DNA from: Thermotoga sp. SG1
GTDB taxonomy: Bacteria > Thermotogota > Thermotogae > Thermotogales > Thermotogaceae
Length of the DNA stretch: 64,000 bases
Direction of reading: 5' to 3'
NCBI RefSeq assembly: GCF_002865985.1
Contig: NZ_LNDD01000001.1
Span: forward strand, 62,001 to 126,000
Part shown: positions 1 through 64,000 of the stretch, piece after piece
Position numbering within the stretch: the first letter of the stretch is position 1
Layout: the number at the start of each line of letters is the position of its first letter
The notes under the pieces: generated by a model
Seen by the model: only the letters and a program-made list of their open reading frames with translations
Databases searched by the model: none
Told to the model about the DNA's origin: nothing
Made by a program: the position numbers and the translations under genes

Positions 1-2
1 TG

Positions 3-371
3 AAAAGAGCGATAAGAGAAACCCAGGCCAAAAGGGTGGTGATCGATTCTGTCACGACCCTTTACATAACAAAGCCGGCGATGGCAAGGAGCATCATATT
101 CCAGCTCAAAAGAATCCTTTCAGGACTTGGCTGCACCTCACTCTTTGTGAGTCAGGTGTCAGTAACGGAGAAGGGCTTTGGTGGACCCGGTGTCGAACAT
201 GGTGTGGATGGAATCATCAGGCTCGATCTGGACGAAATAGACGGTGAACTCAAAAGAAGCCTGATAGTCTGGAAGATGAGAGGAACGTCACATTCCATGA
301 GAAGGCACCCGTTCGAAATAACCGACAGAGGTATCGTCATACATCCCTCGGAGGGGGGTGAAGAGAAATGA
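3..371 (+). CDS. KaiC-like RecA-fold ATPase, C-terminal part (5' end outside window)
   Basis: Only the 3' end is present; the frame is open from the first bases to a TGA at 369-371. The visible ~122 residues carry a Walker B strand (VVIDS), the following QLKRIL helix and SQV strand, and the late pattern HGVDG...WKMRGTSHS seen in KaiC-type RecA-fold ATPases. These proteins are common in archaea and are thought to work in signalling rather than recombination. The next gene starts inside its stop codon (ATGA), and that partner is a KaiC-neighbour regulator, which supports the call. RadA/Sms is less likely because no Lon-like C-terminal domain follows. Confidence 0.75.
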
Positions 372-802
372 AGCTCAACTTCAACCCGTTGACGAAAGAG
401 GAAATTCATCAGCTCGAAACGGCTCTGCTTGTCGGAACTCTTTTCAGAAAGGAAGTGCTTGAGGAGATCAGGAACTCCTCTGAAAGGCTCACCTGGGTGG
501 ATAGCCTGGCGGTTGCGGCAGGAGCACTTGCAAGGGCAAAAGCAGGAATGACTGTTTCTGAAATCGCAGAAGAGCTCGGAAGAACCGAAACAACGATCAG
601 AGAGCACGTGAAAGGAGAAACCAAAGCTGGAAAGTTGGTGAACGAAACCTACGAACTTCTGAAAGAAGGAAAACTGAGCGCGGAAGGATTGATAGGTGAA
701 GGTATTTCGGCAACGACCACAAGCGACGAAAAACTCCAGGAGATCAAAAAAGAACTCGAAGAGGTGAAACAAAAATTGGAAAACGTCATTCAGAAACTTT
801 AA
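368..802 (+). CDS. KaiC-neighbour regulatory protein with HTH domain
   Basis: A 144-residue soluble protein translationally coupled to the KaiC-like ATPase by a 4-base ATGA overlap. Residues about 59-90 form a helix-turn-helix ([20 protein letters not shown]), followed by a lysine/glutamate-rich segment and a C-terminal coiled coil (about 120-144). I recall a family of small probable regulatory proteins encoded beside KaiC homologues in archaea, and this gene fits in size, motif and position. The inferred role is a DNA-binding or partner protein for the ATPase. The target is unknown and no operator was found. Confidence 0.6.
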
Positions 803-804
803 GG

Positions 805-829
805 CGGGGATTCATTCCCCGTCTTTTGT
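805..829 (+). terminator. intrinsic terminator after the KaiC-partner gene
   Basis: Stem CGGGGA (805-810) pairs with TCCCCG (816-821) across a five-base loop and is followed by TCTTTTGT. It lies between two convergent genes; the opposite gene ends inside the loop at 812. Confidence 0.7.
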
Positions 830-1918
830 AAACAACAGAACAACTACTCCTCCAGAGAGAATGGCAATTCCCAGAACCAGAAACATGAGTGAATACGACT
901 TTTCTGCGAGAACACCTGCCAGGAAAGGACCCAGTGTGGCTCCAAAAAACCTTGCAGAACTCAAAAGTCCGAGTGCTCTTCCCCTCTGAAGATAATGGAA
1001 TCTTCTGCCAAGAAAGTTACTTGAGCCGTTCATAAACGCACCAAAGCTTGCCCCTAGGAAGGCATAAGCCAGTATCGGTGCCCAGGTTTTCGGTACCATC
1101 ATGAGAAAAGGAGTCAGAGAGGACATGAAAATTCCAAGAGCGCTTATGAATTTCGGTTCTACCTTCTCGACTAGCTTTCCGAAGAAAAAGTGAGAGGGTA
1201 TCTGTATGAGCGGGTTGACGGCGGTGATAAAACCGATGGTTGAAGCGCTATAATGAAACGTGTCGTTCAGATAAACAGCAATCAAAGACATGGATCCAGA
1301 AGTCCCCATCTGCCTCAAAAGACTTCCCAGATACAGTGCCCATGTTCCGTGTTTCAAGATCTGTTTTCTAAAGTGTGTTTTCTCCTTTTTTTTCTGAACA
1401 CCTTCCTCTTTTATCCTGAGGGCAGGAATCACCGCCGTCGCTACAACTATCGAAAAGAAAACGAAAGCAAGCTTCAAATCCATGAACACCAACAGAAAAC
1501 CAATGAAGAGTCTGCTGAGAAACATTCCAAGTGAATTCGAAGAGTTGTAAAGTGAAAACCCAAGTGACATTTTCTTTGCAGTACTGCTGAGTGCCATCGC
1601 GGCAGGAGGATACATTCCGTTGAAAAAGGCTATGATCATGGAAACGATCAGAATGGCAAAGGGAACATCTATGACCGCGTACAGAGGATAAAAGGCAGAT
1701 GCCAGAACAAGGCTTGATATGATGAACACTTTTCTTTTTCCAGTTCTGTCCGAAATTCTTCCCCAGAATACGTTTGAAAAGGTGTTCACCGCTCCCCTGA
1801 GGCTGGAAAGAAGGCCTATCAAAAAGAGGGTTGCTCCTATTTCTTTCATGCGAAGTTGAATCAAGAGATTGAAGCTCATCGTACCCATCGATCGAAGGAC
1901 ATTGGTGAGAAAAAGCAT
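812..1918 (-). CDS. MFS family transporter
   Basis: A 368-residue, very hydrophobic protein with about 12 predicted membrane helices and the MFS loop 2-3 signature (WGRISDRTGKRK near residues 52-63). It is most likely an inner-membrane exporter of a drug or sugar; nothing in the sequence defines the substrate. Upstream TTG and GTG codons are in frame, but GGAGGT at 1926-1931 lies seven bases before the ATG at 1918, so I start there. A promoter sits at 1957-1984. No close functional neighbour. Confidence 0.75.
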   Translation of the reverse strand: MLFLTNVLRSMGTMSFNLLIQLRMKEIGATLFLIGLLSSLRGAVNTFSNVFWGRISDRTGKRKVFIISSLVLASAFYPLYAVIDVPFAILIVSMIIAFFNGMYPPAAMALSSTAKKMSLGFSLYNSSNSLGMFLSRLFIGFLLVFMDLKLAFVFFSIVVATAVIPALRIKEEGVQKKKEKTHFRKQILKHGTWALYLGSLLRQMGTSGSMSLIAVYLNDTFHYSASTIGFITAVNPLIQIPSHFFFGKLVEKVEPKFISALGIFMSSLTPFLMMVPKTWAPILAYAFLGASFGAFMNGSSNFLGRRFHYLQRGRALGLLSSARFFGATLGPFLAGVLAEKSYSLMFLVLGIAILSGGVVVLLFTKDGE

Positions 1919-1956
1919 TCGCACGACCTCCAGCAATTTAGTTCGGTATGTGAATT

Positions 1957-1984
1957 ATTTTACCACAACAAAGACAAACATCAA
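1957..1984 (-). promoter_or_regulatory. putative promoter of the MFS gene
   Basis: On the minus strand TTGATG (1979-1984) and TAAAAT (1957-1962) are separated by 16 bases, about 40 bases upstream of the chosen start at 1918. Confidence 0.5.
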
Positions 1985-2026
1985 ACATCAGAAGAGCAGA
2001 ATCTAAAAAACCTTGTATATGTAAAA

Positions 2027-2704
2027 TCACCTGCTGCCCGTCTGTCTGGGAACAAGTGACTTTATCCAATCAACAAAAGCGGGGTAATTCCTCGTCTGGA
2101 TGTACACCCTTCCTGGTCCAGTGAAGGTGCACACGAGTCCCTCTCCACCCAAAAGCGTGGATTTCAACCCTCCAAACGTTCTGACATCCCACCTCAATGT
2201 ACCGTCGAAGGCAACAACATGTCCTGTGTCAACCGTGATCTCTTCTCCCGGTTGAAGGGTCACCGACCTGATTCCACCGAAAGAAGAAACCGCTACATCT
2301 CCTTCACCAAGCAGTTTCAAAAGGAATATTCCCTCTCCTGCGAAAAAGCTCTTGAAACCACCGAAAGAGACATCTATCTCCACAGAAAGATCACAAGCTA
2401 GGTAGGAGGTTGATTGAACGTACAGAATTCCGCTCATAGGAATCACGTCGATGTCTCCGGGAAGTTGTGGAGCAAAACCGATCTCACCCTCCCCACGGGA
2501 AACGTATGTGTTCATGAAAAAGTTCTCCCCTCCGAAGATAGCCCTTTTGAGTGCCTTCCACACACCCCCTACCGCTGAAGTTTGAACCTCGATTGGTCCT
2601 TTCACGTAAACCATCGCACCGGGCTCTGCCACAACGCTTTCTCCACCCGATAAGAACACCCTCAGGAGAGCGTAACTACCCTTCAGGGCTATTTCGTACC
2701 TCAT
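2027..2704 (-). CDS. AIM24 / TIGR00266 family protein
   Basis: A 225-residue protein of short glycine-rich beta repeats with the family landmarks EPGAMVYVKG near residue 26, a central FGGENFF...GEGEIGFAPQLPGDI stretch, and FFAGEGIFLLKLLGEGDVAVSSFG. AIM24-like proteins are double-stranded beta-helix proteins of unknown biochemical role in bacteria. The ATG at 2704 has AGGAGG upstream and lies inside the 3' end of nth (29-base overlap), so the two are probably cotranscribed. Function not assigned. Confidence 0.7.
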   Translation of the reverse strand: MRYEIALKGSYALLRVFLSGGESVVAEPGAMVYVKGPIEVQTSAVGGVWKALKRAIFGGENFFMNTYVSRGEGEIGFAPQLPGDIDVIPMSGILYVQSTSYLACDLSVEIDVSFGGFKSFFAGEGIFLLKLLGEGDVAVSSFGGIRSVTLQPGEEITVDTGHVVAFDGTLRWDVRTFGGLKSTLLGGEGLVCTFTGPGRVYIQTRNYPAFVDWIKSLVPRQTGSR

Positions 2705-3320
2705 CGTCTTTCCTCCTTTTCTGATAGTACTCACAGTGCTCCTTCAAAAAACAAACTTCACACTTGGGATTCACGGGCCTGCACACATTTCTTCCAAACT
2801 CCACCATAGAGCCATTGATGGGGCCCCAGAGTTTCTCTGGAAGGAGTTTTTTCAGTGCTTCTTCTGTTTCCTCTGGTGTCTTCGTTTTCACCCAGCCGAG
2901 CCTGTTGCTGATCCTGTGAACGTGGGTGTCGACCGCAAGGGCAGGTTTCCCGTATCCCACCCAGAGCACTATGTTCGCTGTTTTTCTCCCAACACCGGGT
3001 AGTTTCAACAGCTCCTCCAGGGTGTCAGGAACTTTTCCACCGTACTTTTCCACTATGATCTTCGATATCTTCACAATTCTCTCTGCCTTCTGTCTGTACA
3101 TTCCTGACTCTTTTATCAAATCGTAGAGATCCTCGGGTTTTGACTTTGCCAGATCTTCAGGGGTTCTGTACACCTCGAAGAGTTTTTCTGCTGCTTTTTC
3201 AGTGTTCTCATCGCGTGTTCGCTGGCTCAAAACAGTTGAAATAAGGACCTTAAAGGGATCCGTTTCCTTGTGATCCCTTGGAAAACGCTTTATGATTTCT
3301 TTTGCGATTTTTTCTATCAA
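2676..3320 (-). CDS. nth: endonuclease III (DNA glycosylase/AP lyase)
   Basis: A 214-residue base-excision-repair enzyme that removes oxidised pyrimidines and cleaves abasic sites. The helix-hairpin-helix LPGVGRKTANIVL carries the catalytic lysine, VDTHVHRISNRLG carries the catalytic aspartate, and the C-terminal [4Fe-4S] loop has the standard C-x6-C-x2-C-x5-C spacing (CRPVNPKCEVCFLKEHC). Start is TTG at 3320 behind GAGGTG. It lies in a leftward operon with endonuclease IV (nfo), so two base-excision enzymes share one transcript. Confidence 0.95.
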   Translation of the reverse strand: MIEKIAKEIIKRFPRDHKETDPFKVLISTVLSQRTRDENTEKAAEKLFEVYRTPEDLAKSKPEDLYDLIKESGMYRQKAERIVKISKIIVEKYGGKVPDTLEELLKLPGVGRKTANIVLWVGYGKPALAVDTHVHRISNRLGWVKTKTPEETEEALKKLLPEKLWGPINGSMVEFGRNVCRPVNPKCEVCFLKEHCEYYQKRRKDDEVRNSPEG

Positions 3321-3329
3321 ACTTTCACC

Positions 3330-4685
3330 TCACAGATCTTCCAGTAAAGCCCTGTAGGCTCTGTATGTTTCGAAAAGATCCGCTTTCGAAGAGAGCTCAA
3401 ACGGAGAATGCATACCAAGAAGAGCAGGTCCCATATCGATCACGTCTGCTCCTCTTTCGGCAAAGAACTTGGCTATCGTTCCTCCACCACCCTGATCAAC
3501 CTTTCCAAGCGTTGCCACCTGCCAGATGACACCTCTTTCGTTGAGAACCTGTCTCACACGAGCCACGAATTCTGCGTGGGCGTCGTTCGTTGAGTACTTT
3601 CCCCTTGCACCTGTGTACTTGACAAGGGCCACACCGCATCCCAGTCTTGGTGCGTTGTGAAGATCGTGAACATCCTTGTAAGGTGGGTTCACGGCGGCAC
3701 AAACGTCGCCAGAGATCACGGCAGATCTTTCCAGTACTTCATCGAGGGCAAACTCTGAATCCCTGGCACCCTGAATCTTCAAAATCTGCCTGAGAACTCT
3801 CAAATAAAATCTTGCCTTTGCACCGGTGTTTCCGTCGCTTCCTATCTCTTCCTTATCGAGAAAGACCACACCGATCGATTTCTTTGGGTTTGCCTCCAGA
3901 AACGCTCGAAGTGCTGTGTAGGCACATATCCTGTCATCCTGGCCGTAAGCTCCTATGAGACTTCTGTCTATTCCCACTTCCCTCGGTGGAAAGGCAGGAA
4001 CCACCTCTATCTCACCGCTCACGAAATCTTCCTCCGAGATGCCGTACATTTCGTTCAGGATTTTAAGGACGTTCATCTTCACCGCTTCTTTCTCCTCTCC
4101 ACTGAGAGGAATGGTACCAGCGATGAGCATCAGGTTTTCGCCTTTGAACTTTTCAGAGATCTTTGCGTCCTCCTTGTCGAGGTGCGGAAGAAGGTCCGGA
4201 ATTGTGAAAACTGGATCTTCCGGTTTGTCTCCTACATGAATCTCTATCTCCTCTCCATTCCCTCTGAAGAGAACACCGTGTATCTCAAGAGGTATGTTGA
4301 ACCAGTGATATTTCTTTATACCGCCGTAATAATGTGTTTTGAAGAGTGCTATCTGCTCATCTTCCACCAAAGGACTTGGCTTGAAATCCAGCCTAGGAGA
4401 GTCTATGTGTGCGACAACAAGGTTCAAGCCTTTTTTTAGATCATCAACTACCCTGAAGGCTGCGATCGCCTTTCCTCTGTTCACCGCATAGACTGCCATA
4501 TCCATGGGATCTCCTGCGAAATCTTCAATGGGAACAAACCCTTCTTTTTCTAAAAATCCCCTGATTTCTCTAACGGCGAGCCTTTCTGTTTTTGCTCTGC
4601 CCATGAAATCCATGTATTCTTTCGAAAAGGATTCGACCTCTTCTTTGTTCCTATGATGCCAGACATTCTTCTTCTCCATCTTCAT
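3330..4685 (-). CDS. apeA: M18 aspartyl aminopeptidase
   Basis: A 451-residue cytosolic metallo-aminopeptidase of family M18 that releases N-terminal acidic residues from peptides. Visible metal and catalytic motifs: AHIDSPRLD (His93, Asp95), AYGQDDR (Asp250/251), DKEEIGSDG (Glu279/280), and a late NDAHAEF histidine. Length is normal for the family. ATG at 4685 has GGAGGT upstream. It directly abuts mgtA (stop at 4686) and precedes nth by 9 bases in the same operon. Confidence 0.92.
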   Translation of the reverse strand: MKMEKKNVWHHRNKEEVESFSKEYMDFMGRAKTERLAVREIRGFLEKEGFVPIEDFAGDPMDMAVYAVNRGKAIAAFRVVDDLKKGLNLVVAHIDSPRLDFKPSPLVEDEQIALFKTHYYGGIKKYHWFNIPLEIHGVLFRGNGEEIEIHVGDKPEDPVFTIPDLLPHLDKEDAKISEKFKGENLMLIAGTIPLSGEEKEAVKMNVLKILNEMYGISEEDFVSGEIEVVPAFPPREVGIDRSLIGAYGQDDRICAYTALRAFLEANPKKSIGVVFLDKEEIGSDGNTGAKARFYLRVLRQILKIQGARDSEFALDEVLERSAVISGDVCAAVNPPYKDVHDLHNAPRLGCGVALVKYTGARGKYSTNDAHAEFVARVRQVLNERGVIWQVATLGKVDQGGGGTIAKFFAERGADVIDMGPALLGMHSPFELSSKADLFETYRAYRALLEDL

Positions 4686-6011
4686 TCAAACCACCTCCGT
4701 GCTGTAAGGTTGTACACGCACCCCTTCGAACATCACTTCCTCATTCGACAGGTTGTGGAATACCTTCAAAGAACGTTCTTTGTCAGACAATCTGTACACA
4801 AGCAATTTTTCTTCTTTGCACAGAAATTCGATGTTTGCCCTATCCAGCCAGGAGTTTTCCCTTCTGAACCTTGCCCACCTCATTGTGTGTGAGAGGATCG
4901 AATTATGATCTTTCTTCTGGTATTCTGCGGAAACACCGGAAAATGGACCGTTGAAGGCTGGCCATTTCCAAAATGTCTGACCCTCGACACACATATTCTC
5001 ACTCCAGGGAAATGGGTCCAGTACGACTTCTGTGTTCGGTTTCTGGTATATTCCTTTCATTCCCAATTCGTCTCCATAGAATATGAGAGGGACTCCAGGA
5101 AGTGTAAACAGGATAGAAAGCGAGAGTTTCACCTTTTCTTTACTCAGTCCCCCCTCGAAGCTTGCAAGTCTTGACATATCATGGTTCGATGTGAAGTTCA
5201 CAGGCAGGTAATCTTTCTCAACCAGAGCCCTTTCGATCGACTCGATCAACACTTTGAAGTTTTCTTTCCACACTGCTTCCTTGATGCAGTGCGAGGTGTC
5301 GAAATTCAGCATGTAGCCGAATATCCTGCCGTGTTCGTCCACAACTCTGGCTTCTGCCCAGATCTCCGCAAGGAATATTCCCTCAATATCAGAGAGAAAA
5401 TATCTCCAGAAACGAATGTTCTGTTCCAAAGTGTCTCTCATATGCTTTGCCGCGTCGAACCTGAAGCCATCCACTCCCATGTCAAGAAGGTGATGAGCTA
5501 CTTTTTTCATCTCCTCAAAGACCTGTGGATTGTCGTAGTTCAGATCGGGCGAGAGAGGACCGAAGAGTCCTCTGTAGAACCTCCCGTCCTCCAGAGGATG
5601 CCAGATCCTTTCGTTGTCCCACTCTCTTCTTTCATCCAGATCCGTTTTTTCACTCGCCCATACGTAATAATCTCTGTAGCGTGAGTCTCCTTTCAGAGCC
5701 TTCTGAAACCACATGTGGAGGAAACTGGTGTGATGAATGGGAAAATCCAGAACGACTTTTATGCCGTTGTTGTGAAACGCCTCGATCATCTCTTTGAAGT
5801 CTTTTTTGCTTCCATACTCGGCTTTGAAGGAGTAAAAATCCACCACATCGTATCCGTGGAAGGAAATGGAGGAAAAGACAGGCATGAGCCAGACAAAATC
5901 AACACCCAATTCTTTCAGATAAGGAATCGCACCTTTCAGTCCCTCAAAATCTCCCACTCCATCGAGATTCCCATCCCTGAATGATCTCACGTAGATCTGG
6001 TAGCCTATCAT
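4686..6011 (-). CDS. mgtA: 4-alpha-glucanotransferase (GH13)
   Basis: A 441-residue GH13 enzyme that transfers maltosyl and longer alpha-1,4-glucan segments between maltodextrins. The catalytic residues sit at D186 (GVDGFRFDAAKHM), E216 (FLAEIW) and D278 (NFTSNHDMS), the numbering published for the T. maritima enzyme, and the length is identical. There is no signal peptide, so it is cytosolic. Many residues differ from the T. maritima protein as I remember it, which points to a sister species. The start codon overlaps the rqcH stop (ATGA). Confidence 0.93.
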   Translation of the reverse strand: MIGYQIYVRSFRDGNLDGVGDFEGLKGAIPYLKELGVDFVWLMPVFSSISFHGYDVVDFYSFKAEYGSKKDFKEMIEAFHNNGIKVVLDFPIHHTSFLHMWFQKALKGDSRYRDYYVWASEKTDLDERREWDNERIWHPLEDGRFYRGLFGPLSPDLNYDNPQVFEEMKKVAHHLLDMGVDGFRFDAAKHMRDTLEQNIRFWRYFLSDIEGIFLAEIWAEARVVDEHGRIFGYMLNFDTSHCIKEAVWKENFKVLIESIERALVEKDYLPVNFTSNHDMSRLASFEGGLSKEKVKLSLSILFTLPGVPLIFYGDELGMKGIYQKPNTEVVLDPFPWSENMCVEGQTFWKWPAFNGPFSGVSAEYQKKDHNSILSHTMRWARFRRENSWLDRANIEFLCKEEKLLVYRLSDKERSLKVFHNLSNEEVMFEGVRVQPYSTEVV

Positions 6012-7657
6012 CCCTCTATCCTCCTTGGTTCAACAAAGATGGTTTTGTAGTTCGTGTATATGACCATACCCGGTTTGAAACCCTTTGGCTTTCTCACGTA
6101 CTTTATGAAAGTGTAATCAACCGGTACCTTTCCGGAGTTTTTTCCCTTCGAATAGCCTGCAGCAAGACTTGCAGCGTACTCTATCACCTCTTCAGGAATC
6201 TTTCTTCCGTTTGTTTTCACCACCACATGGGCACCTGGCATCTCGTGGGCGTGGAACCACAAGTCCTCTTTTGAAGAATTCCTCACGAGTTCGTCGTTTT
6301 GTCGATTGTTCCTACCCACCAGGATTTTAAAGCCCATGTAATTTGTTTCTCTGAAGTGAGACTTCCGTTTCTCTTTTTTCTCTTCTTTTTTCTCTTTCAA
6401 AAGTCCAACCTCTCTCATCTCTTCTTCTATCTCTTCAAGTGTTCCTGTGTCCTCTGCATCTTCAATCGTCTGCCACAACTGGTAGAGGTATTCTTTTTCT
6501 TTTTGGATCTCCTCGATCCTTTTTTTCAACTGCTCTCCTTTTCTCAGGAGTTTTTTGTAAGCGTTGTAAAGCTTTTGGGCCGTTCGAGTGGGGTCTTTTC
6601 CCACATCCACAACGATCTTTTCGTTCGTTTCCCAGTCTGTGAGTTCCACCTCACCGGATTTTCCCTTTATGTTCCAGAGGTTTTGAACGATGAGATCTCC
6701 GATCTTTTTATACTCCTCCGCTTTTTCTACTTCGGCAATTTCTTTCATAAGTTTCTCTTCCAGATCCTCAAGATCTTCTATTCTCTTCATGATCACCCGA
6801 GTAAGACGGTTTTTGGTGTTCTCGAACGTGGATTTTTCCTCTTTCCAGCGTACAAATTCGTTGATCCCTTCGGAGAGCCTTTCGAAGTAGCGTTCTTTGA
6901 GGTTCAGCATGGTGAGTCTGAAAGCAGATACCTCTACGGGATGACCCTTTTCGTAATAGACGAACACACCGGGAATCTCCAGTTCTTTCTTCACCTCTTC
7001 AAGAACTCCAAGAATTCTTTCATGTTTCACATCCTTCCATGGAACGTCCGGGTCGTACCCGGCACGATGGATCACTTCTTCCACAGATGTCGGTGAAAAA
7101 CCTTCTAGAGTGGAAAGAAGAACGTTTCGAACGCTTTTTTCACTTTCACCGGGAAGTTCCTTGAGATCGAAAATGGAAATCTTCCCGGAAGGAAAGATCG
7201 AAAAGTCCTTTCCTGGAAGGATCTCCCTTCTTCTCGTCACTATCTTTTTGTGTGCATCGGCAATCCTTCCATCCTTTACAAGGATCATGTTAGAATGCAT
7301 ACCCATTATCTCGACGAAAAGCTCCTTCCGAACAACTCCCTCTATCTCATCGAACTTTTCAAACAAAAATCGGATCGATCTGTCCATACCGATCTGTTCC
7401 ACTTTCAGAAGTTTTGCACCTTTCAACTCCTTTCTCAGAAGCATTGTGAAAGAAGAAGGCATCTTTTCGGATGCCTTTTCCTTTTCGGCCAGCGAGATGT
7501 GAGAAACGTCTGGTTTCAAACACACCCTCACGGTGGAACTTCGAAACAGAAAGTAGTAGTCAACCGATGTGGGTTGATAGATCTGCCTGAGATGTTTCCC
7601 TTCTATTTTCTTTATCTCTTGAGTCACTTTGTAAAGCAAAACGCCATCTAGCGGCAC
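6008..7657 (-). CDS. rqcH: RqcH / NFACT family ribosome quality-control protein
   Basis: A 549-residue protein: NFACT-N domain (about 1-190) with the Asp92-Arg93 pair in GMDRSIRF that matches the DR motif RqcH needs for alanyl-tRNA recruitment, a central helix-hairpin and long coiled coil (about 250-400), and a C-terminal NFACT-R domain (FKILVGRNNRQND to KPKGFKPGMVIY). RqcH binds stalled 50S-peptidyl-tRNA and adds C-terminal Ala tails; older annotations call it fibronectin-binding protein. GTG start at 7657 lies one base after the nfo stop. Confidence 0.9.
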   Translation of the reverse strand: MPLDGVLLYKVTQEIKKIEGKHLRQIYQPTSVDYYFLFRSSTVRVCLKPDVSHISLAEKEKASEKMPSSFTMLLRKELKGAKLLKVEQIGMDRSIRFLFEKFDEIEGVVRKELFVEIMGMHSNMILVKDGRIADAHKKIVTRRREILPGKDFSIFPSGKISIFDLKELPGESEKSVRNVLLSTLEGFSPTSVEEVIHRAGYDPDVPWKDVKHERILGVLEEVKKELEIPGVFVYYEKGHPVEVSAFRLTMLNLKERYFERLSEGINEFVRWKEEKSTFENTKNRLTRVIMKRIEDLEDLEEKLMKEIAEVEKAEEYKKIGDLIVQNLWNIKGKSGEVELTDWETNEKIVVDVGKDPTRTAQKLYNAYKKLLRKGEQLKKRIEEIQKEKEYLYQLWQTIEDAEDTGTLEEIEEEMREVGLLKEKKEEKKEKRKSHFRETNYMGFKILVGRNNRQNDELVRNSSKEDLWFHAHEMPGAHVVVKTNGRKIPEEVIEYAASLAAGYSKGKNSGKVPVDYTFIKYVRKPKGFKPGMVIYTNYKTIFVEPRRIEG

Positions 7658-7658
7658 T

Positions 7659-8522
7659 TCAATCGACCTCTATCCCATATTTTTCTATGATTTCAAACAC
7701 CTTCTTAATGTCTTCTGCATGTTCTTCATTCCCACCAGGTGTTTCTAGTATCCAAGGAACCTTTTGAATCTCTTTGAAGGAGAAAAACACCGCAAAACCT
7801 TCTTCGCCAATGAAACCACTTCCTATCCTCTCGTGTCTGTCCTTTGCTGCGCCGAGTGGATACTTTGAATCGTTGAGATGTATCATTTTGAGCTTCTCCA
7901 ATCCAAAAAGATCTTCGATCTCATTCAAAAAGGCTTCTACCCCATCTTTCTTTGTTATGTCGTATCCGGAGTCGAATCCGTGGCACGTATCGAAAGTGAT
8001 CGCAACACGATCTTTCTGATCAACAAGATCGATGATTCTCTTCAGATGCTCCAGTCTGTAGCCGATGTTTCCCCCTTTTTGAGAAACGTTCTCAAGGAGA
8101 ATGATCACATCCTCCGTGGCGTTCAGTACCTCGTTCAATCCACGGGCGATTCTGTCTATTCCTTCTTCTTCACCTGTTTCAAGGTGGCTTCCTGGGTGGA
8201 TGTTAAGGTATTTTATGCCCAGTTTTCTGCAGATTCCTATTTCTGTCTTCAGAAGATCTACAGATTTTTGCCAGATGTCTTCTTTTGGACTGGCAAGATT
8301 CACAAGGTATCCACAGTGACAGAAGGCGTTCTCCCAGTCGATTCTGTGCTTTTTCATCTCTCTTTTGAATTTCGTGGCCATTTCATCTGCAGGGAGTTTG
8401 GCCTGCCAAGATCTGGCGTTATGAGGAAAAATCTGAAAGGAATTTCCTCCGATATCAACCGTATCTTTTGGTACCCTGTCAAATCCCTTCGAAATCGGCA
8501 TATGAGCGCCTATTTTTATCAT
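7659..8522 (-). CDS. nfo: endonuclease IV (AP endonuclease)
   Basis: A 287-residue TIM-barrel AP endonuclease using a trinuclear zinc site. All family motifs are visible: LNIHPGSH, ILLENVSQKGG, ITFDTCHGFDSGYD, HLNDSKYPLGAAKDRHERIGSG in overlapping pieces, and the terminal ILETPGG. Length is normal. It is the first gene of a leftward operon (nfo-rqcH-mgtA-apeA-nth). RBS GGGGGA precedes the ATG at 8522. The start is only 57 bases from the divergent gene at 8579. Confidence 0.95.
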   Translation of the reverse strand: MIKIGAHMPISKGFDRVPKDTVDIGGNSFQIFPHNARSWQAKLPADEMATKFKREMKKHRIDWENAFCHCGYLVNLASPKEDIWQKSVDLLKTEIGICRKLGIKYLNIHPGSHLETGEEEGIDRIARGLNEVLNATEDVIILLENVSQKGGNIGYRLEHLKRIIDLVDQKDRVAITFDTCHGFDSGYDITKKDGVEAFLNEIEDLFGLEKLKMIHLNDSKYPLGAAKDRHERIGSGFIGEEGFAVFFSFKEIQKVPWILETPGGNEEHAEDIKKVFEIIEKYGIEVD

Positions 8523-8551
8523 CTTTTTTCCCCCTTTTTGACCATCGGCCG

Positions 8552-8560
8552 TGGTATTAT
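8552..8560 (+). promoter_or_regulatory. extended -10 element for the gene at 8579
   Basis: TGGTATTAT fits an extended -10 (TGn plus TATTAT). A good -35 box is not evident, and the RBS GGAGGT follows about ten bases downstream. Confidence 0.35.
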
Positions 8561-8578
8561 TCTCTCGGAGGTGAAAAC

Positions 8579-8902
8579 ATGTGGACCGTTGCTCTCATAG
8601 TTCTTGGCTTCACCATATATTCATTCTACACCTGGGCTTTTCTCATTCGTCACAGAAGAATCATAGGTTACATAGAAAGAGATATCATGGAACTCGAAGA
8701 AAGAGAAAAACTGTTCAGAAAAGAGATAGAATCCGGCAACACCTACGTTGAAGAAAAGCACAACGAAATCCTGAAACTTTTAAAGAAAGCAAAAGAGGAA
8801 TACAACTCAGAAGTTGAAAAGTTCAACAAAAAACTCTCTTCTCCAGTGTTCTTCCTTGTCGCAAAACTCTTTGGAGAAAAACCCATGGAGAAAATGGATT
8901 AG
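8579..8902 (+). CDS. small membrane-anchored coiled-coil protein
   Basis: A 107-residue protein with one N-terminal membrane helix (about residues 2-21) followed by a basic stretch (RHRR) and a long charged coiled coil (about 30-85), then a short hydrophobic patch. RBS GGAGGT lies seven bases before the ATG. No family recognised; LemA was considered, but its conserved tyrosine/asparagine motif is absent. It is divergent from nfo and overlaps the following convergent gene by four bases. Confidence 0.6.
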   Translation: MWTVALIVLGFTIYSFYTWAFLIRHRRIIGYIERDIMELEEREKLFRKEIESGNTYVEEKHNEILKLLKKAKEEYNSEVEKFNKKLSSPVFFLVAKLFGEKPMEKMD

Positions 8903-9249
8903 CCTCTGCTTTTTCGCTCCTTCCAGATTCTCTCTGCTTCTTCCAGTGAGATCTTTTCGTCCCAGAACAGCCAGGGCTTTCTATGAGAGATCTTCTCCAC
9001 TACCCTCTGAATGGCCCGCTCGAGATCAACGCCGTAATCTCTCTGGGCCACCGCTCCTACAAGAAAGGCATCGTAGATGAGGTCTCCTATCTCTTCTTCA
9101 AGATTGGTCAGGTCTTTTTTCTTTACCGCATCCTTTATCTCTTTCACTTCAGAGGCGAGTGCGTCAAGAAGAGAATCGATGCTCTGTCTTTCCAGCCAGG
9201 GGCACTTTTCCAGACTTTTTTCGATGATTTCAAAAAGTTTTTCTACCAT
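8899..9249 (-). CDS. MazG-like nucleotide pyrophosphohydrolase
   Basis: A 116-residue all-alpha protein with the MazG metal-binding pattern: EVKEIKDAV followed by NLEEEIGDLIYDAFLV, then RVVEKISHRKPWLF. Such enzymes hydrolyse NTPs or dNTPs to NMP and pyrophosphate as house-cleaning enzymes; this is a single-domain form. ATG at 9249 with AAGGAG upstream overlaps the end of the radical SAM gene by seven bases, so the two are cotranscribed. The substrate cannot be told from sequence. Confidence 0.75.
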   Translation of the reverse strand: MVEKLFEIIEKSLEKCPWLERQSIDSLLDALASEVKEIKDAVKKKDLTNLEEEIGDLIYDAFLVGAVAQRDYGVDLERAIQRVVEKISHRKPWLFWDEKISLEEAERIWKERKSRG

Positions 9250-10136
9250 CCTATCAACTCCTTCAGCCCATCGATGAGTCTTCTATCATCATCGTAACTT
9301 CTTCCTTTCACAGTCAAATAGCCTCCTACGATCATTCCATTTGCACCGGCAAAAAAGGCGAGCGCCTGAAAATCTCCGAGTTTTTCTCTTCCTGCTGCGA
9401 TCTTTATCGTCACGTTTTCACCGAGAACGATCCTGAACGCTGCTATCGTCTTTATTCTCTCTACAACATCAAGTTCCGGGAAGTTCTCAAGGGGAGTTCC
9501 TTTTATCGGGATGAGAAAGTTGATGGGAACAGAATCTACCTCCAGATCCTTTAAAATTTTCGCCAGTTCCAGACGATCCTCAAAGCTTTCTCCAAGTCCG
9601 AATATCCCTCCACTGCAAACCTCAAGTCCGGTGCTTTTCGCGTTTTCCACGGTCCTCATTCTGTCATAGAAAGTGTGAGTAGTGCAGATGTTCTGGAAAA
9701 ACCCCGGTGAAGTTTCCAGGTTGTGGTGGTATCTGTCAAGGCCGTGGTCTTTCAGATAACTGAGTTCGTCTTTCTCAAGGGTTCCAAGAGAGGCACAGAT
9801 TTTCAAACTGGTGGTAACTTTCAAAAATTCTATGATACTTGCTATTTTCAACACCTCATTCCTGGTGGGTCTTTTCCCAGAGGTGACAATACCGAATCTT
9901 ACAGCTCCCATTTTCTCAGCTTCTTTTGCTCTCTCAAGGATACTTTCTTTATCCAGAAGAGGGTATCTCTTCACTCCAGTGCTGTAAAGAGAACTCTGGG
10001 CGCAGAATTTACAGTCTTGATCACAGATACCAGATTTTGCGTTCACAATGCTACAAATATCCAATCTGGTGTTGCTGACCATCGTGCTGGCTTTAAGAAT
10101 CAGTTCTCTTGTTTTCATACTCAAAATTTCTTTCAA
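9243..10136 (-). CDS. biotin-synthase-like radical SAM protein
   Basis: About 297 residues with the radical SAM CxxxCxxC motif (CDQDCKFC) and BioB-specific stretches YHHNLET, CSGGIFGLGE, PINFLIPIKGTPL and IKIAAGRE. Of the four BioB [2Fe-2S] ligands, the cysteines in LKICASLG and LEVCSGG and the arginine in AAGRE are present. The remaining cysteine (RFC in E. coli, TYC in B. subtilis) is glycine here (RFGIVTSG). No other biotin genes are nearby. It may use a different sulfur donor or make another product. Start TTG 10136 is chosen from AGGAGGT eight bases upstream; ATG 10118 is the alternative. Confidence 0.75.
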   Translation of the reverse strand: MKEILSMKTRELILKASTMVSNTRLDICSIVNAKSGICDQDCKFCAQSSLYSTGVKRYPLLDKESILERAKEAEKMGAVRFGIVTSGKRPTRNEVLKIASIIEFLKVTTSLKICASLGTLEKDELSYLKDHGLDRYHHNLETSPGFFQNICTTHTFYDRMRTVENAKSTGLEVCSGGIFGLGESFEDRLELAKILKDLEVDSVPINFLIPIKGTPLENFPELDVVERIKTIAAFRIVLGENVTIKIAAGREKLGDFQALAFFAGANGMIVGGYLTVKGRSYDDDRRLIDGLKELIGW

Positions 10137-10154
10137 AATATTCAACCTCCTGTA

Positions 10155-10182
10155 TTAGACGTGTTCTATACTATATTATAGT
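10155..10182 (+). promoter_or_regulatory. promoter of the glycosyltransferase gene; overlapping minus-strand -10 for the radical SAM gene
   Basis: On the plus strand TTAGAC (10155-10160) and TATAGT (10177-10182) are 16 bases apart. On the minus strand TATAAT lies at 10175-10180, so two divergent promoters probably share this patch. Confidence 0.5.
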
Positions 10183-10233
10183 TTCTCTTCGAGATTTACG
10201 GCCACAAAACAATCCAAAAAAGGAGGTGATCAC

Positions 10234-11304
10234 ATGAAAATCGGCTTTCTCAGCAGGTGGGGTGCCACATGCGGGGTTGGTATGCATGCTGAGATACTCG
10301 CCAGAGAGTTCATCAACATGGGACACGAAGTGGTGGTTTTCGCTCCGACCGAAGGGAGTGCTAAAAAGGAAGTCAAATACTACAAGAGAACCGAAGCTCA
10401 GGATCCGGATTTTGTCAAAAGGGAAATCTACACGGAAGTGGACAACGTGACCGAAGAAGGCTGGGTGAAAGAGGAGGAGATTTTGAAAGAAAACCTGGAC
10501 CTGCTCATAGTAGAAACCTTCTGGAGAATTCCTGTGAAGCCTCTCACAAAACTCATAGAAAAACTGAAAATTCCTGTCATTTCTGTCTTTCATGAAGCGA
10601 ACATTTTCAAAGCAAAGGAAGTGGTGAAGTTACCTTGCGATAAAATTGTCGTGTTCGACAGAAGGTTTTACGATGAGATTCTCGAGTTTTACGAAATTCC
10701 AAGAGAAAAGGTGGAAGTGATCAGTTATCCTGTGATGAAACCCTACATAGTAGAACCGGAAAGACCTGTTAGTGATGATAAATTCCTCTTCTTCTCTTTT
10801 GGAAGACAGCCTATCGAAGAGTACAGTGATTTCCTGAACGCTTTGAAGAAACTGAAAAAGAAATTTGACAACCTTCACTACTGGATCATCAGATCCGATG
10901 GAAAGGTTGAGTATGAGGCGGAATGGATCACACAGTGGCAAAAAAGACCACCCGTTGAAAAACTCTACAGCTATCTGAAAGGATCGAATGTACATCTGCT
11001 CCCGAAAGGAAACACTCCAAACGTTGTGGTCTCTTCCACCCTTTACCAGGTCATAGCAAGTGAGACTCCCATCGTTATCAGAGACAGCAGATTCGTCGAA
11101 ACCATCGAGACTGATGCGTACGGATTTGGTCCCATTGTGAAGTACAAGAACATACACGACCTGGTACACAAATTGGAACTTCTGATATTGGACAAAGAAC
11201 TAGTGGAAGACATAAAAAAAGAAGTGAGAAACTTTGTGGAAAAGTATGGTGGGGATAAAATAGCACAAGAGTTTTTGGTCCTTGCAAGATCGATCAACAA
11301 ATGA
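10234..11304 (+). CDS. glycosyltransferase family 1/4-like
   Basis: A 356-residue GT-B-fold protein. The N-terminus MKIGFLSRWGATCGVGMHAEILAREF resembles the donor/acceptor loop of GT4 enzymes, and the C-terminal half has a Rossmann segment ending near LPKGNTPNVVVSSTLYQVIASETPIV, where GT4 nucleotide-sugar binding usually lies. The typical E-x7-E pair is weak, so the assignment is to fold rather than reaction. No membrane segment. RBS AAAGGAGG precedes the ATG, and a strong terminator follows, so it is monocistronic. Confidence 0.65.
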   Translation: MKIGFLSRWGATCGVGMHAEILAREFINMGHEVVVFAPTEGSAKKEVKYYKRTEAQDPDFVKREIYTEVDNVTEEGWVKEEEILKENLDLLIVETFWRIPVKPLTKLIEKLKIPVISVFHEANIFKAKEVVKLPCDKIVVFDRRFYDEILEFYEIPREKVEVISYPVMKPYIVEPERPVSDDKFLFFSFGRQPIEEYSDFLNALKKLKKKFDNLHYWIIRSDGKVEYEAEWITQWQKRPPVEKLYSYLKGSNVHLLPKGNTPNVVVSSTLYQVIASETPIVIRDSRFVETIETDAYGFGPIVKYKNIHDLVHKLELLILDKELVEDIKKEVRNFVEKYGGDKIAQEFLVLARSINK

Positions 11305-11329
11305 GGGGGGATATCCCCCTCATTTTTTC
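11302..11329. terminator. bidirectional intrinsic terminator
   Basis: Stem TGAGGGGG / CCCCCTCA (11302-11322) around GATAT, with TTTTTT on the right. It ends the glycosyltransferase transcript and overlaps the stop of the convergent lipid-kinase gene. Confidence 0.8.
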
Positions 11330-12225
11330 ACAAGAACATTCAACACTCTTGGCACGATGGAAAAAGATGCTCTCTTTGCCCAAAAAGACTCCCCATCGAG
11401 TTCTATTGGTTCATCTCTCTGAAATTCCACGATTACTTTTCTTGCCTGATAGCCTTCCACCCCTGGATGTTCAAGAAGCGTTCCGTTGAACACCCTGTGC
11501 AGATTCGCCAAGATTTTTAGCTTTCCTATATCGTTTATCACGGTAACAGCCAAAAGCCCATCGTCTGGAACGGCATGGGGAAGTTGATTCATACCTCCAC
11601 CGTTGTACCTGCAGATTCCAACGTTCATGGAGAAAACCTTCTTTTCCCAAATTTTCTTGTCTATCTGAATCCTTGCGATAGGCGGTTTGTAGGCGACTAT
11701 GGAAGAGAAGATCTTTGAAAAGTAAGAGACGCGGTTTTTCTTCTTCAGAAGATTCGTCCTGTGTGTTACAAAACCATCGAAGAAGAGTCCGGCAACGTTG
11801 ACGAACGCTCGTTTTTTTGACTCTCCAGCGGACGTTTCGTACTCGACAACTCCGAGATCTTGAACGAATACCTTTCCATCTTTCAAGGTTTTTATCGCAT
11901 TTTCAATCGACAAAGGAACACCGATTGTTCTTGCCCAATCTCTTCCACTTCCGAACGGAATCCATCCAAAGGTGACTCCTTCAAGATTGAATTCACCAAG
12001 AAAGATACCGTTCACCACTTCGTTCACAGTGCCATCGCCACCGAACGCCACAATCTGTCTGTGGCCCTTTTCAAAGGCTTTTCTTGAAAGATCCATTGCA
12101 TGTCCTGGCCTTTCTGTGAAAACAACTTCGTAGTCTATTTCGTATTTTTCCAGAAGATCTTTCACTTTCGTCCAGAATTTCTTGGCCCTACCTCCACCTG
12201 CAGCAGGGTTGTATATCAAAAACAC
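11320..12225 (-). CDS. diacylglycerol/sphingoid-type lipid kinase
   Basis: A 301-residue protein of the DgkB/YegS lipid kinase family. The nucleotide loop FLIYNPAAGGGRA at the N-terminus and GGDGTVNEVVNG near residue 73 are diagnostic; FGSGRDWART and the C-terminal ELDGESF strand follow the family order. Likely soluble or membrane-peripheral, phosphorylating diacylglycerol or a related lipid. The GTG at 12225 is chosen because GGAAGGGG lies six bases upstream and the previous gene stops two bases before it. Confidence 0.8.
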   Translation of the reverse strand: MFLIYNPAAGGGRAKKFWTKVKDLLEKYEIDYEVVFTERPGHAMDLSRKAFEKGHRQIVAFGGDGTVNEVVNGIFLGEFNLEGVTFGWIPFGSGRDWARTIGVPLSIENAIKTLKDGKVFVQDLGVVEYETSAGESKKRAFVNVAGLFFDGFVTHRTNLLKKKNRVSYFSKIFSSIVAYKPPIARIQIDKKIWEKKVFSMNVGICRYNGGGMNQLPHAVPDDGLLAVTVINDIGKLKILANLHRVFNGTLLEHPGVEGYQARKVIVEFQRDEPIELDGESFWAKRASFSIVPRVLNVLVKK

Positions 12226-12227
12226 AT

Positions 12228-12434
12228 CTATCCCCTTCCAAAAAGTGCCAGCATTATAGATGTTGCAAAGAAAGCAAGACTTGCAGCGAGAAATTGCCAT
12301 CCTTTTTTGTCGTAGAACTTTTTCTTCCGGGGCTGCTTTTTCTTGATGGCTCTTGTTCCAAGGTCGAAGAAGACGATCGAAACAAAAAGGGTCCCAAAGC
12401 CTGTAAAGAAAAAAAGATCTGAGATGAATCTCAA
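12228..12434 (-). CDS. small two-helix membrane protein
   Basis: A 68-residue protein with two predicted membrane helices (about 5-25 and 47-65) joined by a very basic loop (KKKQPRKKK), so the loop is probably cytoplasmic. TTG start at 12434 has GGAGG seven bases upstream. It stops two bases before the lipid kinase GTG, so the pair is translationally coupled, hinting at a membrane-lipid role. Family not recognised. An extended -10 (TGGTAGAAT) lies just upstream, after the ADH terminator. Confidence 0.6.
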   Translation of the reverse strand: MRFISDLFFFTGFGTLFVSIVFFDLGTRAIKKKQPRKKKFYDKKGWQFLAASLAFFATSIMLALFGRG

Positions 12435-12465
12435 CCTTTCACCTCCGCAGAGGATATTCTACCAA

Positions 12466-12490
12466 AAAAGGGCAGGATCTTCCTGCCCTT
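12466..12490 (-). terminator. intrinsic terminator after alcohol dehydrogenase
   Basis: Stem AAGGGCAGGA / TCCTGCCCTT with loop TCT; on the minus strand it is followed by TTTTTT. It ends the leftward alcohol dehydrogenase transcript. Confidence 0.8.
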
Positions 12491-12509
12491 TCTTTTCCTT
12501 CTTCTTTTT

Positions 12510-13718
12510 TCAATACGGTCTCAAGGATTCTCTGTAGATCGCTTCCACCAGATCTTCGTTTACTTTCATCGGAGCCAGATTCAAAAGAAGATCCAAAGCA
12601 GGAGTTTCAAAGGTGAGTTTTACAAGTTTGGGGATATCTTTTTCGGAGAATCCAACGTCTGCCAGTTTTTCTTTGACGCCAAGTCTGAATATCCACTGCT
12701 CAAGCTTTACCGCAGCTTCTTCAGCTTCATCCGGTGTTCCTTTCAAATCAGGTATTATCGGTTGATACACATAAGAAAGTATCTGCGGCTTTGCCTTGTA
12801 AGTGTATTTGAAAACAGCAGGAAGTAACATTGCAAGTCCCAAACCATGAGCAAGATCAGGTTTGACGGCACTCAGTGGATGCTCGAGAGCATGTGTAAGA
12901 TGTAACATACCGTTATCGAAGGAAATACCAGCGATTGCAGAAGCGTACATTAGAAAGTAACGTGCCTCAAGATCATCGGGTTTTTCAAGAACCCTTGGCA
13001 AATATTCAGCTATCAACTCTACTGTATTCCTTGCAAGATTTATAGAGAAGGGATTGCCTAGGATAGTTGTAGCAGCCTCCGTTATATGATTCAGAGCGTC
13101 CAGAGCGGTGTAAACACTCTGCTTTTCTGGAAGGCTCTTGGTCAGTTCTGGATCGTCAATGGAGAATGTGGGATAAATGCAGTCGTAAGCTATTGGTGGT
13201 TTGTATTCTTTTTCCAGAATGGACGCTACAGCAAATCTGTCGACTTCTGTTCCTGTGCCGTGTGTTGTGTTTATGGCAATTATGGGTTTCGCTTTTTCGG
13301 GTGCAAACTTTTGTTCATACAGCTCTTCAGCGGTTTTTTCAGGGTACTCAAGCAAGATTGCAACACTTTTTGCCGTATCAATGGGGCTTCCTCCTCCTAT
13401 TCCCATCACAGCCTGTGCATTTATTTCAAGCGCCTTTTTTGTAGCTTCGTTTATTTGTTTGGTTGTGGGATTCGGCGTGACATCGTCGTAAACGACGTAT
13501 CTCATACCTCTTTTTTCCAGAGCGGGTTTCACCCTATCCCACGCACCTGTGACTTTGTACGCAACTTTGTCACTGACAACCACTATAGACTCTATTCCTT
13601 TTCTTTTCAAAAGATCCAGTATATCTTCAATCTTGTCCAGAGCGCCGATTCCAAAGTAACAAATCGTTTTTGTTCTCAATTCGATCACATTTTTGATGTT
13701 GATCTCTTTGGTCCACAT
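12510..13718 (-). CDS. iron-containing alcohol dehydrogenase
   Basis: A 402-residue group III alcohol dehydrogenase. The NAD(P)-binding GIGGGSPIDTAK (about residues 106-117) and Fe ligands Asp207 and His211 (ALDALNHITEA), His280 and His291 (THALEHP...DLAHG) are all present. In Thermotogales and Thermococcales such enzymes interconvert aldehydes and alcohols in fermentation. ATG at 13718 has GGGAGGTG upstream. It is monocistronic between a terminator and the divergently spaced ilvA region. The substrate is not determinable here. Confidence 0.9.
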   Translation of the reverse strand: MWTKEINIKNVIELRTKTICYFGIGALDKIEDILDLLKRKGIESIVVVSDKVAYKVTGAWDRVKPALEKRGMRYVVYDDVTPNPTTKQINEATKKALEINAQAVMGIGGGSPIDTAKSVAILLEYPEKTAEELYEQKFAPEKAKPIIAINTTHGTGTEVDRFAVASILEKEYKPPIAYDCIYPTFSIDDPELTKSLPEKQSVYTALDALNHITEAATTILGNPFSINLARNTVELIAEYLPRVLEKPDDLEARYFLMYASAIAGISFDNGMLHLTHALEHPLSAVKPDLAHGLGLAMLLPAVFKYTYKAKPQILSYVYQPIIPDLKGTPDEAEEAAVKLEQWIFRLGVKEKLADVGFSEKDIPKLVKLTFETPALDLLLNLAPMKVNEDLVEAIYRESLRPY

Positions 13719-13800
13719 AATTTATCACCTCCCGATTCTTATAGTACCACTTCTCTCATTTATTGTGAATTTCATAACAATTACATATGTGAAACTTTTC

Positions 13801-15006
13801 TCATACAATGATTCTCACCTCATACCCCTTTGCAATAAGAACCCTCTCTATCTCCTCGACGTGTTTTTCATCAACCGTCTCAAGCTCGAGTTCTATCTTC
13901 GCAAATCCGATAGGAACGTCCTTTGCGGACCGGTTGTGGAAGACAGAGAGCACGTTTGCACCAAGTTCCGCAACGATTCCGAGAAGTTCCTTGAGGGCAC
14001 CGGGTCTGTCCATCACAAACGTTTCGATGAACACCTTCCTTCCACTCTTTACAAGTCCCTTGTTTATAATCCTGTCTATCATGTTCACATCTATGTTTCC
14101 CCCACTTACAACAACCGCCACTTTTTTCCCACTCACATTCAGTCTGTTCAAAAGCGCAGCTACTCCCACTGCTCCTGCTCCTTCGGCCACTACCTTTGCC
14201 TGTTCCAGAAGGAACAGAATGGCGTCCGCTATCTCTTCTTCGTTCACCACAACCATGTCATCGACGTACTTTTTTATGATCTCAAAAGTCAACTCTCCAG
14301 GCTTTTTCACTGCAATCCCGTCGGCCAGAGTGGGTTTACCCTCTATTTTCTCCACCTTTCCTCTTTTCAAAGATGCGATCATGGAGGGCATGTTTTCTGT
14401 CTGGACACCTACTATTCGAACGTTCGGATTTATGGATTTGACAGCAATGGAAATACCGGAGATCAGACCTCCTCCACCCACTGGAACAATTATCATCTCC
14501 ACATCAGACAGGTCTTCCATTATTTCAAGCCCTATGGTTCCCTGACCCGCTATTACATGAGGATCGTTGAACGGATGAACAAAGATCGCACCTGTTCTTT
14601 CCTGAATCCTCAGTGCCGCTTCGTATGCCTCATCGAACACATCTCCTTCTAGAATCACCTGGGCTCCGAGTTTTTTCGTTCTTGTGACCTTTGAAAGTGG
14701 TGCGTACCTTGGCATCACAATTGTTGCGGGAACACCGAAAACCTTGGCAGCGAGCGCCACCCCCTGAGCGTGATTTCCGGCTGATGCTGCAACCACACCC
14801 TTTTTTCTCTCCTCTTCACTAAGATGGGCTATTTTGTTGTAAGCTCCTCTTATTTTAAAAGCTCCCGTCTTTTGAAGATTTTCCATCTTCAGGTAAACCT
14901 CGCTGCCTGTGATCTCGCTCAGAACAGAACTGTAGGTGAGAGCTGTTCTATGAACAACACCTCTTAGAATCGTCTGTGCTTCTCTGATATCTTTCAAAGT
15001 GACCAC
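13801..15006 (-). CDS. ilvA: threonine dehydratase (threonine ammonia-lyase) with ACT domain
   Basis: A 401-residue PLP enzyme converting threonine to 2-oxobutyrate, the entry to isoleucine synthesis or threonine catabolism. The PLP lysine is in KTGAFKIRGAYN, the phosphate loop is VGGGGLISG, and the serine-rich SAGNHAQG is present. A single C-terminal ACT domain (about 325-401) replaces the larger regulatory domain of E. coli IlvA and resembles the shorter bacterial form. GTG at 15006 is chosen because AAGGAGGT lies six bases upstream. Confidence 0.9.
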   Translation of the reverse strand: MVTLKDIREAQTILRGVVHRTALTYSSVLSEITGSEVYLKMENLQKTGAFKIRGAYNKIAHLSEEERKKGVVAASAGNHAQGVALAAKVFGVPATIVMPRYAPLSKVTRTKKLGAQVILEGDVFDEAYEAALRIQERTGAIFVHPFNDPHVIAGQGTIGLEIMEDLSDVEMIIVPVGGGGLISGISIAVKSINPNVRIVGVQTENMPSMIASLKRGKVEKIEGKPTLADGIAVKKPGELTFEIIKKYVDDMVVVNEEEIADAILFLLEQAKVVAEGAGAVGVAALLNRLNVSGKKVAVVVSGGNIDVNMIDRIINKGLVKSGRKVFIETFVMDRPGALKELLGIVAELGANVLSVFHNRSAKDVPIGFAKIELELETVDEKHVEEIERVLIAKGYEVRIIV

Positions 15007-15122
15007 AAAAACACCTCCTTTCAATCCCATTGAATTGTACACCTCAGAAAGAGCTTCACGTTTTTTTCACAGAAACCGGTATAGAATTTCATCAGCAAAC
15101 ATTTTAAAGAGGAGGTATAAAC

Positions 15123-16109
15123 ATGAAAAATCTCCTTGTAGCACTGATGCTGGTCGTTTCTGTGGCAGGTTTTTCTGCTTCATTGAACGATGTCCTTCAA
15201 ACCGCTCTTGCAAGTAGTACAGACTATCAGATTGCCCAGATCGATCTAGAAACAGCTACGATGGACTACGAAAAAGCTAAACTCGAAGCAGCAACCAAGA
15301 AAGCTGAACTTTCTGCAGAACTCAGTTACTACAACAACTTGCAGAGCTACAGGAATTCATTGAAATCATCCTATCAGGACATTCTTGGAAGGATCTTCGA
15401 TCTTCTGATCGCCGAAATTTCTCACGAGAGTGCCCAGATAAACTTTGAAAACGCTCAGGAAGATCACAAAACAAATCAGGAACTGTTCAAAAAGAATCTC
15501 ATCTCAGAAAACGATCTGAAAGGCTCCGAACTCACCCTTGAGGAAGCAAGTAACAGCCTTCTTTCTGCAAAGAACGATCTTGATGAGGCAAAAAGAAACT
15601 ACGAAGAACTCTTTAGCCTAAACGTAAGCGAAATAGAACTTCCTTTGGTTGATTTCCACGATCTTGTGAGCGAAGATGAATACCTGGATAACCTTCTTTC
15701 TGTAAAGATTGCAGAGACAAACATGAAGATCGCAGAGTATGACCTCAACAACCTCTCCGCCGCCGCTTCCAGGTACGAGAGAAGAACCGCAGAACTGGCT
15801 TACCAAAAGGCAAAGATGAACTACGAAGAGGCATTGAAGGAGGCAAAGAACACTTACAGAAGTACCATCAACTCTCTTGAAGTTATGCTTTCAAATCTTA
15901 AGGTTCTGAAGGAAAGAGTGGATCTCAATGAGGACATTTTGAAAGACTATCAGGACAGGTATGAAAAGGGCCTTATCTCGAAAAAAGAACTGAACACCCA
16001 AAAGATCAATCTTCTCAATGCAAGAAAAAACTACCTGAGCGCACTTCAAAACTACTACAACACAATCATAAATCTTCTCATAGATGCTGGAAAAGAAGTT
16101 TCTTTTTGA
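15123..16109 (+). CDS. TolC-like outer membrane efflux protein (first copy)
   Basis: A 328-residue secreted protein: signal peptide (about 1-19, ending AGFSA) then almost entirely alpha-helical coiled-coil with N- and A-rich heptads and the outer-membrane-efflux pattern (QTALASSTDYQIAQIDLETA, then a second repeat after 190). It is shorter than E. coli TolC and lacks obvious beta-barrel sequence, as in other Thermotoga members. First gene of a five-gene rightward exporter operon; RBS GAGGAGGT precedes the ATG. Confidence 0.75.
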   Translation: MKNLLVALMLVVSVAGFSASLNDVLQTALASSTDYQIAQIDLETATMDYEKAKLEAATKKAELSAELSYYNNLQSYRNSLKSSYQDILGRIFDLLIAEISHESAQINFENAQEDHKTNQELFKKNLISENDLKGSELTLEEASNSLLSAKNDLDEAKRNYEELFSLNVSEIELPLVDFHDLVSEDEYLDNLLSVKIAETNMKIAEYDLNNLSAAASRYERRTAELAYQKAKMNYEEALKEAKNTYRSTINSLEVMLSNLKVLKERVDLNEDILKDYQDRYEKGLISKKELNTQKINLLNARKNYLSALQNYYNTIINLLIDAGKEVSF

Positions 16110-16124
16110 AGAAGGTGATAAATA

Positions 16125-17387
16125 ATGAAAAGGTTTCTCCTTTTGTTTCTTGTCTTTCCAGTTCTTCTTGCAGGAAGCGTGTTTGATCTGTTTGAAGAGA
16201 ATTTGAAAAACTCATCAAGTTATTGGACCAGTGTGGAAAAACTCAAAGAAGCAGAAATTTCCTACAAGCGTTACACGAGTTTCTGGAATCCGGCGGTTTC
16301 TGTTTCGCTTGGAACAGATGGAATCACCATAACAGAGGATGGAATTCAGAATTTCTCCGTGATTCCCAACGTAAACTTTGTGAACGTATATGGATTTAAA
16401 CTCGGACTTTCTTTTCCGATCTCGGTGAACCCGAAAGATTGGTCAATTAATTTCGAAGGCACACAACTGAGCATCTCAAGGGATCTCAAAGCAGATTACA
16501 CTGTAAACAGACTGAAAGCAGAAGCAGGGTATCTTTCTGCGCAGTATTCTCTGAAATCTACGAAAAACAGTGTCTTTCTTCAGACAGTTCAGGATGTGTT
16601 CGACTGGTACTACTACACGAAAAAGAAAAAGATTTTCTCGCAGAAACTTCAGGTGTTGAGAGAAAAGCTCAGTAAAGCGATCGACGAAGATGAAAGAGAA
16701 TCTTTGGAAAAGCAGATTCTCTCGGTTGAGCAAACTCTGAGAAACGCGGAGCTGGAACTTAAGTCCATTCACACAAAAGGCATAAACGAGGAAATCTATA
16801 AAGAAACAAAAGAGTCTCTATCAAAAATTACACTTCCTGCCACCACACTGGAGCACAGAGAAGATCTGAAAGCACTCGAGTTACAGAAAAAAGCAGAAGA
16901 AATCGAAAAAAAGACGTGGTTTTTGCCTTATCTTCCAGATCTTAGCTTTTCCTTCAACTACGATTTTGAAGAGAGCAACTGGTCGATAAAAATCGGTCTT
17001 CAACTCACTCTCTGGGATTTTGGAGAAAGAAATCTGGAATCAGAGAAAAGAAAATCTCAGATTTCTTTGCTGGAATACGAGGAGAAAACAAGAGAAGTAA
17101 AAGATTCGATAAGCAAAGTACTGATAAACATCGAAAACCTTCAGTCCCAGATGAAACAAGAAGAGATGAATTTAAACGACCTTGAAGAGATCTATGAAAC
17201 GAACAGGCAACTGTTTAAGAAAGGCTTTTTGAGTGAAGAGGATTTCATCCTTTCAGAGCTTGATTACATGGAAGGAAAACTCACCGTGGAAAATCTGGAA
17301 AATTCGCTGATCCTGGAGAAACTGAACTACATAAGCACCCTGGGATATGATCTTGAGAAATTTCTCAAGGAAGGTGATCTGAATTGA
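16125..17387 (+). CDS. TolC-like outer membrane efflux protein (second copy)
   Basis: A 420-residue protein with a signal peptide (about 1-17) and the TolC arrangement of long helical hairpins. It also has segments with alternating hydrophobic residues (SVSLGTDGITI, FGLKLGLSFPI-like, IKIGLQLTLWDFG) suggesting strands of an outer-membrane barrel. This fits better than its neighbour as the actual channel. Separated from the first TolC-like gene by 15 bases and overlapping the adaptor gene by four. Confidence 0.75.
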   Translation: MKRFLLLFLVFPVLLAGSVFDLFEENLKNSSSYWTSVEKLKEAEISYKRYTSFWNPAVSVSLGTDGITITEDGIQNFSVIPNVNFVNVYGFKLGLSFPISVNPKDWSINFEGTQLSISRDLKADYTVNRLKAEAGYLSAQYSLKSTKNSVFLQTVQDVFDWYYYTKKKKIFSQKLQVLREKLSKAIDEDERESLEKQILSVEQTLRNAELELKSIHTKGINEEIYKETKESLSKITLPATTLEHREDLKALELQKKAEEIEKKTWFLPYLPDLSFSFNYDFEESNWSIKIGLQLTLWDFGERNLESEKRKSQISLLEYEEKTREVKDSISKVLINIENLQSQMKQEEMNLNDLEEIYETNRQLFKKGFLSEEDFILSELDYMEGKLTVENLENSLILEKLNYISTLGYDLEKFLKEGDLN

Positions 17388-18388
17388 AAAAGTGGATAAC
17401 ACTTCTGATCATAGCGATACTCGTGGTTCTGCTGATCGTTGTGATCTTTTTGAACAAAGCCAGTGCTCAGAGCATTTCTGAAAACACCGCAACCTCCACA
17501 CAGCTCCCTGTCTTTCTCACCTACACTGTGACGAAAGAAAATGAAACCGTTGAGATCGTAGGACAGGTCACAGCCGATACTAGAAGCGTTTCTTCCAAGG
17601 TCTCTGGAGATGTTCTGAAACTCTACGTTCAAGAAGGAGAGCGCGTTCAGGAAGGCCAGAAGATAGCAAAGATAGACGACACAGATTATCAGATCGAATA
17701 TCTTTCTGCTTTGAACAGCTACAAAACCTCTCCCACTGAGATCAATCGTTTGAATCTAGAGAAGGCAAAAAAGGACCTAGAAAACACCATCGTGACTTCT
17801 CCGGTGAGTGGAGTGGTGCGATCTGTCAATGTGGAAGAAGGAGACAGGGTCTCTGTGGGAACAGCCATTGTTGAAGTTGTGGAAACCGATACGCTGAGAG
17901 TCGAAGGATCGATCGACGAATACGATCTGAAAAACGTCAAAGAGGGAATGAAAGTAATTTTCACCTTTGAGCAGCTTGGACTCACCCTAACCGGGAAGGT
18001 GAAGAGAATCAGTCCCGTTGCAGAAACTTCTGGTGGAGTCACAGTGATACCCGTTGAGTTCTCTTTCGATCAAACACCACCTGAAATTGTGATCCCGGGA
18101 CTCACCTGTGACGTGGAGATCATCGTGAGGGAAGCCACAGATTCTTTCTTTGTTCCTAAAGAAGCAATCAGACAAGACCAGGGTGGATACTACGTGATGA
18201 AACAAACACCTGAGGGGCCACAGAAGGCATACGTGGAGATCGGAGAGGAAGTGAACGAAAAAATAGAGATCAAAGAAGGTGTCTCTGAAGGAGATGTCCT
18301 TCTTCTTGTCCCATCTCAGGAGGAGATACAAAGGTTGAAAACAAGGCAGGGGCTTCCAATATTTGGCCCTGGAGGTCGAGCAAGATGA
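17384..18388 (+). CDS. HlyD/MacA-type periplasmic adaptor
   Basis: A 334-residue membrane-fusion protein: one N-terminal membrane helix (about 4-24), then a lipoyl half-motif SGDVLKLYVQEGERVQEGQKIAKID, a short helical hairpin, the second lipoyl half SGVVRSVNVEEGDRVSVGTAIVEVVE, and C-terminal beta-barrel and membrane-proximal domains (motifs quoted in overlapping pieces). It links the ABC exporter to the TolC channel. TTG start overlaps the previous stop (TTGA); the next gene starts in its stop codon. Confidence 0.88.
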   Translation: MKKWITLLIIAILVVLLIVVIFLNKASAQSISENTATSTQLPVFLTYTVTKENETVEIVGQVTADTRSVSSKVSGDVLKLYVQEGERVQEGQKIAKIDDTDYQIEYLSALNSYKTSPTEINRLNLEKAKKDLENTIVTSPVSGVVRSVNVEEGDRVSVGTAIVEVVETDTLRVEGSIDEYDLKNVKEGMKVIFTFEQLGLTLTGKVKRISPVAETSGGVTVIPVEFSFDQTPPEIVIPGLTCDVEIIVREATDSFFVPKEAIRQDQGGYYVMKQTPEGPQKAYVEIGEEVNEKIEIKEGVSEGDVLLLVPSQEEIQRLKTRQGLPIFGPGGRAR

Positions 18389-19089
18389 AAAAGGTGATGG
18401 GGCTCGTCGATGTATGGAAAGTCTACGATCTAGGAGAAGTAAAGGTGGAGGCCCTGCGTGGAGTTTCCTTTGAGGTTTTTCAGGGAGAGTACGTGATCAT
18501 AATAGGACCTTCTGGAAGTGGAAAATCTACACTTCTTCACATACTGGGCTGTCTTGATCGGCCAACGAAAGGAAAGGTTCTCATCGAGGAAGAAGATGTA
18601 TCGAAAATGAATGATAGGAAACTCGCCCAAGTCCGAAACAAAAAGATTGGATTTGTCTTTCAGAGTTACAACCTTCTTCCCCGTCTCAACGCTCTTGAAA
18701 ATGTGGAACTTCCCATGATATACGCGGGTATTCCAGCAAAAGAAAGAAGAAAGAGAGCAAAAGAACTTCTGGAACTCGTCGGACTTGGTGATCGACTCCA
18801 TCACCGTCCCAACCAGCTCTCAGGTGGTCAGCAGCAAAGGGTGGCGATAGCAAGGGCACTAGCAAACGATCCTGTTTTCATTCTTGCTGACGAGCCCACG
18901 GGAAATCTCGACACAAAAACCGGAGAAGAGATCCTGGAACTTTTCAGAAAACTTCACGAGATGGGAAAGACCCTGGTTGTCGTCACACACAACCTTGAAA
19001 TGGTGGATGAAGGAACGTGCATCGTGAGAATAAGGGATGGGAAGATAGAAGATGTAGAACGCCGAGGTGTTGTGTATGGAGATACTTAA
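18385..19089 (+). CDS. MacB-type ABC exporter ATPase
   Basis: A 234-residue ATPase of the LolD/MacB group: Walker A GPSGSGKST (about 43-51), Q-loop VFQSYNLLPRL, signature LSGGQQQRVAIARAL, Walker B FILADEPTGNLD and the switch histidine VVTHN. It powers the exporter formed with the following permease. Coupled on both sides by overlaps. Confidence 0.92.
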   Translation: MKKVMGLVDVWKVYDLGEVKVEALRGVSFEVFQGEYVIIIGPSGSGKSTLLHILGCLDRPTKGKVLIEEEDVSKMNDRKLAQVRNKKIGFVFQSYNLLPRLNALENVELPMIYAGIPAKERRKRAKELLELVGLGDRLHHRPNQLSGGQQQRVAIARALANDPVFILADEPTGNLDTKTGEEILELFRKLHEMGKTLVVVTHNLEMVDEGTCIVRIRDGKIEDVERRGVVYGDT

Positions 19090-20290
19090 AGAGGTCTTGA
19101 GATCTCTGCTTGCCAACAAGATGAGAACGTTCCTTTCTATGCTCGGCATCGTGATCGGTGTGACTGCCGTTATCATGGTCATGTCCCTTGGTGCTGGAAT
19201 GAGAGAAAGTGTAACTGAAAGACTCACTTCTCTTGGTTCGAACATCATCATGGTCACACCGGGCTTTGTTGGAGGAAGAGGGGGAACGATAGCCCAGTCA
19301 GTGGAAGCTCTCAACGAAGAAGACGTGTCAGATATCCTGAACATGTGTCCCAGTATTGACAAAGCCATCGGTCTTGTGAATGGAAGTTTCCTCGTTCAGT
19401 ACAGTGAGACAAACTCAAGATCAAACGTCTACGCAGCACCTTATGAGATATTTCAAATATTGAATCTTAAAGTGTCCTCTGGCAGAACCTTTACAAAAGA
19501 AGACAGCACGGCCAACGTTGCCATCATTGGCCAGGAGGTAGCGTACAACCTCTTTGAAAGTGAAAACCCTGTGGGAAAGAAAATCTATCTTGTTCAGGGA
19601 AACAGAAAACTCATCTTCGAAATTATCGGTGTTTTCGAAAGAACTGGAAGCATTCTCATGTTCAATCCAGACAACATGATCCTCATCCCTTACGAAACTG
19701 GAAAGTTCAGAGTTTTCCAGACACACGGAAACATTTCGATGATTCTTGCGACGAGTAAATCACCAGAGGTCGCTCAAAGAGCTGTTATGGAAATAGACCA
19801 TTTACTTTATACAAAATTCCACGAGGAAGAAAGCTATTACAACATCATAAGTCAACAAGCTATCTTGAATGTTGTGTCTGAGAGTGTTTCTATCATCAAT
19901 CTTGTTCTTGTTGCGATCGCTGCTGTGTCACTGGTCGTTGGCGGTATAGGTATTATGAACATCATGCTGGTATCCGTTGTTGAAAGAACCCGAGAAATAG
20001 GTATAAAGATGGCAATAGGTGCTTCAAGACTCAGAATTCTCCTTGAATTTCTCGTGGAAAGTGTTGTTATCACCTTCGTTGCAGGTGCTATAGGGGTTGC
20101 CCTTGGAATACTCGGATCAAACACGATTGTCAACACCTTTGGAAGTTCCTATGGATTGAAAGCCTTCATAGATCCCATCTCTGTGATCATTGCCTTTGGT
20201 GTCTCCGCAAGTGTTGGTTTGTTTTTTGGATTCTACCCTGCATACAGAGCTTCCAGATTGAGTCCAATAGAGGCTTTAAGGTACGAGTAA
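19076..20290 (+). CDS. MacB-type ABC exporter permease
   Basis: A 404-residue permease with the MacB layout: helix 1 (about 18-42), a large periplasmic MacB_PCD domain (about 50-260), then three C-terminal helices with the FtsX signature VGGIGIMNIMLVSVVERTREIG. ATPase and permease are separate polypeptides here, unlike E. coli MacB. ATG at 19076 with GAGGTG upstream overlaps the ATPase gene by 14 bases; an in-frame TTG at 19067 is less likely. Substrates of MacB systems include macrolides, peptides and lipoproteins. Confidence 0.9.
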   Translation: MEILKEVLRSLLANKMRTFLSMLGIVIGVTAVIMVMSLGAGMRESVTERLTSLGSNIIMVTPGFVGGRGGTIAQSVEALNEEDVSDILNMCPSIDKAIGLVNGSFLVQYSETNSRSNVYAAPYEIFQILNLKVSSGRTFTKEDSTANVAIIGQEVAYNLFESENPVGKKIYLVQGNRKLIFEIIGVFERTGSILMFNPDNMILIPYETGKFRVFQTHGNISMILATSKSPEVAQRAVMEIDHLLYTKFHEEESYYNIISQQAILNVVSESVSIINLVLVAIAAVSLVVGGIGIMNIMLVSVVERTREIGIKMAIGASRLRILLEFLVESVVITFVAGAIGVALGILGSNTIVNTFGSSYGLKAFIDPISVIIAFGVSASVGLFFGFYPAYRASRLSPIEALRYE

Positions 20291-20299
20291 CAACCTTTT

Positions 20300-20335
20300 C
20301 CCTGCACCTCATTGGGTGCAGGGATCTTCTTTTTC
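20300..20335 (+). terminator. intrinsic terminator of the exporter operon
   Basis: Nine-base stem CCCTGCACC / GGGTGCAGG (20300-20308 with 20314-20322) and a T-rich tail TCTTCTTTTT. Confidence 0.85.
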
Positions 20336-20400
20336 CACTGAAGGATATTCAATCTTCAAGTGTTCCCACCTTGTTATGGAAAACTTGCAATGTAGGAAAA

Positions 20401-22215
20401 GTTTCCATATTTCCAAGGTATGGTTGAAACAAATCACCAAGAACGACTTGGTGTTCTGGGATTTCTTGCTTCCGTACCTTTAGAAGGATTGAAACAGAAC
20501 CATAAATTGCCGGAAGGATGTAGGCTTGTGGTTTCCATACCTCTAAGGAAGTATTGAAACAAATCCGCCATATTCTCTTTGAAAAAGGTGGCGGCAGTTT
20601 CCATACCTCTAAGGAAGTATTGAAACGAGGGACCCAGAGTATTTCTAGCAATTGGAGATCCGTTTCCATACCTCTAAGGAAGTATTGAAACGAGACGGAT
20701 TCATCGTCGGAGAAGGATACGGAAGCTGGTTTCCATACCTCTAAGGAAGTATTGAAACTCACTCCATCCTTTCGAGGCTCCCAGTTTCGCTTGTTTCCAT
20801 ACCTCTAAGGAAGTATTGAAACCTGATGCGTGTGGGCTGTGAGGTAGATATCGCCGTGTTTCCATACCTCTAAGGAAGTATTGAAACCGCTACTGGAGGG
20901 CGCATTGGAACTCGGCATCCTGGACGCGTTTCCATACCTCTAAGGAAGTATTGAAACGCTTATGCGGAAAGCGAATTAAAAAGATATGCTTCAGGGTTTC
21001 CATACCTCTAAGGAAGTATTGAAACATTGAGAGGAGGTGAGTGACATGAGGAACGAATTTAGTTTCCATACCTCTAAGGAAGTATTGAAACGCATCCCCG
21101 GCTTTTTTATTTTTGCACGTTCAGTTTGGTTTCCATACCTCTAAGGAAGTATTGAAACCGTCTACACCTGAGGAGCCCGTCAAGGTTTTGTCTGGTTTCC
21201 ATACCTCTAAGGAAGTATTGAAACGTCGTCAATTGGGCAAAGGACCTTTATTATTCCTATGTTTCCATACCTCTAAGGAAGTATTGAAACGTTTTTCCTC
21301 GTGACGGTCCCTTCGTGGTTGGGATAGTTTCCATACCTCTAAGGAAGTATTGAAACCTGACCTGTTCTTCCGTGCTTTTTGCGATGCCTTTGTTTCCATA
21401 CCTCTAAGGAAGTATTGAAACAATTGCAAGACAGCGCGGTTGGATAAAAAAGAAAAGTTTCCATACCTCTAAGGAAGTATTGAAACCGTAAAGCACTCCG
21501 CCTTCCCAAGTTTCCAAATTTTGTTTCCATACCTCTAAGGAAGTATTGAAACAACTTCGTCAAGCGCGGGGTATGAAAAAACATAAAAGTTTCCATACCT
21601 CTAAGGAAGTATTGAAACCGGGAGGGTTTATTCCCTCCCGCGTTTGTTTTTTGTGTTTCCATACCTCTAAGGAAGTATTGAAACTTGTTGTAGCTTCAAC
21701 AGGTTCAACTGTTGTTGGGTAGTTTCCATACCTCTAAGGAAGTATTGAAACTCATCCTCGATTCAAGGTATTATACCCCGAAGGAGGGTTTCCATACCTC
21801 TAAGGAAGTATTGAAACTCATTCAATCCCTCCCTTATCGTTCTTGCCTATATATGTTTCCATACCTCTAAGGAAGTATTGAAACAGACTATTGCGGGAAA
21901 TGGGGTTGGGGTACAACTAGTTTCCATACCTCTAAGGAAGTATTGAAACCACCCAAGGATTACAAGAAGATCATCGGTGAGCATGGTTTCCATACCTCTA
22001 AGGAAGTATTGAAACAAAGTGGAACTGAATCTCTTGTGCAAGTCTCGATTGTTTCCATACCTCTAAGGAAGTATTGAAACGGGAAAACTCCCCGGTTTTC
22101 TTTTGTCCCACCTTTTTTGGTTTCCATACCTCTAAGGAAGTATTGAAACTCTGCGAGTCTCTCAAGGTCGACACGGTCAAGAAGAGTTTCCATACCTCTA
22201 AGGAAGTATTGAAAC
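20401..22215 (-). CRISPR. CRISPR array, 28 repeats and 27 spacers, probably transcribed leftward
   Basis: Twenty-six identical 30-base repeats, beginning GTTTCCATA and ending TATTGAAAC on the plus strand, start at 20531 and end at 22215; spacers are 34-40 bases. Two more repeats at the left end are degenerate: 20401-20430 (about seven mismatches) and 20468-20495 (two bases short). Degeneration marks the leader-distal end, so the leader is on the right, and a promoter pointing into the array lies at 22234-22262. On the minus strand the repeat ends in ATGGAAAC, the expected 8-base crRNA handle. The repeat is the Thermotoga type served by type I-B/III-B Cas proteins. No cas genes lie in this window. 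Confidence 0.98.
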
Positions 22216-22233
22216 CCGTTGGATTTCAAAGAA

Positions 22234-22262
22234 ATTATACCACAGAACATATCAGAAAGCAA
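22234..22262 (-). promoter_or_regulatory. CRISPR leader promoter
   Basis: Minus strand TTGCTT (22257-22262), a 17-base spacer, and a perfect TATAAT (22234-22239). Predicted transcription start is near 22227, about 12 bases before the first repeat, so it reads leftward through the whole array. Confidence 0.8.
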
Positions 22263-22840
22263 GAGTATATAAGAAGATAGAGAGGATGTTTCATCATAGG
22301 TGATTCTAACACACAGAAAGGGTCAGTCAAGTACTGTTTGGAAAAATGGAATAATTGCATAGTCAATGAAAAGCCTAAACCATGGCAAAAACAAAAGATA
22401 AATTACCCTAACCTAGGTCAGGCCATTTTGGGGTGTTTCAGGGGAAAATCAACTAGTTCTTGTTTTCACAAATTCTCGCAAAAAGGTCTACCTTAAAGTG
22501 TTAAAGGATAAGTATGTCGCTTCTTTATTTGTCGTCAAATCATAAGTTCATGTTCAAGTTATTTCTGAGTAGTTGTTTTCCTTTTTCGCTCATTATTCCT
22601 TTTTTATTGCATAGCTTCCGGTACCACAAAGGCGCATGAAATTTTTCGTTACCGGTAATTGCATACTCTGTATCTCCTTTCTAATGCTAAATACAAACAT
22701 ACCCTACTTTGTGAATGAATGGAACTTACCATGGTTTAGTGAATAAAACTGTGTGTTTCTAAACCAATATATTTCACACTAATATTTAGAAATAGAGGAT
22801 GAGTGGTAGAATTTTTCAAAAAGCATGAAGAGGGAAAAGC
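22263..22840. other. AT-rich CRISPR leader and intergenic region without a recognisable gene
   Basis: No open frame with a ribosome site is visible. It holds an 11-base inverted repeat (CTAAACCATGG at 22375-22385, its complement at 22729-22739), three copies of ATTGCATA (22354, 22606, 22658), and a short inverted repeat CCGGTA/TACCGG (22618-22623, 22650-22655). The right end must include the promoter of the LysE-family gene, but no convincing -35/-10 pair was found. Confidence 0.5.
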
Positions 22841-23464
22841 ATGCTTTCCGTATTCCTTGGGAGTTTCCTTGTTGGGCTTTCCGGTGCGATGGCACCAGGA
22901 CCCCTAATGGCAATTGCCATTTCAAAAAGTGCAAAAGACTGGAAAGCACCCCTGAAGTTGATAACAGGTCATGTTCTTCTGGAAGCCATTCTGGTGCTAT
23001 TACTGTTGGTCGGTGTTCAGGCAATTTTTCCACTCTTCATGAGGACGATTTCCCTGGCAGGAGGGAGTTTTCTTCTGTATATGGGAGTTTCCCAATTTTT
23101 TGAAGCAAAAAATCCATCTTTGAACATGAAAGCAAAAGACACAAAACTTCCACTGCCTATTCAAGGAGCTCTTGTTTCTCTTTCAAATCCCTATTTTCTT
23201 CTGTGGTGGTTTTCGGTCGGCAGTACATTCCTTTTTCAGACAAGAGAGTACCTTTTCCTTGGTATTCTTCTGTTCTACTTTGGTCACATACTTTCAGACA
23301 TAAGTTGGTATGCCTTCCTGGGTGTTGCTGGACAGTTTCTTAAAAGGCCTTCATGGAAAAACGTGTACAGGATTGTCCTTGTATCCATGTCGATGATCTT
23401 GATAGGGTTTGGTGTTTACTTCTTAATCTTTGCTTTCAAAGGAGACTTTTTTCACGTACTCTAG
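22841..23464 (+). CDS. LysE/RhtB family amino-acid exporter
   Basis: A 207-residue membrane protein with six predicted helices and the LysE signature near the N-terminus (GLSGAMAPGPLMAIAISKSA), then SLSNPYFLLWWF in the middle. The family exports basic or neutral amino acids and related compounds across the inner membrane. RBS is weak (GAGGG about ten bases before the ATG). Its 3' end overlaps the convergent aroQ gene by 42 bases. Confidence 0.8.
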   Translation: MLSVFLGSFLVGLSGAMAPGPLMAIAISKSAKDWKAPLKLITGHVLLEAILVLLLLVGVQAIFPLFMRTISLAGGSFLLYMGVSQFFEAKNPSLNMKAKDTKLPLPIQGALVSLSNPYFLLWWFSVGSTFLFQTREYLFLGILLFYFGHILSDISWYAFLGVAGQFLKRPSWKNVYRIVLVSMSMILIGFGVYFLIFAFKGDFFHVL

Positions 23465-23860
23465 CGCAAGTATGTAACCGTAAACTCCCAGCCCACTAAT
23501 TTGACCGTCACAAACTTCCGCGGTGACGCTCTTTCTTCTGAACTCTTCCCTCCTGTGTATATTAGATATATGAACTTCGACCTTGGGAACTTTTACAATC
23601 TCAAGAGCGTCTCTTATAGCGTAACTATAATGCGTAAACGCACCAGGATTTATCACAAGACCGTCGAAATCAAATCGATGTAGTCTATCTATAATCTCTC
23701 CTTCATGGTTCGACTGAAAGATCTCCACTTCCACACCGTTCTTTTTGGACCAGTCTTCTATCATCTTCACCAGATCGTTGTAGGTAAAGCTTCCATACAC
23801 ATTTTTGTCTCTTTTTCCCAGCATGTTCAGATTCGGACCGTTCACAACGAGTAGTTTCAA
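23423..23860 (-). CDS. aroQ: 3-dehydroquinate dehydratase, type II
   Basis: A 145-residue dodecameric type II dehydroquinase (shikimate pathway step 3). Motifs: NGPNLNMLGKR at the N-terminus, the flexible lid RDKNVYG with the catalytic tyrosine, FQSNHEGEIID, INPGAFTHYSYAIRDAL and VEVHISNIHRRE with the catalytic histidine. It is the last gene of the aromatic operon, overlapping aroKB by ATGA. Confidence 0.95.
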   Translation of the reverse strand: MKLLVVNGPNLNMLGKRDKNVYGSFTYNDLVKMIEDWSKKNGVEVEIFQSNHEGEIIDRLHRFDFDGLVINPGAFTHYSYAIRDALEIVKVPKVEVHISNIHRREEFRRKSVTAEVCDGQISGLGVYGYILALEYVKKVSFESKD

Positions 23861-25335
23861 TCTATCACCTCCAAAAGCTCAACAGGGTCTACTTCAAGGA
23901 ACTCCACCTTTCCAATTTCCTTCACGTAAGGAAGTCTCACTCTAGTTCCTTTCACAATCTTTTTGTCGTTCAGGATGAGATCTCTAGCCTTTTCTTTGTC
24001 AACGGATGGGACAGGAATGGGCAAGATCTCTTTGACTTTTTCAACGATCCACCTGAAGGTCTCCTTTGGAACGATCCCTCTTCTGTACAGATACATCGTT
24101 TCTCTTTCGATTCCCCACGCTACTGCTATACCGTGTGGGACCCCTTCAAGCATCTCGTAGACATGCCCAAGGGTGTGTCCCAGATTCAGAGCGTGTCTCA
24201 AACCTTTGTCGCAGGGATCTTCTATTACTATCTTTGCTTTTTCCTCCACCGATATCTTTACCATCTCACTGAGTATCCTAAGATTTCTTTTTCCTATCTT
24301 CTGTGGTTCATCGAAGAGTTCCAGCCCTCTCCCAGAAAGAAGTATCATCTTGAAGGCTTCCACCACCCCCTCTTCAAACCTTCCCTCATCCATTGAGAGA
24401 GTGACAACGGGATCTATGATCACGTAGTCCGGCATCCTGAAAGTCCCAACGATATTCTTTACCCCTGCAAAATCGATGGCGTTCTTTCCTCCGACGGAGG
24501 CATCAACCTGAGCAAGAAGGGTGGTGGGATAGAAAGAAAGTCCCACACCTCTTTTGAAGGTACTCGCCACAAAACCGGTGAAATCGGTAAGAGCCCCTCC
24601 TCCCACACCGGCAATGACCTTTCCTCTTGGAAAATCCATCTGTACAAGTTCATAATATGCCCTTGAAACATGCTCCAGCGTCTTCACCGCTTCTCCATCA
24701 AGAAAGACAAGGCAGTTTTCAGGAAGATATCTCCCGTAAATCTTTTTTACCCTCTCCGTGGTGAAAACCAGATCTTCGTTTTTTACCCTCTTGAATCCCC
24801 CAAGAACGATCTTCACAGGATGGGGCTTCTCCATCGCCGAAACTTCAACTTCGTCCATTGCCTCAAGCACAACAAGAGCGGTTGTTTCCCATTCGTTCAG
24901 TTTGGAAGTGTCGATCCTCTTGAACTCCGCGTAGAAGTGTTTTCTTTTCTCCCAGATCTCGTATATCTTTTCTTTACCCTCCTTGAGAAGAGGTCTGTTT
25001 TCCTCCGTCACCCTCTCAATCAGTACTTCGGGAGGAGCGTAGAGAAAAATGGTCTTCCCCCTCTTCAGGATATCCCTGTTTTCCGGATCTATCACCACAC
25101 CTCCACCCGTTGACACAACGATGTTGTCCCTTTCAACGAGTTCTTTCAAAAGCGCTTTCTCCTTCAGCCGAAAGTATTCTTCCCCGTCCTCTTCAAAAAT
25201 CCTTTTGATACTCCTTCCTTCTCTCTTCTCTATCTCATCGTCCATGTCTACAAATTCAAGATCGAGAACCTCTGAAACCTTCCTACCGATCGTACTCTTT
25301 CCAGAACCCATCATCCCAACAAGGAAAATCCTCAT
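23857..25335 (-). CDS. aroKB: bifunctional shikimate kinase / 3-dehydroquinate synthase
   Basis: A 492-residue fusion. Residues about 1-160 are shikimate kinase (Walker A GMMGSGKST, DDEIEKREGRSI, STGGGVV). Residues about 165-492 are dehydroquinate synthase (PRGKVIAGVGGGALTDFTGF, SFYPTTLLAQVDASVGGKNA, LNLGHTLGHVYE with zinc histidines, each quoted as a segment). It catalyses steps 5 and 2 of the shikimate pathway. The start overlaps the end of aroC by 53 bases, but AGGAGG lies seven bases before ATG 25335, so the overlap looks real. Confidence 0.95.
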   Translation of the reverse strand: MRIFLVGMMGSGKSTIGRKVSEVLDLEFVDMDDEIEKREGRSIKRIFEEDGEEYFRLKEKALLKELVERDNIVVSTGGGVVIDPENRDILKRGKTIFLYAPPEVLIERVTEENRPLLKEGKEKIYEIWEKRKHFYAEFKRIDTSKLNEWETTALVVLEAMDEVEVSAMEKPHPVKIVLGGFKRVKNEDLVFTTERVKKIYGRYLPENCLVFLDGEAVKTLEHVSRAYYELVQMDFPRGKVIAGVGGGALTDFTGFVASTFKRGVGLSFYPTTLLAQVDASVGGKNAIDFAGVKNIVGTFRMPDYVIIDPVVTLSMDEGRFEEGVVEAFKMILLSGRGLELFDEPQKIGKRNLRILSEMVKISVEEKAKIVIEDPCDKGLRHALNLGHTLGHVYEMLEGVPHGIAVAWGIERETMYLYRRGIVPKETFRWIVEKVKEILPIPVPSVDKEKARDLILNDKKIVKGTRVRLPYVKEIGKVEFLEVDPVELLEVID

Positions 25336-26413
25336 TCTCGAACCTCCTTTTCAGGTCGTTAATGTTTCCTTCGCCCAGGTGATCGAGCAAAACGGCCGAA
25401 ACTACCACAGAAAGAGCCGCCTCGCACACAACAGAAGCGGGAGGCACTGCGGTCACATCCGACCTCACGTACGGTGTTTTTTCGGGTTTCATCGTTCTCA
25501 GATCAACAGAATCCAGAGGTTTTCCTGTGGTGGGAATGGGCTTTATGTAGACGTTCACCCAGATATCCTCTCCATTGGAAATCCCACCTTCTATTCCACC
25601 AAGGTTGTTCGTTTTTCTCTTTATCCGACCATTCTCTATCTCAAACTCGTCCAGATAATCAAACCCGTACCACATCTCTTCACTTCCAATCAAAACTCCC
25701 TTAACGGCAGGAATGGCAAAAAAGAGTGCGCCTATTTTCGAATCGAGCTTTTCAAACAAATCCGAGTAACTTCCCAGTCCCGCTGGAACACCCTTTGCAA
25801 TAACCCTGACCTTTCCACCGAGGGTGTTTCCTTCTTCTTTCGCTCTATCGATCTCGGCGATCATCTCTTTCGTTGCTTCAGGATCGGGGCAGAAAACCTC
25901 CGATTCGTCTCTTCTTTTTTTCAATTCCTCGAAGTTATCTGGTATATCTCTTGCTTCGACGTTACCAAGTTTTGTGACGTATCCCAACACTTCGACACCG
26001 AACTCTCTGAGAAGACTCTTCAAGAGAGCACCTGCCGCTGTGAGAGCTACTGTCCATCTTGCACTGGATCGTTCCACGTAGATGTTCAGATCAGGGAGTT
26101 TGTATTTCACCCATGCGGCGTAATCGATGTGACCAGGTCTTGGGACACTTCGAACGTCCTTTACTGGGTTTGCCGCTTTGTTGGGAATGAGAATGGTCAC
26201 CGGTGCACCCGTTGTGATTCCTTTCCACAATCCTGAGACTATTTCGAACGCGTCCTCTTCTATCTTCATTCTCTTTCCTCTACCGTAGCAGTTTCTCCTT
26301 CTGAAAAGATCCCTTCTTATGAGATCCTCATCCACTCTTATCCCCGAAGGCAGACCTTCCAGAATTGCGACCATGTATTTACCATGGGAATCCCCCGCTA
26401 TTGTAAGCTTCAT
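25283..26413 (-). CDS. aroC: chorismate synthase
   Basis: A 376-residue FMN-dependent enzyme making chorismate from EPSP (final shikimate step). Signature pieces: GDSHGKYMVAILEGLPSG at the N-terminus, RRNCYGRGKRM, SARWTVALTAAGAL, GGIEGGISNGEDI and RSDVTAVPPASVVCEA. Start ATG 26413 overlaps the aroE stop (ATGA). Confidence 0.95.
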   Translation of the reverse strand: MKLTIAGDSHGKYMVAILEGLPSGIRVDEDLIRRDLFRRRNCYGRGKRMKIEEDAFEIVSGLWKGITTGAPVTILIPNKAANPVKDVRSVPRPGHIDYAAWVKYKLPDLNIYVERSSARWTVALTAAGALLKSLLREFGVEVLGYVTKLGNVEARDIPDNFEELKKRRDESEVFCPDPEATKEMIAEIDRAKEEGNTLGGKVRVIAKGVPAGLGSYSDLFEKLDSKIGALFFAIPAVKGVLIGSEEMWYGFDYLDEFEIENGRIKRKTNNLGGIEGGISNGEDIWVNVYIKPIPTTGKPLDSVDLRTMKPEKTPYVRSDVTAVPPASVVCEAALSVVVSAVLLDHLGEGNINDLKRRFENEDFPCWDDGFWKEYDR

Positions 26414-27171
26414 CTCAAAACCTCCCCGAATACGCCCCTGAATACTTCTTCAACGTAGATTCCCCATATCTTTAAGTTCTCCATCGCCTGGTAGTAGAAC
26501 ATGAGATTTCCCTTTATAACGTGTTTTACACCGAGTTCTCTCGCTTTCATAGTAAGCGGCGTGTCGAAGTAGATGACATCGTAAACAAGATCCAAGTTTT
26601 TCAACGAATCATCAGAAATGGCAAGCTTTTCTCCTTTCATACCAACCGAAGTTGTATTGAAAAGACTGTTTGCCTCCCTCACCATTTCATCGAGACGATC
26701 GAGGGAAAAGACCTTTACAGGAAAGCCCAGGTTTTTTGCCCTCTCGAGCGTTCTGTTCACTACCCAGATGTCTCTAACTCCCAGTTGAAGAAGAGCGTAA
26801 ATCACTGCTCGCGCCGCGCCACCTGCTCCCACAACAACGACGGGCTCTTTCACCTTCACACCTTCAAGCGATCTCACAACACCGACCCAATCCGTATTGT
26901 ATCCCTCTCTACGAAAAACGCAGTTGACCGCTTTTATTCTTCTTGCGTCTTCGGAGAGATTCACATAGCTAATCACTCTTTCTTTATGTGGAATGGTAAC
27001 GTTGAATCCATCGTATTCTTTTAAAACTCTTTTTATCTCGGCATCGAAGTTTTCCGGTGGTATCTCTTCCATGGTGTACTGATGATCCATTCCTGCTTTC
27101 TTGAAATACTCGTTGTACAGTCGAGGAGATATACTGTGCTTCACCGGATATCCAATGATGCAAAATCTCAT
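26410..27171 (-). CDS. aroE: shikimate dehydrogenase
   Basis: A 253-residue NADP-linked enzyme reducing 3-dehydroshikimate. Substrate motif [13 protein letters not shown], catalytic lysine in [10 protein letters not shown], Rossmann loop [16 protein letters not shown] and NTTSVGM are present. An upstream in-frame start exists, but the ATG at 27171 overlaps the aroA stop (ATGA), has AAGGTG upstream and gives the conserved [14 protein letters not shown]-terminus. Confidence 0.95.
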
Positions 27172-28430
27172 TTCATCACCTTCTCCAGCGTTTCGTAGAA
27201 ATTCGGGAACGAAACAGCCACACATTCGTGGTTTTTCACCTCAACTCCTTCTTCACTCACAAGACCTGCTATAGAAAAGAGCATGGCCATTCTATGATCG
27301 CCTTCTGGATCCACCACTCCACCCTTTATTCTCTGCTTCCCAGTGATCTTAAAACCATCTGTGAACTCTTCTATTTCGATACCGATCTTCCTCAAATTTT
27401 CCACAAGCACCCTTATTCTGTCTGATTCTTTTTTCCTCAACTCTTCGGCTCCTCTAACAACAGTTTCACCTTCCGCGAAAACACCAAGGAGTGCAACAAG
27501 TGGGAGTTCGTCTATCATGAGTGGTACCATGTCTTTCGGTACGGTGATTCCCTTCATGTTCGGAGAAGTTTCCACCCTCACGTTTCCTATCGGCTCGAGA
27601 TTTTCTTCTGTGACCTCCCACTCTATATTCGCCCCCATGAGTTTCATAACCTCAAGAAGACCTGTTCGAGTTGGGTTCAATCCCACTTCGGTTACTGTTA
27701 TGCGGGCGTTTGGATGGATCGCACCAAGAACGATGAAGAATGCAGCAGACGATATGTCCCCCGGTATCTTCATCTCGAACCCTCTGAACGTGGCCGGCTC
27801 CAGAACCACTCGTGTTCCTTCCACTTCGACGGGAACTCCTAAATTTTTGAGCATTCTTTCTGTGTGGTCTCTACTCTTTGATGGCTCAATGACGATCGTT
27901 CTTCCGCTTGCCCTGAGCCCTGCTAGAAGAATGGCACTCTTCACCTGAGCACTAGCCACCGGTGTTTTGTAACTGATACCCGAAAGGTGATTCCCCTTTA
28001 TGGCCATTGGAAGAAAGTTGTTCTGCCTTGCCATGAAGCGTGCGCCCATCATCTCCAGGGGTTCTATAACCCTTCTCATCGGCCTTCTGGAAAGAGAAGA
28101 ATCCCCGTAGAGAACCGTGAACATCTCGTACGAGGCAAGAACTCCACTCATCAACCTTGTTGTGGTCCCCGAGTTTCCACAGAAAAGAGGTTCAATTGGC
28201 TCGGAGAACGGTTTTGGAAAGACCTTCATCTTTTCCCAATCACCTTCAAAACGTGTACCGAGCTTTTCTAGAATGTCATGTGTTCTCTCCGTGTCCAGAC
28301 ACCTCAGAAGGTTGTAGAGAGTGCTTTCGCTCTCTGCAAGGGCTGAAAGGATGAGCGTTCTGTGGGTTATGGATTTGTCCGGAGGAACACTCAGCGTTCC
28401 GAAGATTCTTTCTGTGGGAAGAATCTTCAT
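27168..28430 (-). CDS. aroA: 3-phosphoshikimate 1-carboxyvinyltransferase (EPSP synthase)
   Basis: A 420-residue EPSP synthase. Visible motifs: [17 protein letters not shown] (PEP/shikimate site), [33 protein letters not shown], and [15 protein letters not shown] near the C-terminus. Normal length. Start ATG 28430 overlaps the tyrA stop by four bases. Confidence 0.95.
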
Positions 28431-29188
28431 GCTACCACTTCCTTTATGATTTTTTTCAGACTCTCGAAGTCTTCTCTCTCTATGAGATTGTAAAGAGTGT
28501 TCAGGAAATTTCTTGCATTTTCAAGGTACTTGAGGATGTTTTCTTTATTATATCTGATCATATCCATCGCCATTTCCATGTTCTGTCTTGAAAGCCTCGT
28601 GTTCGACTGATAGCCCGGTCCTGCGTATTCTTCAAAAGGCTTTCCCATGAACCGAGCGCTCAAAGAGATCAAATACTGTACATGACTCACAGCGGCAACG
28701 ATCTTGTCGTGTTCTCTGTAATCTATCCAGACTGGCCTGGATCCAAGATCCTCCACAACACCTTCAACGACGTCGTCTTCCTTTCCATCGGGAGAACAGA
28801 GAAAAAAGATCCTTCCGATGAACATCTCGGGGTCCCATCCTGCTTTTCCCTTCCTCTCGTTTCCCGCCATGGGGTGTCCTCCGATGAAGTTCAGACCCCT
28901 TTCTTTTGCTATTTCCATGAAGGGGGTTTTCACGCTTGCCACATCCAAGATCTTTCCTGTGAACTCAGTCTCTCTCAAAAAGCGCTCTTCAGCAGCCATT
29001 GGAAGCGCCAGGATGAGAAGATCGGTGTCGAAGAGTTCTTCCTGTTTCGAAACAACTTTTATCCCTCTTTCCTCAAGGGCCCTTATCACATCCCTGCTTT
29101 GATCGAAGGCGAGAACCCGGTGCTTTTCGTTCAACTTCAGAGCGATAGATCCCCCTATACATCCTGCCCCCAGTACAGAGATCCTCAA
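28427..29188 (-). CDS. tyrA: prephenate dehydrogenase
   Basis: A 253-residue TyrA without a chorismate mutase domain: Rossmann [20 protein letters not shown], and the catalytic histidine stretch [11 protein letters not shown]. It makes 4-hydroxyphenylpyruvate, committing the operon to tyrosine. It lacks the C-terminal ACT domain found in some relatives, so feedback would fall on the DAHP synthase and on the leader-peptide attenuator. ATGA overlaps on both sides. Confidence 0.93.
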
Positions 29189-30201
29189 TTCACCTTCACC
29201 CCCAGGGCCTTGGCAAGTTCTTTCATCTCCCGGACCAGTTCCTCAAAGAGCTTGAAATCAAGGCTTTGTTTTCCGTCAGAAAGTGCTCTTTCAGGTTCTG
29301 GATGAACCTCTACCATGATTCCGTGTGCACCGACGGCTATTGCTGCGCGGGAAAGAGGGATGACAAGATCTCTTCTTCCACCCGAGTGGCTCGGATCCAC
29401 AAGAATGGGAAGGTGCGATTCTTTCCTGATGATCGGAACAGCAGAGATGTCGAGGGTGTTTCTTGTTGCCTTCTCGAACGTCCTTATTCCTCTCTCACAC
29501 AGGATGATCTTTGTGTTTCCTGAATTTGCTATGTACTCTGCTGAGAGTAAAAACTCTTCGATGGTGTTCATGAAACCTCTTTTCAGAAGAACGGGTTTGT
29601 CGTAACTTCCCGCTTTTGAAAGCAACCTGAAATTTTGAGCATTCCTTGCACCGATCTGGATGATATCGGCGTATTCAGCCACCTTTGGAAGTTCTTCCTC
29701 ACCGAGTGCCTCTGTCACAACGTACATACCGTACTTATCTGCAGCTTCTCTCAAATACTCCAGTCCTTTTTCTCCGAGCCCCTGGAAGGAGTAGGGTGAT
29801 GTTCGAGGCTTGTAGGCTCCTCCTCTCAACACCTTCACACCGAATTCGCTTAGAAAGTGTGCGATCTCCATGAGCATCTCTCTGTCTTCCACTGCACAGG
29901 GCCCTGCCATGATGGTGAAGTATCCGTTTCCTATCTTCACGCCTCCAAGGTCTATCACCGTATCTTCTGGATGGAACTCTCGCGAGACGAGTTTGTAGGG
30001 TTTGAGAACTCTCACAACACTCTCAACACAATCCAACGACTCGAATTTGTCTGCCACCACGTATCTGTCATCACCTATGATACCTATCACCGTACGCTCC
30101 TGACCTTTGGAAACGTGACACCTCAGATTGTAACTCTCTGCCAACTTCACCACCTTCTTTATATCTTCTTCCGTAGAACCGGGCTTTAAAACCACTATCA
30201 T
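29185..30201 (-). CDS. aroF: DAHP synthase, type I-beta with N-terminal ferredoxin-like regulatory domain
   Basis: A 338-residue 3-deoxy-D-arabino-heptulosonate-7-phosphate synthase, first enzyme of the shikimate pathway. An N-terminal ferredoxin-like domain (about 1-65) is the tyrosine-sensing module known in T. maritima. The barrel carries the metal ligands Cys102 (MAGPC), a histidine in VDPSHSGGRRD, a glutamate in MVEVHPEPE and a late aspartate. First enzyme gene of the operon, behind a leader-peptide attenuator. RBS GGGAGG. Confidence 0.95.
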   Translation of the reverse strand: MIVVLKPGSTEEDIKKVVKLAESYNLRCHVSKGQERTVIGIIGDDRYVVADKFESLDCVESVVRVLKPYKLVSREFHPEDTVIDLGGVKIGNGYFTIMAGPCAVEDREMLMEIAHFLSEFGVKVLRGGAYKPRTSPYSFQGLGEKGLEYLREAADKYGMYVVTEALGEEELPKVAEYADIIQIGARNAQNFRLLSKAGSYDKPVLLKRGFMNTIEEFLLSAEYIANSGNTKIILCERGIRTFEKATRNTLDISAVPIIRKESHLPILVDPSHSGGRRDLVIPLSRAAIAVGAHGIMVEVHPEPERALSDGKQSLDFKLFEELVREMKELAKALGVKVN

Positions 30202-30231
30202 AGACCTACCACCTCCCGAAGTTTTGATAAT

Positions 30232-30336
30232 AAAAAAAGGGCTCCGCTGCCCGGAGCCCTCTGGTGTTTTCTATCGCTCCGGGCAGATACCGAAAGAGGC
30301 ACCTGCCCGGAGCGGTTGCACTCACGGACAGGTGCC
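30232..30336 (-). promoter_or_regulatory. transcription attenuator (terminator/antiterminator) of the aromatic operon
   Basis: Four RNA segments on the minus strand. A (30336-30325, inside the end of the leader ORF) pairs with B (30309-30298) over 12 pairs with one U-G. An overlapping B stretch CGCTCCGGGCAG (30314-30303) pairs perfectly with C (30286-30275). C also pairs over 11 perfect bases with D (30257-30247). D is the 5' arm and loop of an intrinsic terminator: GGGCTCCG / CGGAGCCC (30259-30252 and 30246-30239) plus seven U. So A:B with C:D allows read-through, and B:C with the terminator stops transcription. Confidence 0.85.
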
Positions 30337-30405
30337 CCTGTTAAACCAAAAGTAATAATAATTGTGTTCAATGGATTTGATGCATAACACATGTTCGTTT
30401 TGCAT
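30322..30405 (-). CDS. aromatic-amino-acid leader peptide
   Basis: A 27-codon frame, ATG 30405 to TGA 30322, with Shine-Dalgarno GGGGTGA about seven bases upstream. Codons 16-21 read Tyr-Tyr-Tyr-Phe-Trp-Phe, six aromatic residues in a row, followed by Asn-Arg-Gly-Thr-Cys-Pro-stop. The last five codons overlap pairing segment A of the attenuator. Full translation masks A, frees B to pair with C and lets the terminator form. A stall at the tyrosine codons leaves A free and favours read-through. The peptide itself probably has no function. Assignment is by sequence logic, not homology. Confidence 0.87.
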   Translation of the reverse strand: MQNEHVLCIKSIEHNYYYFWFNRGTCP

Positions 30406-30430
30406 AATCTTTCACCCCTGTTTGGTTACT

Positions 30431-30459
30431 ATTCTAGCAAAGCATGCCAGAAAAATCAA
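30431..30459 (-). promoter_or_regulatory. promoter of the aromatic operon
   Basis: Minus strand TTGATT (30454-30459), 17-base spacer, TAGAAT (30431-30436). Predicted start near 30424, just before the leader-peptide ribosome site. The -35 box overlaps the stop of the upstream MFS gene. Confidence 0.75.
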
Positions 30460-31706
30460 GTGGGAAGTTCTTTTCCTCTGAGAGCCACCAGAAGAAGCAC
30501 AGCGATCAAAAAGGAGAGAACACCAACGGTGTAGTAAAGTAAGTGAATCGCTACCCTATCAACAAGATATCCGTAGAGCACAGATCCAAGTGGAGTTACT
30601 CCGTTTGCCACAAGAACAAGGAAGGAGAACGCCCTCGCTCTGATGTGCGAAGGTGTCATCTTCTGAAAGGCCGTGTCAAGAGGAACGTTGATTATTGGAT
30701 TCAAAAAGCCCATTATCAAAAACGTCACGAAGAACAAAATGAAAAGAACCAGTCTTTCCACACTTGAGGAAAAATCTGGCATGACGAGAACACCAAGAAA
30801 AACAATAGGAAGTTCAAAGAGGAAGATGGAAATCTTCATTGCCTTCCACATGTTTCTTTTTGACAGGTAAGATGCGATCAGAAGGTTCCCAAAGAGTGCC
30901 CCCAGAGTGAACGAGGTCTCAAGAAAGCCAAACTCCTGAGCGGAAAACTTCATCACTTCCCTGATCGTGTAAGGATAGACAACCATGAAGAGTGGAGAAA
31001 TGAGAAGATTCAGAAAGAGAGCAAAGATAAGGATGATCCTTATGAGCGAGTGATTCCAGATGAAAAGAAAACCTTCTTTGAGATCCAGAACTATCTGCTT
31101 GAAATGAGAAGGTTTCTTCTCAATCTTTTGCCAATAGACTATGAAGATCTCACTGATGGCAGAGAGAATGAAGGACACTCCGTTCACAAGAAACACGATC
31201 GCTATGCCGTAGAAACCGTAGATCACCCCTCCGAGTGCAGGTCCGAGGATCTGTGGGAAGATCCTCACCATACCCATTATGGAGTTTGCCCTCATGAGAA
31301 AATCTTCCGGTACGATGTCCGGAAACATCGCGCCCGTTGGTATATCAAAAAGGTTGTCCATGATCGCCATGGCAACCTGTGAAACGTAAAGAACAGAAAG
31401 AGTAATGGCGTTTCTGAATGCAAGAAACGAGAGGAAACATATGAGAATTCCCCTCAGAAAATCCATCGACACCATGAGAAACTTTCTGTTTCCTCGATCT
31501 CCAACGATTCCGGCTATGGGCATGAGTAGTATCCTTGGAAGCATATAGGCAATGCTCATTGTGGCAACTGCCGTTCCGGAATGTGTCAGATCAAGAACAA
31601 AGATGGGAATCGCAACCGCCTGGACGGAGCTACCAAGAATCGAAACAAATCTTCCTAGAGCAAGAAGGACAAAGTTTCTCTTCCAGAAGGTAATATCGTT
31701 CACCAC
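30456..31706 (-). CDS. MFS family transporter (MFS_3-like exporter)
   Basis: A 416-residue protein with 12 predicted helices; GDRGNRKFLM in loop 2-3 is the MFS signature, and the opening (LLALGRFVSILGSSVQAVAIPIF) resembles siderophore or drug exporters of the EntS/MFS_3 type. GTG start at 31706 follows AAGGAGGG. It closes a leftward group of envelope-stress-like genes, and its stop overlaps the aromatic operon promoter. Substrate unknown. Confidence 0.75.
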   Translation of the reverse strand: MVNDITFWKRNFVLLALGRFVSILGSSVQAVAIPIFVLDLTHSGTAVATMSIAYMLPRILLMPIAGIVGDRGNRKFLMVSMDFLRGILICFLSFLAFRNAITLSVLYVSQVAMAIMDNLFDIPTGAMFPDIVPEDFLMRANSIMGMVRIFPQILGPALGGVIYGFYGIAIVFLVNGVSFILSAISEIFIVYWQKIEKKPSHFKQIVLDLKEGFLFIWNHSLIRIILIFALFLNLLISPLFMVVYPYTIREVMKFSAQEFGFLETSFTLGALFGNLLIASYLSKRNMWKAMKISIFLFELPIVFLGVLVMPDFSSSVERLVLFILFFVTFLIMGFLNPIINVPLDTAFQKMTPSHIRARAFSFLVLVANGVTPLGSVLYGYLVDRVAIHLLYYTVGVLSFLIAVLLLVALRGKELPT

Positions 31707-31775
31707 ACTCCCTCCTTGTTGAAATCAGGAACCTTCAGTCACCGTCGTACGGGATGTTTCTGTGATAACTGGTTC

Positions 31776-31892
31776 CTAAACCATCTGTGAAGATGAGACT
31801 GTTCTTGTAGCGGGAAAAAGTAGTACATACAACCATATCAAAGAAAACAGCCCTGCTACAAGAATCGCCGAAATCATCAGGTACACCCTCAT
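31776..31892 (-). CDS. small single-helix membrane protein
   Basis: A 38-residue frame starting with ATG 31892, with GGAGG about 11-16 bases upstream inside the end of the previous gene. Residues about 4-28 form one hydrophobic helix (YLMISAILVAGLF then a WLYVLLF stretch) with a polar C-terminal tail. Family not recognised. Position between a polymer-forming protein and an exporter suggests cotranscription. The weakest of the protein calls here. Confidence 0.45.
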   Translation of the reverse strand: MRVYLMISAILVAGLFSLIWLYVLLFPATRTVSSSQMV

Positions 31893-31898
31893 GGGCAA

Positions 31899-32396
31899 TC
31901 ACTCCTCCCTTTCGCCTTTTTTCTTTCTCGAGGAAACGGAGATGTTGCTGATGAAGGGGGAAAACATCTTCATCATTCCGCTGATAAAGAAGTTCGATAT
32001 TCTTGCAACATCCCCGTCCACCGAAGGTCTTCTTCCAGATTCTTTTGCACCAACGAGTGCAAGATCTCCCTTCACTTTTCCCCCGTTGAACTCGATCCTT
32101 CCACTGATGACGGCAAGGTCGCCTTCCACCTCCCCTGAAAAGAACGTCTCACAGTTGATGAGAACAAGGTCTCCCTCCACCTTACCTTTTATGAATGCTT
32201 TCTTTCTTGAGAGAACGAGATCTCCTTCCATCACTTCGTCTTCCCTCAGAACGAAATCCTTTTCCGAGAAATCCTCCGACCAGTTTTGTTCTTCTTTTTC
32301 CTTCTCTTTCAGGGCCTTTATCAGCATTTCTCCTTCCTCTGGACTGATCTCTCCTTTTGCCACAGCTTCAAGAATCTTTCTGATCTCTTCAGACAT
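31899..32396 (-). CDS. bactofilin-like / YvlB-type envelope protein
   Basis: A 165-residue soluble protein: an N-terminal SHOCT-like helical pair (EEIRKILEAVAKGEISPEEGEML) then a run of short beta-helix rungs repeating GDLVL, GDLAVI and GDLAL about every 20 residues (about 55-130), as in bactofilins and DUF4097-like proteins, ending in a basic tail. ATG 32396 with GGAGGGG upstream overlaps the DUF2089 gene by eight bases. It probably acts with that gene in an envelope-stress response; this is inference. Confidence 0.6.
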   Translation of the reverse strand: MSEEIRKILEAVAKGEISPEEGEMLIKALKEKEKEEQNWSEDFSEKDFVLREDEVMEGDLVLSRKKAFIKGKVEGDLVLINCETFFSGEVEGDLAVISGRIEFNGGKVKGDLALVGAKESGRRPSVDGDVARISNFFISGMMKMFSPFISNISVSSRKKKGEREE

Positions 32397-32772
32397 CGCC
32401 CTCCCCTCCTTTTTTCTTTCTTTTGAGAAGTTCCAGCGCCTCCTCGACACTGATCTTTCCTTCCTTCACCTGCTTGAAGAGATCCTCGTCTGAGACCTCT
32501 TCTTTCACCTCGCCAAGTGGCTGAAGTTTCATCTTCTCAAGAATCTTTTCCAGTTTCCCTCTCAAGGCAAAGTAGCCCTGTCCTGTATAACGTTCCATCT
32601 CCTTGAGGTTTCCTCTTGCTCTGAAGAAAAGGATGACGAACTCGAGTTCTTCTCTGTCGAGAAAGTCAAACGGACTCGCTCTGAATCGACCCTTCACCGT
32701 GACATCGTCTCTATCACAGTGAAGTTCCGTTACCATCATTTCTCTTCCGCATACAGGACATTTGGGCAACAT
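32389..32772 (-). CDS. DUF2089-family zinc-ribbon/HTH protein
   Basis: A 127-residue protein. The N-terminal ribbon has CPVC and a later LHCDRDD; the usual fourth cysteine of the second CxxC pair is aspartate, so the zinc site has three cysteines. The DUF2089 core FDFLDREELEFVILFFRARGN with GNLKEMER and a following HTH-like helix is intact, then an SHOCT-like tail (KQVKEGKISVEEALELL). Probably a transcription regulator of its own operon. ATG 32772, RBS GGGAGGTG. Confidence 0.7.
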   Translation of the reverse strand: MLPKCPVCGREMMVTELHCDRDDVTVKGRFRASPFDFLDREELEFVILFFRARGNLKEMERYTGQGYFALRGKLEKILEKMKLQPLGEVKEEVSDEDLFKQVKEGKISVEEALELLKRKKKGGEGDV

Positions 32773-32795
32773 ATTTTGTCACCTCCCGCAAAAAT

Positions 32796-32825
32796 ATTTT
32801 ACAATCTATCCAAATATTTTGTCAA
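32796..32825 (-). promoter_or_regulatory. promoter of the DUF2089 operon
   Basis: Minus strand TTGACA (32820-32825, consensus) and TAAAAT (32796-32801) with an 18-base spacer. Two near-repeats of AAATATTTT flank it and could be an operator. Confidence 0.65.
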
Positions 32826-32898
32826 GTACCCAAAAAATTTGGTCGAGCATCCCCGTTCGGATGGAACAGGATCTTTACGAATAATTAGCACGGCCTTA

Positions 32899-32927
32899 TT
32901 GAATTCTTAAATTTCCGGTGTTATGCT
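32899..32927 (+). promoter_or_regulatory. promoter of the micro-ORF transcript
   Basis: TTGAAT (32899-32904), 17-base spacer, TATGCT (32922-32927). Expected start near 32934, immediately before the palindrome at 32941. Confidence 0.6.
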
Positions 32928-32940
32928 TACATATGAGAAA

Positions 32941-32955
32941 TGAGAATGATTCTCA
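32941..32955 (+). promoter_or_regulatory. Fur-type operator palindrome
   Basis: TGAGAATGATTCTCA is a perfect 7-1-7 inverted repeat. It differs from the classical Fur core TGATAATnATTATCA at one symmetric position. It lies between the predicted start site and the ribosome site of the micro-ORF, where a bound repressor would block transcription. Confidence 0.65.
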
Positions 32956-32972
32956 AAAAGGAGGTGGAGAAG

Positions 32973-33047
32973 ATGATCGTACTGATACCGGTGGACGTGT
33001 TGATAGCCATTCACAACGAAAAAGTAGGACAGACAAAGAAGAAGTAA
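32973..33047 (+). CDS. 24-residue micro-ORF under Fur-type control
   Basis: ATG 32973 follows an excellent Shine-Dalgarno (AAAAGGAGGTGG) and stops at TAA 33045-33047. The first 13 residues are almost all branched-chain (MIVLIPVDVLIAI), followed by a hydrophilic half ending in three lysines. It could be a small membrane-associated protein or a leader peptide. It has its own promoter, a Fur-type site and a terminator about 40 bases downstream, so it is a complete small transcription unit. No family recognised. Confidence 0.55.
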   Translation: MIVLIPVDVLIAIHNEKVGQTKKK

Positions 33048-33084
33048 ACATCGCTCTCGTGTGCTCTCATTTTTTTTAAACCAG

Positions 33085-33110
33085 GCCTCGACAGGAGGCT
33101 TTTTCGTTTT
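33085..33110 (+). terminator. intrinsic terminator after the micro-ORF
   Basis: Stem GCCTC / GAGGC (33085-33089 with 33095-33099), loop GACAG, then TTTTTCGTTTT. Either the end of a short RNA or a leaky terminator before the YgiQ-pyr operon. Confidence 0.65.
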
Positions 33111-33130
33111 AAAATACATAGGGTGATACC

Positions 33131-34831
33131 GTGTTCCTTCCTACAACGCGTGAAGAAATGGAAAAGCTGGGCTGGAAAGAACTCGACATAATCCTCGTTA
33201 CGGGAGATGCTTACGTGGACCACCCTTCCTTTGGTGTTTCGCTCATCGGCCACTATCTTGTCTCTCACGGTTTCAAAGTGGGAATCATTGCCCAACCTGA
33301 CTGGAAATCGGGAAAGGACATCACGCGTCTTGGAAAGCCTCGACTCTTCTTCGGTGTCACCGCCGGAAACGTTGATTCGATGGTGGCAAATTACACGGCC
33401 TCGATGAAGAAAAGAAAAACAGACGACTACACACCGGGTGGAACTTTCGGAAGAAGACCCGACAGGGCGACGATAGTCTACACCAACCTGATAAGGAGAT
33501 TCTTTCCGGGTGTGCCTGTTGTTCTTGGTGGAATAGAGGCGAGTTTGAGAAGATTCGCACATTACGACTGGTGGAGCGATAGAGTGAGAAAGTCTGTCCT
33601 TGTCGATTCAAAGGCAGATCTTCTCGTTTACGGAATGGGAGAAAAAGCAGTTCTTGAAATCGCAAAAACCCTTGCTGAGACTGGCGACATAGAGAAGTGC
33701 AAGAGCATCCGTGGAGTTGTGTGGTGGACCTCTCAGAAACCCATTGAGGGTGTGGAACTTCCCTCTTTTGATGAAATCTCAGAAAACCCAGAAAAGTACG
33801 CAGAGGCTATAAAACTTCAGACCTGGTACACGGATCCATACAGGAACACTCTGATCTACCAGAGACAGGACACAAGATACGTTGTTCAGAATCCCCCGCA
33901 ACCTCCACTTTCCCAGGAGGAACTTGACCAGATCTACCTTCTTCCTTTCGAAAGAGAAGTTCATCCGTTTTATGCGAGAATGGGAAGGGTGAAGGCAATA
34001 GAGACGGTGAAGTTCTCCATCACGGCCGTTCGTGGTTGTTTTGGTGGATGTTCTTTCTGTGCTCTTACGCAGCATCAGACCACGCACGTCTCCTATCGGA
34101 GTGAAGATTCCATACTGGAAGAAGTGAAACTTCTTACCAGAAGGAGAAATTTCAAAGGTACCATCACGGATGTCGGAGGTCCCACCGCGAACCTTTACGG
34201 TTCAAGATGCACCGTCAGAGAAACCAGAGGGCAGTGCCAGAAATTTTGCCTTTATCCTGGTGTCTGCAGGATCGTTCAGCCAGATCACGACAGGTTCATC
34301 GCACTCCTTGAGTCGATAAAAAGACTGCCCCGCGTGAAGAACGTCTTTGTCTCTTCAGGTATCAGACACGATTTTGTTTTCGCCGAGAACAACCCAGACA
34401 TCTTCATCAGAGAACTCGTGAAATACACCCCCGGCCAGCTGAAACTTGCCCCGGAACACGCCCATCCAAAGGTGCTTTCTCTGATGAGAAAGCCTCCGGT
34501 GGAACTGTTTCTGGAATTCAAAAGAAGGTTCGAGACATTCGCACGGAAGATGGGAAAGAGAAAGTACGTGATCGGCTACTTCATAGTGGGACATCCGGGA
34601 GAGGGCTGGAAGGAGAACAACTATCTGAGAGATTTCATCCTGAAGTATCTTGGCTACTTTCCGCAGCAGATACAAATCTTTACACCCACCCCCGGAACGG
34701 TGAGCACCGCCATGTACTACTCCGGAATAGATCCGTTCACCGGCGAGAAGGTGTATGTAGAAAAATCTTTGAAAGTGAGAAACAGGATGAAGGAGAATGT
34801 TTTATTCAAGAAAAGGAGGGAAGAAAAATGA
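33131..34831 (+). CDS. YgiQ-type radical SAM protein (UPF0313)
   Basis: A 566-residue protein: N-terminal cobalamin-binding-like domain (about 1-180, VTGDAYVDHPSFGVSLIG), then a radical SAM core with AVRGCFGGCSFCAL (CxxxCxxC, about residues 300-310) and a C-terminal LAPEHAHPKVLSLMRKP segment typical of UPF0313. Reaction unknown for the family. GTG start with GGGTGA upstream. First gene of the long operon to pyrE, overlapping estD by ATGA. Confidence 0.88.
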   Translation: MFLPTTREEMEKLGWKELDIILVTGDAYVDHPSFGVSLIGHYLVSHGFKVGIIAQPDWKSGKDITRLGKPRLFFGVTAGNVDSMVANYTASMKKRKTDDYTPGGTFGRRPDRATIVYTNLIRRFFPGVPVVLGGIEASLRRFAHYDWWSDRVRKSVLVDSKADLLVYGMGEKAVLEIAKTLAETGDIEKCKSIRGVVWWTSQKPIEGVELPSFDEISENPEKYAEAIKLQTWYTDPYRNTLIYQRQDTRYVVQNPPQPPLSQEELDQIYLLPFEREVHPFYARMGRVKAIETVKFSITAVRGCFGGCSFCALTQHQTTHVSYRSEDSILEEVKLLTRRRNFKGTITDVGGPTANLYGSRCTVRETRGQCQKFCLYPGVCRIVQPDHDRFIALLESIKRLPRVKNVFVSSGIRHDFVFAENNPDIFIRELVKYTPGQLKLAPEHAHPKVLSLMRKPPVELFLEFKRRFETFARKMGKRKYVIGYFIVGHPGEGWKENNYLRDFILKYLGYFPQQIQIFTPTPGTVSTAMYYSGIDPFTGEKVYVEKSLKVRNRMKENVLFKKRREEK

Positions 34832-36066
34832 GATTCACCATTTTCTTTCTTGTACTTCTTGGGGTGATGGTCTTCGGTGCATTCGAACAAGAAGCATACC
34901 TCTTCGTTCAGAGACTCACAACTGAAGACTTCGAAACTGCCCTGTCCATGTGTACAGACCAGATGAGAAAGCAACTCAGTCTTCAGAACCTTTCGAGCAT
35001 CTGGTATTCCCTGAAAAGTCAACTTGGTGACTTCAAAGAGATTATCGCTTACGAAAAGACCACTCAGGGTGAATACGAGATATACAACTTCACTCTAAGA
35101 TTCGAAAAAGGTGAGATCTCAGCGCTGGTCACCATGGACAAGGAAGGAAAAGTCGCCGGCCTGTTCTTCACACAGTCTGCGGGGGCAGAGTACGAACCTC
35201 CCGATTATGCAAACCTGGAAAGTTTCGAAGAAAAAGACATTTCTGTGAACGGACTTCCTGGAAAGCTCACCATTCCAGAAGGAAAAGGTCCCTTTCCGGC
35301 CGTTGTTCTTGTCCATGGATCCGGACCAAACGACATGGATGAGACGATAGGCCCCAACAAGATCTTCAAAGATATTGCCTACGGGCTGTCTTCAAACGGC
35401 ATCATCGTTCTCAGATACCACAAGAGAACGTTTGTGGAGAAGATGGATCCTGCCACTCTGACTGTTGAAGAAGAGGTCATAAAAGATGCTCAGGAAGCGG
35501 TGAAGATTTTGAAACAGAGAGAGGATGTCTCCACGGTGTACGTTCTCGGTCACAGTCTCGGTGCTATGCTTTCACCAGAGATCGCAGAAAGATCAAAAGC
35601 AGATGGTGTTATCATGCTGGCACCCCCTGCACGTCCACTCGAAGATCTCATGGAGGATCAGTTGAAATATCTTCAGTCTCTGGGTCTTGCAGAAAACATA
35701 GAAGAAATTTTGAAGACTCTGGAAAAACTCAGAAAAAAAGAACTTCCACCTGATGAAATTGTTCTTGGAGCACCTGCAAAGTACTTCTACGACCTGAGAG
35801 AAAGACAACCCGTTTTGACAGCAAAAAGGCTCTCTATTCCCATGCTTTTGATCTTCGGTGGAAGGGACTACCAGGTGAGCGAAAAAGATCGAAAAATCTG
35901 GTTGAGAGAACTTTCAGACAAAGAAAACGTGAAGATCGTAGTCTTTGAAGATCTCAACCACCTCATGATGACAGGAGAAGGGAAATCAACACCCGTTGAG
36001 TACATGAAGAAAGGACACGTTGACAGACGGGTGATAGATGCGATCGTGGAGTGGATGGTAAAATAG
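34828..36066 (+). CDS. estD: esterase EstD (alpha/beta hydrolase with N-terminal DUF3887-like domain)
   Basis: A 412-residue secreted or membrane-anchored serine esterase. Signal-like N-terminus (about 1-17), a DUF3887-like domain (about 20-120), then an alpha/beta hydrolase with nucleophile Ser243 in GHSLG, Asp347 in FGGRDYQV and His378 in DLNHLMM. These positions match the published T. maritima EstD triad as I recall it. Acts on short-chain acyl esters. Embedded between YgiQ and the pyrimidine genes, with no obvious functional link. Confidence 0.9.
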   Translation: MRFTIFFLVLLGVMVFGAFEQEAYLFVQRLTTEDFETALSMCTDQMRKQLSLQNLSSIWYSLKSQLGDFKEIIAYEKTTQGEYEIYNFTLRFEKGEISALVTMDKEGKVAGLFFTQSAGAEYEPPDYANLESFEEKDISVNGLPGKLTIPEGKGPFPAVVLVHGSGPNDMDETIGPNKIFKDIAYGLSSNGIIVLRYHKRTFVEKMDPATLTVEEEVIKDAQEAVKILKQREDVSTVYVLGHSLGAMLSPEIAERSKADGVIMLAPPARPLEDLMEDQLKYLQSLGLAENIEEILKTLEKLRKKELPPDEIVLGAPAKYFYDLRERQPVLTAKRLSIPMLLIFGGRDYQVSEKDRKIWLRELSDKENVKIVVFEDLNHLMMTGEGKSTPVEYMKKGHVDRRVIDAIVEWMVK

Positions 36067-36092
36067 ATGGAAAAGGAACTGGAGGGAACAGA

Positions 36093-37256
36093 GTGAGGAT
36101 CTACGACCCATTCAGAGGAAAATGGATGGAAGAGGAAATAAAAACGCCTTTTCCTTCAAAAGGGCTGGTGGCCACATCGCCTTTTGTCGATCTTCACGTT
36201 CACGTTCGCCTCAACGGTGGAGAAGACTACGATTCTTTAGAAGAAGCCTCCCTTGTGGGAGGCTTTTATAAAGTGGTGATACAGCCAAACACCAGGCCGG
36301 CTATAGACAGAAAAGAGATTCTGGATGAACACCTGAAACTTTCCAAGAACAGAAAGGTGACGTTTCTTTTCACCGTGTCTCCCTTTGGCTCTCTTGAGGC
36401 AGAGGGTGAAAGGGTTGTAGGTTTTTCAACCGACGGGATAGAGTACGACTATCCCACACTCGTTGAGACGATGAAGAAAAGAAAAAAAGCACTCTGGTTC
36501 GATCACAGCCAGATGTACGAGATAGATGGGATCTTTTACGAGGGAACAGATTTTGACCTTCCGAAGCGTCCCCGCTCAAGTGAAGCGGTGGCGATTGCGA
36601 GAACCGTCCTCACAGGTATAGAGTACGGCTTTGAAAGATTCCACATCCAGCACGTGACAACCAGATACTCGGTGGAGATGCTCTCTTTTCTGAAAAAACT
36701 CGCCAGGGTCACCTGTGAGGTAACACCCCATCACCTGTTTTTCTGTTACGAAGACATCAAAAACACCAACTTCAAGATCAACCCACCCCTCGGATCCCCT
36801 GAGGACAGAAAATTCCTCATCGAAGCGGTGAAGAAAGATGTGATCGATGTTCTTGCAACAGACCACGCTCCCCATCCTGAAAAACCTGACGATTTTGCCT
36901 CCGCTCCTTATGGATCGACTTCCATAGAGATTGCCTTCTCTGTGTACTACACCGTTCTTGAAGACCTTGAAACGGTGATAGAAAAGATGACGAAAGTTCC
37001 CCTCGGCGTTCTTGGGATGAGAGAAAGTCTCACCGAGGAGGATCTTGTCTTCATAGATCCCGATGCGCAGTTCGTGGTGGATGCAGGGAAATTCAAGAGC
37101 AAAGGAAAGAACACGATGTTCGACGGTGTCAAACTGAAAGGGAAAGTCGTTGCGATGAAACTCAAAGGAAGATGGGTGATGATGGATGGAGAGGTTCTGC
37201 CTGACCAAGAAGAAAACGATCAGAGTGAACGAGGACACCTGGATCGTTCTCTTTGA
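36093..37256 (+). CDS. pyrC: dihydroorotase
   Basis: A 387-residue zinc amidohydrolase closing carbamoyl-aspartate to dihydroorotate. Motifs FVDLHVHVR (zinc histidines), ITHQHVTTRYS-like IQHVTTRYS, EVTPHHLFF and ATDHAPHP are in order. GTG 36093 is chosen because GGAGGG lies seven bases upstream; an earlier in-frame ATG overlaps estD. The C-terminus overlaps pyrK by about 70 bases, so the true pyrK start may be later. Confidence 0.93.
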   Translation: MRIYDPFRGKWMEEEIKTPFPSKGLVATSPFVDLHVHVRLNGGEDYDSLEEASLVGGFYKVVIQPNTRPAIDRKEILDEHLKLSKNRKVTFLFTVSPFGSLEAEGERVVGFSTDGIEYDYPTLVETMKKRKKALWFDHSQMYEIDGIFYEGTDFDLPKRPRSSEAVAIARTVLTGIEYGFERFHIQHVTTRYSVEMLSFLKKLARVTCEVTPHHLFFCYEDIKNTNFKINPPLGSPEDRKFLIEAVKKDVIDVLATDHAPHPEKPDDFASAPYGSTSIEIAFSVYYTVLEDLETVIEKMTKVPLGVLGMRESLTEEDLVFIDPDAQFVVDAGKFKSKGKNTMFDGVKLKGKVVAMKLKGRWVMMDGEVLPDQEENDQSERGHLDRSL

Positions 37257-37839
37257 AGAACAGATCGATTTTTCACCGGGGCAGTTTGTGATGCTTGAGA
37301 CCCCCAAACTCGTCAGAAAACCCTTCGTCCTTGGCTGGTGGGAAGATAGTCTTGCTGTTTCCGTTCAGGTGAAAGGAAAGGGAACAAGATGGATCGTGGA
37401 AGAAGCAGAAAAGATAAAGGGACATGGACCCCTTGGAAACGGTTTCAAAAAAGACGGAAGAGGACTTCTCATCATCTCTCCAACCTGTCTCACTATGGCA
37501 AAAGCATTCGAAAGAGCCATGAACGTGGACGTTCTCGTTGGAAGCAGAACGCCTATTTTCATATCCCTGGAGTATGAAAGTGCTATCGGAAACGATGAAT
37601 TTTTGAAAAAACTCTCATCACTTCCTGAGTACGACTGGTACCTCGTCTCTGGATCCAAAGGTATGGAGAAAGTTTGCTGGGAACACCTGAAGGGAAAAGA
37701 AGTCTACTTCTCACTCGAAGAATACATGGGATGCGGCATAGGTGCCTGCAAGTCGTGTGCCGTTTTCACAAAAAGTGGTGTGAAACACGTCTGCACGGAT
37801 GGTCCGATATTCAGAGGTGATGAACTGTGCTGGAACTAA
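37186..37839 (+). CDS. pyrK: dihydroorotate dehydrogenase electron-transfer subunit
   Basis: A protein of up to 217 residues (usual size 210-260) carrying FAD and a [2Fe-2S] cluster, passing electrons from PyrD to NAD. The cluster ligands are CGIGACKSC and a later HVCTDGP cysteine. The start is uncertain: ATG 37186 lies 71 bases inside pyrC, and GAGAGG is followed by a CTG at 37198. It overlaps pyrD by 13 bases. Confidence 0.88.
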   Translation: MERFCLTKKKTIRVNEDTWIVLFEEQIDFSPGQFVMLETPKLVRKPFVLGWWEDSLAVSVQVKGKGTRWIVEEAEKIKGHGPLGNGFKKDGRGLLIISPTCLTMAKAFERAMNVDVLVGSRTPIFISLEYESAIGNDEFLKKLSSLPEYDWYLVSGSKGMEKVCWEHLKGKEVYFSLEEYMGCGIGACKSCAVFTKSGVKHVCTDGPIFRGDELCWN

Positions 37840-38639
37840 CTCCCCCTCTTGTTCTCCTCTCTGGGCCGGCAGGTTTCGGGGAGTATTTAAAACTCATAGA
37901 TCACAAATACGTTGGTGGAGCTATTTTGAAGACGATCACTTTCCATCCCAAAGAAGGAAATCCCACTCCTAGGATGGCAGATGGAGATTTTTACGTGATA
38001 AACAGGATCGGACTGGAAAACCCGGGAATACACAGATTCGTTGAAGATCTTCCTGAACTTCCTATCCCCATGATCGCAAGTCTTGGTGGTGACTCGTTCG
38101 AAGAGTACCTGGAAGTGGCACATGTGTTCAAAAAGGTGGCAGACAGATTCTGTGCTGTGGAATTTAACTTTTCCTGTCCGAACGTGAAGGAAGGAGGACT
38201 TTCCATCGTCAGAAACAGAGAAAGGTGGAGCGACCTTCTGAGAGAACTCAGAAGGGTACTCCCCGAGTCTTTTTTGATAGCAAAAGTGGGGATAGAAGGG
38301 ATCTTTGTGGAAGAAGCAGCAGAAATGGTGAAAGACGCAGGGTGGGAAGGGATCACACTTGTGAACACGGTGAGGGGATTGCACTTTGAAAAAGACACTG
38401 TGATTCTGGGAGGTCTTTCAGGACCCATTTTGAAGCCCATCGCTCTCAGAGCGGTGTATGAGGTGAAAAGAAGGTTTCCAGAACTCTTTGTGATTGCAAG
38501 CGGCGGTGTGTACTCTGTAGAAGATGCAAAGGAATTTCTGAGTGTGGGTGCGGACGTGATAGGGATAGGAAGTGCCCTTTTCAAAGATCCCGGTATCGTC
38601 GAAGAGATAGGGAAATACTTGATGGAGGTGAGAAGATGA
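37827..38639 (+). CDS. pyrD: dihydroorotate dehydrogenase catalytic subunit (class 1B)
   Basis: A 270-residue FMN TIM barrel oxidising dihydroorotate to orotate together with PyrK. VEFNFSCPNVKEGG and the phosphate-binding IASGGVYSVEDA / VGADVIGIGSALF segments are conserved. GTG start 37827 with GAGGTG upstream; overlaps pyrK by 13 bases and pyrF by four. Confidence 0.93.
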   Translation: MLELTPPLVLLSGPAGFGEYLKLIDHKYVGGAILKTITFHPKEGNPTPRMADGDFYVINRIGLENPGIHRFVEDLPELPIPMIASLGGDSFEEYLEVAHVFKKVADRFCAVEFNFSCPNVKEGGLSIVRNRERWSDLLRELRRVLPESFLIAKVGIEGIFVEEAAEMVKDAGWEGITLVNTVRGLHFEKDTVILGGLSGPILKPIALRAVYEVKRRFPELFVIASGGVYSVEDAKEFLSVGADVIGIGSALFKDPGIVEEIGKYLMEVRR

Positions 38640-39241
38640 TACCTGTTTTGAGCCTCGACATGGAGGATCCAATCGGATTCATCGAAGAAAACGGCAGTTT
38701 CGATGTGGTGAAGGTGGGACACAACCTCGTCGTTCATGGAAAGAAGATCTTCGACGAACTTGAAAAAAGAAACCTGAAGATCATCCTCGACCTGAAGTTC
38801 TGTGACATACCTTCAACCGTGGAGCGCTCCATAAAAAGCTGGGACCATCCGGCCATCATCGGTTTCACTGTTCACTCCTGCGCGGGATACGAAAGTGTAG
38901 AAAGGGCCCTTAAGGCAACGAAGAAACACGTGTTCGTTGTAGTGAAACTAACTTCCATGGAAGGATCTTTGGAAGATTACCTGGATAAAATAGAAAGACT
39001 GAACGAACTGGGATGCGATTTCGTACTTCCGGGGCCATGGGCAAAAGTTCTAAGAGAGAAAATCAAAGGAAAGATTCTCGTTCCCGGAATCAGAATGGAA
39101 GTGAAAGCAGACGACCAGAAAGATGTGGTGACACCGGAGGAAATAAAAGAAATCGCAGATTTTGCCGTTCTTGGAAGAGAAATCTACCTCAGTGAAAATC
39201 CAAGAGAAAAGATCGAAAAGATAAAGGAGATGATAATGTGA
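38636..39241 (+). CDS. pyrF: orotidine 5'-phosphate decarboxylase
   Basis: A 201-residue barrel; the catalytic DxKxxD is LDLKFCDIPSTV, and the phosphate site is near VPGIRM and LGREIY. Catalyses the last step to UMP. ATGA and GTGA overlaps with pyrD and pyrE. Confidence 0.95.
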   Translation: MIPVLSLDMEDPIGFIEENGSFDVVKVGHNLVVHGKKIFDELEKRNLKIILDLKFCDIPSTVERSIKSWDHPAIIGFTVHSCAGYESVERALKATKKHVFVVVKLTSMEGSLEDYLDKIERLNELGCDFVLPGPWAKVLREKIKGKILVPGIRMEVKADDQKDVVTPEEIKEIADFAVLGREIYLSENPREKIEKIKEMIM

Positions 39242-39801
39242 TAGAGGAGATTCTAGAAAAAACGGGAGCGCTTCTTTCAGGACACTTCGTTCTCTCTTCC
39301 GGTAAGCATTCTTCCAGGTACGTTCAATGCGCCCGCCTTTTCGAATTTCCAGAGTACGGAGACATCGTTGGGAAGAAACTCGCAGAACTTTTGAAAAAGT
39401 ACGATGCAGAGACGGTGATTGGCCCTGCAATGGGGGGAGTGATTCTTTCCTACGTTGTTGCAAGGTACCTGAAGGCAAGATCTCTCTTCACTGAGAGAGA
39501 AAACGGAGTAATGAAGCTCAGAAGGGGATTCACCGTGAAACCCGGTGAAAAAGTAGCGGTCGTCGAAGACGTGGTGACAACGGGAGGGTCTGTGAAGGAA
39601 GTGATAGAACTTTTGAAAAGTCTTGGAGCGAACGTGGTGTGTGTGGGATCGATCATAGATCGCTCTGGTGGAAGAGTGGATTTTGGCGTGCCTTTTGAAA
39701 GTCTTCTCAAACTGGATCTTCCAGTCTATGAACCCAATGACTGTCCTCTCTGCAAACAGGGAATACCCGCTGAAAAACCAGGAAGTAAGGGATTGAAATA
39801 A
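39238..39801 (+). CDS. pyrE: orotate phosphoribosyltransferase
   Basis: A 187-residue type I phosphoribosyltransferase with the PRPP loop VAVVEDVVTTGGSVKEV and the orotate-side segment GAMGGVILSY-like GPAMGGVILSYVVARY. The C-terminal NDCPLCKQG pair of cysteines is typical of thermophile and archaeal-like forms. GTG start inside the pyrF stop. Confidence 0.93.
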   Translation: MIEEILEKTGALLSGHFVLSSGKHSSRYVQCARLFEFPEYGDIVGKKLAELLKKYDAETVIGPAMGGVILSYVVARYLKARSLFTERENGVMKLRRGFTVKPGEKVAVVEDVVTTGGSVKEVIELLKSLGANVVCVGSIIDRSGGRVDFGVPFESLLKLDLPVYEPNDCPLCKQGIPAEKPGSKGLK

Positions 39802-41088
39802 ATGATCATAAAAGGTGCGCTGGTATGGAACGGTAGAAAATTTGTTCAAAAAGATCTGTTCGTAGAAAATGGAGAATTTGTTGAAAAATCGGCTGGACCC
39901 GTTCTTGATGCACGCGGATACTTTCTTGTCCCGGGTTTTGTGGACTCTCACGCTCACGTTGTGGGAACGGGTTTTGCCAGGTTCAGCGTTTCTTTCAGTA
40001 CCTGGGACGAGTTCTTCAAAAAGAATCTGAAAGGTGATTTGATTGTCGGAAGAGGGTGGTTTGAAGAGCCAGATGAGGCAGTTTTTCAAAGACTGGACAG
40101 GATAGAAAAACCAGTTTTTCTCATCAGACGTTGCGGCCACAAGGCACTCCTGAACAAAAAAGCGATGGAAGTTTTGAATGTGAAAGAAAGATACCTTTTG
40201 GAGAACCTGGAAGCGATCTACGAACACGTGTTCAAGAAGAACATATCAAAATTCTACAGATCAGGTGAGGAAGAATTCCTCAAACACGGTGTGACCTTCG
40301 TTCAAAGCGACGATCTCTACGGTGTGAGTGTGGAAGAACTTCTTGGTGTACTGAAAAATTCCAGAGTAAGGCTCTTTGAAAAATTGAAACCCAAGGGACT
40401 GAAACCAGAATTCTTTGGAGACCTCAACTCGAAGGTCCATGTGAAGGGTGTAAAGGTCTTCATGGATGGTTCCCTGGGGGCCAGAACCGCTCTCATTTCA
40501 GGAAAGTACGATGACGGAACACACGGTGTTCAGCTTCTCACAAAAGAGAAACTCGAAGAACTTGCCAGATTCTGTGACAGGCACGGCCTTGTTCTGAACA
40601 TCCACGCGATAGGAGATGAGGCGGTGAGTCTGGCCCTGGACGTTCTTGAAAGATACCCTGGTCACAGGATCGTACACGCCCAATTTGTGAAGGAAGAAGA
40701 CCTGAAAAGAGCCAAAAATACATCCTTTTCCGTTCAACCACACTTCTACTTCGAAGATCAACCCCTTCTGAAGAATGTGAAAGTGAACGCTCTCTTGTAC
40801 CCCTTCAGGAAGATGTTTGAGATGGGAATCTCCATTTCCTTCTCATCGGATTCTCCGGTTTCTCCGTGCGATCCAAAGTACATCGCTGAACATGCTTTGA
40901 AGATGGGTTTTTCCAGAAAAGAAACTTTCTATCTTCTGACAGAAGCGGGAGCAAAGCAGGTGGGGATAAAGACAGGAAGGATAGAAAAGGGCTTCAGAGC
41001 AGATTTCTGTCTGTACGAGAGAGATCCTCTTCTTTTCGAGGACGATCCCGTGGCTGTGTTCGTGGAGGGGTGGAAGGTTTATGGTTGA
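39802..41088 (+). CDS. amidohydrolase family 3 (YtcJ-like) protein
   Basis: A 428-residue metal-dependent hydrolase: FVDSHAHVVGTG supplies the first metal histidines, VHVKGVKVFMDGSLGART, IHAIGDEAVSLALD and SSDSPVSP follow in YtcJ/amidohydrolase_3 order. Substrate unknown (formamide-like bonds in relatives). ATG 39802 immediately follows the pyrE stop, so it rides on the pyrimidine operon. Not obviously required for UMP synthesis. Confidence 0.82.
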   Translation: MIIKGALVWNGRKFVQKDLFVENGEFVEKSAGPVLDARGYFLVPGFVDSHAHVVGTGFARFSVSFSTWDEFFKKNLKGDLIVGRGWFEEPDEAVFQRLDRIEKPVFLIRRCGHKALLNKKAMEVLNVKERYLLENLEAIYEHVFKKNISKFYRSGEEEFLKHGVTFVQSDDLYGVSVEELLGVLKNSRVRLFEKLKPKGLKPEFFGDLNSKVHVKGVKVFMDGSLGARTALISGKYDDGTHGVQLLTKEKLEELARFCDRHGLVLNIHAIGDEAVSLALDVLERYPGHRIVHAQFVKEEDLKRAKNTSFSVQPHFYFEDQPLLKNVKVNALLYPFRKMFEMGISISFSSDSPVSPCDPKYIAEHALKMGFSRKETFYLLTEAGAKQVGIKTGRIEKGFRADFCLYERDPLLFEDDPVAVFVEGWKVYG

Positions 41089-41134
41089 TCCTCTGATAGA
41101 AATTTTCTAGAGAAATATCGAGAAGGTAGAAATT

Positions 41135-41767
41135 TTGGGAGAAGTCTGGGATGTTCTGTATTTTGAAGGAAACGCCCCGGACGTTGGAAAGAGACGTGAA
41201 AACTTCATCGTTGAAATGCTCAGAAAAGAATTTCCAGACGAGATTTTGTCTGTTGAACAGGCGCCCAGTAAAGAAAAAGGATGGGACATCAAAGTGACAT
41301 TCCAAAGCAGCCTGGTGAAAAGATACAACCTCAAAACAACGGAGGGATTTTCAAGTATAAAAATGGCCTGGGATGGTTTCCCATCTGAGGAACGCTTTCT
41401 GAGTTTTGAATTTAAATCGAATCTTCTTTACGTTGCGAAAGAAGGAAACAAAATCAAGATATGTGTTATCGACGCAGAAACACTCAACTCCCTACAAAGA
41501 GAAATAAAGAATAATCCATCAAAATTGAGAGAATACTGGTCGATACCCAAAGAGAACACAAATCCCAGAGGATTCGGTCTCAGAAGAAGAACTGTGAAAA
41601 AACCCGTCGAGAAATTTAAAAACAGGGGAAATTACGTTGAAGTTGAACACAAACCGTTCACAGGGAAAGAAAAAGTTGAATCCCAAAAAGAATACTTTGA
41701 AAACTGGTACGACCTGGTAAAGAAAATTGCTGAAAAATATCACCGTGGAGAAAAGAGCGATGGTTGA
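41135..41767 (+). CDS. putative type II restriction endonuclease, N-terminus possibly truncated
   Basis: A 210-residue basic protein with no strong family match, convergent with and overlapping a DNA methyltransferase by 28 bases, which is the reason for the call. KGWDIKV and NLKTTEG could contribute a PD-(D/E)xK-like site. TTG 41135 has GAAGGT seven bases upstream. An ATG at 41081, behind GGAAGG, lies in the same frame. After nine codons it meets a TAG at 41108 and the frame then stays open, so the original start may have been knocked out. Short alternative: unrelated hypothetical. Confidence 0.5.
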   Translation: MGEVWDVLYFEGNAPDVGKRRENFIVEMLRKEFPDEILSVEQAPSKEKGWDIKVTFQSSLVKRYNLKTTEGFSSIKMAWDGFPSEERFLSFEFKSNLLYVAKEGNKIKICVIDAETLNSLQREIKNNPSKLREYWSIPKENTNPRGFGLRRRTVKKPVEKFKNRGNYVEVEHKPFTGKEKVESQKEYFENWYDLVKKIAEKYHRGEKSDG

Positions 41768-42662
41768 TTGATCGCTTCTTTAATCCTCTCTTCACCCTTC
41801 TTTGCATATTCTGGATTTATCTCTATTCCAATGAAATGCCTTCCCGTTTTTGCAGCCGCTACACACGTTGTTCCAACACCCGCGAAGGGATCGAGGACAA
41901 CATCTCCTTTGAAAGTGTAAAGCTGTATGCATCTGTAAGGAAGTTCCTCCGGGAAAGGAGCGGGATGTCCCACTTTCTTTGCTGATTCTGGTGGAAAACG
42001 CCATATGCTCCTTGTGAACTCAAGGAACTCTTCCTTCGTTATTGTGGAAATTGCACCGTCTTTTTCTGGCCTTTCTCTTTTGAAGCTTCCTTTACTCAGA
42101 ACGATGATGTACTCATGCTGATCCCTGAGAACCGGGTTCACTGGAGACATCCAGCTTCCCCATGCAGTAGAAGAACCACCCACTGCTTCTCCTTTGTCCC
42201 AGATGATTTCACCTCGGATTAGAAAACCTACTCGTTCAAACAGCTCTATAAGATACGCATGGAGCGGTATGTACAGTTTTCTTCCAAGGTTCGCCACGTT
42301 GAAACAAACCCTTCCGCCCCACACAAGGACCCTGAAGACCTCTCTCATCACGTCCTCGATGAATCCGAGGTACTCTTCGAGGGTGAGATCTTCATCGTAT
42401 TCCTTCCCAACATTGTATGGAGGAGAAGTAACCATTAAATGAATGGAACGATCGGGTATTCTTCTCAAAACTTCTCTTGCGTCTCCGACGATTATTTTAT
42501 CCAGAAAATCTTCAGAGAGGGAATTTTCGGCGAGGTCTTCCTTGGAAGGTTTTGGGGGGAAAATTCAGAATACAATGCTCTGCTGTAAAACGGTGAAGCA
42601 TCGTGGTTTTCTCTTCCCTTCACACCGAAAGAACTCGTTCTTGTGCTCTTCTTTTTACCCAT
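41740..42662 (-). pseudogene. DNA methyltransferase (beta class, probably N4-cytosine), frameshifted
   Basis: The main frame (to 41740) has motif IV TSPPYN early and motif I DPFAGVGTTCVAA late, the beta-class order; SPPY favours N4-cytosine. It lacks an N-terminus and has no ATG/GTG/TTG before VGDAREVL. In another frame, ATG 42662 (RBS GGGAGATGG) opens with SSFGVKGRENHDASPFYSR, the usual start of this family as I recall it. The frames join near a run of six C (42554-42559) if one base is restored. The full protein would have about 307 residues. Either an inactivated gene, a phase-variable tract or a sequencing error. Confidence 0.75.
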
Positions 42663-42698
42663 GTTACCATCTCCCAAGGTGGGGATGAAAATAAAAAA

Positions 42699-42775
42699 TG
42701 GAGCAGGCGGTGGGACTCGAACCCACACCCTCCGCCTTACCAAGGCGGCGCTCCACCGCTTGAAGCTACGCCTGC
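42699..42775 (-). tRNA. tRNA-Thr (anticodon GGT)
   Basis: Cloverleaf read on the minus strand: acceptor GCAGGCG / CGCCTGC, D arm around AGCTTCAAGCGGTGGAGC, anticodon stem CCGCC / GGCGG with loop TTGGTAA (anticodon GGT, threonine ACC), T arm GTGGG-TTCGAGT-CCCAC, discriminator T. CCA is encoded. TTTTTT follows at once as a terminator. Confidence 0.95.
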
Positions 42776-42789
42776 TCGCTGCTAGGGTT

Positions 42790-42818
42790 ATTTTAACACA
42801 TTGTCGCTTGTGATTCAA
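42790..42818 (-). promoter_or_regulatory. promoter of tRNA-Thr
   Basis: Minus strand TTGAAT (42813-42818), 17 bases, TAAAAT (42790-42795), about 15 bases before the tRNA 5' end. The -35 overlaps the stop of the dehydrogenase gene. Confidence 0.7.
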
Positions 42819-43798
42819 GATATCTCCTGCAGACCTTTACGTTTCAAAAGATCTATCACCTCTTCATTTACCACATATTTGGGAATTTTCCCGCTGAAGA
42901 AATCCACCACTGCTTGAGCGGCCATCATGTTCATTCTGTAGATGGCCTCCTTTGTGTGAGCTCCTATATGGGCCGTGGTGATGAGATTAGAACATTCAAA
43001 AAGAGGAGAGTTGGAATCTGGTGGCTCTTCGGAAAAGACATCCAGTGCAGCTCCAGCGATTTTCCCCTCCTTCAAAGCCTTCACAAGTGCTTCCTCGTCC
43101 ACCAGACCACCACGGGAGGTGTTGATCAGGAAAGCAGATTTCTTCATCAGGGAAATTTCCCTTTCTCCTATCATGTTTCTTGTACTTTCGTTCAGTGGAA
43201 CGTGGAGCGATACAAAGTCACTCTCCCCGAGAAGATGGTCCAGATCGTCGACCGGAGTGGCCTCTGACAATCTCACACTGTCTTTGCTCACGTATGGATC
43301 GTAAACGAGTACGTTCATACCAAGGCACACTGCCTTCTTAACCACTTCCCTGCCTATTGCACCAAAACCTATCACACCGAGTGTTTTTCCAGAAACCTCC
43401 TGCCCAATTGTTCCTTCCCACTTTTTCTCTTGAAACAACCTGTTATGTGCCCACACAAGACCTCTGCTGAGTGCGAAGATGAAGGCTATGGTGAGTTCAG
43501 CAACAGAAAGCGAATTCGCACCGGATGTGATGGTAACGGGGATTCCTTTCTTCTTTGCCGCATTCAGATCTATGTTGTCCACTCCCACCCCGTGCTTGGC
43601 TATGATTTTGAGACGGGAGTTTTCTATCATCTCAGCCGTAACAGGATGTGTGCCTACGATCAAAGCATCCACGTCTTTCAAAACATCTGGATCTATGGTA
43701 TCAGCTCTGATTGTCTCGAATCCATTTTTTCTGAGAAAATCAATGGGTTCTTGAGAATACTTGCCAAAAGTTCGTGTCACAATAAGTACTTTCTTCAT
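42815..43798 (-). CDS. D-isomer 2-hydroxyacid dehydrogenase (SerA-like)
   Basis: A 327-residue NAD-dependent dehydrogenase of the phosphoglycerate dehydrogenase family: GVGVDNIDL, Rossmann GVIGFGAIGREV, catalytic Arg in NTSRGGLVDE, Glu in FSEEPP and His in TAHIGAHT. No ACT or ASB domain, unlike feedback-regulated SerA. The context (TRAP transporter, SDR dehydrogenase, RpiR regulator) suggests oxidation of an imported sugar acid rather than serine synthesis. Confidence 0.85.
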   Translation of the reverse strand: MKKVLIVTRTFGKYSQEPIDFLRKNGFETIRADTIDPDVLKDVDALIVGTHPVTAEMIENSRLKIIAKHGVGVDNIDLNAAKKKGIPVTITSGANSLSVAELTIAFIFALSRGLVWAHNRLFQEKKWEGTIGQEVSGKTLGVIGFGAIGREVVKKAVCLGMNVLVYDPYVSKDSVRLSEATPVDDLDHLLGESDFVSLHVPLNESTRNMIGEREISLMKKSAFLINTSRGGLVDEEALVKALKEGKIAGAALDVFSEEPPDSNSPLFECSNLITTAHIGAHTKEAIYRMNMMAAQAVVDFFSGKIPKYVVNEEVIDLLKRKGLQEIS

Positions 43799-43814
43799 AT
43801 TTTTCCCTCCACGT

Positions 43815-44657
43815 TCAGTACTTTAGCTCTGAGACGGCTAGCCTGCTCTTGTTCAGATTCTCTATGGCTTTTGGATCTCTTGCTGCAAGAAGCGTGTAAA
43901 TTGTGTCGAGTATGACAAGTTGAACGATTCTGGAGGTCATTGCGTCTGTTCTTATCTTCGTCTCTTTCGTGTTCGTTACAAGGACAACGTCTGAGTACTT
44001 TGCGAGGGTGGACTTTCTATTTCCCGTTATCGCAACAACCGGCATCTTCATCTCTTTGGCTTTCTTGGCGAAGTTCACCACGGATATTGTTTCCCCCGTG
44101 TGTGAAACGGCAACAAGGAGATCACTGGAAGACGCGGTGGCAAGGATGGTGGCTATGATGTGTTCGTCGTTGGAGAACAAACAGTTTTTTCCGATTCGAG
44201 TGAACTTGTGGAACGCATCGAAAGCAACGGCAGCAGAAGCCGCAAAACCAATGAATATGATCCTTTGGGCGCTTTTGAACATTTCAACGGCTTTTTCTAT
44301 AGATTCCACTTCCAGTGAATTCAGAGTGTCCAGAATGGCCCTCACCGTGGCTTTGAAGATCTTTTCGGTGATGGTTCGAGTATCGTCCTCACTGGCGACA
44401 TCTTCGTAGACGATCTCAAGAGGTGCCCTGGAGATACTCTGAACCAGAAGCACCTTGAACTGCTGGAAGCTGTTCAGTCCCAGTTTCTTGTAAAACTTCA
44501 CCACGGAGGCTTCACTTTTTACACCCGCTTTTTTACTGAGATCACTGATGGAATCCTCAATGATCCCTCTTGGATCCGAAAGAATAACATTGGCTATTTG
44601 TTTTTCTGCATTCGTGAACTCATCGTATTTTTCCTTGATCATCTGAATGACATCCAC
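43815..44657 (-). CDS. RpiR-family transcriptional regulator
   Basis: A 280-residue regulator: N-terminal HTH_6 domain (about 1-77, LSKKAGVKSEASVVKFYKKLG) and a C-terminal SIS sugar-phosphate-binding domain (about 125-255, IGFAASAAVAFDA, VSHTGETISVV). Likely controls the TRAP operon it lies in, sensing a phosphosugar or sugar acid. GTG start 44657 behind GGAGGT. The dctP promoter region holds a CATAA...TTATG inverted repeat that could be its operator. Confidence 0.88.
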   Translation of the reverse strand: MDVIQMIKEKYDEFTNAEKQIANVILSDPRGIIEDSISDLSKKAGVKSEASVVKFYKKLGLNSFQQFKVLLVQSISRAPLEIVYEDVASEDDTRTITEKIFKATVRAILDTLNSLEVESIEKAVEMFKSAQRIIFIGFAASAAVAFDAFHKFTRIGKNCLFSNDEHIIATILATASSSDLLVAVSHTGETISVVNFAKKAKEMKMPVVAITGNRKSTLAKYSDVVLVTNTKETKIRTDAMTSRIVQLVILDTIYTLLAARDPKAIENLNKSRLAVSELKY

Positions 44658-44669
44658 GTTAAGACCTCC

Positions 44670-45425
44670 TCACACAGCAGTGGAACCTCCATCTATACTT
44701 ATGATACTTCCGGTCATGAAACCCGCTTCGTCACACGCAGCAAACAAGATAGCAAAGGCGATTTCCTCTTCTTTTCCAAGTCTCTTCATAGGAATTCTGG
44801 AGGTCATTTTCTTCAGAAGCTCTTCAGGATTTGGAGATGCGTTCACCCTTGCCATCAATCCTTCAGATTGTGTGGTACCGGGACACACCGCGTTGACCCT
44901 GATACCATAATCTACATAATCGACTGCAAGGGATCTTGTGAGTCCAAGAAGAGCTGCCTTTGAGACACTGTAAACACATCTTCTTGGGATTCCTACAAGC
45001 CCCGCTTCAGAAGAAACGTTCACTATCACTCCTCCGCCTTGTTTTTTCATCTGCTCGACCGCGTATTTTGAGAGCAAGAACGGCCCCTTGACGTTCACAG
45101 CGATCGTTCTATCGAAGTCCTCTTCTGAAGTTTCTTCTATGTTTCCATAGGGAACTATACCCGCGTTGTTCACAAGGATATCGAGCCTTCCAAACGCTTC
45201 TACCGTCTTTTTCACTATCTGTTCTGCATCCTTTGTTACGTCTCCAAAGATGAACACGGCTTCTCCACCTTTGCTCTTTATCAGTTCCACAGTTGTGTTT
45301 CCTTTTTCCTCAGAAATGTCGTTCACCGCCACCTTCGCCCCTCTTTCTGCAAACATGATCGCAGCTTTTTTCCCTATTCCAGAACCTGCTCCTGTTATCA
45401 AAACCACCTTCCCCTGAAAGTTCAT
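44670..45425 (-). CDS. short-chain dehydrogenase/reductase
   Basis: A 251-residue classical SDR: cofactor loop TGAGSGIGKKAA, NNAGIV, catalytic Ser and YSVSKAALLG (YxxxK), and the family C-terminal GSIISIDGGST. It probably oxidises or reduces the substrate brought in by the adjacent TRAP system. FabG is an alternative, but the catabolic neighbourhood argues against it. Confidence 0.88.
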   Translation of the reverse strand: MNFQGKVVLITGAGSGIGKKAAIMFAERGAKVAVNDISEEKGNTTVELIKSKGGEAVFIFGDVTKDAEQIVKKTVEAFGRLDILVNNAGIVPYGNIEETSEEDFDRTIAVNVKGPFLLSKYAVEQMKKQGGGVIVNVSSEAGLVGIPRRCVYSVSKAALLGLTRSLAVDYVDYGIRVNAVCPGTTQSEGLMARVNASPNPEELLKKMTSRIPMKRLGKEEEIAFAILFAACDEAGFMTGSIISIDGGSTAV

Positions 45426-45440
45426 GGTTTCAATCCCTCC

Positions 45441-46724
45441 TTATCCAAAGATGAGGTTCGGTATGAACAGCACGATCTGCGGGAAGAAAATAATCATCAA
45501 TATCGCCACTATTGTTACGAACAGGAACGGCCAGGATGCCTGTATGTACTCTTCTATTGTTGCACCAAGGACCGAACAACCCGCGTACATTGAAGCCCCT
45601 ACTGGTGGCGTCTGATTACCCATGGCGGCAGACAGAATGAACACCAGACCAAAATGAACGGGATCTATTCCTACTTGTCTTGCCACAGGAAGAAGTATCG
45701 CCGTGAGCATGAGAATTAGAGCCGTTGCATCCACGAACAATCCAGCAAACACAAGGAAGATAGCGATCATTATCATCAGAATGTTTGGGTTGGAGGATAT
45801 TCCAAGAAGGAATTCCGCCAATTTCTCTGGTATCCTCTCCCAAATCATTCCATAGCCGAATATGTTCGACATCGAAAGTATGAACATTACACTTCCAATA
45901 TCACCGAGGGAATTCTCCAGCGTCTCCCAATAAAGTATCTTGAGAGACATTTCTCTATGAATTGCAAACCCTACAAGCAAACCGTATAACACAGCGAACG
46001 ATCCTACTTCTGATGGGGTGAAAATACCTCCTCTGAGCCCCACGATCAACAGGACGGGAAAGATAAGTGCCCAGATGCTCTTTCCCAGCGTTCTAAATAT
46101 TTCACCGATTGGAGTCCGCCCTTCTCTTTCTGGTTCCAGGTTCAACCTCTTCGCAACGAACCATATGGTGATCATGTACACAACCATCAAGAGGAGACCT
46201 GGACCTATTCCCGCTGCAAAGAGCCTACCTATGGAGACCTGTCCGATCGTACCGTAGATGATGAAAGCGATACCAGGTGGTATGATCGGTGTGATAAGAG
46301 ATGTCCAGACATTGACAGCCACGGCAAAACCTCTTGGATATCCACGTCTTAACATTTCAGGTCCGAGCATCCTTGTTTCCATAGCCGCATCCGCTATACT
46401 CGATCCAGAAACTCCTCCCATCAATGTGGAAAGAACAGCCGAAACCTGACCGAGTCCTCCTCTCATATGACCAACGAGCGTGGAGGCGAAATCCAAAAGT
46501 CTTTTCGTCACACCTGCAGAATTCATCACATTCCCAGCCACTATGAACATGGGAATCGCAAGGAGCGTAAAATTCACCGTTTGAGACAACAATCTCTGAA
46601 TCGGGATTGTGATGGGAAGTTCTGGATGTTGCAAGAACCAAAGAAAACCGGAGATTCCTATAGCAAAGGCAACGGGCATGCCTAAGATGAGAAAAACTGC
46701 GAAGGCGATGAGCACTATGATCAT
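45441..46724 (-). CDS. dctM: TRAP transporter large permease (DctM)
   Basis: A 427-residue membrane protein with about 12 helices and typical DctM segments: GMPVAFAIGISGFLWF at the N-terminus, MRGGLGQVSAVLSTLMGGVSGSS in overlapping pieces, and TPPVGASMYAGCSVLG near the C-terminus. Uses an ion gradient to import the DctP-bound organic acid. Starts one base after the dctQ stop. Confidence 0.92.
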   Translation of the reverse strand: MIIVLIAFAVFLILGMPVAFAIGISGFLWFLQHPELPITIPIQRLLSQTVNFTLLAIPMFIVAGNVMNSAGVTKRLLDFASTLVGHMRGGLGQVSAVLSTLMGGVSGSSIADAAMETRMLGPEMLRRGYPRGFAVAVNVWTSLITPIIPPGIAFIIYGTIGQVSIGRLFAAGIGPGLLLMVVYMITIWFVAKRLNLEPEREGRTPIGEIFRTLGKSIWALIFPVLLIVGLRGGIFTPSEVGSFAVLYGLLVGFAIHREMSLKILYWETLENSLGDIGSVMFILSMSNIFGYGMIWERIPEKLAEFLLGISSNPNILMIMIAIFLVFAGLFVDATALILMLTAILLPVARQVGIDPVHFGLVFILSAAMGNQTPPVGASMYAGCSVLGATIEEYIQASWPFLFVTIVAILMIIFFPQIVLFIPNLIFG

Positions 46725-46725
46725 C

Positions 46726-47214
46726 TCATTTTTCCTCCTTCTTATTGCCCTTGAATTCTTCTATCAATTTCAAAACAGTGGTTCTGAAGAGAAGGAGTGC
46801 GCCAACCGGAACACTCAGAGTAACCCACGTATAACTGAAATTCGGTATTCCCACAAAGGTTCTGTACCTTGTTTTATAGGAAAGATAAAAGCCCCACACG
46901 ATTAGATAGACAACGAAGGCAAGGATGATGAAGTAGTTCACTATTCTGATGATCTTTTGGGTTCTCTCGGAGAACTTCCTCACAAGGATGTCTACTGACA
47001 TCATCTTGTTTTCCCGCCAGGCAACATCAACAGCAAAGAAACACGCCCACGCAAATAGAAAACTGCTGACATCGACAGCCCAATTTATTGGATGTTTGAG
47101 AAATCTCGCTACTCCAGAAGCAAAGACAAGAACAATCATCGCCATGAGGAGGATCTTAGCGGAGTGTTTTTCGAACTTCAAAAGGATTTGGTCCAGTTTT
47201 TTCACGTCTCTCAC
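46726..47214 (-). CDS. dctQ: TRAP transporter small permease (DctQ)
   Basis: A 162-residue protein with four predicted helices and the DctQ WACFFAVDVAWRENKMMSVD region, in which the basic/acidic pattern after helix 2 is family-typical. Partner of DctM. It is separated from dctP by a strong GC hairpin, which would lower its expression relative to the binding protein. Confidence 0.88.
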   Translation of the reverse strand: MRDVKKLDQILLKFEKHSAKILLMAMIVLVFASGVARFLKHPINWAVDVSSFLFAWACFFAVDVAWRENKMMSVDILVRKFSERTQKIIRIVNYFIILAFVVYLIVWGFYLSYKTRYRTFVGIPNFSYTWVTLSVPVGALLLFRTTVLKLIEEFKGNKKEEK

Positions 47215-47233
47215 CTCTGACAGATAGGATGAA

Positions 47234-47257
47234 AGCCCGCCCCCGAAGGGGCCGGGC
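47234..47257 (-). terminator. intercistronic hairpin between dctP and dctQ
   Basis: On the minus strand AGCCCGGCCCC, loop TTCG, GGGGCGGGCT with one bulged base. Only three T follow, so it is more likely a partial terminator or 3' mRNA stabiliser that favours the binding protein. Confidence 0.6.
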
Positions 47258-47263
47258 TGATGG

Positions 47264-48277
47264 TCACTCTCCCTTTACTTCTTTCATCAACTGATTGAGG
47301 GCGTTTTCAAGCCCGAGGTTCTTGTAAGCCTGTTTTGCTCTTTCTATGAAGGCTTCTTTGTCGATTTCAGATGCCGGTATCACCGTCATTCCCTTTTCGA
47401 TACATTTCTGTTTGAAGTCTTCTTCGAGCTCTTTCATGATCTTGAGAGAGACTTCTATACCTGCTTTGTCCATTTCTTCCTCAACTATCTTCTGATACTC
47501 AGGTGGCAAACTGTTGAACCAGTCTGCGCTGACGATCTCGAAGTTGATGAGGAGGAAGTGTCCTGTCTCAGACATGTACTTCAAAACTTCGTACAGACCA
47601 CCGTTGTAGACGTTCGCGTAGGTGAGTTCCACCCCATCGACTGTTTTCGTTTGGACTGCCGTGTAGATTTCTCCAAAGTTGATGGCAACCGGCACTGCTC
47701 CTAGGGCCCTTATGGACTCCTGCCACGCTGGAGCACCCGGTGTTCTGATTCTGAGTCCCTGGAGATCTTCAGGGTTTCTGATGGGTTTGTTCGTTACGAA
47801 GTGTCTGTAACCCTGCACCCAGTAGAAGGAGAGAACTTTTATGTTGAATCTCTGCTCAAGCTCTTTCAACCACTTCTGCATCGTTGGAGACTGTTTGATC
47901 TTCTTCAGTATCTCGATGGCTTCTTCAGGTGTTTTTGCCCCCATGAAATCGATGAAGTAGGCAAGGTTCATGACACCGATGTCTTTCACATACATTCCAA
48001 GCCTTGCGGAGTCGGTGTTCCATCCCACAGGTGCTCCCATTCTGATCTGCTCGATGATGTCTTCTTCCACACCAAGCTGAGAACTCGGAAAGACTTCAAT
48101 TCTGACATCACCGTTTGTTTTCTCTTCAACGGCTTTTGCCCACTTCAGAAACGCCTGATGATAGGGTTCACCTGGAGCAAGAACGTGACCGAATCTCAGA
48201 GTCCACCTGGCACCGAACACAGCAGACACGAGAAATACACCCAGAATCACCGCTAGAAGAATCTTCCTGCTCACCAT
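47264..48277 (-). CDS. dctP: TRAP transporter substrate-binding protein (DctP)
   Basis: A 337-residue periplasmic binding protein with signal peptide (about 1-22, ending VFGA), then LRFGHVLAPGEPYHQ, the arginine that salt-bridges the substrate carboxylate in GLRIRTPGAPAW, and VAINFGEIYTAVQTKTVDGVE in overlapping pieces. The ligand is a carboxylate, identity unknown. ATG 48277 with GGAGGT upstream; longer in-frame starts add a non-signal extension and were rejected. Confidence 0.92.
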   Translation of the reverse strand: MVSRKILLAVILGVFLVSAVFGARWTLRFGHVLAPGEPYHQAFLKWAKAVEEKTNGDVRIEVFPSSQLGVEEDIIEQIRMGAPVGWNTDSARLGMYVKDIGVMNLAYFIDFMGAKTPEEAIEILKKIKQSPTMQKWLKELEQRFNIKVLSFYWVQGYRHFVTNKPIRNPEDLQGLRIRTPGAPAWQESIRALGAVPVAINFGEIYTAVQTKTVDGVELTYANVYNGGLYEVLKYMSETGHFLLINFEIVSADWFNSLPPEYQKIVEEEMDKAGIEVSLKIMKELEEDFKQKCIEKGMTVIPASEIDKEAFIERAKQAYKNLGLENALNQLMKEVKGE

Positions 48278-48341
48278 CCCACACCTCCTCACATAAAAAT
48301 ATTTTTTTCTTATGAGGATGCACATCATATTTTGCAAAAAA

Positions 48342-48371
48342 ATTTTATGTCACTCAAGGATGCGAAGTCAA
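48342..48371 (-). promoter_or_regulatory. promoter of the TRAP operon
   Basis: Minus strand TTGACT (48366-48371), 18-base spacer, TAAAAT (48342-48347). A downstream CATAA...TTATG inverted repeat (about 48293-48315) could be an operator for the RpiR-family regulator. Confidence 0.55.
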
Positions 48372-48428
48372 TGGTTAACATCTCTGTTACATAGTGTGAT
48401 GATAGGATATCGATGGGGAGGGATCAGT

Positions 48429-49013
48429 ATGCAGATCTTTGCTTTTCTTGGTGACAAATACCACGATCACGATCTTTTTTTGGAAACGTTGAAAAGTGTC
48501 TTGAATGAAAACATTTATGACCTTTCACCAGACGGATTCTCTGAAATCAAGAAACTTCCAGATCTTCTTGTCATAGGAAGATGGAATCTTGTAGACGATG
48601 AGAAGACTTGGTTGGGCGAAGAAGAAGTGGGACTTCTTGAAGAATACATCAAAGCAGGCGGGAAACTCTTTGTCTGGCACTCTGGACTTGCTCGTTTTCC
48701 TGAAAGTTACAACAGACTCGTCGGCGGAAGGTTCATTCACCATCCTCCACAGAAAAGAGTGAAATACTACGGTGAGGGGATTGAATTCGAGTTGATAGAC
48801 GAGCACTACTTTGTGGATTTGTACTCGGATGTGAAGATATTCCTCTGGAGTGAATCAAAAAACGGTGTTTCCATCGCTGGTTGGACAAGAAGATTCCACG
48901 AAGGAAAAATTCTGGCCCTCACACCCGCCCACGGTGAGGGCCTGAGGGATGAAACTTTCAGAAACTTTTTGAGAAATACTCTTTCTTCTTTCATAGTTCA
49001 AACTTCCTGGTAG
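48429..49013 (+). CDS. ThuA-like domain protein
   Basis: A 194-residue glutamine-amidotransferase-fold protein of the ThuA (trehalose utilisation) type: FAFLGDKYHDHDLF at the N-terminus, a turn LLVIGRWN, KLFVWHSGLARFPE in the nucleophile-elbow position (without cysteine), and a C-terminal ALTPAHGEGLRDE. Reaction unknown; ThuA relatives modify or bind sugars. It is divergent from dctP, suggesting a link to the same sugar-acid pathway. RBS GGGGAGGG; longer in-frame starts lack an RBS. Confidence 0.75.
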   Translation: MQIFAFLGDKYHDHDLFLETLKSVLNENIYDLSPDGFSEIKKLPDLLVIGRWNLVDDEKTWLGEEEVGLLEEYIKAGGKLFVWHSGLARFPESYNRLVGGRFIHHPPQKRVKYYGEGIEFELIDEHYFVDLYSDVKIFLWSESKNGVSIAGWTRRFHEGKILALTPAHGEGLRDETFRNFLRNTLSSFIVQTSW

Positions 49014-49201
49014 CTTTCCACTGGATAGTCGATCTCTTCAAGTTTTTTCAGAACATTGTTCAGATCTTCTGTTTCAACAACAACTTTCTTTTCTTCCACG
49101 CTCACCTCGTAATTTTTAACTCCAAGTTCGTCCAGTGCCTTTGAAATCCTCATTTTGCAGTGGTTACAGGAAATATCTGGTACGTAGAGAACGTACTTCA
49201 T
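48998..49201 (-). CDS. HMA-domain copper chaperone (CopZ-like)
   Basis: A 67-residue ferredoxin-fold heavy-metal domain with the metal-binding CNHC near residue 12 (PDISCNHCKMRISKAL), the usual HMA place. It probably delivers Cu(I) to the CopA ATPase upstream in the operon. Its 3' end overlaps the convergent ThuA gene by 16 bases. Confidence 0.88.
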   Translation of the reverse strand: MKYVLYVPDISCNHCKMRISKALDELGVKNYEVSVEEKKVVVETEDLNNVLKKLEEIDYPVESYQEV

Positions 49202-49213
49202 TACAACACCTCC

Positions 49214-49462
49214 TCAAAACTGAGATTCTATTTCTTTTATTATCCTTTCTTCCTCGTTGATCTCCTCCACGACTCTGTTGAGATCTTCCAGAACCTCTTC
49301 AACATCCAGCCCTTTCTTTTCACAGGCGTCCTTTAAACTTTCCATCTTCGCACAGCAGGTGTCAAAACCGTATTTTCTAAGTACCCTTTCCAGTCTTTCA
49401 TGGGCTTCCATGATTTCCTTGAGAGTGGTATCCTCTCTTATCTTCTCAATCACTTTCCTCAC
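49214..49462 (-). CDS. DUF542 / ScdA-N-like small protein
   Basis: An 82-residue helical protein matching the N-terminal domain of ScdA/RIC iron-sulfur repair proteins: TLKEIMEAHERLERVLRKYG, then GFDTCCAKMESLKDAC and DVEEVLEDLN. The C-terminal hemerythrin-like diiron domain of full ScdA is absent. The two adjacent cysteines may bind metal or an Fe-S cluster; placement in a copper operon fits repair of copper-damaged clusters (inference). Start overlaps the previous gene by 17 bases. Confidence 0.75.
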   Translation of the reverse strand: MRKVIEKIREDTTLKEIMEAHERLERVLRKYGFDTCCAKMESLKDACEKKGLDVEEVLEDLNRVVEEINEEERIIKEIESQF

Positions 49463-50069
49463 CTCCTTTTCTGGCAGTTATCAAACGTACCACATCGCCC
49501 AGAAGGTGTTTTTCTTCCTCGATCATAAACCCTGCTTTTTTTATGTTATCAACTGTCTTTCTGAGCATGCTCGTTCCCAAAAGCGACTTTGTGAAGATGT
49601 GCATCACAAACAGCATCGCGTTAACGTACCATTTTCTACTTCTCATGTGTTCGAGAAAAACGGCTCTTCCAGAGGGTTTGAGGACTCTGTGGACCTCCTT
49701 CAAACCCTTCATGGGATCCGGCACTGTACAGAAGACGAACGTGGAAACAACGCAGTCGAACTCTCCGTCTGAAAAAGGAAGATTCTGAACGTCCGCTCTC
49801 AACAACTTCACCTTTTTTTCTGGAAACTTTTTCAATCTCTCCTGACACACCCTGAGCATTCCTTCACTGACATCTACACCCACAACGTCCACATCGTCCG
49901 GATAGTACGGAACGTTCTTTCCAGTGCCAATACCGACTTCCAATATTCTCTTCCCTTCCACTCTTTTGAAGAGTTCTTCACGAAACCGTGAGAAAAACTT
50001 TTTCTCGATAAAACCTTCGAACCTATCGTACAGTGCTGCGAATCTGTCGTATTTCTTTTCGACACTCAC
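49446..50069 (-). CDS. SAM-dependent methyltransferase (UbiE/type 11)
   Basis: A 207-residue class I methyltransferase: SAM loop ILEVGIGTGKNVPYYP (motif I), VVGVDVSEGML, RADVQNLPFSDGEFDCVVS, and the C-terminal cap GRAVFLEHMRSRKW. Substrate not known; resembles phospholipid or quinone methyltransferases. It overlaps copA by four bases and the DUF542 gene by 17, so it belongs to the copper operon. Confidence 0.82.
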   Translation of the reverse strand: MSVEKKYDRFAALYDRFEGFIEKKFFSRFREELFKRVEGKRILEVGIGTGKNVPYYPDDVDVVGVDVSEGMLRVCQERLKKFPEKKVKLLRADVQNLPFSDGEFDCVVSTFVFCTVPDPMKGLKEVHRVLKPSGRAVFLEHMRSRKWYVNAMLFVMHIFTKSLLGTSMLRKTVDNIKKAGFMIEEEKHLLGDVVRLITARKGGEESD

Positions 50070-52246
50070 TCTCTCACCCTCATGGAATTGAGGGTCACGG
50101 TGATGGAACTGAACGCCATGGCGAGTTCTGCGATCACCGGATGAAGCAGTCCCATCATCGCCATTGGAATGGCTATCACGTTGTAGAAGAAGGCCCAGAA
50201 CAGGTTCTGTTTTATGATTCTGAAGGTTTTTCTTGATACTTCGATGGCATCGACGACTTTCGATATACCACCTTTTGTTATGATGATGTCTGCACTGTCG
50301 ATAGCGAGGTCAGTCCCTGAACCTATCGCTATTCCAACATCTGCCCCTTTCAAAGCGGCGGCGTCGTTCATACCATCTCCCACCATTGCGACTTTCTTTT
50401 CCTGAGCCTGATAGGACCTCACAAGGTCCAGTTTTTCGGAAGGCTTCACTCCTGCGTGGAACCTCTCTATACCAAGGCGTCTTGCAACCGCTCTTGCAGT
50501 CTTTTCGTTGTCTCCCGTTATCATGACAGGTTCTATTCCCATCCCCTTGAGCCTTCTCACAGCCTCGGGACTGTCTTCTCGGATCGGATCTTCTATTGCG
50601 AGGAATCCCACAACTTCACCGTTTCTCCTCACCTCAACCACGGTCTTTCCCTCTTCTAGAAGAGACTCGTACCTTGAGTAATCCAGAGGCTTTCCAACAA
50701 AATACTCTTCTCCCTTGTAAAGTGCCCTTACCCCTTCTCCTGGGATCTCTTCCACGTTTTCTATCTCAATCACATCCTGAGAGAGTTCAGAAATTGCTTT
50801 TGCAAGAGGATGGTTCGAATTTCTCTCCACGCTCGCCACGATTCTCACCAGTTCGTCGGAGAGGTTATGATTCACCACTTTCGGACTACCTTCGGTGAGT
50901 GTTCCTGTTTTGTCTGTGAGCACCACTCCTATATCCTTCGATGTCTGAATCGCCTCGGCGTTTCTTATGAGGAGACCCTTTTTGGCTGCAAGTCCCGTTC
51001 CAGTTACAAGGGCCATAGGAGTTGCAAGACCAAGAGCACATGGACACGCTATGACGATCGTTGCAACGAAGACGAAGATGGAAAAGGTCAACGGGTCACT
51101 GGTTTGTATGATCCAGGGGAAGATTTCTCTTGCCTTTTCTACAAAGGGAAGGAACCGTTCGTAATTGAAGTACCACACCAGGGCACTGGCTATCGCAAGG
51201 GCGATGATCGTGGGGACAAACCACATGGTGATTCTATCGGCGAGAGCCTGAATCGGTACCTTCGAACCCTGCGCTTCCTGAATCAATTTGATCATTTGAG
51301 ACAAAAAGGTGTCTTCTCCTACTTTTGTGACTTTTATTTTGATAGGACTCGATACATTCAAAGAACCACCGATCACTTCATCGTTTTCTCTCTTCAAAAC
51401 TGGTATGGATTCTCCCGTTACTACGGATTCATCGATTGAAGATTGGCCTTCCACGATCACTCCATCCACGGGTATTCTTTCGCCGGGTTTTACCAGTACG
51501 ATGAACCCTTCTTTCACTGCCTCTATCGGCATCATCACTTCTCCTTCATCGGTGATGACACGGGCTTCTTTTGCTTGAAGTTTCAGAAGGGCTTTGATTT
51601 CTTTGCTGGCCCTGTCACGCAGATAAGATTCTATGAAACGTCCTGTGATGTGGAAGGCCACGATCATGGCACCAATGGCACCAAAAGACATCACAGGAAG
51701 TCCAGCACTGTCAAGAACAGCCGTTACCCAGGAAGTCACCGCACCGAAGAAGATGAGTGTATCCATGTTTGTGTGTTTATGTGTGAGGGCTATCCACGCA
51801 CCTCTGATCATCCCTCTACCCACATAGAACGTAACGAACGCACCTGCGAAGACCTCTATCCAGGTGAAATATGGCACCTCAGAAACAAACATGTGGTAAA
51901 TCATGAGGAGGGCAAGAGGAGCCGTAACGAGCCAGGCGAGAATCAGGTTTCTTTTCGATTCTTCGTAACGCTTTCTTTCCACGTCCTCTGGTGATTCTGT
52001 ACTGACTCCATAACCTACCTCTTCCACCGCTTTCCTGATTTCCTCGAAAGATATCTCTCTTTCTGCCACGATGAAACCCGTGGAGGTTGCCAGATTCACC
52101 GCTGCGAACTTCACCCCGTCGAGTTTTCTCAGAGCTTTTTCAACGGTTCTTGCACATGTGGCACACGTCATTCCCGTTACGGTGAAGGTCTTCTTTATCT
52201 CTTCATTCTTCACAGCACGATCTTCCATTGTCCTCTGATCGGCCAT
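50066..52246 (-). CDS. copA: copper-exporting P1B-type ATPase
   Basis: A 726-residue Cu(I) pump: N-terminal HMA domain with GMTCATC (Cys28, Cys31), eight predicted helices, the transport motif CPC in IVIACPCALGLATP, phosphorylation site DKTGTLTEG, the nucleotide-domain NSNHPLAKAI (HP motif), and MVGDGMNDAAAL. Start ATG 52246 with GGAGG upstream overlaps the AhpD-like gene by 44 bases; upstream in-frame starts were rejected. Confidence 0.94.
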   Translation of the reverse strand: MADQRTMEDRAVKNEEIKKTFTVTGMTCATCARTVEKALRKLDGVKFAAVNLATSTGFIVAEREISFEEIRKAVEEVGYGVSTESPEDVERKRYEESKRNLILAWLVTAPLALLMIYHMFVSEVPYFTWIEVFAGAFVTFYVGRGMIRGAWIALTHKHTNMDTLIFFGAVTSWVTAVLDSAGLPVMSFGAIGAMIVAFHITGRFIESYLRDRASKEIKALLKLQAKEARVITDEGEVMMPIEAVKEGFIVLVKPGERIPVDGVIVEGQSSIDESVVTGESIPVLKRENDEVIGGSLNVSSPIKIKVTKVGEDTFLSQMIKLIQEAQGSKVPIQALADRITMWFVPTIIALAIASALVWYFNYERFLPFVEKAREIFPWIIQTSDPLTFSIFVFVATIVIACPCALGLATPMALVTGTGLAAKKGLLIRNAEAIQTSKDIGVVLTDKTGTLTEGSPKVVNHNLSDELVRIVASVERNSNHPLAKAISELSQDVIEIENVEEIPGEGVRALYKGEEYFVGKPLDYSRYESLLEEGKTVVEVRRNGEVVGFLAIEDPIREDSPEAVRRLKGMGIEPVMITGDNEKTARAVARRLGIERFHAGVKPSEKLDLVRSYQAQEKKVAMVGDGMNDAAALKGADVGIAIGSGTDLAIDSADIIITKGGISKVVDAIEVSRKTFRIIKQNLFWAFFYNVIAIPMAMMGLLHPVIAELAMAFSSITVTLNSMRVRE

Positions 52247-52529
52247 CCTGCCACACCTCCCTCGCCCAGGTTTCTGCAATGCATGCTCCCATGGTGATAG
52301 CAACTTCGAGGATCTCTTTTATTTCATCCTTTGTGGCTCCCATTTCGATCGCTTTCTGATAATATCCCTGAGCACAAGGTTTGCACTTTTCCACAACCGC
52401 TATGGCCAGGGCTGTTAACACCTTGTACTTTGCAGGGATAGAACCATCAGCGAAAGCCTTATTTCTCATTCTTACAACGGCACCGCTCACTTCAGGGAAT
52501 TCCTTTCTCCAGCGTTCAAATTCACTCAT
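52203..52529 (-). CDS. AhpD/carboxymuconolactone decarboxylase-like protein
   Basis: A 108-residue protein with the AhpD-type redox pair CKPC (VVEKCKPCAQGYYQKAIEMGA) and helical CMD core, then a C-terminal GRSCCEE. AhpD-like proteins handle disulfides and peroxide stress. Second gene of the copper operon; its 3' end holds the copA start. Confidence 0.8.
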   Translation of the reverse strand: MSEFERWRKEFPEVSGAVVRMRNKAFADGSIPAKYKVLTALAIAVVEKCKPCAQGYYQKAIEMGATKDEIKEILEVAITMGACIAETWAREVWQDGRSEDNGRSCCEE

Positions 52530-52782
52530 CCTGGATTCTCCTTTTCATCCTTTCGTACTCCTCTTCGGTGATCTCACCGCGGGCAAACCTTTCCTTCAGT
52601 ATCTCAAGAGCCCTTCTGCTACTGGTTCTTCCTTCCGTTTTCTCATGTCTTTCTCCTCCAAGCCACCTGAAGAGAAAGGCGAAGAGAACCACCAGAATAA
52701 CTGCCCAGAAAATCATCATGATAACTCCTCCTCCCCAGTTCCAGGGCCAGAAGCCCCAGCTCCAAAAGCAAAAAGGACACAT
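52522..52782 (-). CDS. SHOCT-domain small membrane protein
   Basis: An 86-residue protein: an unusual aromatic, Cys-containing N-terminus (CPFCFWSWGFWPWNWGGG) with a CxxC, one membrane helix (about 20-40), and a C-terminal SHOCT domain (ALEILKERFARGEITEEEYERM). First gene of the leftward copper operon. ATG 52782 with AAGGAGG upstream. Function unknown; the CxxC and Trp cluster could bind Cu(I) (speculation). Confidence 0.75.
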   Translation of the reverse strand: MCPFCFWSWGFWPWNWGGGVIMMIFWAVILVVLFAFLFRWLGGERHEKTEGRTSSRRALEILKERFARGEITEEEYERMKRRIQDE

Positions 52783-52784
52783 TG

Positions 52785-52845
52785 TTGACTCCTCCTTTCA
52801 AATTATGCTATACTAATTGTAGCACATTATGAGAGCCTAATTCAA
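52785..52845. promoter_or_regulatory. divergent copper-operon promoters with a shared operator
   Basis: Plus strand: TTGACT (52785-52790), 18 bases, TATACT (52809-52814), toward the YHS gene. Minus strand: TTGAAT (52840-52845), 18 bases, TACAAT (52816-52821), toward the SHOCT-copA operon. An imperfect palindrome TGCTATACTAATTGTAGCA (52806-52824) covers both -10 boxes, so a single repressor could silence both directions. Confidence 0.75.
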
Positions 52846-52876
52846 GTCGAAATTTTCCAGCAAGGAGGTGGATTTT

Positions 52877-53056
52877 ATGAAAGTGAAGGATCCCGTCTGT
52901 GGAATGAAGATCGAAAGGGAAGAGGCAGCAGAAAAGATCGAGTACATGGGGAAAGAGTACTACTTCTGTTCTCACGAGTGTGCTGAAAAGTTTAAAGACA
53001 ATCCAGAACAGTATGCACACCAGGAAAAGTCACATGGTCACGGATGTTGTCATTGA
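52877..53056 (+). CDS. YHS-domain metal-binding protein
   Basis: A 59-residue protein: YHS domain with DPVCGMKI (Cys) and YYFCSHECAEKF (Cys-x3-Cys), then a C-terminal tail rich in His and Cys (SHGHGCCH). YHS domains occur in copper ATPases and monooxygenases and bind transition metals. The gene faces the copper operon across a shared operator, so it is probably a soluble copper buffer. ATG 52877 follows AAGGAGGTGG; an earlier ATG at 52868 lacks spacing. Confidence 0.85.
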   Translation: MKVKDPVCGMKIEREEAAEKIEYMGKEYYFCSHECAEKFKDNPEQYAHQEKSHGHGCCH

Positions 53057-53065
53057 AAGATTAAA

Positions 53066-53089
53066 AAAAGGCGCCGTTCGGCGCCTTTT
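53066..53089. terminator. bidirectional intrinsic terminator
   Basis: AAAAGGCGCC, loop GTTC, GGCGCCTTTT: a perfect ten-base stem with U tracts for both strands, between the YHS gene and the convergent aldo/keto reductase. Confidence 0.9.
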
Positions 53090-54047
53090 ATTCGTTCAGG
53101 ATATTTTCTATCTCTTTCATCACATCTTCTGTGAGTTTCTCTTTTATCTCTACTGCCTTCAAATTCTCTTCCAACTGCTCTGGTTTACTCACTCCAAGAA
53201 TCACACTGCTCACGTTTTTGTTCTTAAGGATCCACGCGATAGCGAGTTGCGGAAGGCTGGCGCCAAGTTGATCTGCTATCTTTTGAAGTTTTCTGAGTTT
53301 TTCAAATGTCTTCTCGTTGAGAAGCCCACCTTCTTCCAGCCACTTTCTCACCTGCGGGAACGTGGCAAGTCTCGATCCTTCCGGGATACCGTTGTTGTAC
53401 TTTCCAGAAAGAAGCCCTGAAGCGAGAGGAGAGTAAGTGGTGAGACCCATGCCGTACTTTTCATAGAGAGGGGCGTACTCTTTTTCCACACGCTCTCTCA
53501 CAAACATGTTGTACTGTGGTTGTTCCACGATGGGTGGCATGACACCCAGTTCTTTACAGACTCTGTGAGCTTCCTCTATCTCCCTTGCACTCCACTCAGA
53601 TGTTCCCCAATAGAGCGCAAGACCTTCTTTCAAGATGTAATCCATGGCAAAGACGACTTCTTCCATGGGAACGTTCGGATCAGGTCTGTGACAATACAGT
53701 ATGTCAACATAGTCCATCTGGAGTCTCTTCAAAGAATTCCACGTTCCCTCAAGAAGATGTTTCTTCGACAGTCCCAAGTCGTTTGGCCCACTTCCTCCCC
53801 AGAAGATCTTCGTGGAGACGACAAGATCTTCCCTTCTGAAATTCTTGAGAATCTTTCCAAGCATAGCTTCTGCTATCCCGCCTGCGTATGCCTCTGCCGT
53901 GTCGAAGAAGTTTATTCCACTGTTGAAGGCCTTTTTCACCACTTCAGTGGCCGTATCAAGATCTAGCTGTTTTCCAAAAGTGAGCCACGATCCGAGTGAA
54001 AGTTCGCTTATCTTTATACCCCATTTTCCGACTTTCCTATACTCCAT
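53088..54047 (-). CDS. aldo/keto reductase (Kv-beta-like)
   Basis: A 319-residue TIM-barrel NADP reductase: LGSWLTFG, FFDTAEAYAGG (catalytic Asp/Tyr), VVSTKIFWGG (Lys), DILYCHRPDP (His), and LAIAWILKNKNVSSVILG near the C-terminus. AKR6/YajO-like. Follows the Gfo/Idh/MocA dehydrogenase by 13 bases in the same operon, so the two probably handle a sugar intermediate. ATG 54047 has GGAGGT upstream. Confidence 0.88.
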   Translation of the reverse strand: MEYRKVGKWGIKISELSLGSWLTFGKQLDLDTATEVVKKAFNSGINFFDTAEAYAGGIAEAMLGKILKNFRREDLVVSTKIFWGGSGPNDLGLSKKHLLEGTWNSLKRLQMDYVDILYCHRPDPNVPMEEVVFAMDYILKEGLALYWGTSEWSAREIEEAHRVCKELGVMPPIVEQPQYNMFVRERVEKEYAPLYEKYGMGLTTYSPLASGLLSGKYNNGIPEGSRLATFPQVRKWLEEGGLLNEKTFEKLRKLQKIADQLGASLPQLAIAWILKNKNVSSVILGVSKPEQLEENLKAVEIKEKLTEDVMKEIENILNE

Positions 54048-54060
54048 ACAAAACACCTCC

Positions 54061-55038
54061 TCACAACAAACTGGAAACAGACACTCTGCTTCCCTGAGAT
54101 CTCACACATGCTTCTATGAAGGCAAGATCCTTCAGTGCTTCTAGAGGATCCCCCAGATCGTTCTTCTTTTCTCCTGTAATCACACGGTAGAAATCTTCAA
54201 ATTCTTTTTGATAGCTGTCTTCATGATGAACTTCTATCTCTTTTCCGTTAAGAACTATCTTGTCCCAGAATATCTCCATCCTTCCCTTCGTTCCAGCGAT
54301 CTCGAATCTATCGTTGCCTTTCAGAGAGTAAGAAACTGTGTAGTTCCCAACCACACCATTTTCGAACTCAAAAATCGACGAAAGAAAGTCCATACCGCCG
54401 AGAAGAGGAGAAAGATCCTTTACGATAGCAGAAACCCATTCTACCTCACCCAGGATCAATCTCATCGCCGCAACATGGTGTACTCCACCGTCCGAGAGAA
54501 ATCCTCCAACGTGTTTTGGATTCCTTCTCCAGTCGGTATGAACGTATTCGTTACTTTCGTCCATACCCACCCAGATCTGCCAATTCATGTAGACCGGCTC
54601 TCCCACTTTTCCCTCTTCGATCAACTCTTTTGCTTTCCAGAAAGCAGGAACATGTCTGAAGCTCTCTGCGATATACACAGTTTTATCTGAATTTCCGGCC
54701 AGTCTAACAACCCTTTTTCCCGTCTCTACATCGATAGAAATGGGTTTCTCACAGATCACATGAACACCCCTTTGGAGAGCTTTTTCAATGAAAGGAAGAT
54801 TCAACTCCACGGGAAGTGTGAGATCAACGGCATCGACAAGACCAGAGTCCAGAAGGTCCTCGTAGTTTTCGAAGACTCTGGGATTTCCCACCATTTCTGC
54901 AAACTCTTCTGCGTGTTCTTTCGTTCTGCTGGTGACTGCTGTGATTTCAAAAAGGTGAGAAAGCTTCTTCAGAGCAGGAAGATGAAGCGTTCTGGCGGCG
55001 ATTCCACACCCCACGATACCGAGCCGTACCTTTTCCAC
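54061..55038 (-). CDS. Gfo/Idh/MocA family oxidoreductase
   Basis: About 325 residues with the N-terminal Rossmann loop LGIVGCGIAARTLHLPAL, VICEKPISIDVETGKRV (catalytic Lys), and a C-terminal dehydrogenase fold with DGGVHHVAAMRL. Oxidises or reduces sugars or their acids with NAD(P). First gene of an operon with an aldo/keto reductase under a LacI-type operator. Start uncertain among 55047, 55044 and 55038; the GTG at 55038 has the best distance (8) from AGAAGG. Confidence 0.85.
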   Translation of the reverse strand: MEKVRLGIVGCGIAARTLHLPALKKLSHLFEITAVTSRTKEHAEEFAEMVGNPRVFENYEDLLDSGLVDAVDLTLPVELNLPFIEKALQRGVHVICEKPISIDVETGKRVVRLAGNSDKTVYIAESFRHVPAFWKAKELIEEGKVGEPVYMNWQIWVGMDESNEYVHTDWRRNPKHVGGFLSDGGVHHVAAMRLILGEVEWVSAIVKDLSPLLGGMDFLSSIFEFENGVVGNYTVSYSLKGNDRFEIAGTKGRMEIFWDKIVLNGKEIEVHHEDSYQKEFEDFYRVITGEKKNDLGDPLEALKDLAFIEACVRSQGSRVSVSSLL

Positions 55039-55072
55039 AACCATCACCTTCTATCCTCTGATATTTTACCAC

Positions 55073-55101
55073 ATTATAATTTGAAAACGTTTCCATTTCA
55101 A
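55073..55101 (-). promoter_or_regulatory. strong promoter with LacI-type operator in the spacer
   Basis: Minus strand TTGAAA (55096-55101), 17-base spacer, perfect TATAAT (55073-55078). The spacer contains TGGAAACGTTTTCA, a near-palindrome of the LacI/GalR type, so repressor binding would occlude RNA polymerase. Controls the Gfo/Idh/MocA-AKR operon. Confidence 0.8.
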
Positions 55102-55589
55102 GGTTCAACGAAAAGATCTATCCATGGTTTTTCAAATGAAAAGACGGTGTAAAAGATAACAGAAAGGACAAACAGAACCGTAACGACGAATCTGAAAGCC
55201 GTTCCCGTAGAATACCTCTCCAGTTCTCTTTCGAAGACAACCGCCATGATGGCAGACAGGAAAGTCACAGTGAACGCCCATGCAAGATCAACAGCGAGAG
55301 ATTCGATGTGTCCAAAGAAAGCAGGGAGCATGTACCAGATCAACACGATGAACCAGGGAAGAAGCGTTGTGGAGAAGATCCGGGGATACCAGAACCTGAA
55401 CTTCTTTTTCTTCGAGATGAAATATTCGACGATGTTCGTGAAAAGATACGCCCAGAAACCGATTTTCAGATGCTCGAAAACAGATTCATCAACACCACAG
55501 AAGGGTCTCAGAAATTCCCATCCGGAAAGTTCGTAACCAAAGTGAAGTACCGCATAGATACCAAGGAAAATCAGAGCCTTCCAGATCAT
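55098..55589 (-). CDS. DUF6512-like membrane protein
   Basis: A 163-residue protein with about five predicted membrane helices, conserved aromatic/acidic first-helix region (HFGYELSGWEFLRPF, FEHLKIGFWAY) and YYxxG-like turns. I recall this as an uncharacterised membrane family. The stop overlaps the -35 box of the next promoter. Function unknown. Confidence 0.6.
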   Translation of the reverse strand: MIWKALIFLGIYAVLHFGYELSGWEFLRPFCGVDESVFEHLKIGFWAYLFTNIVEYFISKKKKFRFWYPRIFSTTLLPWFIVLIWYMLPAFFGHIESLAVDLAWAFTVTFLSAIMAVVFERELERYSTGTAFRFVVTVLFVLSVIFYTVFSFEKPWIDLFVEP

Positions 55590-55627
55590 TCTCTCTCCTC
55601 CCCAGGAAAAGTTAGTACAATTCTAAC

Positions 55628-55651
55628 AAAAAAAAGGGCGGTAACCCGCCC
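55628..55651 (-). terminator. intrinsic terminator after beta-galactosidase
   Basis: Minus strand GGGCGG, loop GTTA, CCGCCC and eight T, 27 bases after the stop at 55678. Confidence 0.9.
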
Positions 55652-55677
55652 TCAAAGATATACCGTTGAACTTGTCT

Positions 55678-57696
55678 TTATTCCTTTAAAAGAATCAAAA
55701 CGTCACGTGGTCCCAGATCTGCCTTCTCTTCGTATATAGTACCCGTTATCATATCTTTGAATCTTCCCTCCGGAAGATCCACGATCCTTCTTTCACTGGA
55801 ATGGTTGAAAAGAAAGTAGAACGTTTTTTCATCCTTGATCTTCTTCACCACTTCCACATCATCTGCTGGTGTGATGTCTGCCTTCAAACCATGCTCTTTC
55901 TCTATGAACTTCACGAGGTCCCATACGAGGTCGAAAGACACGGAAGAACCAACGTAGTAAACCCATCCTTTGCCATATTTGTTTCTCAAAACGGCAGGCT
56001 CACTCGCGTAGTAATCCTTCCTGAACCTTCCAAGAACCTCTGCCGTGGTGGCCTTTATGTAATCAAAAACAAGATTACATTCATAGGACCTACCAAACAT
56101 CAAGATTTCGTTCTTTTCCTCTGGTGGTAAAGCATCTATCTCCTCCACATAGCCCCCCACAAGATCGTGAAGATAGCCTGGGTATCCACCAAGAACAATT
56201 TGGTCGTTCTCATCAACGATTCCACTCATGGTTGTAAGAACCAGAATGCCACCGCTTGAAACGTAATCTTTCAATTTCTGAGCAAGTTTTTTGTCAACCA
56301 TGTAAAGTGCAGGTGCGACGATCAATCTGTATCTTTCAAAAGCTTGGTCCCTTCCCACAACATCTGCGCCAAGACCAGTCTTCATCAGTGCTTTGAAATA
56401 TTTTTGCACCTCGCTTAAATATCTGAAATCTACATTCGGTGTGAGGGTGTCTTCCATCGCCCACCAACTTTCCCAGTCGAAAAGAAGAGCAGTCTGTGAG
56501 ACAACCCGTGTATCAAGAAGATTCGATAGGGATTTTATTTCTTCTCCCAATTTCTTCACTTCCCGAAACACCCTCGTTTCAGTACTGTCAACGTGCGTGA
56601 TGACGGCCCCGTGGAACTTCTCCACACCACCCTTCGACTGTCTCAACTGAAAGAACATGAGGGTCTCTGCTCCGTGAGCGAGGGCATGATAACTCCAAAA
56701 CCTCATCTCCCCAGGTCTTTTCTGAGGATTGTACCATCTCCAGCACGCCTGAGAAGGGGACTGTTCCATCAGAACAAAGGGCTGACCTTCTTTCAACCCG
56801 CGTATCAGTGAATGTCTCAACGAGATCACAGAGAAATCTTCTCTGTATCCGGGGTAGTTGTCCCATGCCACAACGTCCATGTGTTTTGCCCATTCGAAGT
56901 AGTTCCACTCCTTGAACGTTGCTGCGATCAAATTCGTCGTGACTGGAATGTCTGGAGTGTGTTTCTTTATGGCTTGATATTCCTCAAGGAAGCACTCGAG
57001 CATGCTCTGAGTCATGAACCGTCTATAATCAAGATACAGCTCCGGTAGGACAGATTGGTATCGATCTTTTCTCCAGAAAAGGACGCTTTTTGTTGTCGGA
57101 ACGGGAATTTCTTCCCAGCTTGTGAACGTCTGTGACCAGAATCTTGTGTACCACCTTCGATTCAGTTCATCGAGGGTACCGTACTTTTCCTTCAGCCAGT
57201 TCTGGAACTTTGCTTTGCACGTGTCGCAGTAACAGTAGTTCAGATATTCATTGTTCACATGCCACAAAACAAGCGCGGGATGATCCTTGAAGTGCTCTGC
57301 CAGTTTCTCTGCGATGTTTCTTGCGAAATATCTGTACTTTTCACTGTTGGGACAGAAGTTCTGTCTGCCGCCCTTTTCTCTTTTCACACCGTTCACATCC
57401 GTGAGGAGTATCTCCGGGTACTTCTGCGTCATCCAATGTGGAGGAGCAGACGTCGGTGTCGCAAGACAGACGTAGATTCCTTCTTGGTACAGTCGATCCA
57501 TCACCTTTTCGAAAAACGAAAAATCGTAGGTGTTCTCATCCGGTTGCACCAGAGTCCACGAAAAGACACCCAGTGTTACCACATTGATCCCTGCTTCTTT
57601 GAACATCTCGATGTCTCTTTCAAAGGTTTTCTCATCCCACTGCTCTGGATAGTAGTCCCCACCGTACCAGATCACGGGAAGTTTCGGATTGATCAC
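55678..57696 (-). CDS. beta-galactosidase, family GH42
   Basis: A 672-residue cytosolic GH42 enzyme. Acid/base Glu150 in LWHVNNEYLNY and nucleophile Glu311 in FVLMEQSPS are in place, and the family zinc site is intact (Cys115, Cys155, Cys157, Cys160, from NFCPN and CYCDTC). C-terminal trimerisation and beta domains are complete. Likely removes beta-galactosyl residues from imported xyloglucan or galactan oligosaccharides, given the neighbours. GTG start with GGAGGTG upstream. Confidence 0.93.
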   Translation of the reverse strand: MINPKLPVIWYGGDYYPEQWDEKTFERDIEMFKEAGINVVTLGVFSWTLVQPDENTYDFSFFEKVMDRLYQEGIYVCLATPTSAPPHWMTQKYPEILLTDVNGVKREKGGRQNFCPNSEKYRYFARNIAEKLAEHFKDHPALVLWHVNNEYLNYCYCDTCKAKFQNWLKEKYGTLDELNRRWYTRFWSQTFTSWEEIPVPTTKSVLFWRKDRYQSVLPELYLDYRRFMTQSMLECFLEEYQAIKKHTPDIPVTTNLIAATFKEWNYFEWAKHMDVVAWDNYPGYREDFSVISLRHSLIRGLKEGQPFVLMEQSPSQACWRWYNPQKRPGEMRFWSYHALAHGAETLMFFQLRQSKGGVEKFHGAVITHVDSTETRVFREVKKLGEEIKSLSNLLDTRVVSQTALLFDWESWWAMEDTLTPNVDFRYLSEVQKYFKALMKTGLGADVVGRDQAFERYRLIVAPALYMVDKKLAQKLKDYVSSGGILVLTTMSGIVDENDQIVLGGYPGYLHDLVGGYVEEIDALPPEEKNEILMFGRSYECNLVFDYIKATTAEVLGRFRKDYYASEPAVLRNKYGKGWVYYVGSSVSFDLVWDLVKFIEKEHGLKADITPADDVEVVKKIKDEKTFYFLFNHSSERRIVDLPEGRFKDMITGTIYEEKADLGPRDVLILLKE

Positions 57697-57712
57697 TCAG
57701 TGTTCACCTCCT

Positions 57713-57735
57713 AAAAACCCCGGCGAGCGCCGGGG
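57713..57735 (-). terminator. intercistronic hairpin between the binding protein and beta-galactosidase
   Basis: CCCCGGCG / CGCCGGGG (57718-57725 with 57728-57735), then TTTTT on the minus strand. It probably terminates part of the transcripts, keeping binding-protein mRNA in excess of beta-galactosidase mRNA. Confidence 0.75.
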
Positions 57736-57742
57736 TGAGTCG

Positions 57743-59719
57743 TCATTTCTGTTCTATGTAGAACTGTATCGGCATGGCGTTCCACGGACTGAAGAACGGA
57801 GTTGCGGTCACCAGTTCTTCGGGTACGTTTTTGAAGTTGTTCTTCACAATTGCAGGTGAAGTGTCTTCTCCGACCGTCCCTATCATCCAGAGGTTTTCTC
57901 TGTGGATCTTCGTCACTTCTTTCATGAGTTCTTTTATCTTCTCTGGATCGGGGGTATTCTGAATCTCTTTCCAGAGGTCGAGTAGTCTTTCGAGTGGCTC
58001 TCTTATTCCCTCAGGTGGCACGATTGCATCCTCCTGCTGGAGATACTCTTTTAGAGATTCTTCTCCTTCAAGGTAAGAGCCAGCCCATTCAGCCCAGCCG
58101 ATGTACCAGGCAGCCGCGTACTCTGTGCTTCCGGGGATGATCCACAGGGGATCCACAAGAGGCTGACTCGCTCTGTCCATCACCCACGCCTGGGCATCGA
58201 ACTCGTGGGCACTAAGCCTCGAATCGTAGAGGGACCTTTCGAGGTTTTCTATCTCGACCCACACACCGATCTGTTTCCAGTACTCCTTCACCATCGTCCA
58301 GACATCAACGTGTGTCTGACCTGTTACCTGTATCGTGAACCTCAGAGGTCTTCCATCTGGAAGGAGTCTGTATTCGTGTTTCTCGCCCCACTTCAGTCCC
58401 ATCTCATCGAGCAATTTGTTCGCCCTGTCTGGATCGTACTCTGCGTAGGCTTTTTCCCACTCAGGATCGTAGTATGGAGATCCACTCACGAAGGATGCCT
58501 GTCTTGGTTCTGCAAGGCCGTTGAAGAGTATCTCGTTGATCTCTTCTCTGTTGATGGCAAGTGAGAGAGCCTGTCTGAATCTCACATCTCTGAAGACTTC
58601 ACCCAGAACAGGATCTGGCGGATCAGAAATGTTCAGCATCACCATGCTCACAGATCCGTTGTCAGTTTTCCACCGCAGTACTTTGTATCCACCAGTTTTT
58701 GCGTTCTCAAGAAGGAGTGGCAGAACACCCGGACCAGGTCCCAGAAGACCTATGTGTCTCCACTGCATGTCGATCTCTCCAGATATCGCTTTCAACATTA
58801 TGACTTCGCTGCTCTGAACGTACTCATGTCTGATCCTGTCGATATAAGGCAATTGATTCCCTTCGATGTCAACCGCCCAGAAGTACGGGTTCCTCTCGAG
58901 GATGTAGAACTGATCGGTGGGATCCGTCACTGGTTTCCACGGTGTCAAAACGGGAAGATCGAGACTTTCGAGGAAATCACTCTTGTCGTTGAAGAGATCA
59001 ACCCATGTGTTGTGTACACCAGGTACCATCTTCTTTTCTATCTCCTCCATCGGTGTGTACTTCGGGTGGAACTGCTTCAAGAAGTGCTTCGGAGCACCCG
59101 TGAATCCTCTGTTGGCCACCTGAAGTAAGAACAGAGCGTAAGGCTGCTTGAATATGAACTTCACCGTGTAGGGATCAGGTGCTTCAACCCTATCGAGGAG
59201 TCTGTACCAGGCGGGCTTTGCAGGGGTGAGGTCATCGTTTCCTAGGATGTCTTCTATCCAGAACAGAATGTCTTCCGAAGTATAAGGATGTCCATCTGAC
59301 CACTTCGTTCCCTCTCTCAGATGAAAGACGTAGATCTTTCCGCCCTCGAGAATGTCCCATCCTTTTGCAAGTCCCGGAACGAATTTTTCTCCGTTCTTAT
59401 CCCAGAACACAAGGCTTGCCTGGTTGATCCTGGGAATCCCCCATCTGTCGGAAGGTCCTTTCCAGACCCTTCTCCATGTACCACCGTACTGCCCCACACT
59501 CTCTTCAGGAACCACAACGAGCGGCTCTTTTGGAAGTCTTTCTTCGATGGGTGGAAGTTTTCCCTGTTTTACAAGTTCTACAAGCATGGGTGCTTCGTGG
59601 AATTTCTCGATCTTCTTTCCTGTGGCTTTGTAGTAGTCTTCGGGCGTTGCGTAGACACTCCAGGAAAGTCCTACCGCAACAAGCAACGAGATCATCAAAA
59701 AAGTGAAGACCCTTCTCAT
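57743..59719 (-). CDS. family 5 ABC solute-binding protein (oligosaccharide type)
   Basis: A 658-residue periplasmic binding protein: signal peptide (about 1-24, ending VYA), then the SBP_bac_5 fold with GGTWRRVWKGPSDRWG, TKWSDGHPYTSEDILFWIEDI as overlapping pieces, and a long C-terminal lobe. In Thermotoga such dipeptide-type proteins bind oligosaccharides; the xyloglucan-type enzymes around it suggest that substrate (inference). No permease or ATPase genes of the system lie in the window. Confidence 0.88.
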   Translation of the reverse strand: MRRVFTFLMISLLVAVGLSWSVYATPEDYYKATGKKIEKFHEAPMLVELVKQGKLPPIEERLPKEPLVVVPEESVGQYGGTWRRVWKGPSDRWGIPRINQASLVFWDKNGEKFVPGLAKGWDILEGGKIYVFHLREGTKWSDGHPYTSEDILFWIEDILGNDDLTPAKPAWYRLLDRVEAPDPYTVKFIFKQPYALFLLQVANRGFTGAPKHFLKQFHPKYTPMEEIEKKMVPGVHNTWVDLFNDKSDFLESLDLPVLTPWKPVTDPTDQFYILERNPYFWAVDIEGNQLPYIDRIRHEYVQSSEVIMLKAISGEIDMQWRHIGLLGPGPGVLPLLLENAKTGGYKVLRWKTDNGSVSMVMLNISDPPDPVLGEVFRDVRFRQALSLAINREEINEILFNGLAEPRQASFVSGSPYYDPEWEKAYAEYDPDRANKLLDEMGLKWGEKHEYRLLPDGRPLRFTIQVTGQTHVDVWTMVKEYWKQIGVWVEIENLERSLYDSRLSAHEFDAQAWVMDRASQPLVDPLWIIPGSTEYAAAWYIGWAEWAGSYLEGEESLKEYLQQEDAIVPPEGIREPLERLLDLWKEIQNTPDPEKIKELMKEVTKIHRENLWMIGTVGEDTSPAIVKNNFKNVPEELVTATPFFSPWNAMPIQFYIEQK

Positions 59720-59928
59720 ACAACCACACCCCCTTTGACGAATGAGAGATCGTTTCTTTTTTTCTACCAAACAATTTTCCCGGCTATTATATTACCACCA
59801 TTCCTATCAGAAAAACAAACACAGAAAAAGTCAATTTCCCCGGTTTATTCACCATTATCATAGATTATCGTCGTTTATCATTCGATCTTTAATTTGAAAC
59901 AGTATTTCCTGATTTGAAAACTTCATCT

Positions 59929-59956
59929 TTGTATGAAAACATTTTCATGATAATCT
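59929..59956 (+). promoter_or_regulatory. alpha-xylosidase promoter with operator in the spacer
   Basis: TTGTAT (59929-59934), 16 bases, TAATCT (59951-59956). The palindrome ATGAAAACATTTTCAT (59933-59948, 7-2-7 perfect) fills the spacer. Its core closely matches the operator at 55082-55095. Confidence 0.7.
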
Positions 59957-59991
59957 TGATTAAAAATCAACATCGCTCGAGGAGGGATAAC

Positions 59992-62285
59992 ATGCGTTTT
60001 ATGGAGGGACTCTGGAGGTTGAGGGAAGGGGTTCAGGTGTTCAGTGCGAAGCAGATATATGAATACTTCCATGATGAAAAAAACTTGTTCTTCACGTACC
60101 GTTCCAGAGAGTGGTGAGTCGCGGACAAACCCTTCAGGGTCCGGTTTTTGAGATCGAACTTTCCTCGCCGTTTGAAAACGTGATAAGGGTACAGTTCAAA
60201 CACTTCAAAGGAGTTCAGGAAAGGCTTCCTCACTTTGAAACGTATCAGAATGAAAGTTTTGTTCCAGAGGTCACTGAAACAAACAGCACTCTGATTTTCT
60301 CCTCAGGAAAAACAAAAGCCGTTATAAATAAAGATCCCTTCAGTATCAAATTCTTTTATGAAGATCGATTCCTCACAGGATCGAGTCCCGGGTACGCAAT
60401 TGCGCCGGAGGGAAGGTTCTGTTTTGAAAGACTCCATCTGAGTGTTGGAGAGTGCGTGTACGGCCTTGGGGAAAGGTTCTCTCCGTTTGTGAAAAACGGA
60501 CAGAGGGTCATTATGTGGAACGAAGATGCAGGGACGATCTCCGATATGACGTACAAGAACATCCCCTTTTACGTGAGTAACAGAAAGTACGGGGTTTTCG
60601 TGAACGATCCTGGAAAGGTGGATTTCGAGATAGCAACAGAACATGTGGAAAAGGTTCAGTTCAGTGTGAAAGGAGAAACGCTGGATTACTTCGTCATTGC
60701 GGGAGAAAATCTGAGAGAAGTTCTGGAACGTTACACACTCCTCACGGGAAGACCAGAACTTCCACCTGCCTGGAGTTTTGGACTCTGGCTTACGACGTCC
60801 TTCACCACACAGTACGATGAAAAAACGGTGATGGAGTTTGTGGAAGGAATGAAAGAGAGGGATATCCCTCTTAGTGTTTTTCACTTCGACTGTTTCTGGA
60901 TGAAAGAGTTTCACTGGGTTGATTTCGAATGGAACAGAGAAAATTTTCCTGATCCGGAAGGTCTACTGAGGCGACTGAAAGAAAAGGGATTGAAGATCTG
61001 TGTCTGGATAAACCCATATGTTTCTCAGTTCTCCAGTCTCTTTGATGAAGGGAAGGAGAAAGGATACTTTTTGATGAAACCGAACGGAGACGTCTGGCAG
61101 ACAGACGATTGGCAACCTGGAATGGCTATCGTTGATTTCACCAATCCAGAGGCGAGGAAGTGGTTCTCCTCAAAACTGGAAAAACTGATAGATATGGGAG
61201 TTGACTGTTTCAAAACGGACTTTGGAGAGAGAATTCCCACAGATGTGATCTATTACGATGAATCCGATCCAGAGAAGATGCATAACTACTACACCTACCT
61301 GTACAACAAAACGGTCTTTGAAACCATTGAGAGAAAATTCGGAAAGAGAAATGCCGTTGTTTTCGCGAGGTCTGCAACAGCAGGAAGTCAAAAATTCCCC
61401 GTTCACTGGGGAGGAGATTGTCTTGCCTCCTACGAGTCGATGGCAGAGACCCTGAGAGGGGGACTTTCTCTCTCGCTGTGTGGTTTTGGCTTCTGGAGTC
61501 ACGATATAGGAGGTTTTGAAGACATCACAACTCCTGATCTTTACAAAAGGTGGGTTGCTTTTGAGCTTCTTTCTTCACACAGCAGGCTTCACGGTAACTC
61601 GATGTACAAAGTTCCCTGGAACTTCGACGAAGAGGCAGTAGAGGTTCTCAGATTTTTCACGAAATTGAAATGCCAACTGATGCCGTACATCTTCTCCTGT
61701 GCAGTTGAAGCACACAAGAAAGGAATACCCGTCATGAGGCCCATGATTCTGGAGTTTCCAGACGATCCCACCTGCTCTTATCTGGACAGACAGTATATGC
61801 TCGGAGAATCGCTCCTTGTTGCACCGATCTTCAGTGAAACTGGAGAAGTGACTTATTATCTTCCAGATGGTGTCTGGACACATCTTCTCACGGGAGAAAA
61901 GGTAGAAGGAGGACGATGGAGAACGGAAAAGTACGACTATTTCGGACTTCCTCTCTTTGTGAGACCGAACACCGTTCTTCCCACGGGAAACACAGACAGC
62001 AGGCCAGACTACGACTACGCAGACGGTGTAACGTTGAACGTTTTTGAAATCTCCGAGAAGACAGTGAACGTCTACAACACCTCAGGTGAGGTGGAACTGT
62101 CTGTGAGAGTGGAAAGAAAGGAAAACGAAATACACGTTGAAGTCTTGAAGGACTCCGGAAAACCCTGGAAGCTGTTTTTCTGGAATGAAAAGATTGAAAA
62201 CACTGAAGGAGCAGAAATAGAAGAGACAGAGAAAGGAACATCAGTAACTCTCAGATCTCAGAGAGCCATCTTGAAAACAAAATGA
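59992..62285 (+). CDS. alpha-xylosidase, family GH31, with a -1 frameshift near 60078-60084
   Basis: The gene starts at ATG 59992 behind GAGGAGGG, reads MRFMEGLWRLREG..., and in that frame stops at TGA 60115-60117. The rest continues in the -1 frame to 62285. The join falls at A-AAA-AAC (60078-60084); after it the -1 frame reads NLVLHVPFQRVVSRGQTLQG, the normal GH31 N-terminal domain. Nucleophile Asp in KTDFGERI and acid/base Asp in HWGGDCLASYES match YicI-type alpha-xylosidases. Spliced length is about 764 residues, normal for the family. Removes alpha-xylosyl units from xyloglucan oligosaccharides. It is a programmed frameshift, a one-base deletion or a read error. Confidence 0.85.
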
Positions 62286-62308
62286 GGGCGCCATGCGCCC
62301 TCATTTCA
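62284..62308. terminator. bidirectional intrinsic terminator
   Basis: GAGGGCGC (62284-62291), loop CAT, GCGCCCTC (62295-62302), then ATTTC; it overlaps both the alpha-xylosidase stop and the stop of the convergent isomerase. Confidence 0.75.
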
Positions 62309-63722
62309 TCAGGACAAAATCGATACCAGTGATCTCACAGAAGATTCTGATCTCTTCCACATAGTCCCCATAGACACCGTGGATGTGGTTCGAAGAATAC
62401 TTCGACAGAAACTCGTCTATCGGTGTTTCCATCTTCAAAAACGCGTGTGGCCAGTTGTTCTGTATGCTGTCTGCTATCTCGTAGTTCTTCTCCTCTCCAA
62501 AGTCCACAAACTCTCCAGGAACGACTGTGAACCTGTATCTTCCATCTTCCCTTGTGAGTCTTCCGAGTGTCACCCTTCCAGGAGCTGCTATGTGTTTCAC
62601 CGCAGCTCCCCCTGCCGGGAAGTAGAAAGTCTGTGGATAGAACTCTACCTTCTTCATGTTTTCATCTGGATCGAACGATCTGGCCGCAAAGTATGTGGCG
62701 TGGTTTCCTGAGTTGCACAGGTCCAGTATGTTGTATTCTTTTACGTAGTGCCTCACGTCTGCAAAGAGCACCGGTGTTTTTGCAATCAGTTTGAATATCT
62801 GCATCGTGAGTGCACCGTCAGAATCTGCTTCTGTTGCACACACGATCGGCTCGTGCTTTCCTTCCCAGTCGTAGGGATCGTTCAGGAAGGCCTCTGTCAC
62901 ATCCATGGTGACGAAGTGTTCTGTGAGTTCGAGCTGACCCTTTATTCCAACAAAGTCCAATTCCATCTCCTCTACGATCTCTCTTACAGCATGGTAACTC
63001 TTTATCTGAAGTTCGAGCTTCTCAGGTGTGAGATACTTCCCATCGTAATGTACAGCTTTTGCCTTCTCTTCTATCCACAACCTTCCCTTCCTTGCTCTCT
63101 CGTCCGGTATCGACTGGCTCCTTCGAACGATCTCAAACTGGTCTATGTGTTCCACATCCACTCCAAAGATCTTGTTCCACAGATCTACGTTCGGTACCGC
63201 CGTGTACATCCCCATCGACCTTCCACCGAACATACCGTATCTTTGTCCTCTCAACTTCTTGTACGCACTTCCTGCCCTGATGAACGCCAGAACTTTTCTG
63301 AGAACTTTTTCGTCTTCTATGTCTCCCCACATCCTGTAGTGTTTCGTTCCATCCTGTTCCAGTGCTCCCGCTGCAGAAAGCATCGCCACCATCCCAGGAT
63401 ACTGGGGATTTATGTTGGAAAAGAGAAGAAAAGGCCCCGGTGCAAATTTGCTAGCAAGTACTGTAAAATGTGGAAACGCCCACACTGCGTAGTTGAATAT
63501 CGTCACCTCTGCCCCCTCTTCTGCCAGCCTTTTTGCTTCTTTTTTCACTATCGATGGTTTCCACACGACTTCTTTTGCCCTGATGACCTCCACTTCACCT
63601 GTCTCTTCCAGTGTTTTTGCTATTTTGTCTTCGAAACCCCTCACGATTCTTTCCAATTCTTTGTGTACGTATTCTCTTCCATCGGAAAAACTGATGAGTC
63701 CTACTCTGTATTTTTCCTTCAT
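62301..63722 (-). CDS. L-fucose isomerase-like protein
   Basis: A 473-residue protein of the FucI/AraA fold. Metal ligands are expected in CATEADSDGALTM (Glu) and the C-terminal SSNHIHGVYGDY (His); GGRSMGMY and FAPGPFLLFSNINPQYPG are also conserved. It probably interconverts L-fucose and L-fuculose, using the fucose released by the GH29 enzyme it overlaps. It is shorter than E. coli FucI (591), so it may be a divergent subtype with another sugar. Confidence 0.8.
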   Translation of the reverse strand: MKEKYRVGLISFSDGREYVHKELERIVRGFEDKIAKTLEETGEVEVIRAKEVVWKPSIVKKEAKRLAEEGAEVTIFNYAVWAFPHFTVLASKFAPGPFLLFSNINPQYPGMVAMLSAAGALEQDGTKHYRMWGDIEDEKVLRKVLAFIRAGSAYKKLRGQRYGMFGGRSMGMYTAVPNVDLWNKIFGVDVEHIDQFEIVRRSQSIPDERARKGRLWIEEKAKAVHYDGKYLTPEKLELQIKSYHAVREIVEEMELDFVGIKGQLELTEHFVTMDVTEAFLNDPYDWEGKHEPIVCATEADSDGALTMQIFKLIAKTPVLFADVRHYVKEYNILDLCNSGNHATYFAARSFDPDENMKKVEFYPQTFYFPAGGAAVKHIAAPGRVTLGRLTREDGRYRFTVVPGEFVDFGEEKNYEIADSIQNNWPHAFLKMETPIDEFLSKYSSNHIHGVYGDYVEEIRIFCEITGIDFVLMK

Positions 63723-64000
63723 TCTTCCACCGCCTCTAGGACAAGGGTTATGCTGTCTGTTTCAAGAAGTTTTCGTGGAACAAAGATTTCTACATTTTCT
63801 CCTGCGTTGTTGAATTTCACTCTTTCACCTGTCAGAAAATGCCTTACCGTTCCCGACAGAATGAGGTCTCTGATCACAACTTTCTCCCCATCTGGAATTC
63901 CAAGAAAGATGATGTAGTACCTGTTGTTCTTTCTGGTGAAACGAATTTCCATACCTTCTTCTGTTTTCGCACAGCATTTTCTCCAGACAGTGGTACCGTA
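63719..64000 (-). CDS. alpha-L-fucosidase GH29, C-terminal part (5' end outside window)
   Basis: The last ~93 residues of a protein whose start lies beyond 64000: YGTTVWRKCCAKTEEG, then the C-terminal beta-sandwich ending in LLETDSITLVLEAVEE. I recognise the C-terminus of the T. maritima alpha-L-fucosidase (GH29). The catalytic barrel is outside the window. Its stop overlaps the fucose isomerase-like start (ATGA), so release and isomerisation of fucose are coupled. Confidence 0.82.
   Translation of the reverse strand, partial: YGTTVWRKCCAKTEEGMEIRFTRKNNRYYIIFLGIPDGEKVVIRDLILSGTVRHFLTGERVKFNNAGENVEIFVPRKLLETDSITLVLEAVEE

Follow-up and report, generated by a model that had tools for sequence, protein, structure and literature searches.

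Organization of the leader and the downstream operon

The window, the whole 64-kb stretch of Thermotoga sp. SG1 DNA analysed here, carries on its minus strand seven contiguous and mostly overlapping genes for the synthesis of chorismate and tyrosine. All seven were identified by Pfam in the order aroF-tyrA-aroA-aroE-aroC-aroKB-aroQ. Coordinates refer to the window.

29185..30201, minus strand: aroF, DAHP synthase with a ferredoxin-like regulatory domain (PF00793 + PF18152), first gene of the putatively regulated operon
28427..29188, minus strand: tyrA, prephenate dehydrogenase (PF02153 + PF20463)
27168..28430, minus strand: aroA, EPSP synthase (PF00275)
26410..27225, minus strand: aroE, shikimate dehydrogenase (PF08501, PF01488), given as the longest ORF; translation probably begins within it, closer to 27171
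25283..26413, minus strand: aroC, chorismate synthase (PF01264)
23857..25335, minus strand: aroKB, shikimate kinase-dehydroquinate synthase fusion (PF01202 + PF01761 + PF24621)
23423..23860, minus strand: aroQ, type II dehydroquinase (PF01220)

AroF matches PDB entry 1rzm over its whole length. We take 1rzm and 3pg9 to be the Thermotoga maritima DAHP synthase, which is feedback-inhibited by tyrosine; one signal would therefore act on both the enzyme and the transcript. Upstream of aroF, an MFS transporter gene on the same strand ends at 30456, and the following elements lie between the two genes or at the border of the first.

30431..30459, minus strand: sigma-70-like promoter, with -35 TTGATT (30459-30454), a 17-nt spacer and -10 TAGAAT (30436-30431)
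30413..30419, minus strand: Shine-Dalgarno sequence AGGGGTG of the leader ORF, read directly from the bases
30322..30405, minus strand: leader ORF MQNEHVLCIKSIEHNYYYFWFNRGTCP of 27 codons, ATG at 30405 and TGA at 30324-30322, read base by base
30343..30360, minus strand: putative sensor, codons 16-21, Tyr-Tyr-Tyr-Phe-Trp-Phe (TAT TAT TAC TTT TGG TTT), read base by base
30325..30339, minus strand: segment A AGGGGCACCTGTCCG, the final codons of the leader, able to form 15 pairs with B
30295..30314, minus strand: segment B CGCTCCGGGCAGGTGCCTCT, with A or C as alternative partners, from folding and alignment
30275..30286, minus strand: segment C CTGCCCGGAGCG, with B (12 pairs) or D (11 pairs) as alternative partners
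30247..30260, minus strand: segment D AGGGCTCCGGGCAG, 5′ arm and loop of the terminator, from folding and alignment
30238..30246, minus strand: segment E CGGAGCCCT, 3′ arm of the terminator, from D:E pairing
30232..30238, minus strand: T run (T7) of the intrinsic terminator

The earlier note, written from the bases, had described this promoter, a 27-codon leader with six consecutive aromatic codons, four mutually exclusive RNA segments of which the first is the last codons of the leader, and the seven-gene operon. Base-by-base reading, folding and Pfam bear out each of these elements; there are five segments if the terminator 3′ arm, E, is counted. Of the 15 pairs of the A:B helix, two are G-U. 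The B:C helix (30314-30303 with 30286-30275) and the C:D helix consist of 12 and 11 perfect pairs, respectively. The D:E terminator spans 30260-30238, and the T7 run that comes next ends at 30232, about 30 nt from the aroF ATG (30201). A promoter-like site was looked for between the terminator and aroF and none was found. Because this gap is too small for a second promoter and holds no such site, aroF transcripts must cross the terminator.

Chance and specificity of the leader

The leader RNA is much more stable than its dinucleotide shuffles (MFE z = −7.6), none of 200 of which was equally stable. For the aromatic run itself, chance was assessed by a scan of the 64-kb window and a pattern search of the genome. 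Across its six reading frames, the window holds two runs of six aromatic codons, and the genome has two matches to TWYTWYTWYTWYTGGTTY, a pattern related to the run. As the run alone is not unique, the weight falls on its combination with a promoter, a Shine-Dalgarno sequence, a terminator and conservation across the phylum, and this combination excludes chance. The second run in the window is at 49226 on the plus strand (TTC TAT TTC TTT TAT TAT).

A covariance model of the leader, which contains the columns of the aromatic run and is thus partly informed by it, has exactly one match in each genome of the genus, each before aroF. The model also matched a relay-like arrangement in G031 (locus L162, G031:C17:15289-15399), where an aromatic leader, MKKNYGFFAYFYINSTYR, precedes a chorismate-mutase-like ORF; the aroF search gave no match in this genome. 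A match in G099 (E 1e-4) is on inspection an ordinary terminator. A sister attenuator for Trp was sought at trpE of these genomes, where no aromatic leader was found.

Conservation and covariation of the four helices

The four-helix arrangement, in which A, B, C, D and E can pair in succession, precedes aroF in each of the seven genomes of the genus and in one other genus of the family, and we refer to it as the relay. It is also present in families f5 (L013) and f11 (L014-L016); in L013 and L014, it precedes an extra gene, which itself precedes aroF. Among relatives, the Shine-Dalgarno sequence is kept as GGTGA or GGTGG (alignment A1), and the frame, the start and the aromatic run of the ORF are conserved while its N-terminal half drifts.

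Covariation was computed on A3, an alignment of ten sequences. In the read-through fold (A:B + C:D), 96.0% of cells are paired, and two-sided changes occur in six pairs, a number reached in 0 of 500 shuffles. For the terminated fold (B:C + D:E), 99.5% of cells are paired, with five such pairs (2 of 500 shuffles). When the partner was slid by one to three columns as a control, only 30–54% of cells remained paired, with fewer two-sided changes. By helix, A:B is paired in 97.9% of cells and has five pairs with two-sided changes (columns 23, 25, 26, 28 and 29); three of the 12 B:C pairs (columns 49-51) and two D:E pairs (columns 110 and 113, in a helix with 100% of cells paired) likewise change on both sides. 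C:D is the weakest helix, with a two-sided change in one of 11 pairs (column 87) and both end pairs broken in f11. Thus, the conserved aromatic codons and compensatory stem changes that the earlier note had named as a check are present, the latter in all four helices. The near-invariance of the core would be explained by the two partners of every inner segment, since most of the core could then not change alone.

These alignments bear on three other accounts of the locus. A structured 5′ leader with a terminator ahead of an amino acid operon is also what a ligand-binding riboswitch or a T-box would look like, with the small ORF incidental. Against this, a search of the leader against Rfam returned no family at gathering score, and the few matches at E ≤ 1 were weak and irrelevant. 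Moreover, the frame, start and aromatic run are conserved although the N-terminal codons drift, and the run is preserved in meaning rather than in letters (YYYFWF, YYYYWF, FWFYSY, FWFYY, YYYYF), so we give a riboswitch or T-box very little credence. Because the MFS gene on the same strand ends at 30456, the hairpin could instead be the mere terminator of that gene, with aroF served by its own promoter. This reading is highly improbable: the T run is only about 30 nt from aroF with no promoter-like site between, the leader and terminator persist in relatives together with a promoter of their own, and a plain terminator needs no covarying A, B and C. Finally, the nascent peptide might arrest the ribosome by sensing a metabolite or an antibiotic rather than through slow decoding, and its C-terminal N(R/K)GTCP is indeed conserved in the genus. 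This motif, however, is the coding of segment A and changes with it (RWGVYP in L013, YIDTCP in L015), and the aromatic residues interchange freely, which fits decoding and is unlike a specific arrest peptide; such an arrest is accordingly a very doubtful explanation.

Ribosome position and the predicted switch

In the trp, his and pheA attenuators of Escherichia coli, a leader contains codons for the regulated amino acid, and the position of the ribosome selects between mutually exclusive helices that include an intrinsic terminator. The Thermotoga locus has the corresponding parts: a short ORF of conserved frame and predicted translation, with a promoter and a Shine-Dalgarno sequence, ahead of an operon; clustered codons for the end product of the pathway (Tyr-Tyr-Tyr-Phe-Trp-Phe before a chorismate and tyrA operon); an intrinsic terminator between the leader and the first gene; and, by computation, exclusive antiterminator and terminator folds chosen by the position of the ribosome. 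We therefore propose, with high confidence, that the leader is a ribosome-mediated transcription attenuator through which the availability of charged aromatic tRNAs, and of tRNA-Tyr in particular, would set expression of the whole chorismate/tyrosine operon. The two parts of this reading differ in strength: a leader-peptide mechanism is very likely, and a read-through default of the untranslated RNA is plausible.

Folding of the nascent RNA is consistent with such a switch. When the RNA ends at D and A is free, A:B (14–15 pairs) and C:D (10–11 pairs) form at 37, 65 and 80°C. Stalls on the Tyr codons leave both helices as they are without a ribosome at all three temperatures. With the ribosome at the stop codon, B:C forms, D is free and there is essentially no C:D, again at all three. 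These calculations, with energy parameters extrapolated to 80°C and an assumed ribosome footprint that extends 12 nt from the first base of the A-site codon, support the proposal of the earlier note that a stall at the tyrosine codons would leave A free and full translation would cover it. In a codon-by-codon scan, with all RNA up to the front edge of the ribosome masked, A:B and C:D are intact for stalls up to codon 19, weaker at Trp20 and lost from Phe21. Because the antiterminator survives stalls at Tyr16-18 and Phe19, is weakened at Trp20 and is abolished at Phe21, the sensor should read mainly Tyr, with contributions from Phe19 and Trp20. By the measure of terminator-arm sequestration at 70°C, the switch point lies about two codons beyond the aromatic run.

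The same scan was applied across Thermotogota loci. For 22 of 32 loci, it places the computed ON/OFF switch no more than two codons from where the aromatic run ends; random placement would give 7.5, and the comparison is descriptive because the loci are related. Families f9 and f7 show no clean switch by the terminator-arm scan. The codon scan supersedes an earlier generic test, which used shuffled spacers as the control and compared how far the terminator arm is sequestered when the ribosome stands on the first aromatic codon or at the stop. The generic test did not discriminate in many loci, because it allowed upstream-downstream pairing across the ribosome and because the stop codon of f10 leaders is located well beyond A.

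In the proposed mechanism, transcription would begin just 5′ of the 27-codon ORF. A shortage of Tyr-tRNA, or of the tRNA that decodes Phe19 or Trp20, would stall the ribosome within the aromatic run before its front edge reaches A. A would then capture B, C would capture D before E is made, and the polymerase would enter aroF. With an ample supply of aromatic tRNAs, the ribosome would reach the stop codon and cover A, so that B would pair with C and D with E, and transcription would end at about 30232. Untranslated RNA would behave as the stalled state and be read through. Beyond the observed anatomy, conservation, compensatory changes and folding behaviour, we infer termination and read-through in the cell, the dominant amino acid and the default state.

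In E. coli trp, a stalled ribosome covers segment 1, the 2:3 helix forms, and untranslated RNA terminates. The Thermotoga leader differs in that the stalled ribosome leaves A free and the untranslated RNA is predicted to read through. The earlier note had asserted this default, and the calculations divide on it. The nascent folds support it, whereas the full-length RNA without a ribosome adopts the terminated fold B:C + D:E (MFE −76.6 kcal/mol); at equilibrium with A free, this fold is favoured at 37°C and nearly balanced with its alternative at 80°C. Read-through must consequently be kinetic. The terminated fold at 37°C is what would be expected of an attenuator with the classical polarity of E. 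coli trp, in which read-through comes only from a stalled ribosome, and a loss of expression when translation is lost (‘super-attenuation’), the opposite of our prediction for Thermotoga, has been measured for Listeria ilv (PMC5864092). On the other side, RNA ending at D gains stability by folding into A:B and C:D: relative to the best fold of the RNA that ends at C, its energy is lower by about 15 kcal/mol at 37°C and by about 8 kcal/mol at 80°C. With this gain before E is made, the growing transcript should be trapped in the read-through fold. When untranslated, leaders of other families (see next section) should likewise keep the terminator blocked through an uncovered A. We consider classical polarity unlikely, though a good deal more credible than the alternatives discussed above, and retain the default-on attenuator as the preferred reading.

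Aromatic aroF leaders across Thermotogota

Of the 103 Thermotogota genomes searched, 60 contain an aroF match. Forty-three loci have a full-length aroF and enough upstream sequence, and we scored an ORF as a leader if it lay inside the 280 nt upstream of aroF and contained a six-residue stretch with four or more aromatic residues. By this definition, 35 of the 43 loci have an aromatic leader, compared with 4.7 expected from shuffles; the loci are related, and such counts are not independent events. The aromatic leaders of L013 and L014 lie farther upstream than 280 nt, and L018 and L024 encode SYYYIM, below the four-in-six threshold. The scan detected no aromatic leader at L010 (G017, family f6), upstream to about 6 kb, or at the aroF orthologue L093 (G066, f10). 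Upstream of the leader, 28 of 33 loci carry a sigma-70-like promoter (2.7 expected), and a terminator between the leader and aroF is found in relatives as well. The aromatic character is conserved across the phylum while codons and residues change, e.g. YYYYYHHPRL (L026), EYYYYYWFRKTPTLVPLL (L109), FFYAYWFRGMPSS (L096) and NKYYWYFSKTPILVALF (L097). Operon content is variable, with several shikimate genes generally kept downstream of aroF. The putative system is thus not confined to Thermotoga: leaders rich in aromatic codons precede aroF across the phylum, in many cases with a simpler architecture.

In this simpler, direct form, found in f8, f10, f2 and f3, the segment just 3′ of the aromatic codons can itself pair with the 5′ arm of the terminator, as GACACCCAUUUUGG can with CCAAAAUGGGUGUC in L097 and GGAAUGCCCUCUUCC with GGAAGAGGGCAUCC in L096. 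Second copies of aroF in f3 and f10 (L115, L117, L119 and L121) also have aromatic leaders (FWWFYYAGVHPRPPAVLR, YWWFYYYAGVHLRPPAVLS, YCYYYAGEHLWSPAGFVV and YYYYTGGRLWSPVVFDV), followed by GUGCAUCCACGG-like segments whose apparent pairing partner is the terminator arm CCGUGGGUGCAC. On the modelled pairings, the direct form and the relay share the same sign, with a free A giving read-through, because the relay only inserts two extra segments between A and the terminator arm. Family f9 (L018-L024) may depart from this pattern. About 110–180 nt upstream of aroF, it has conserved WINA codons before the Tyr run (ATAAATGC), which are complementary to segment C (GCATTTA). As a lead, a ribosome on the Tyr codons might cover the WINA segment, and untranslated RNA might terminate in this family.

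We tentatively conjecture, at somewhat less than even confidence, that aromatic leader control of the shikimate operon is ancestral in Thermotogota and has as its core a default-on attenuator, whose segment next to the sensor codons would keep the terminator blocked until a ribosome advances over it. Some lineages would have this pairing in the direct form, Thermotogaceae and allies would have extended it to a four-helix relay of the same sign, and f9 would perhaps have an added pre-sensor segment that restores a default-off state. Outside the phylum, aroF orthologues of deltaproteobacterial/Desulfobacterales MAGs (L062, L059 and L089) have Trp/Phe-rich leaders (QFWWCW, FWFWW and FWCWWYPF, respectively) before terminators; these leaders resemble Trp attenuators.

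Relation to known attenuators

The his attenuator of E. coli has a chain of alternating segments comparable to the Thermotoga relay. Leader-peptide attenuation is already known, and leaders of aroF in particular have been reported in Corynebacterium and proposed in Acholeplasma; what is new is the occurrence in the phylum Thermotogota, the relay and direct architectures, and the predicted default state. In Corynebacterium glutamicum, the aroR leader peptide likewise precedes an aroF operon, and stalling raises transcription (Neshat et al. 2014, via PMC11802643; PMC4046766). The phylum is another one, the aromatic stretch of aroR, Phe-Tyr-Phe, is short, and the reported response is to Phe rather than Tyr. 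A four-helix relay is not described in the parts of these sources available to us, and the likeness to the Thermotoga leader is one of function, taken from the papers and not from sequence. Similarly, in the uORFC-13-1 motif of Acholeplasma, aroF is preceded by a terminator and, upstream of that, by a candidate uORF that includes one or more Phe codons (PMC8632094); the motif is a prediction confined to Acholeplasma and environmental sequences, and its structure is described as different. The direct form of Thermotogota is resembled by the Corynebacterium ilvB-II motif (PMC10272879), a uORF with a terminator whose arm can pair with the loop region of an upstream hairpin spanning the uORF. This motif has branched-chain codons, precedes other genes and lacks a relay.

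Besides their own case in Firmicutes, Naville and Gautheret (2010) knew of leader-peptide attenuators from Proteobacteria and Actinobacteria only (PMC2965389). We found no published description of the present system in Thermotogales or Thermotogota; an earlier prediction may be contained in Lopatovskaya et al. 2010 (Mol Biol 44:128; cited in PMC4833913). Attenuation is not mentioned in the portion available to us of the main text of the T. maritima transcriptome paper (Latif et al. 2013, PMC3636130), where Thermotoga promoter regions are said to offer little room for transcription factors, nor is the system mentioned in the available portion of a survey of RNA regulators that includes Thermotogales (PMC3766115). 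The leaders described here would add an attenuator of this kind to a deep-branching, largely thermophilic phylum, and in Thermotoga the whole aromatic pathway would sit under one tyrosine-weighted RNA switch. With a predicted default opposite to that of E. coli trp and two architectures of the same sign in one phylum, they would also offer a test bed for the evolution of attenuators, and for transcription-translation coupling at 80°C.

Elsewhere in the window, the overlapping ORFs at 20349-22280 are spurious: their recurring peptides FNTSLEVWK / FQYFLRGMET are translated from a direct repeat of about 30 nt, and the region looks like a CRISPR array.
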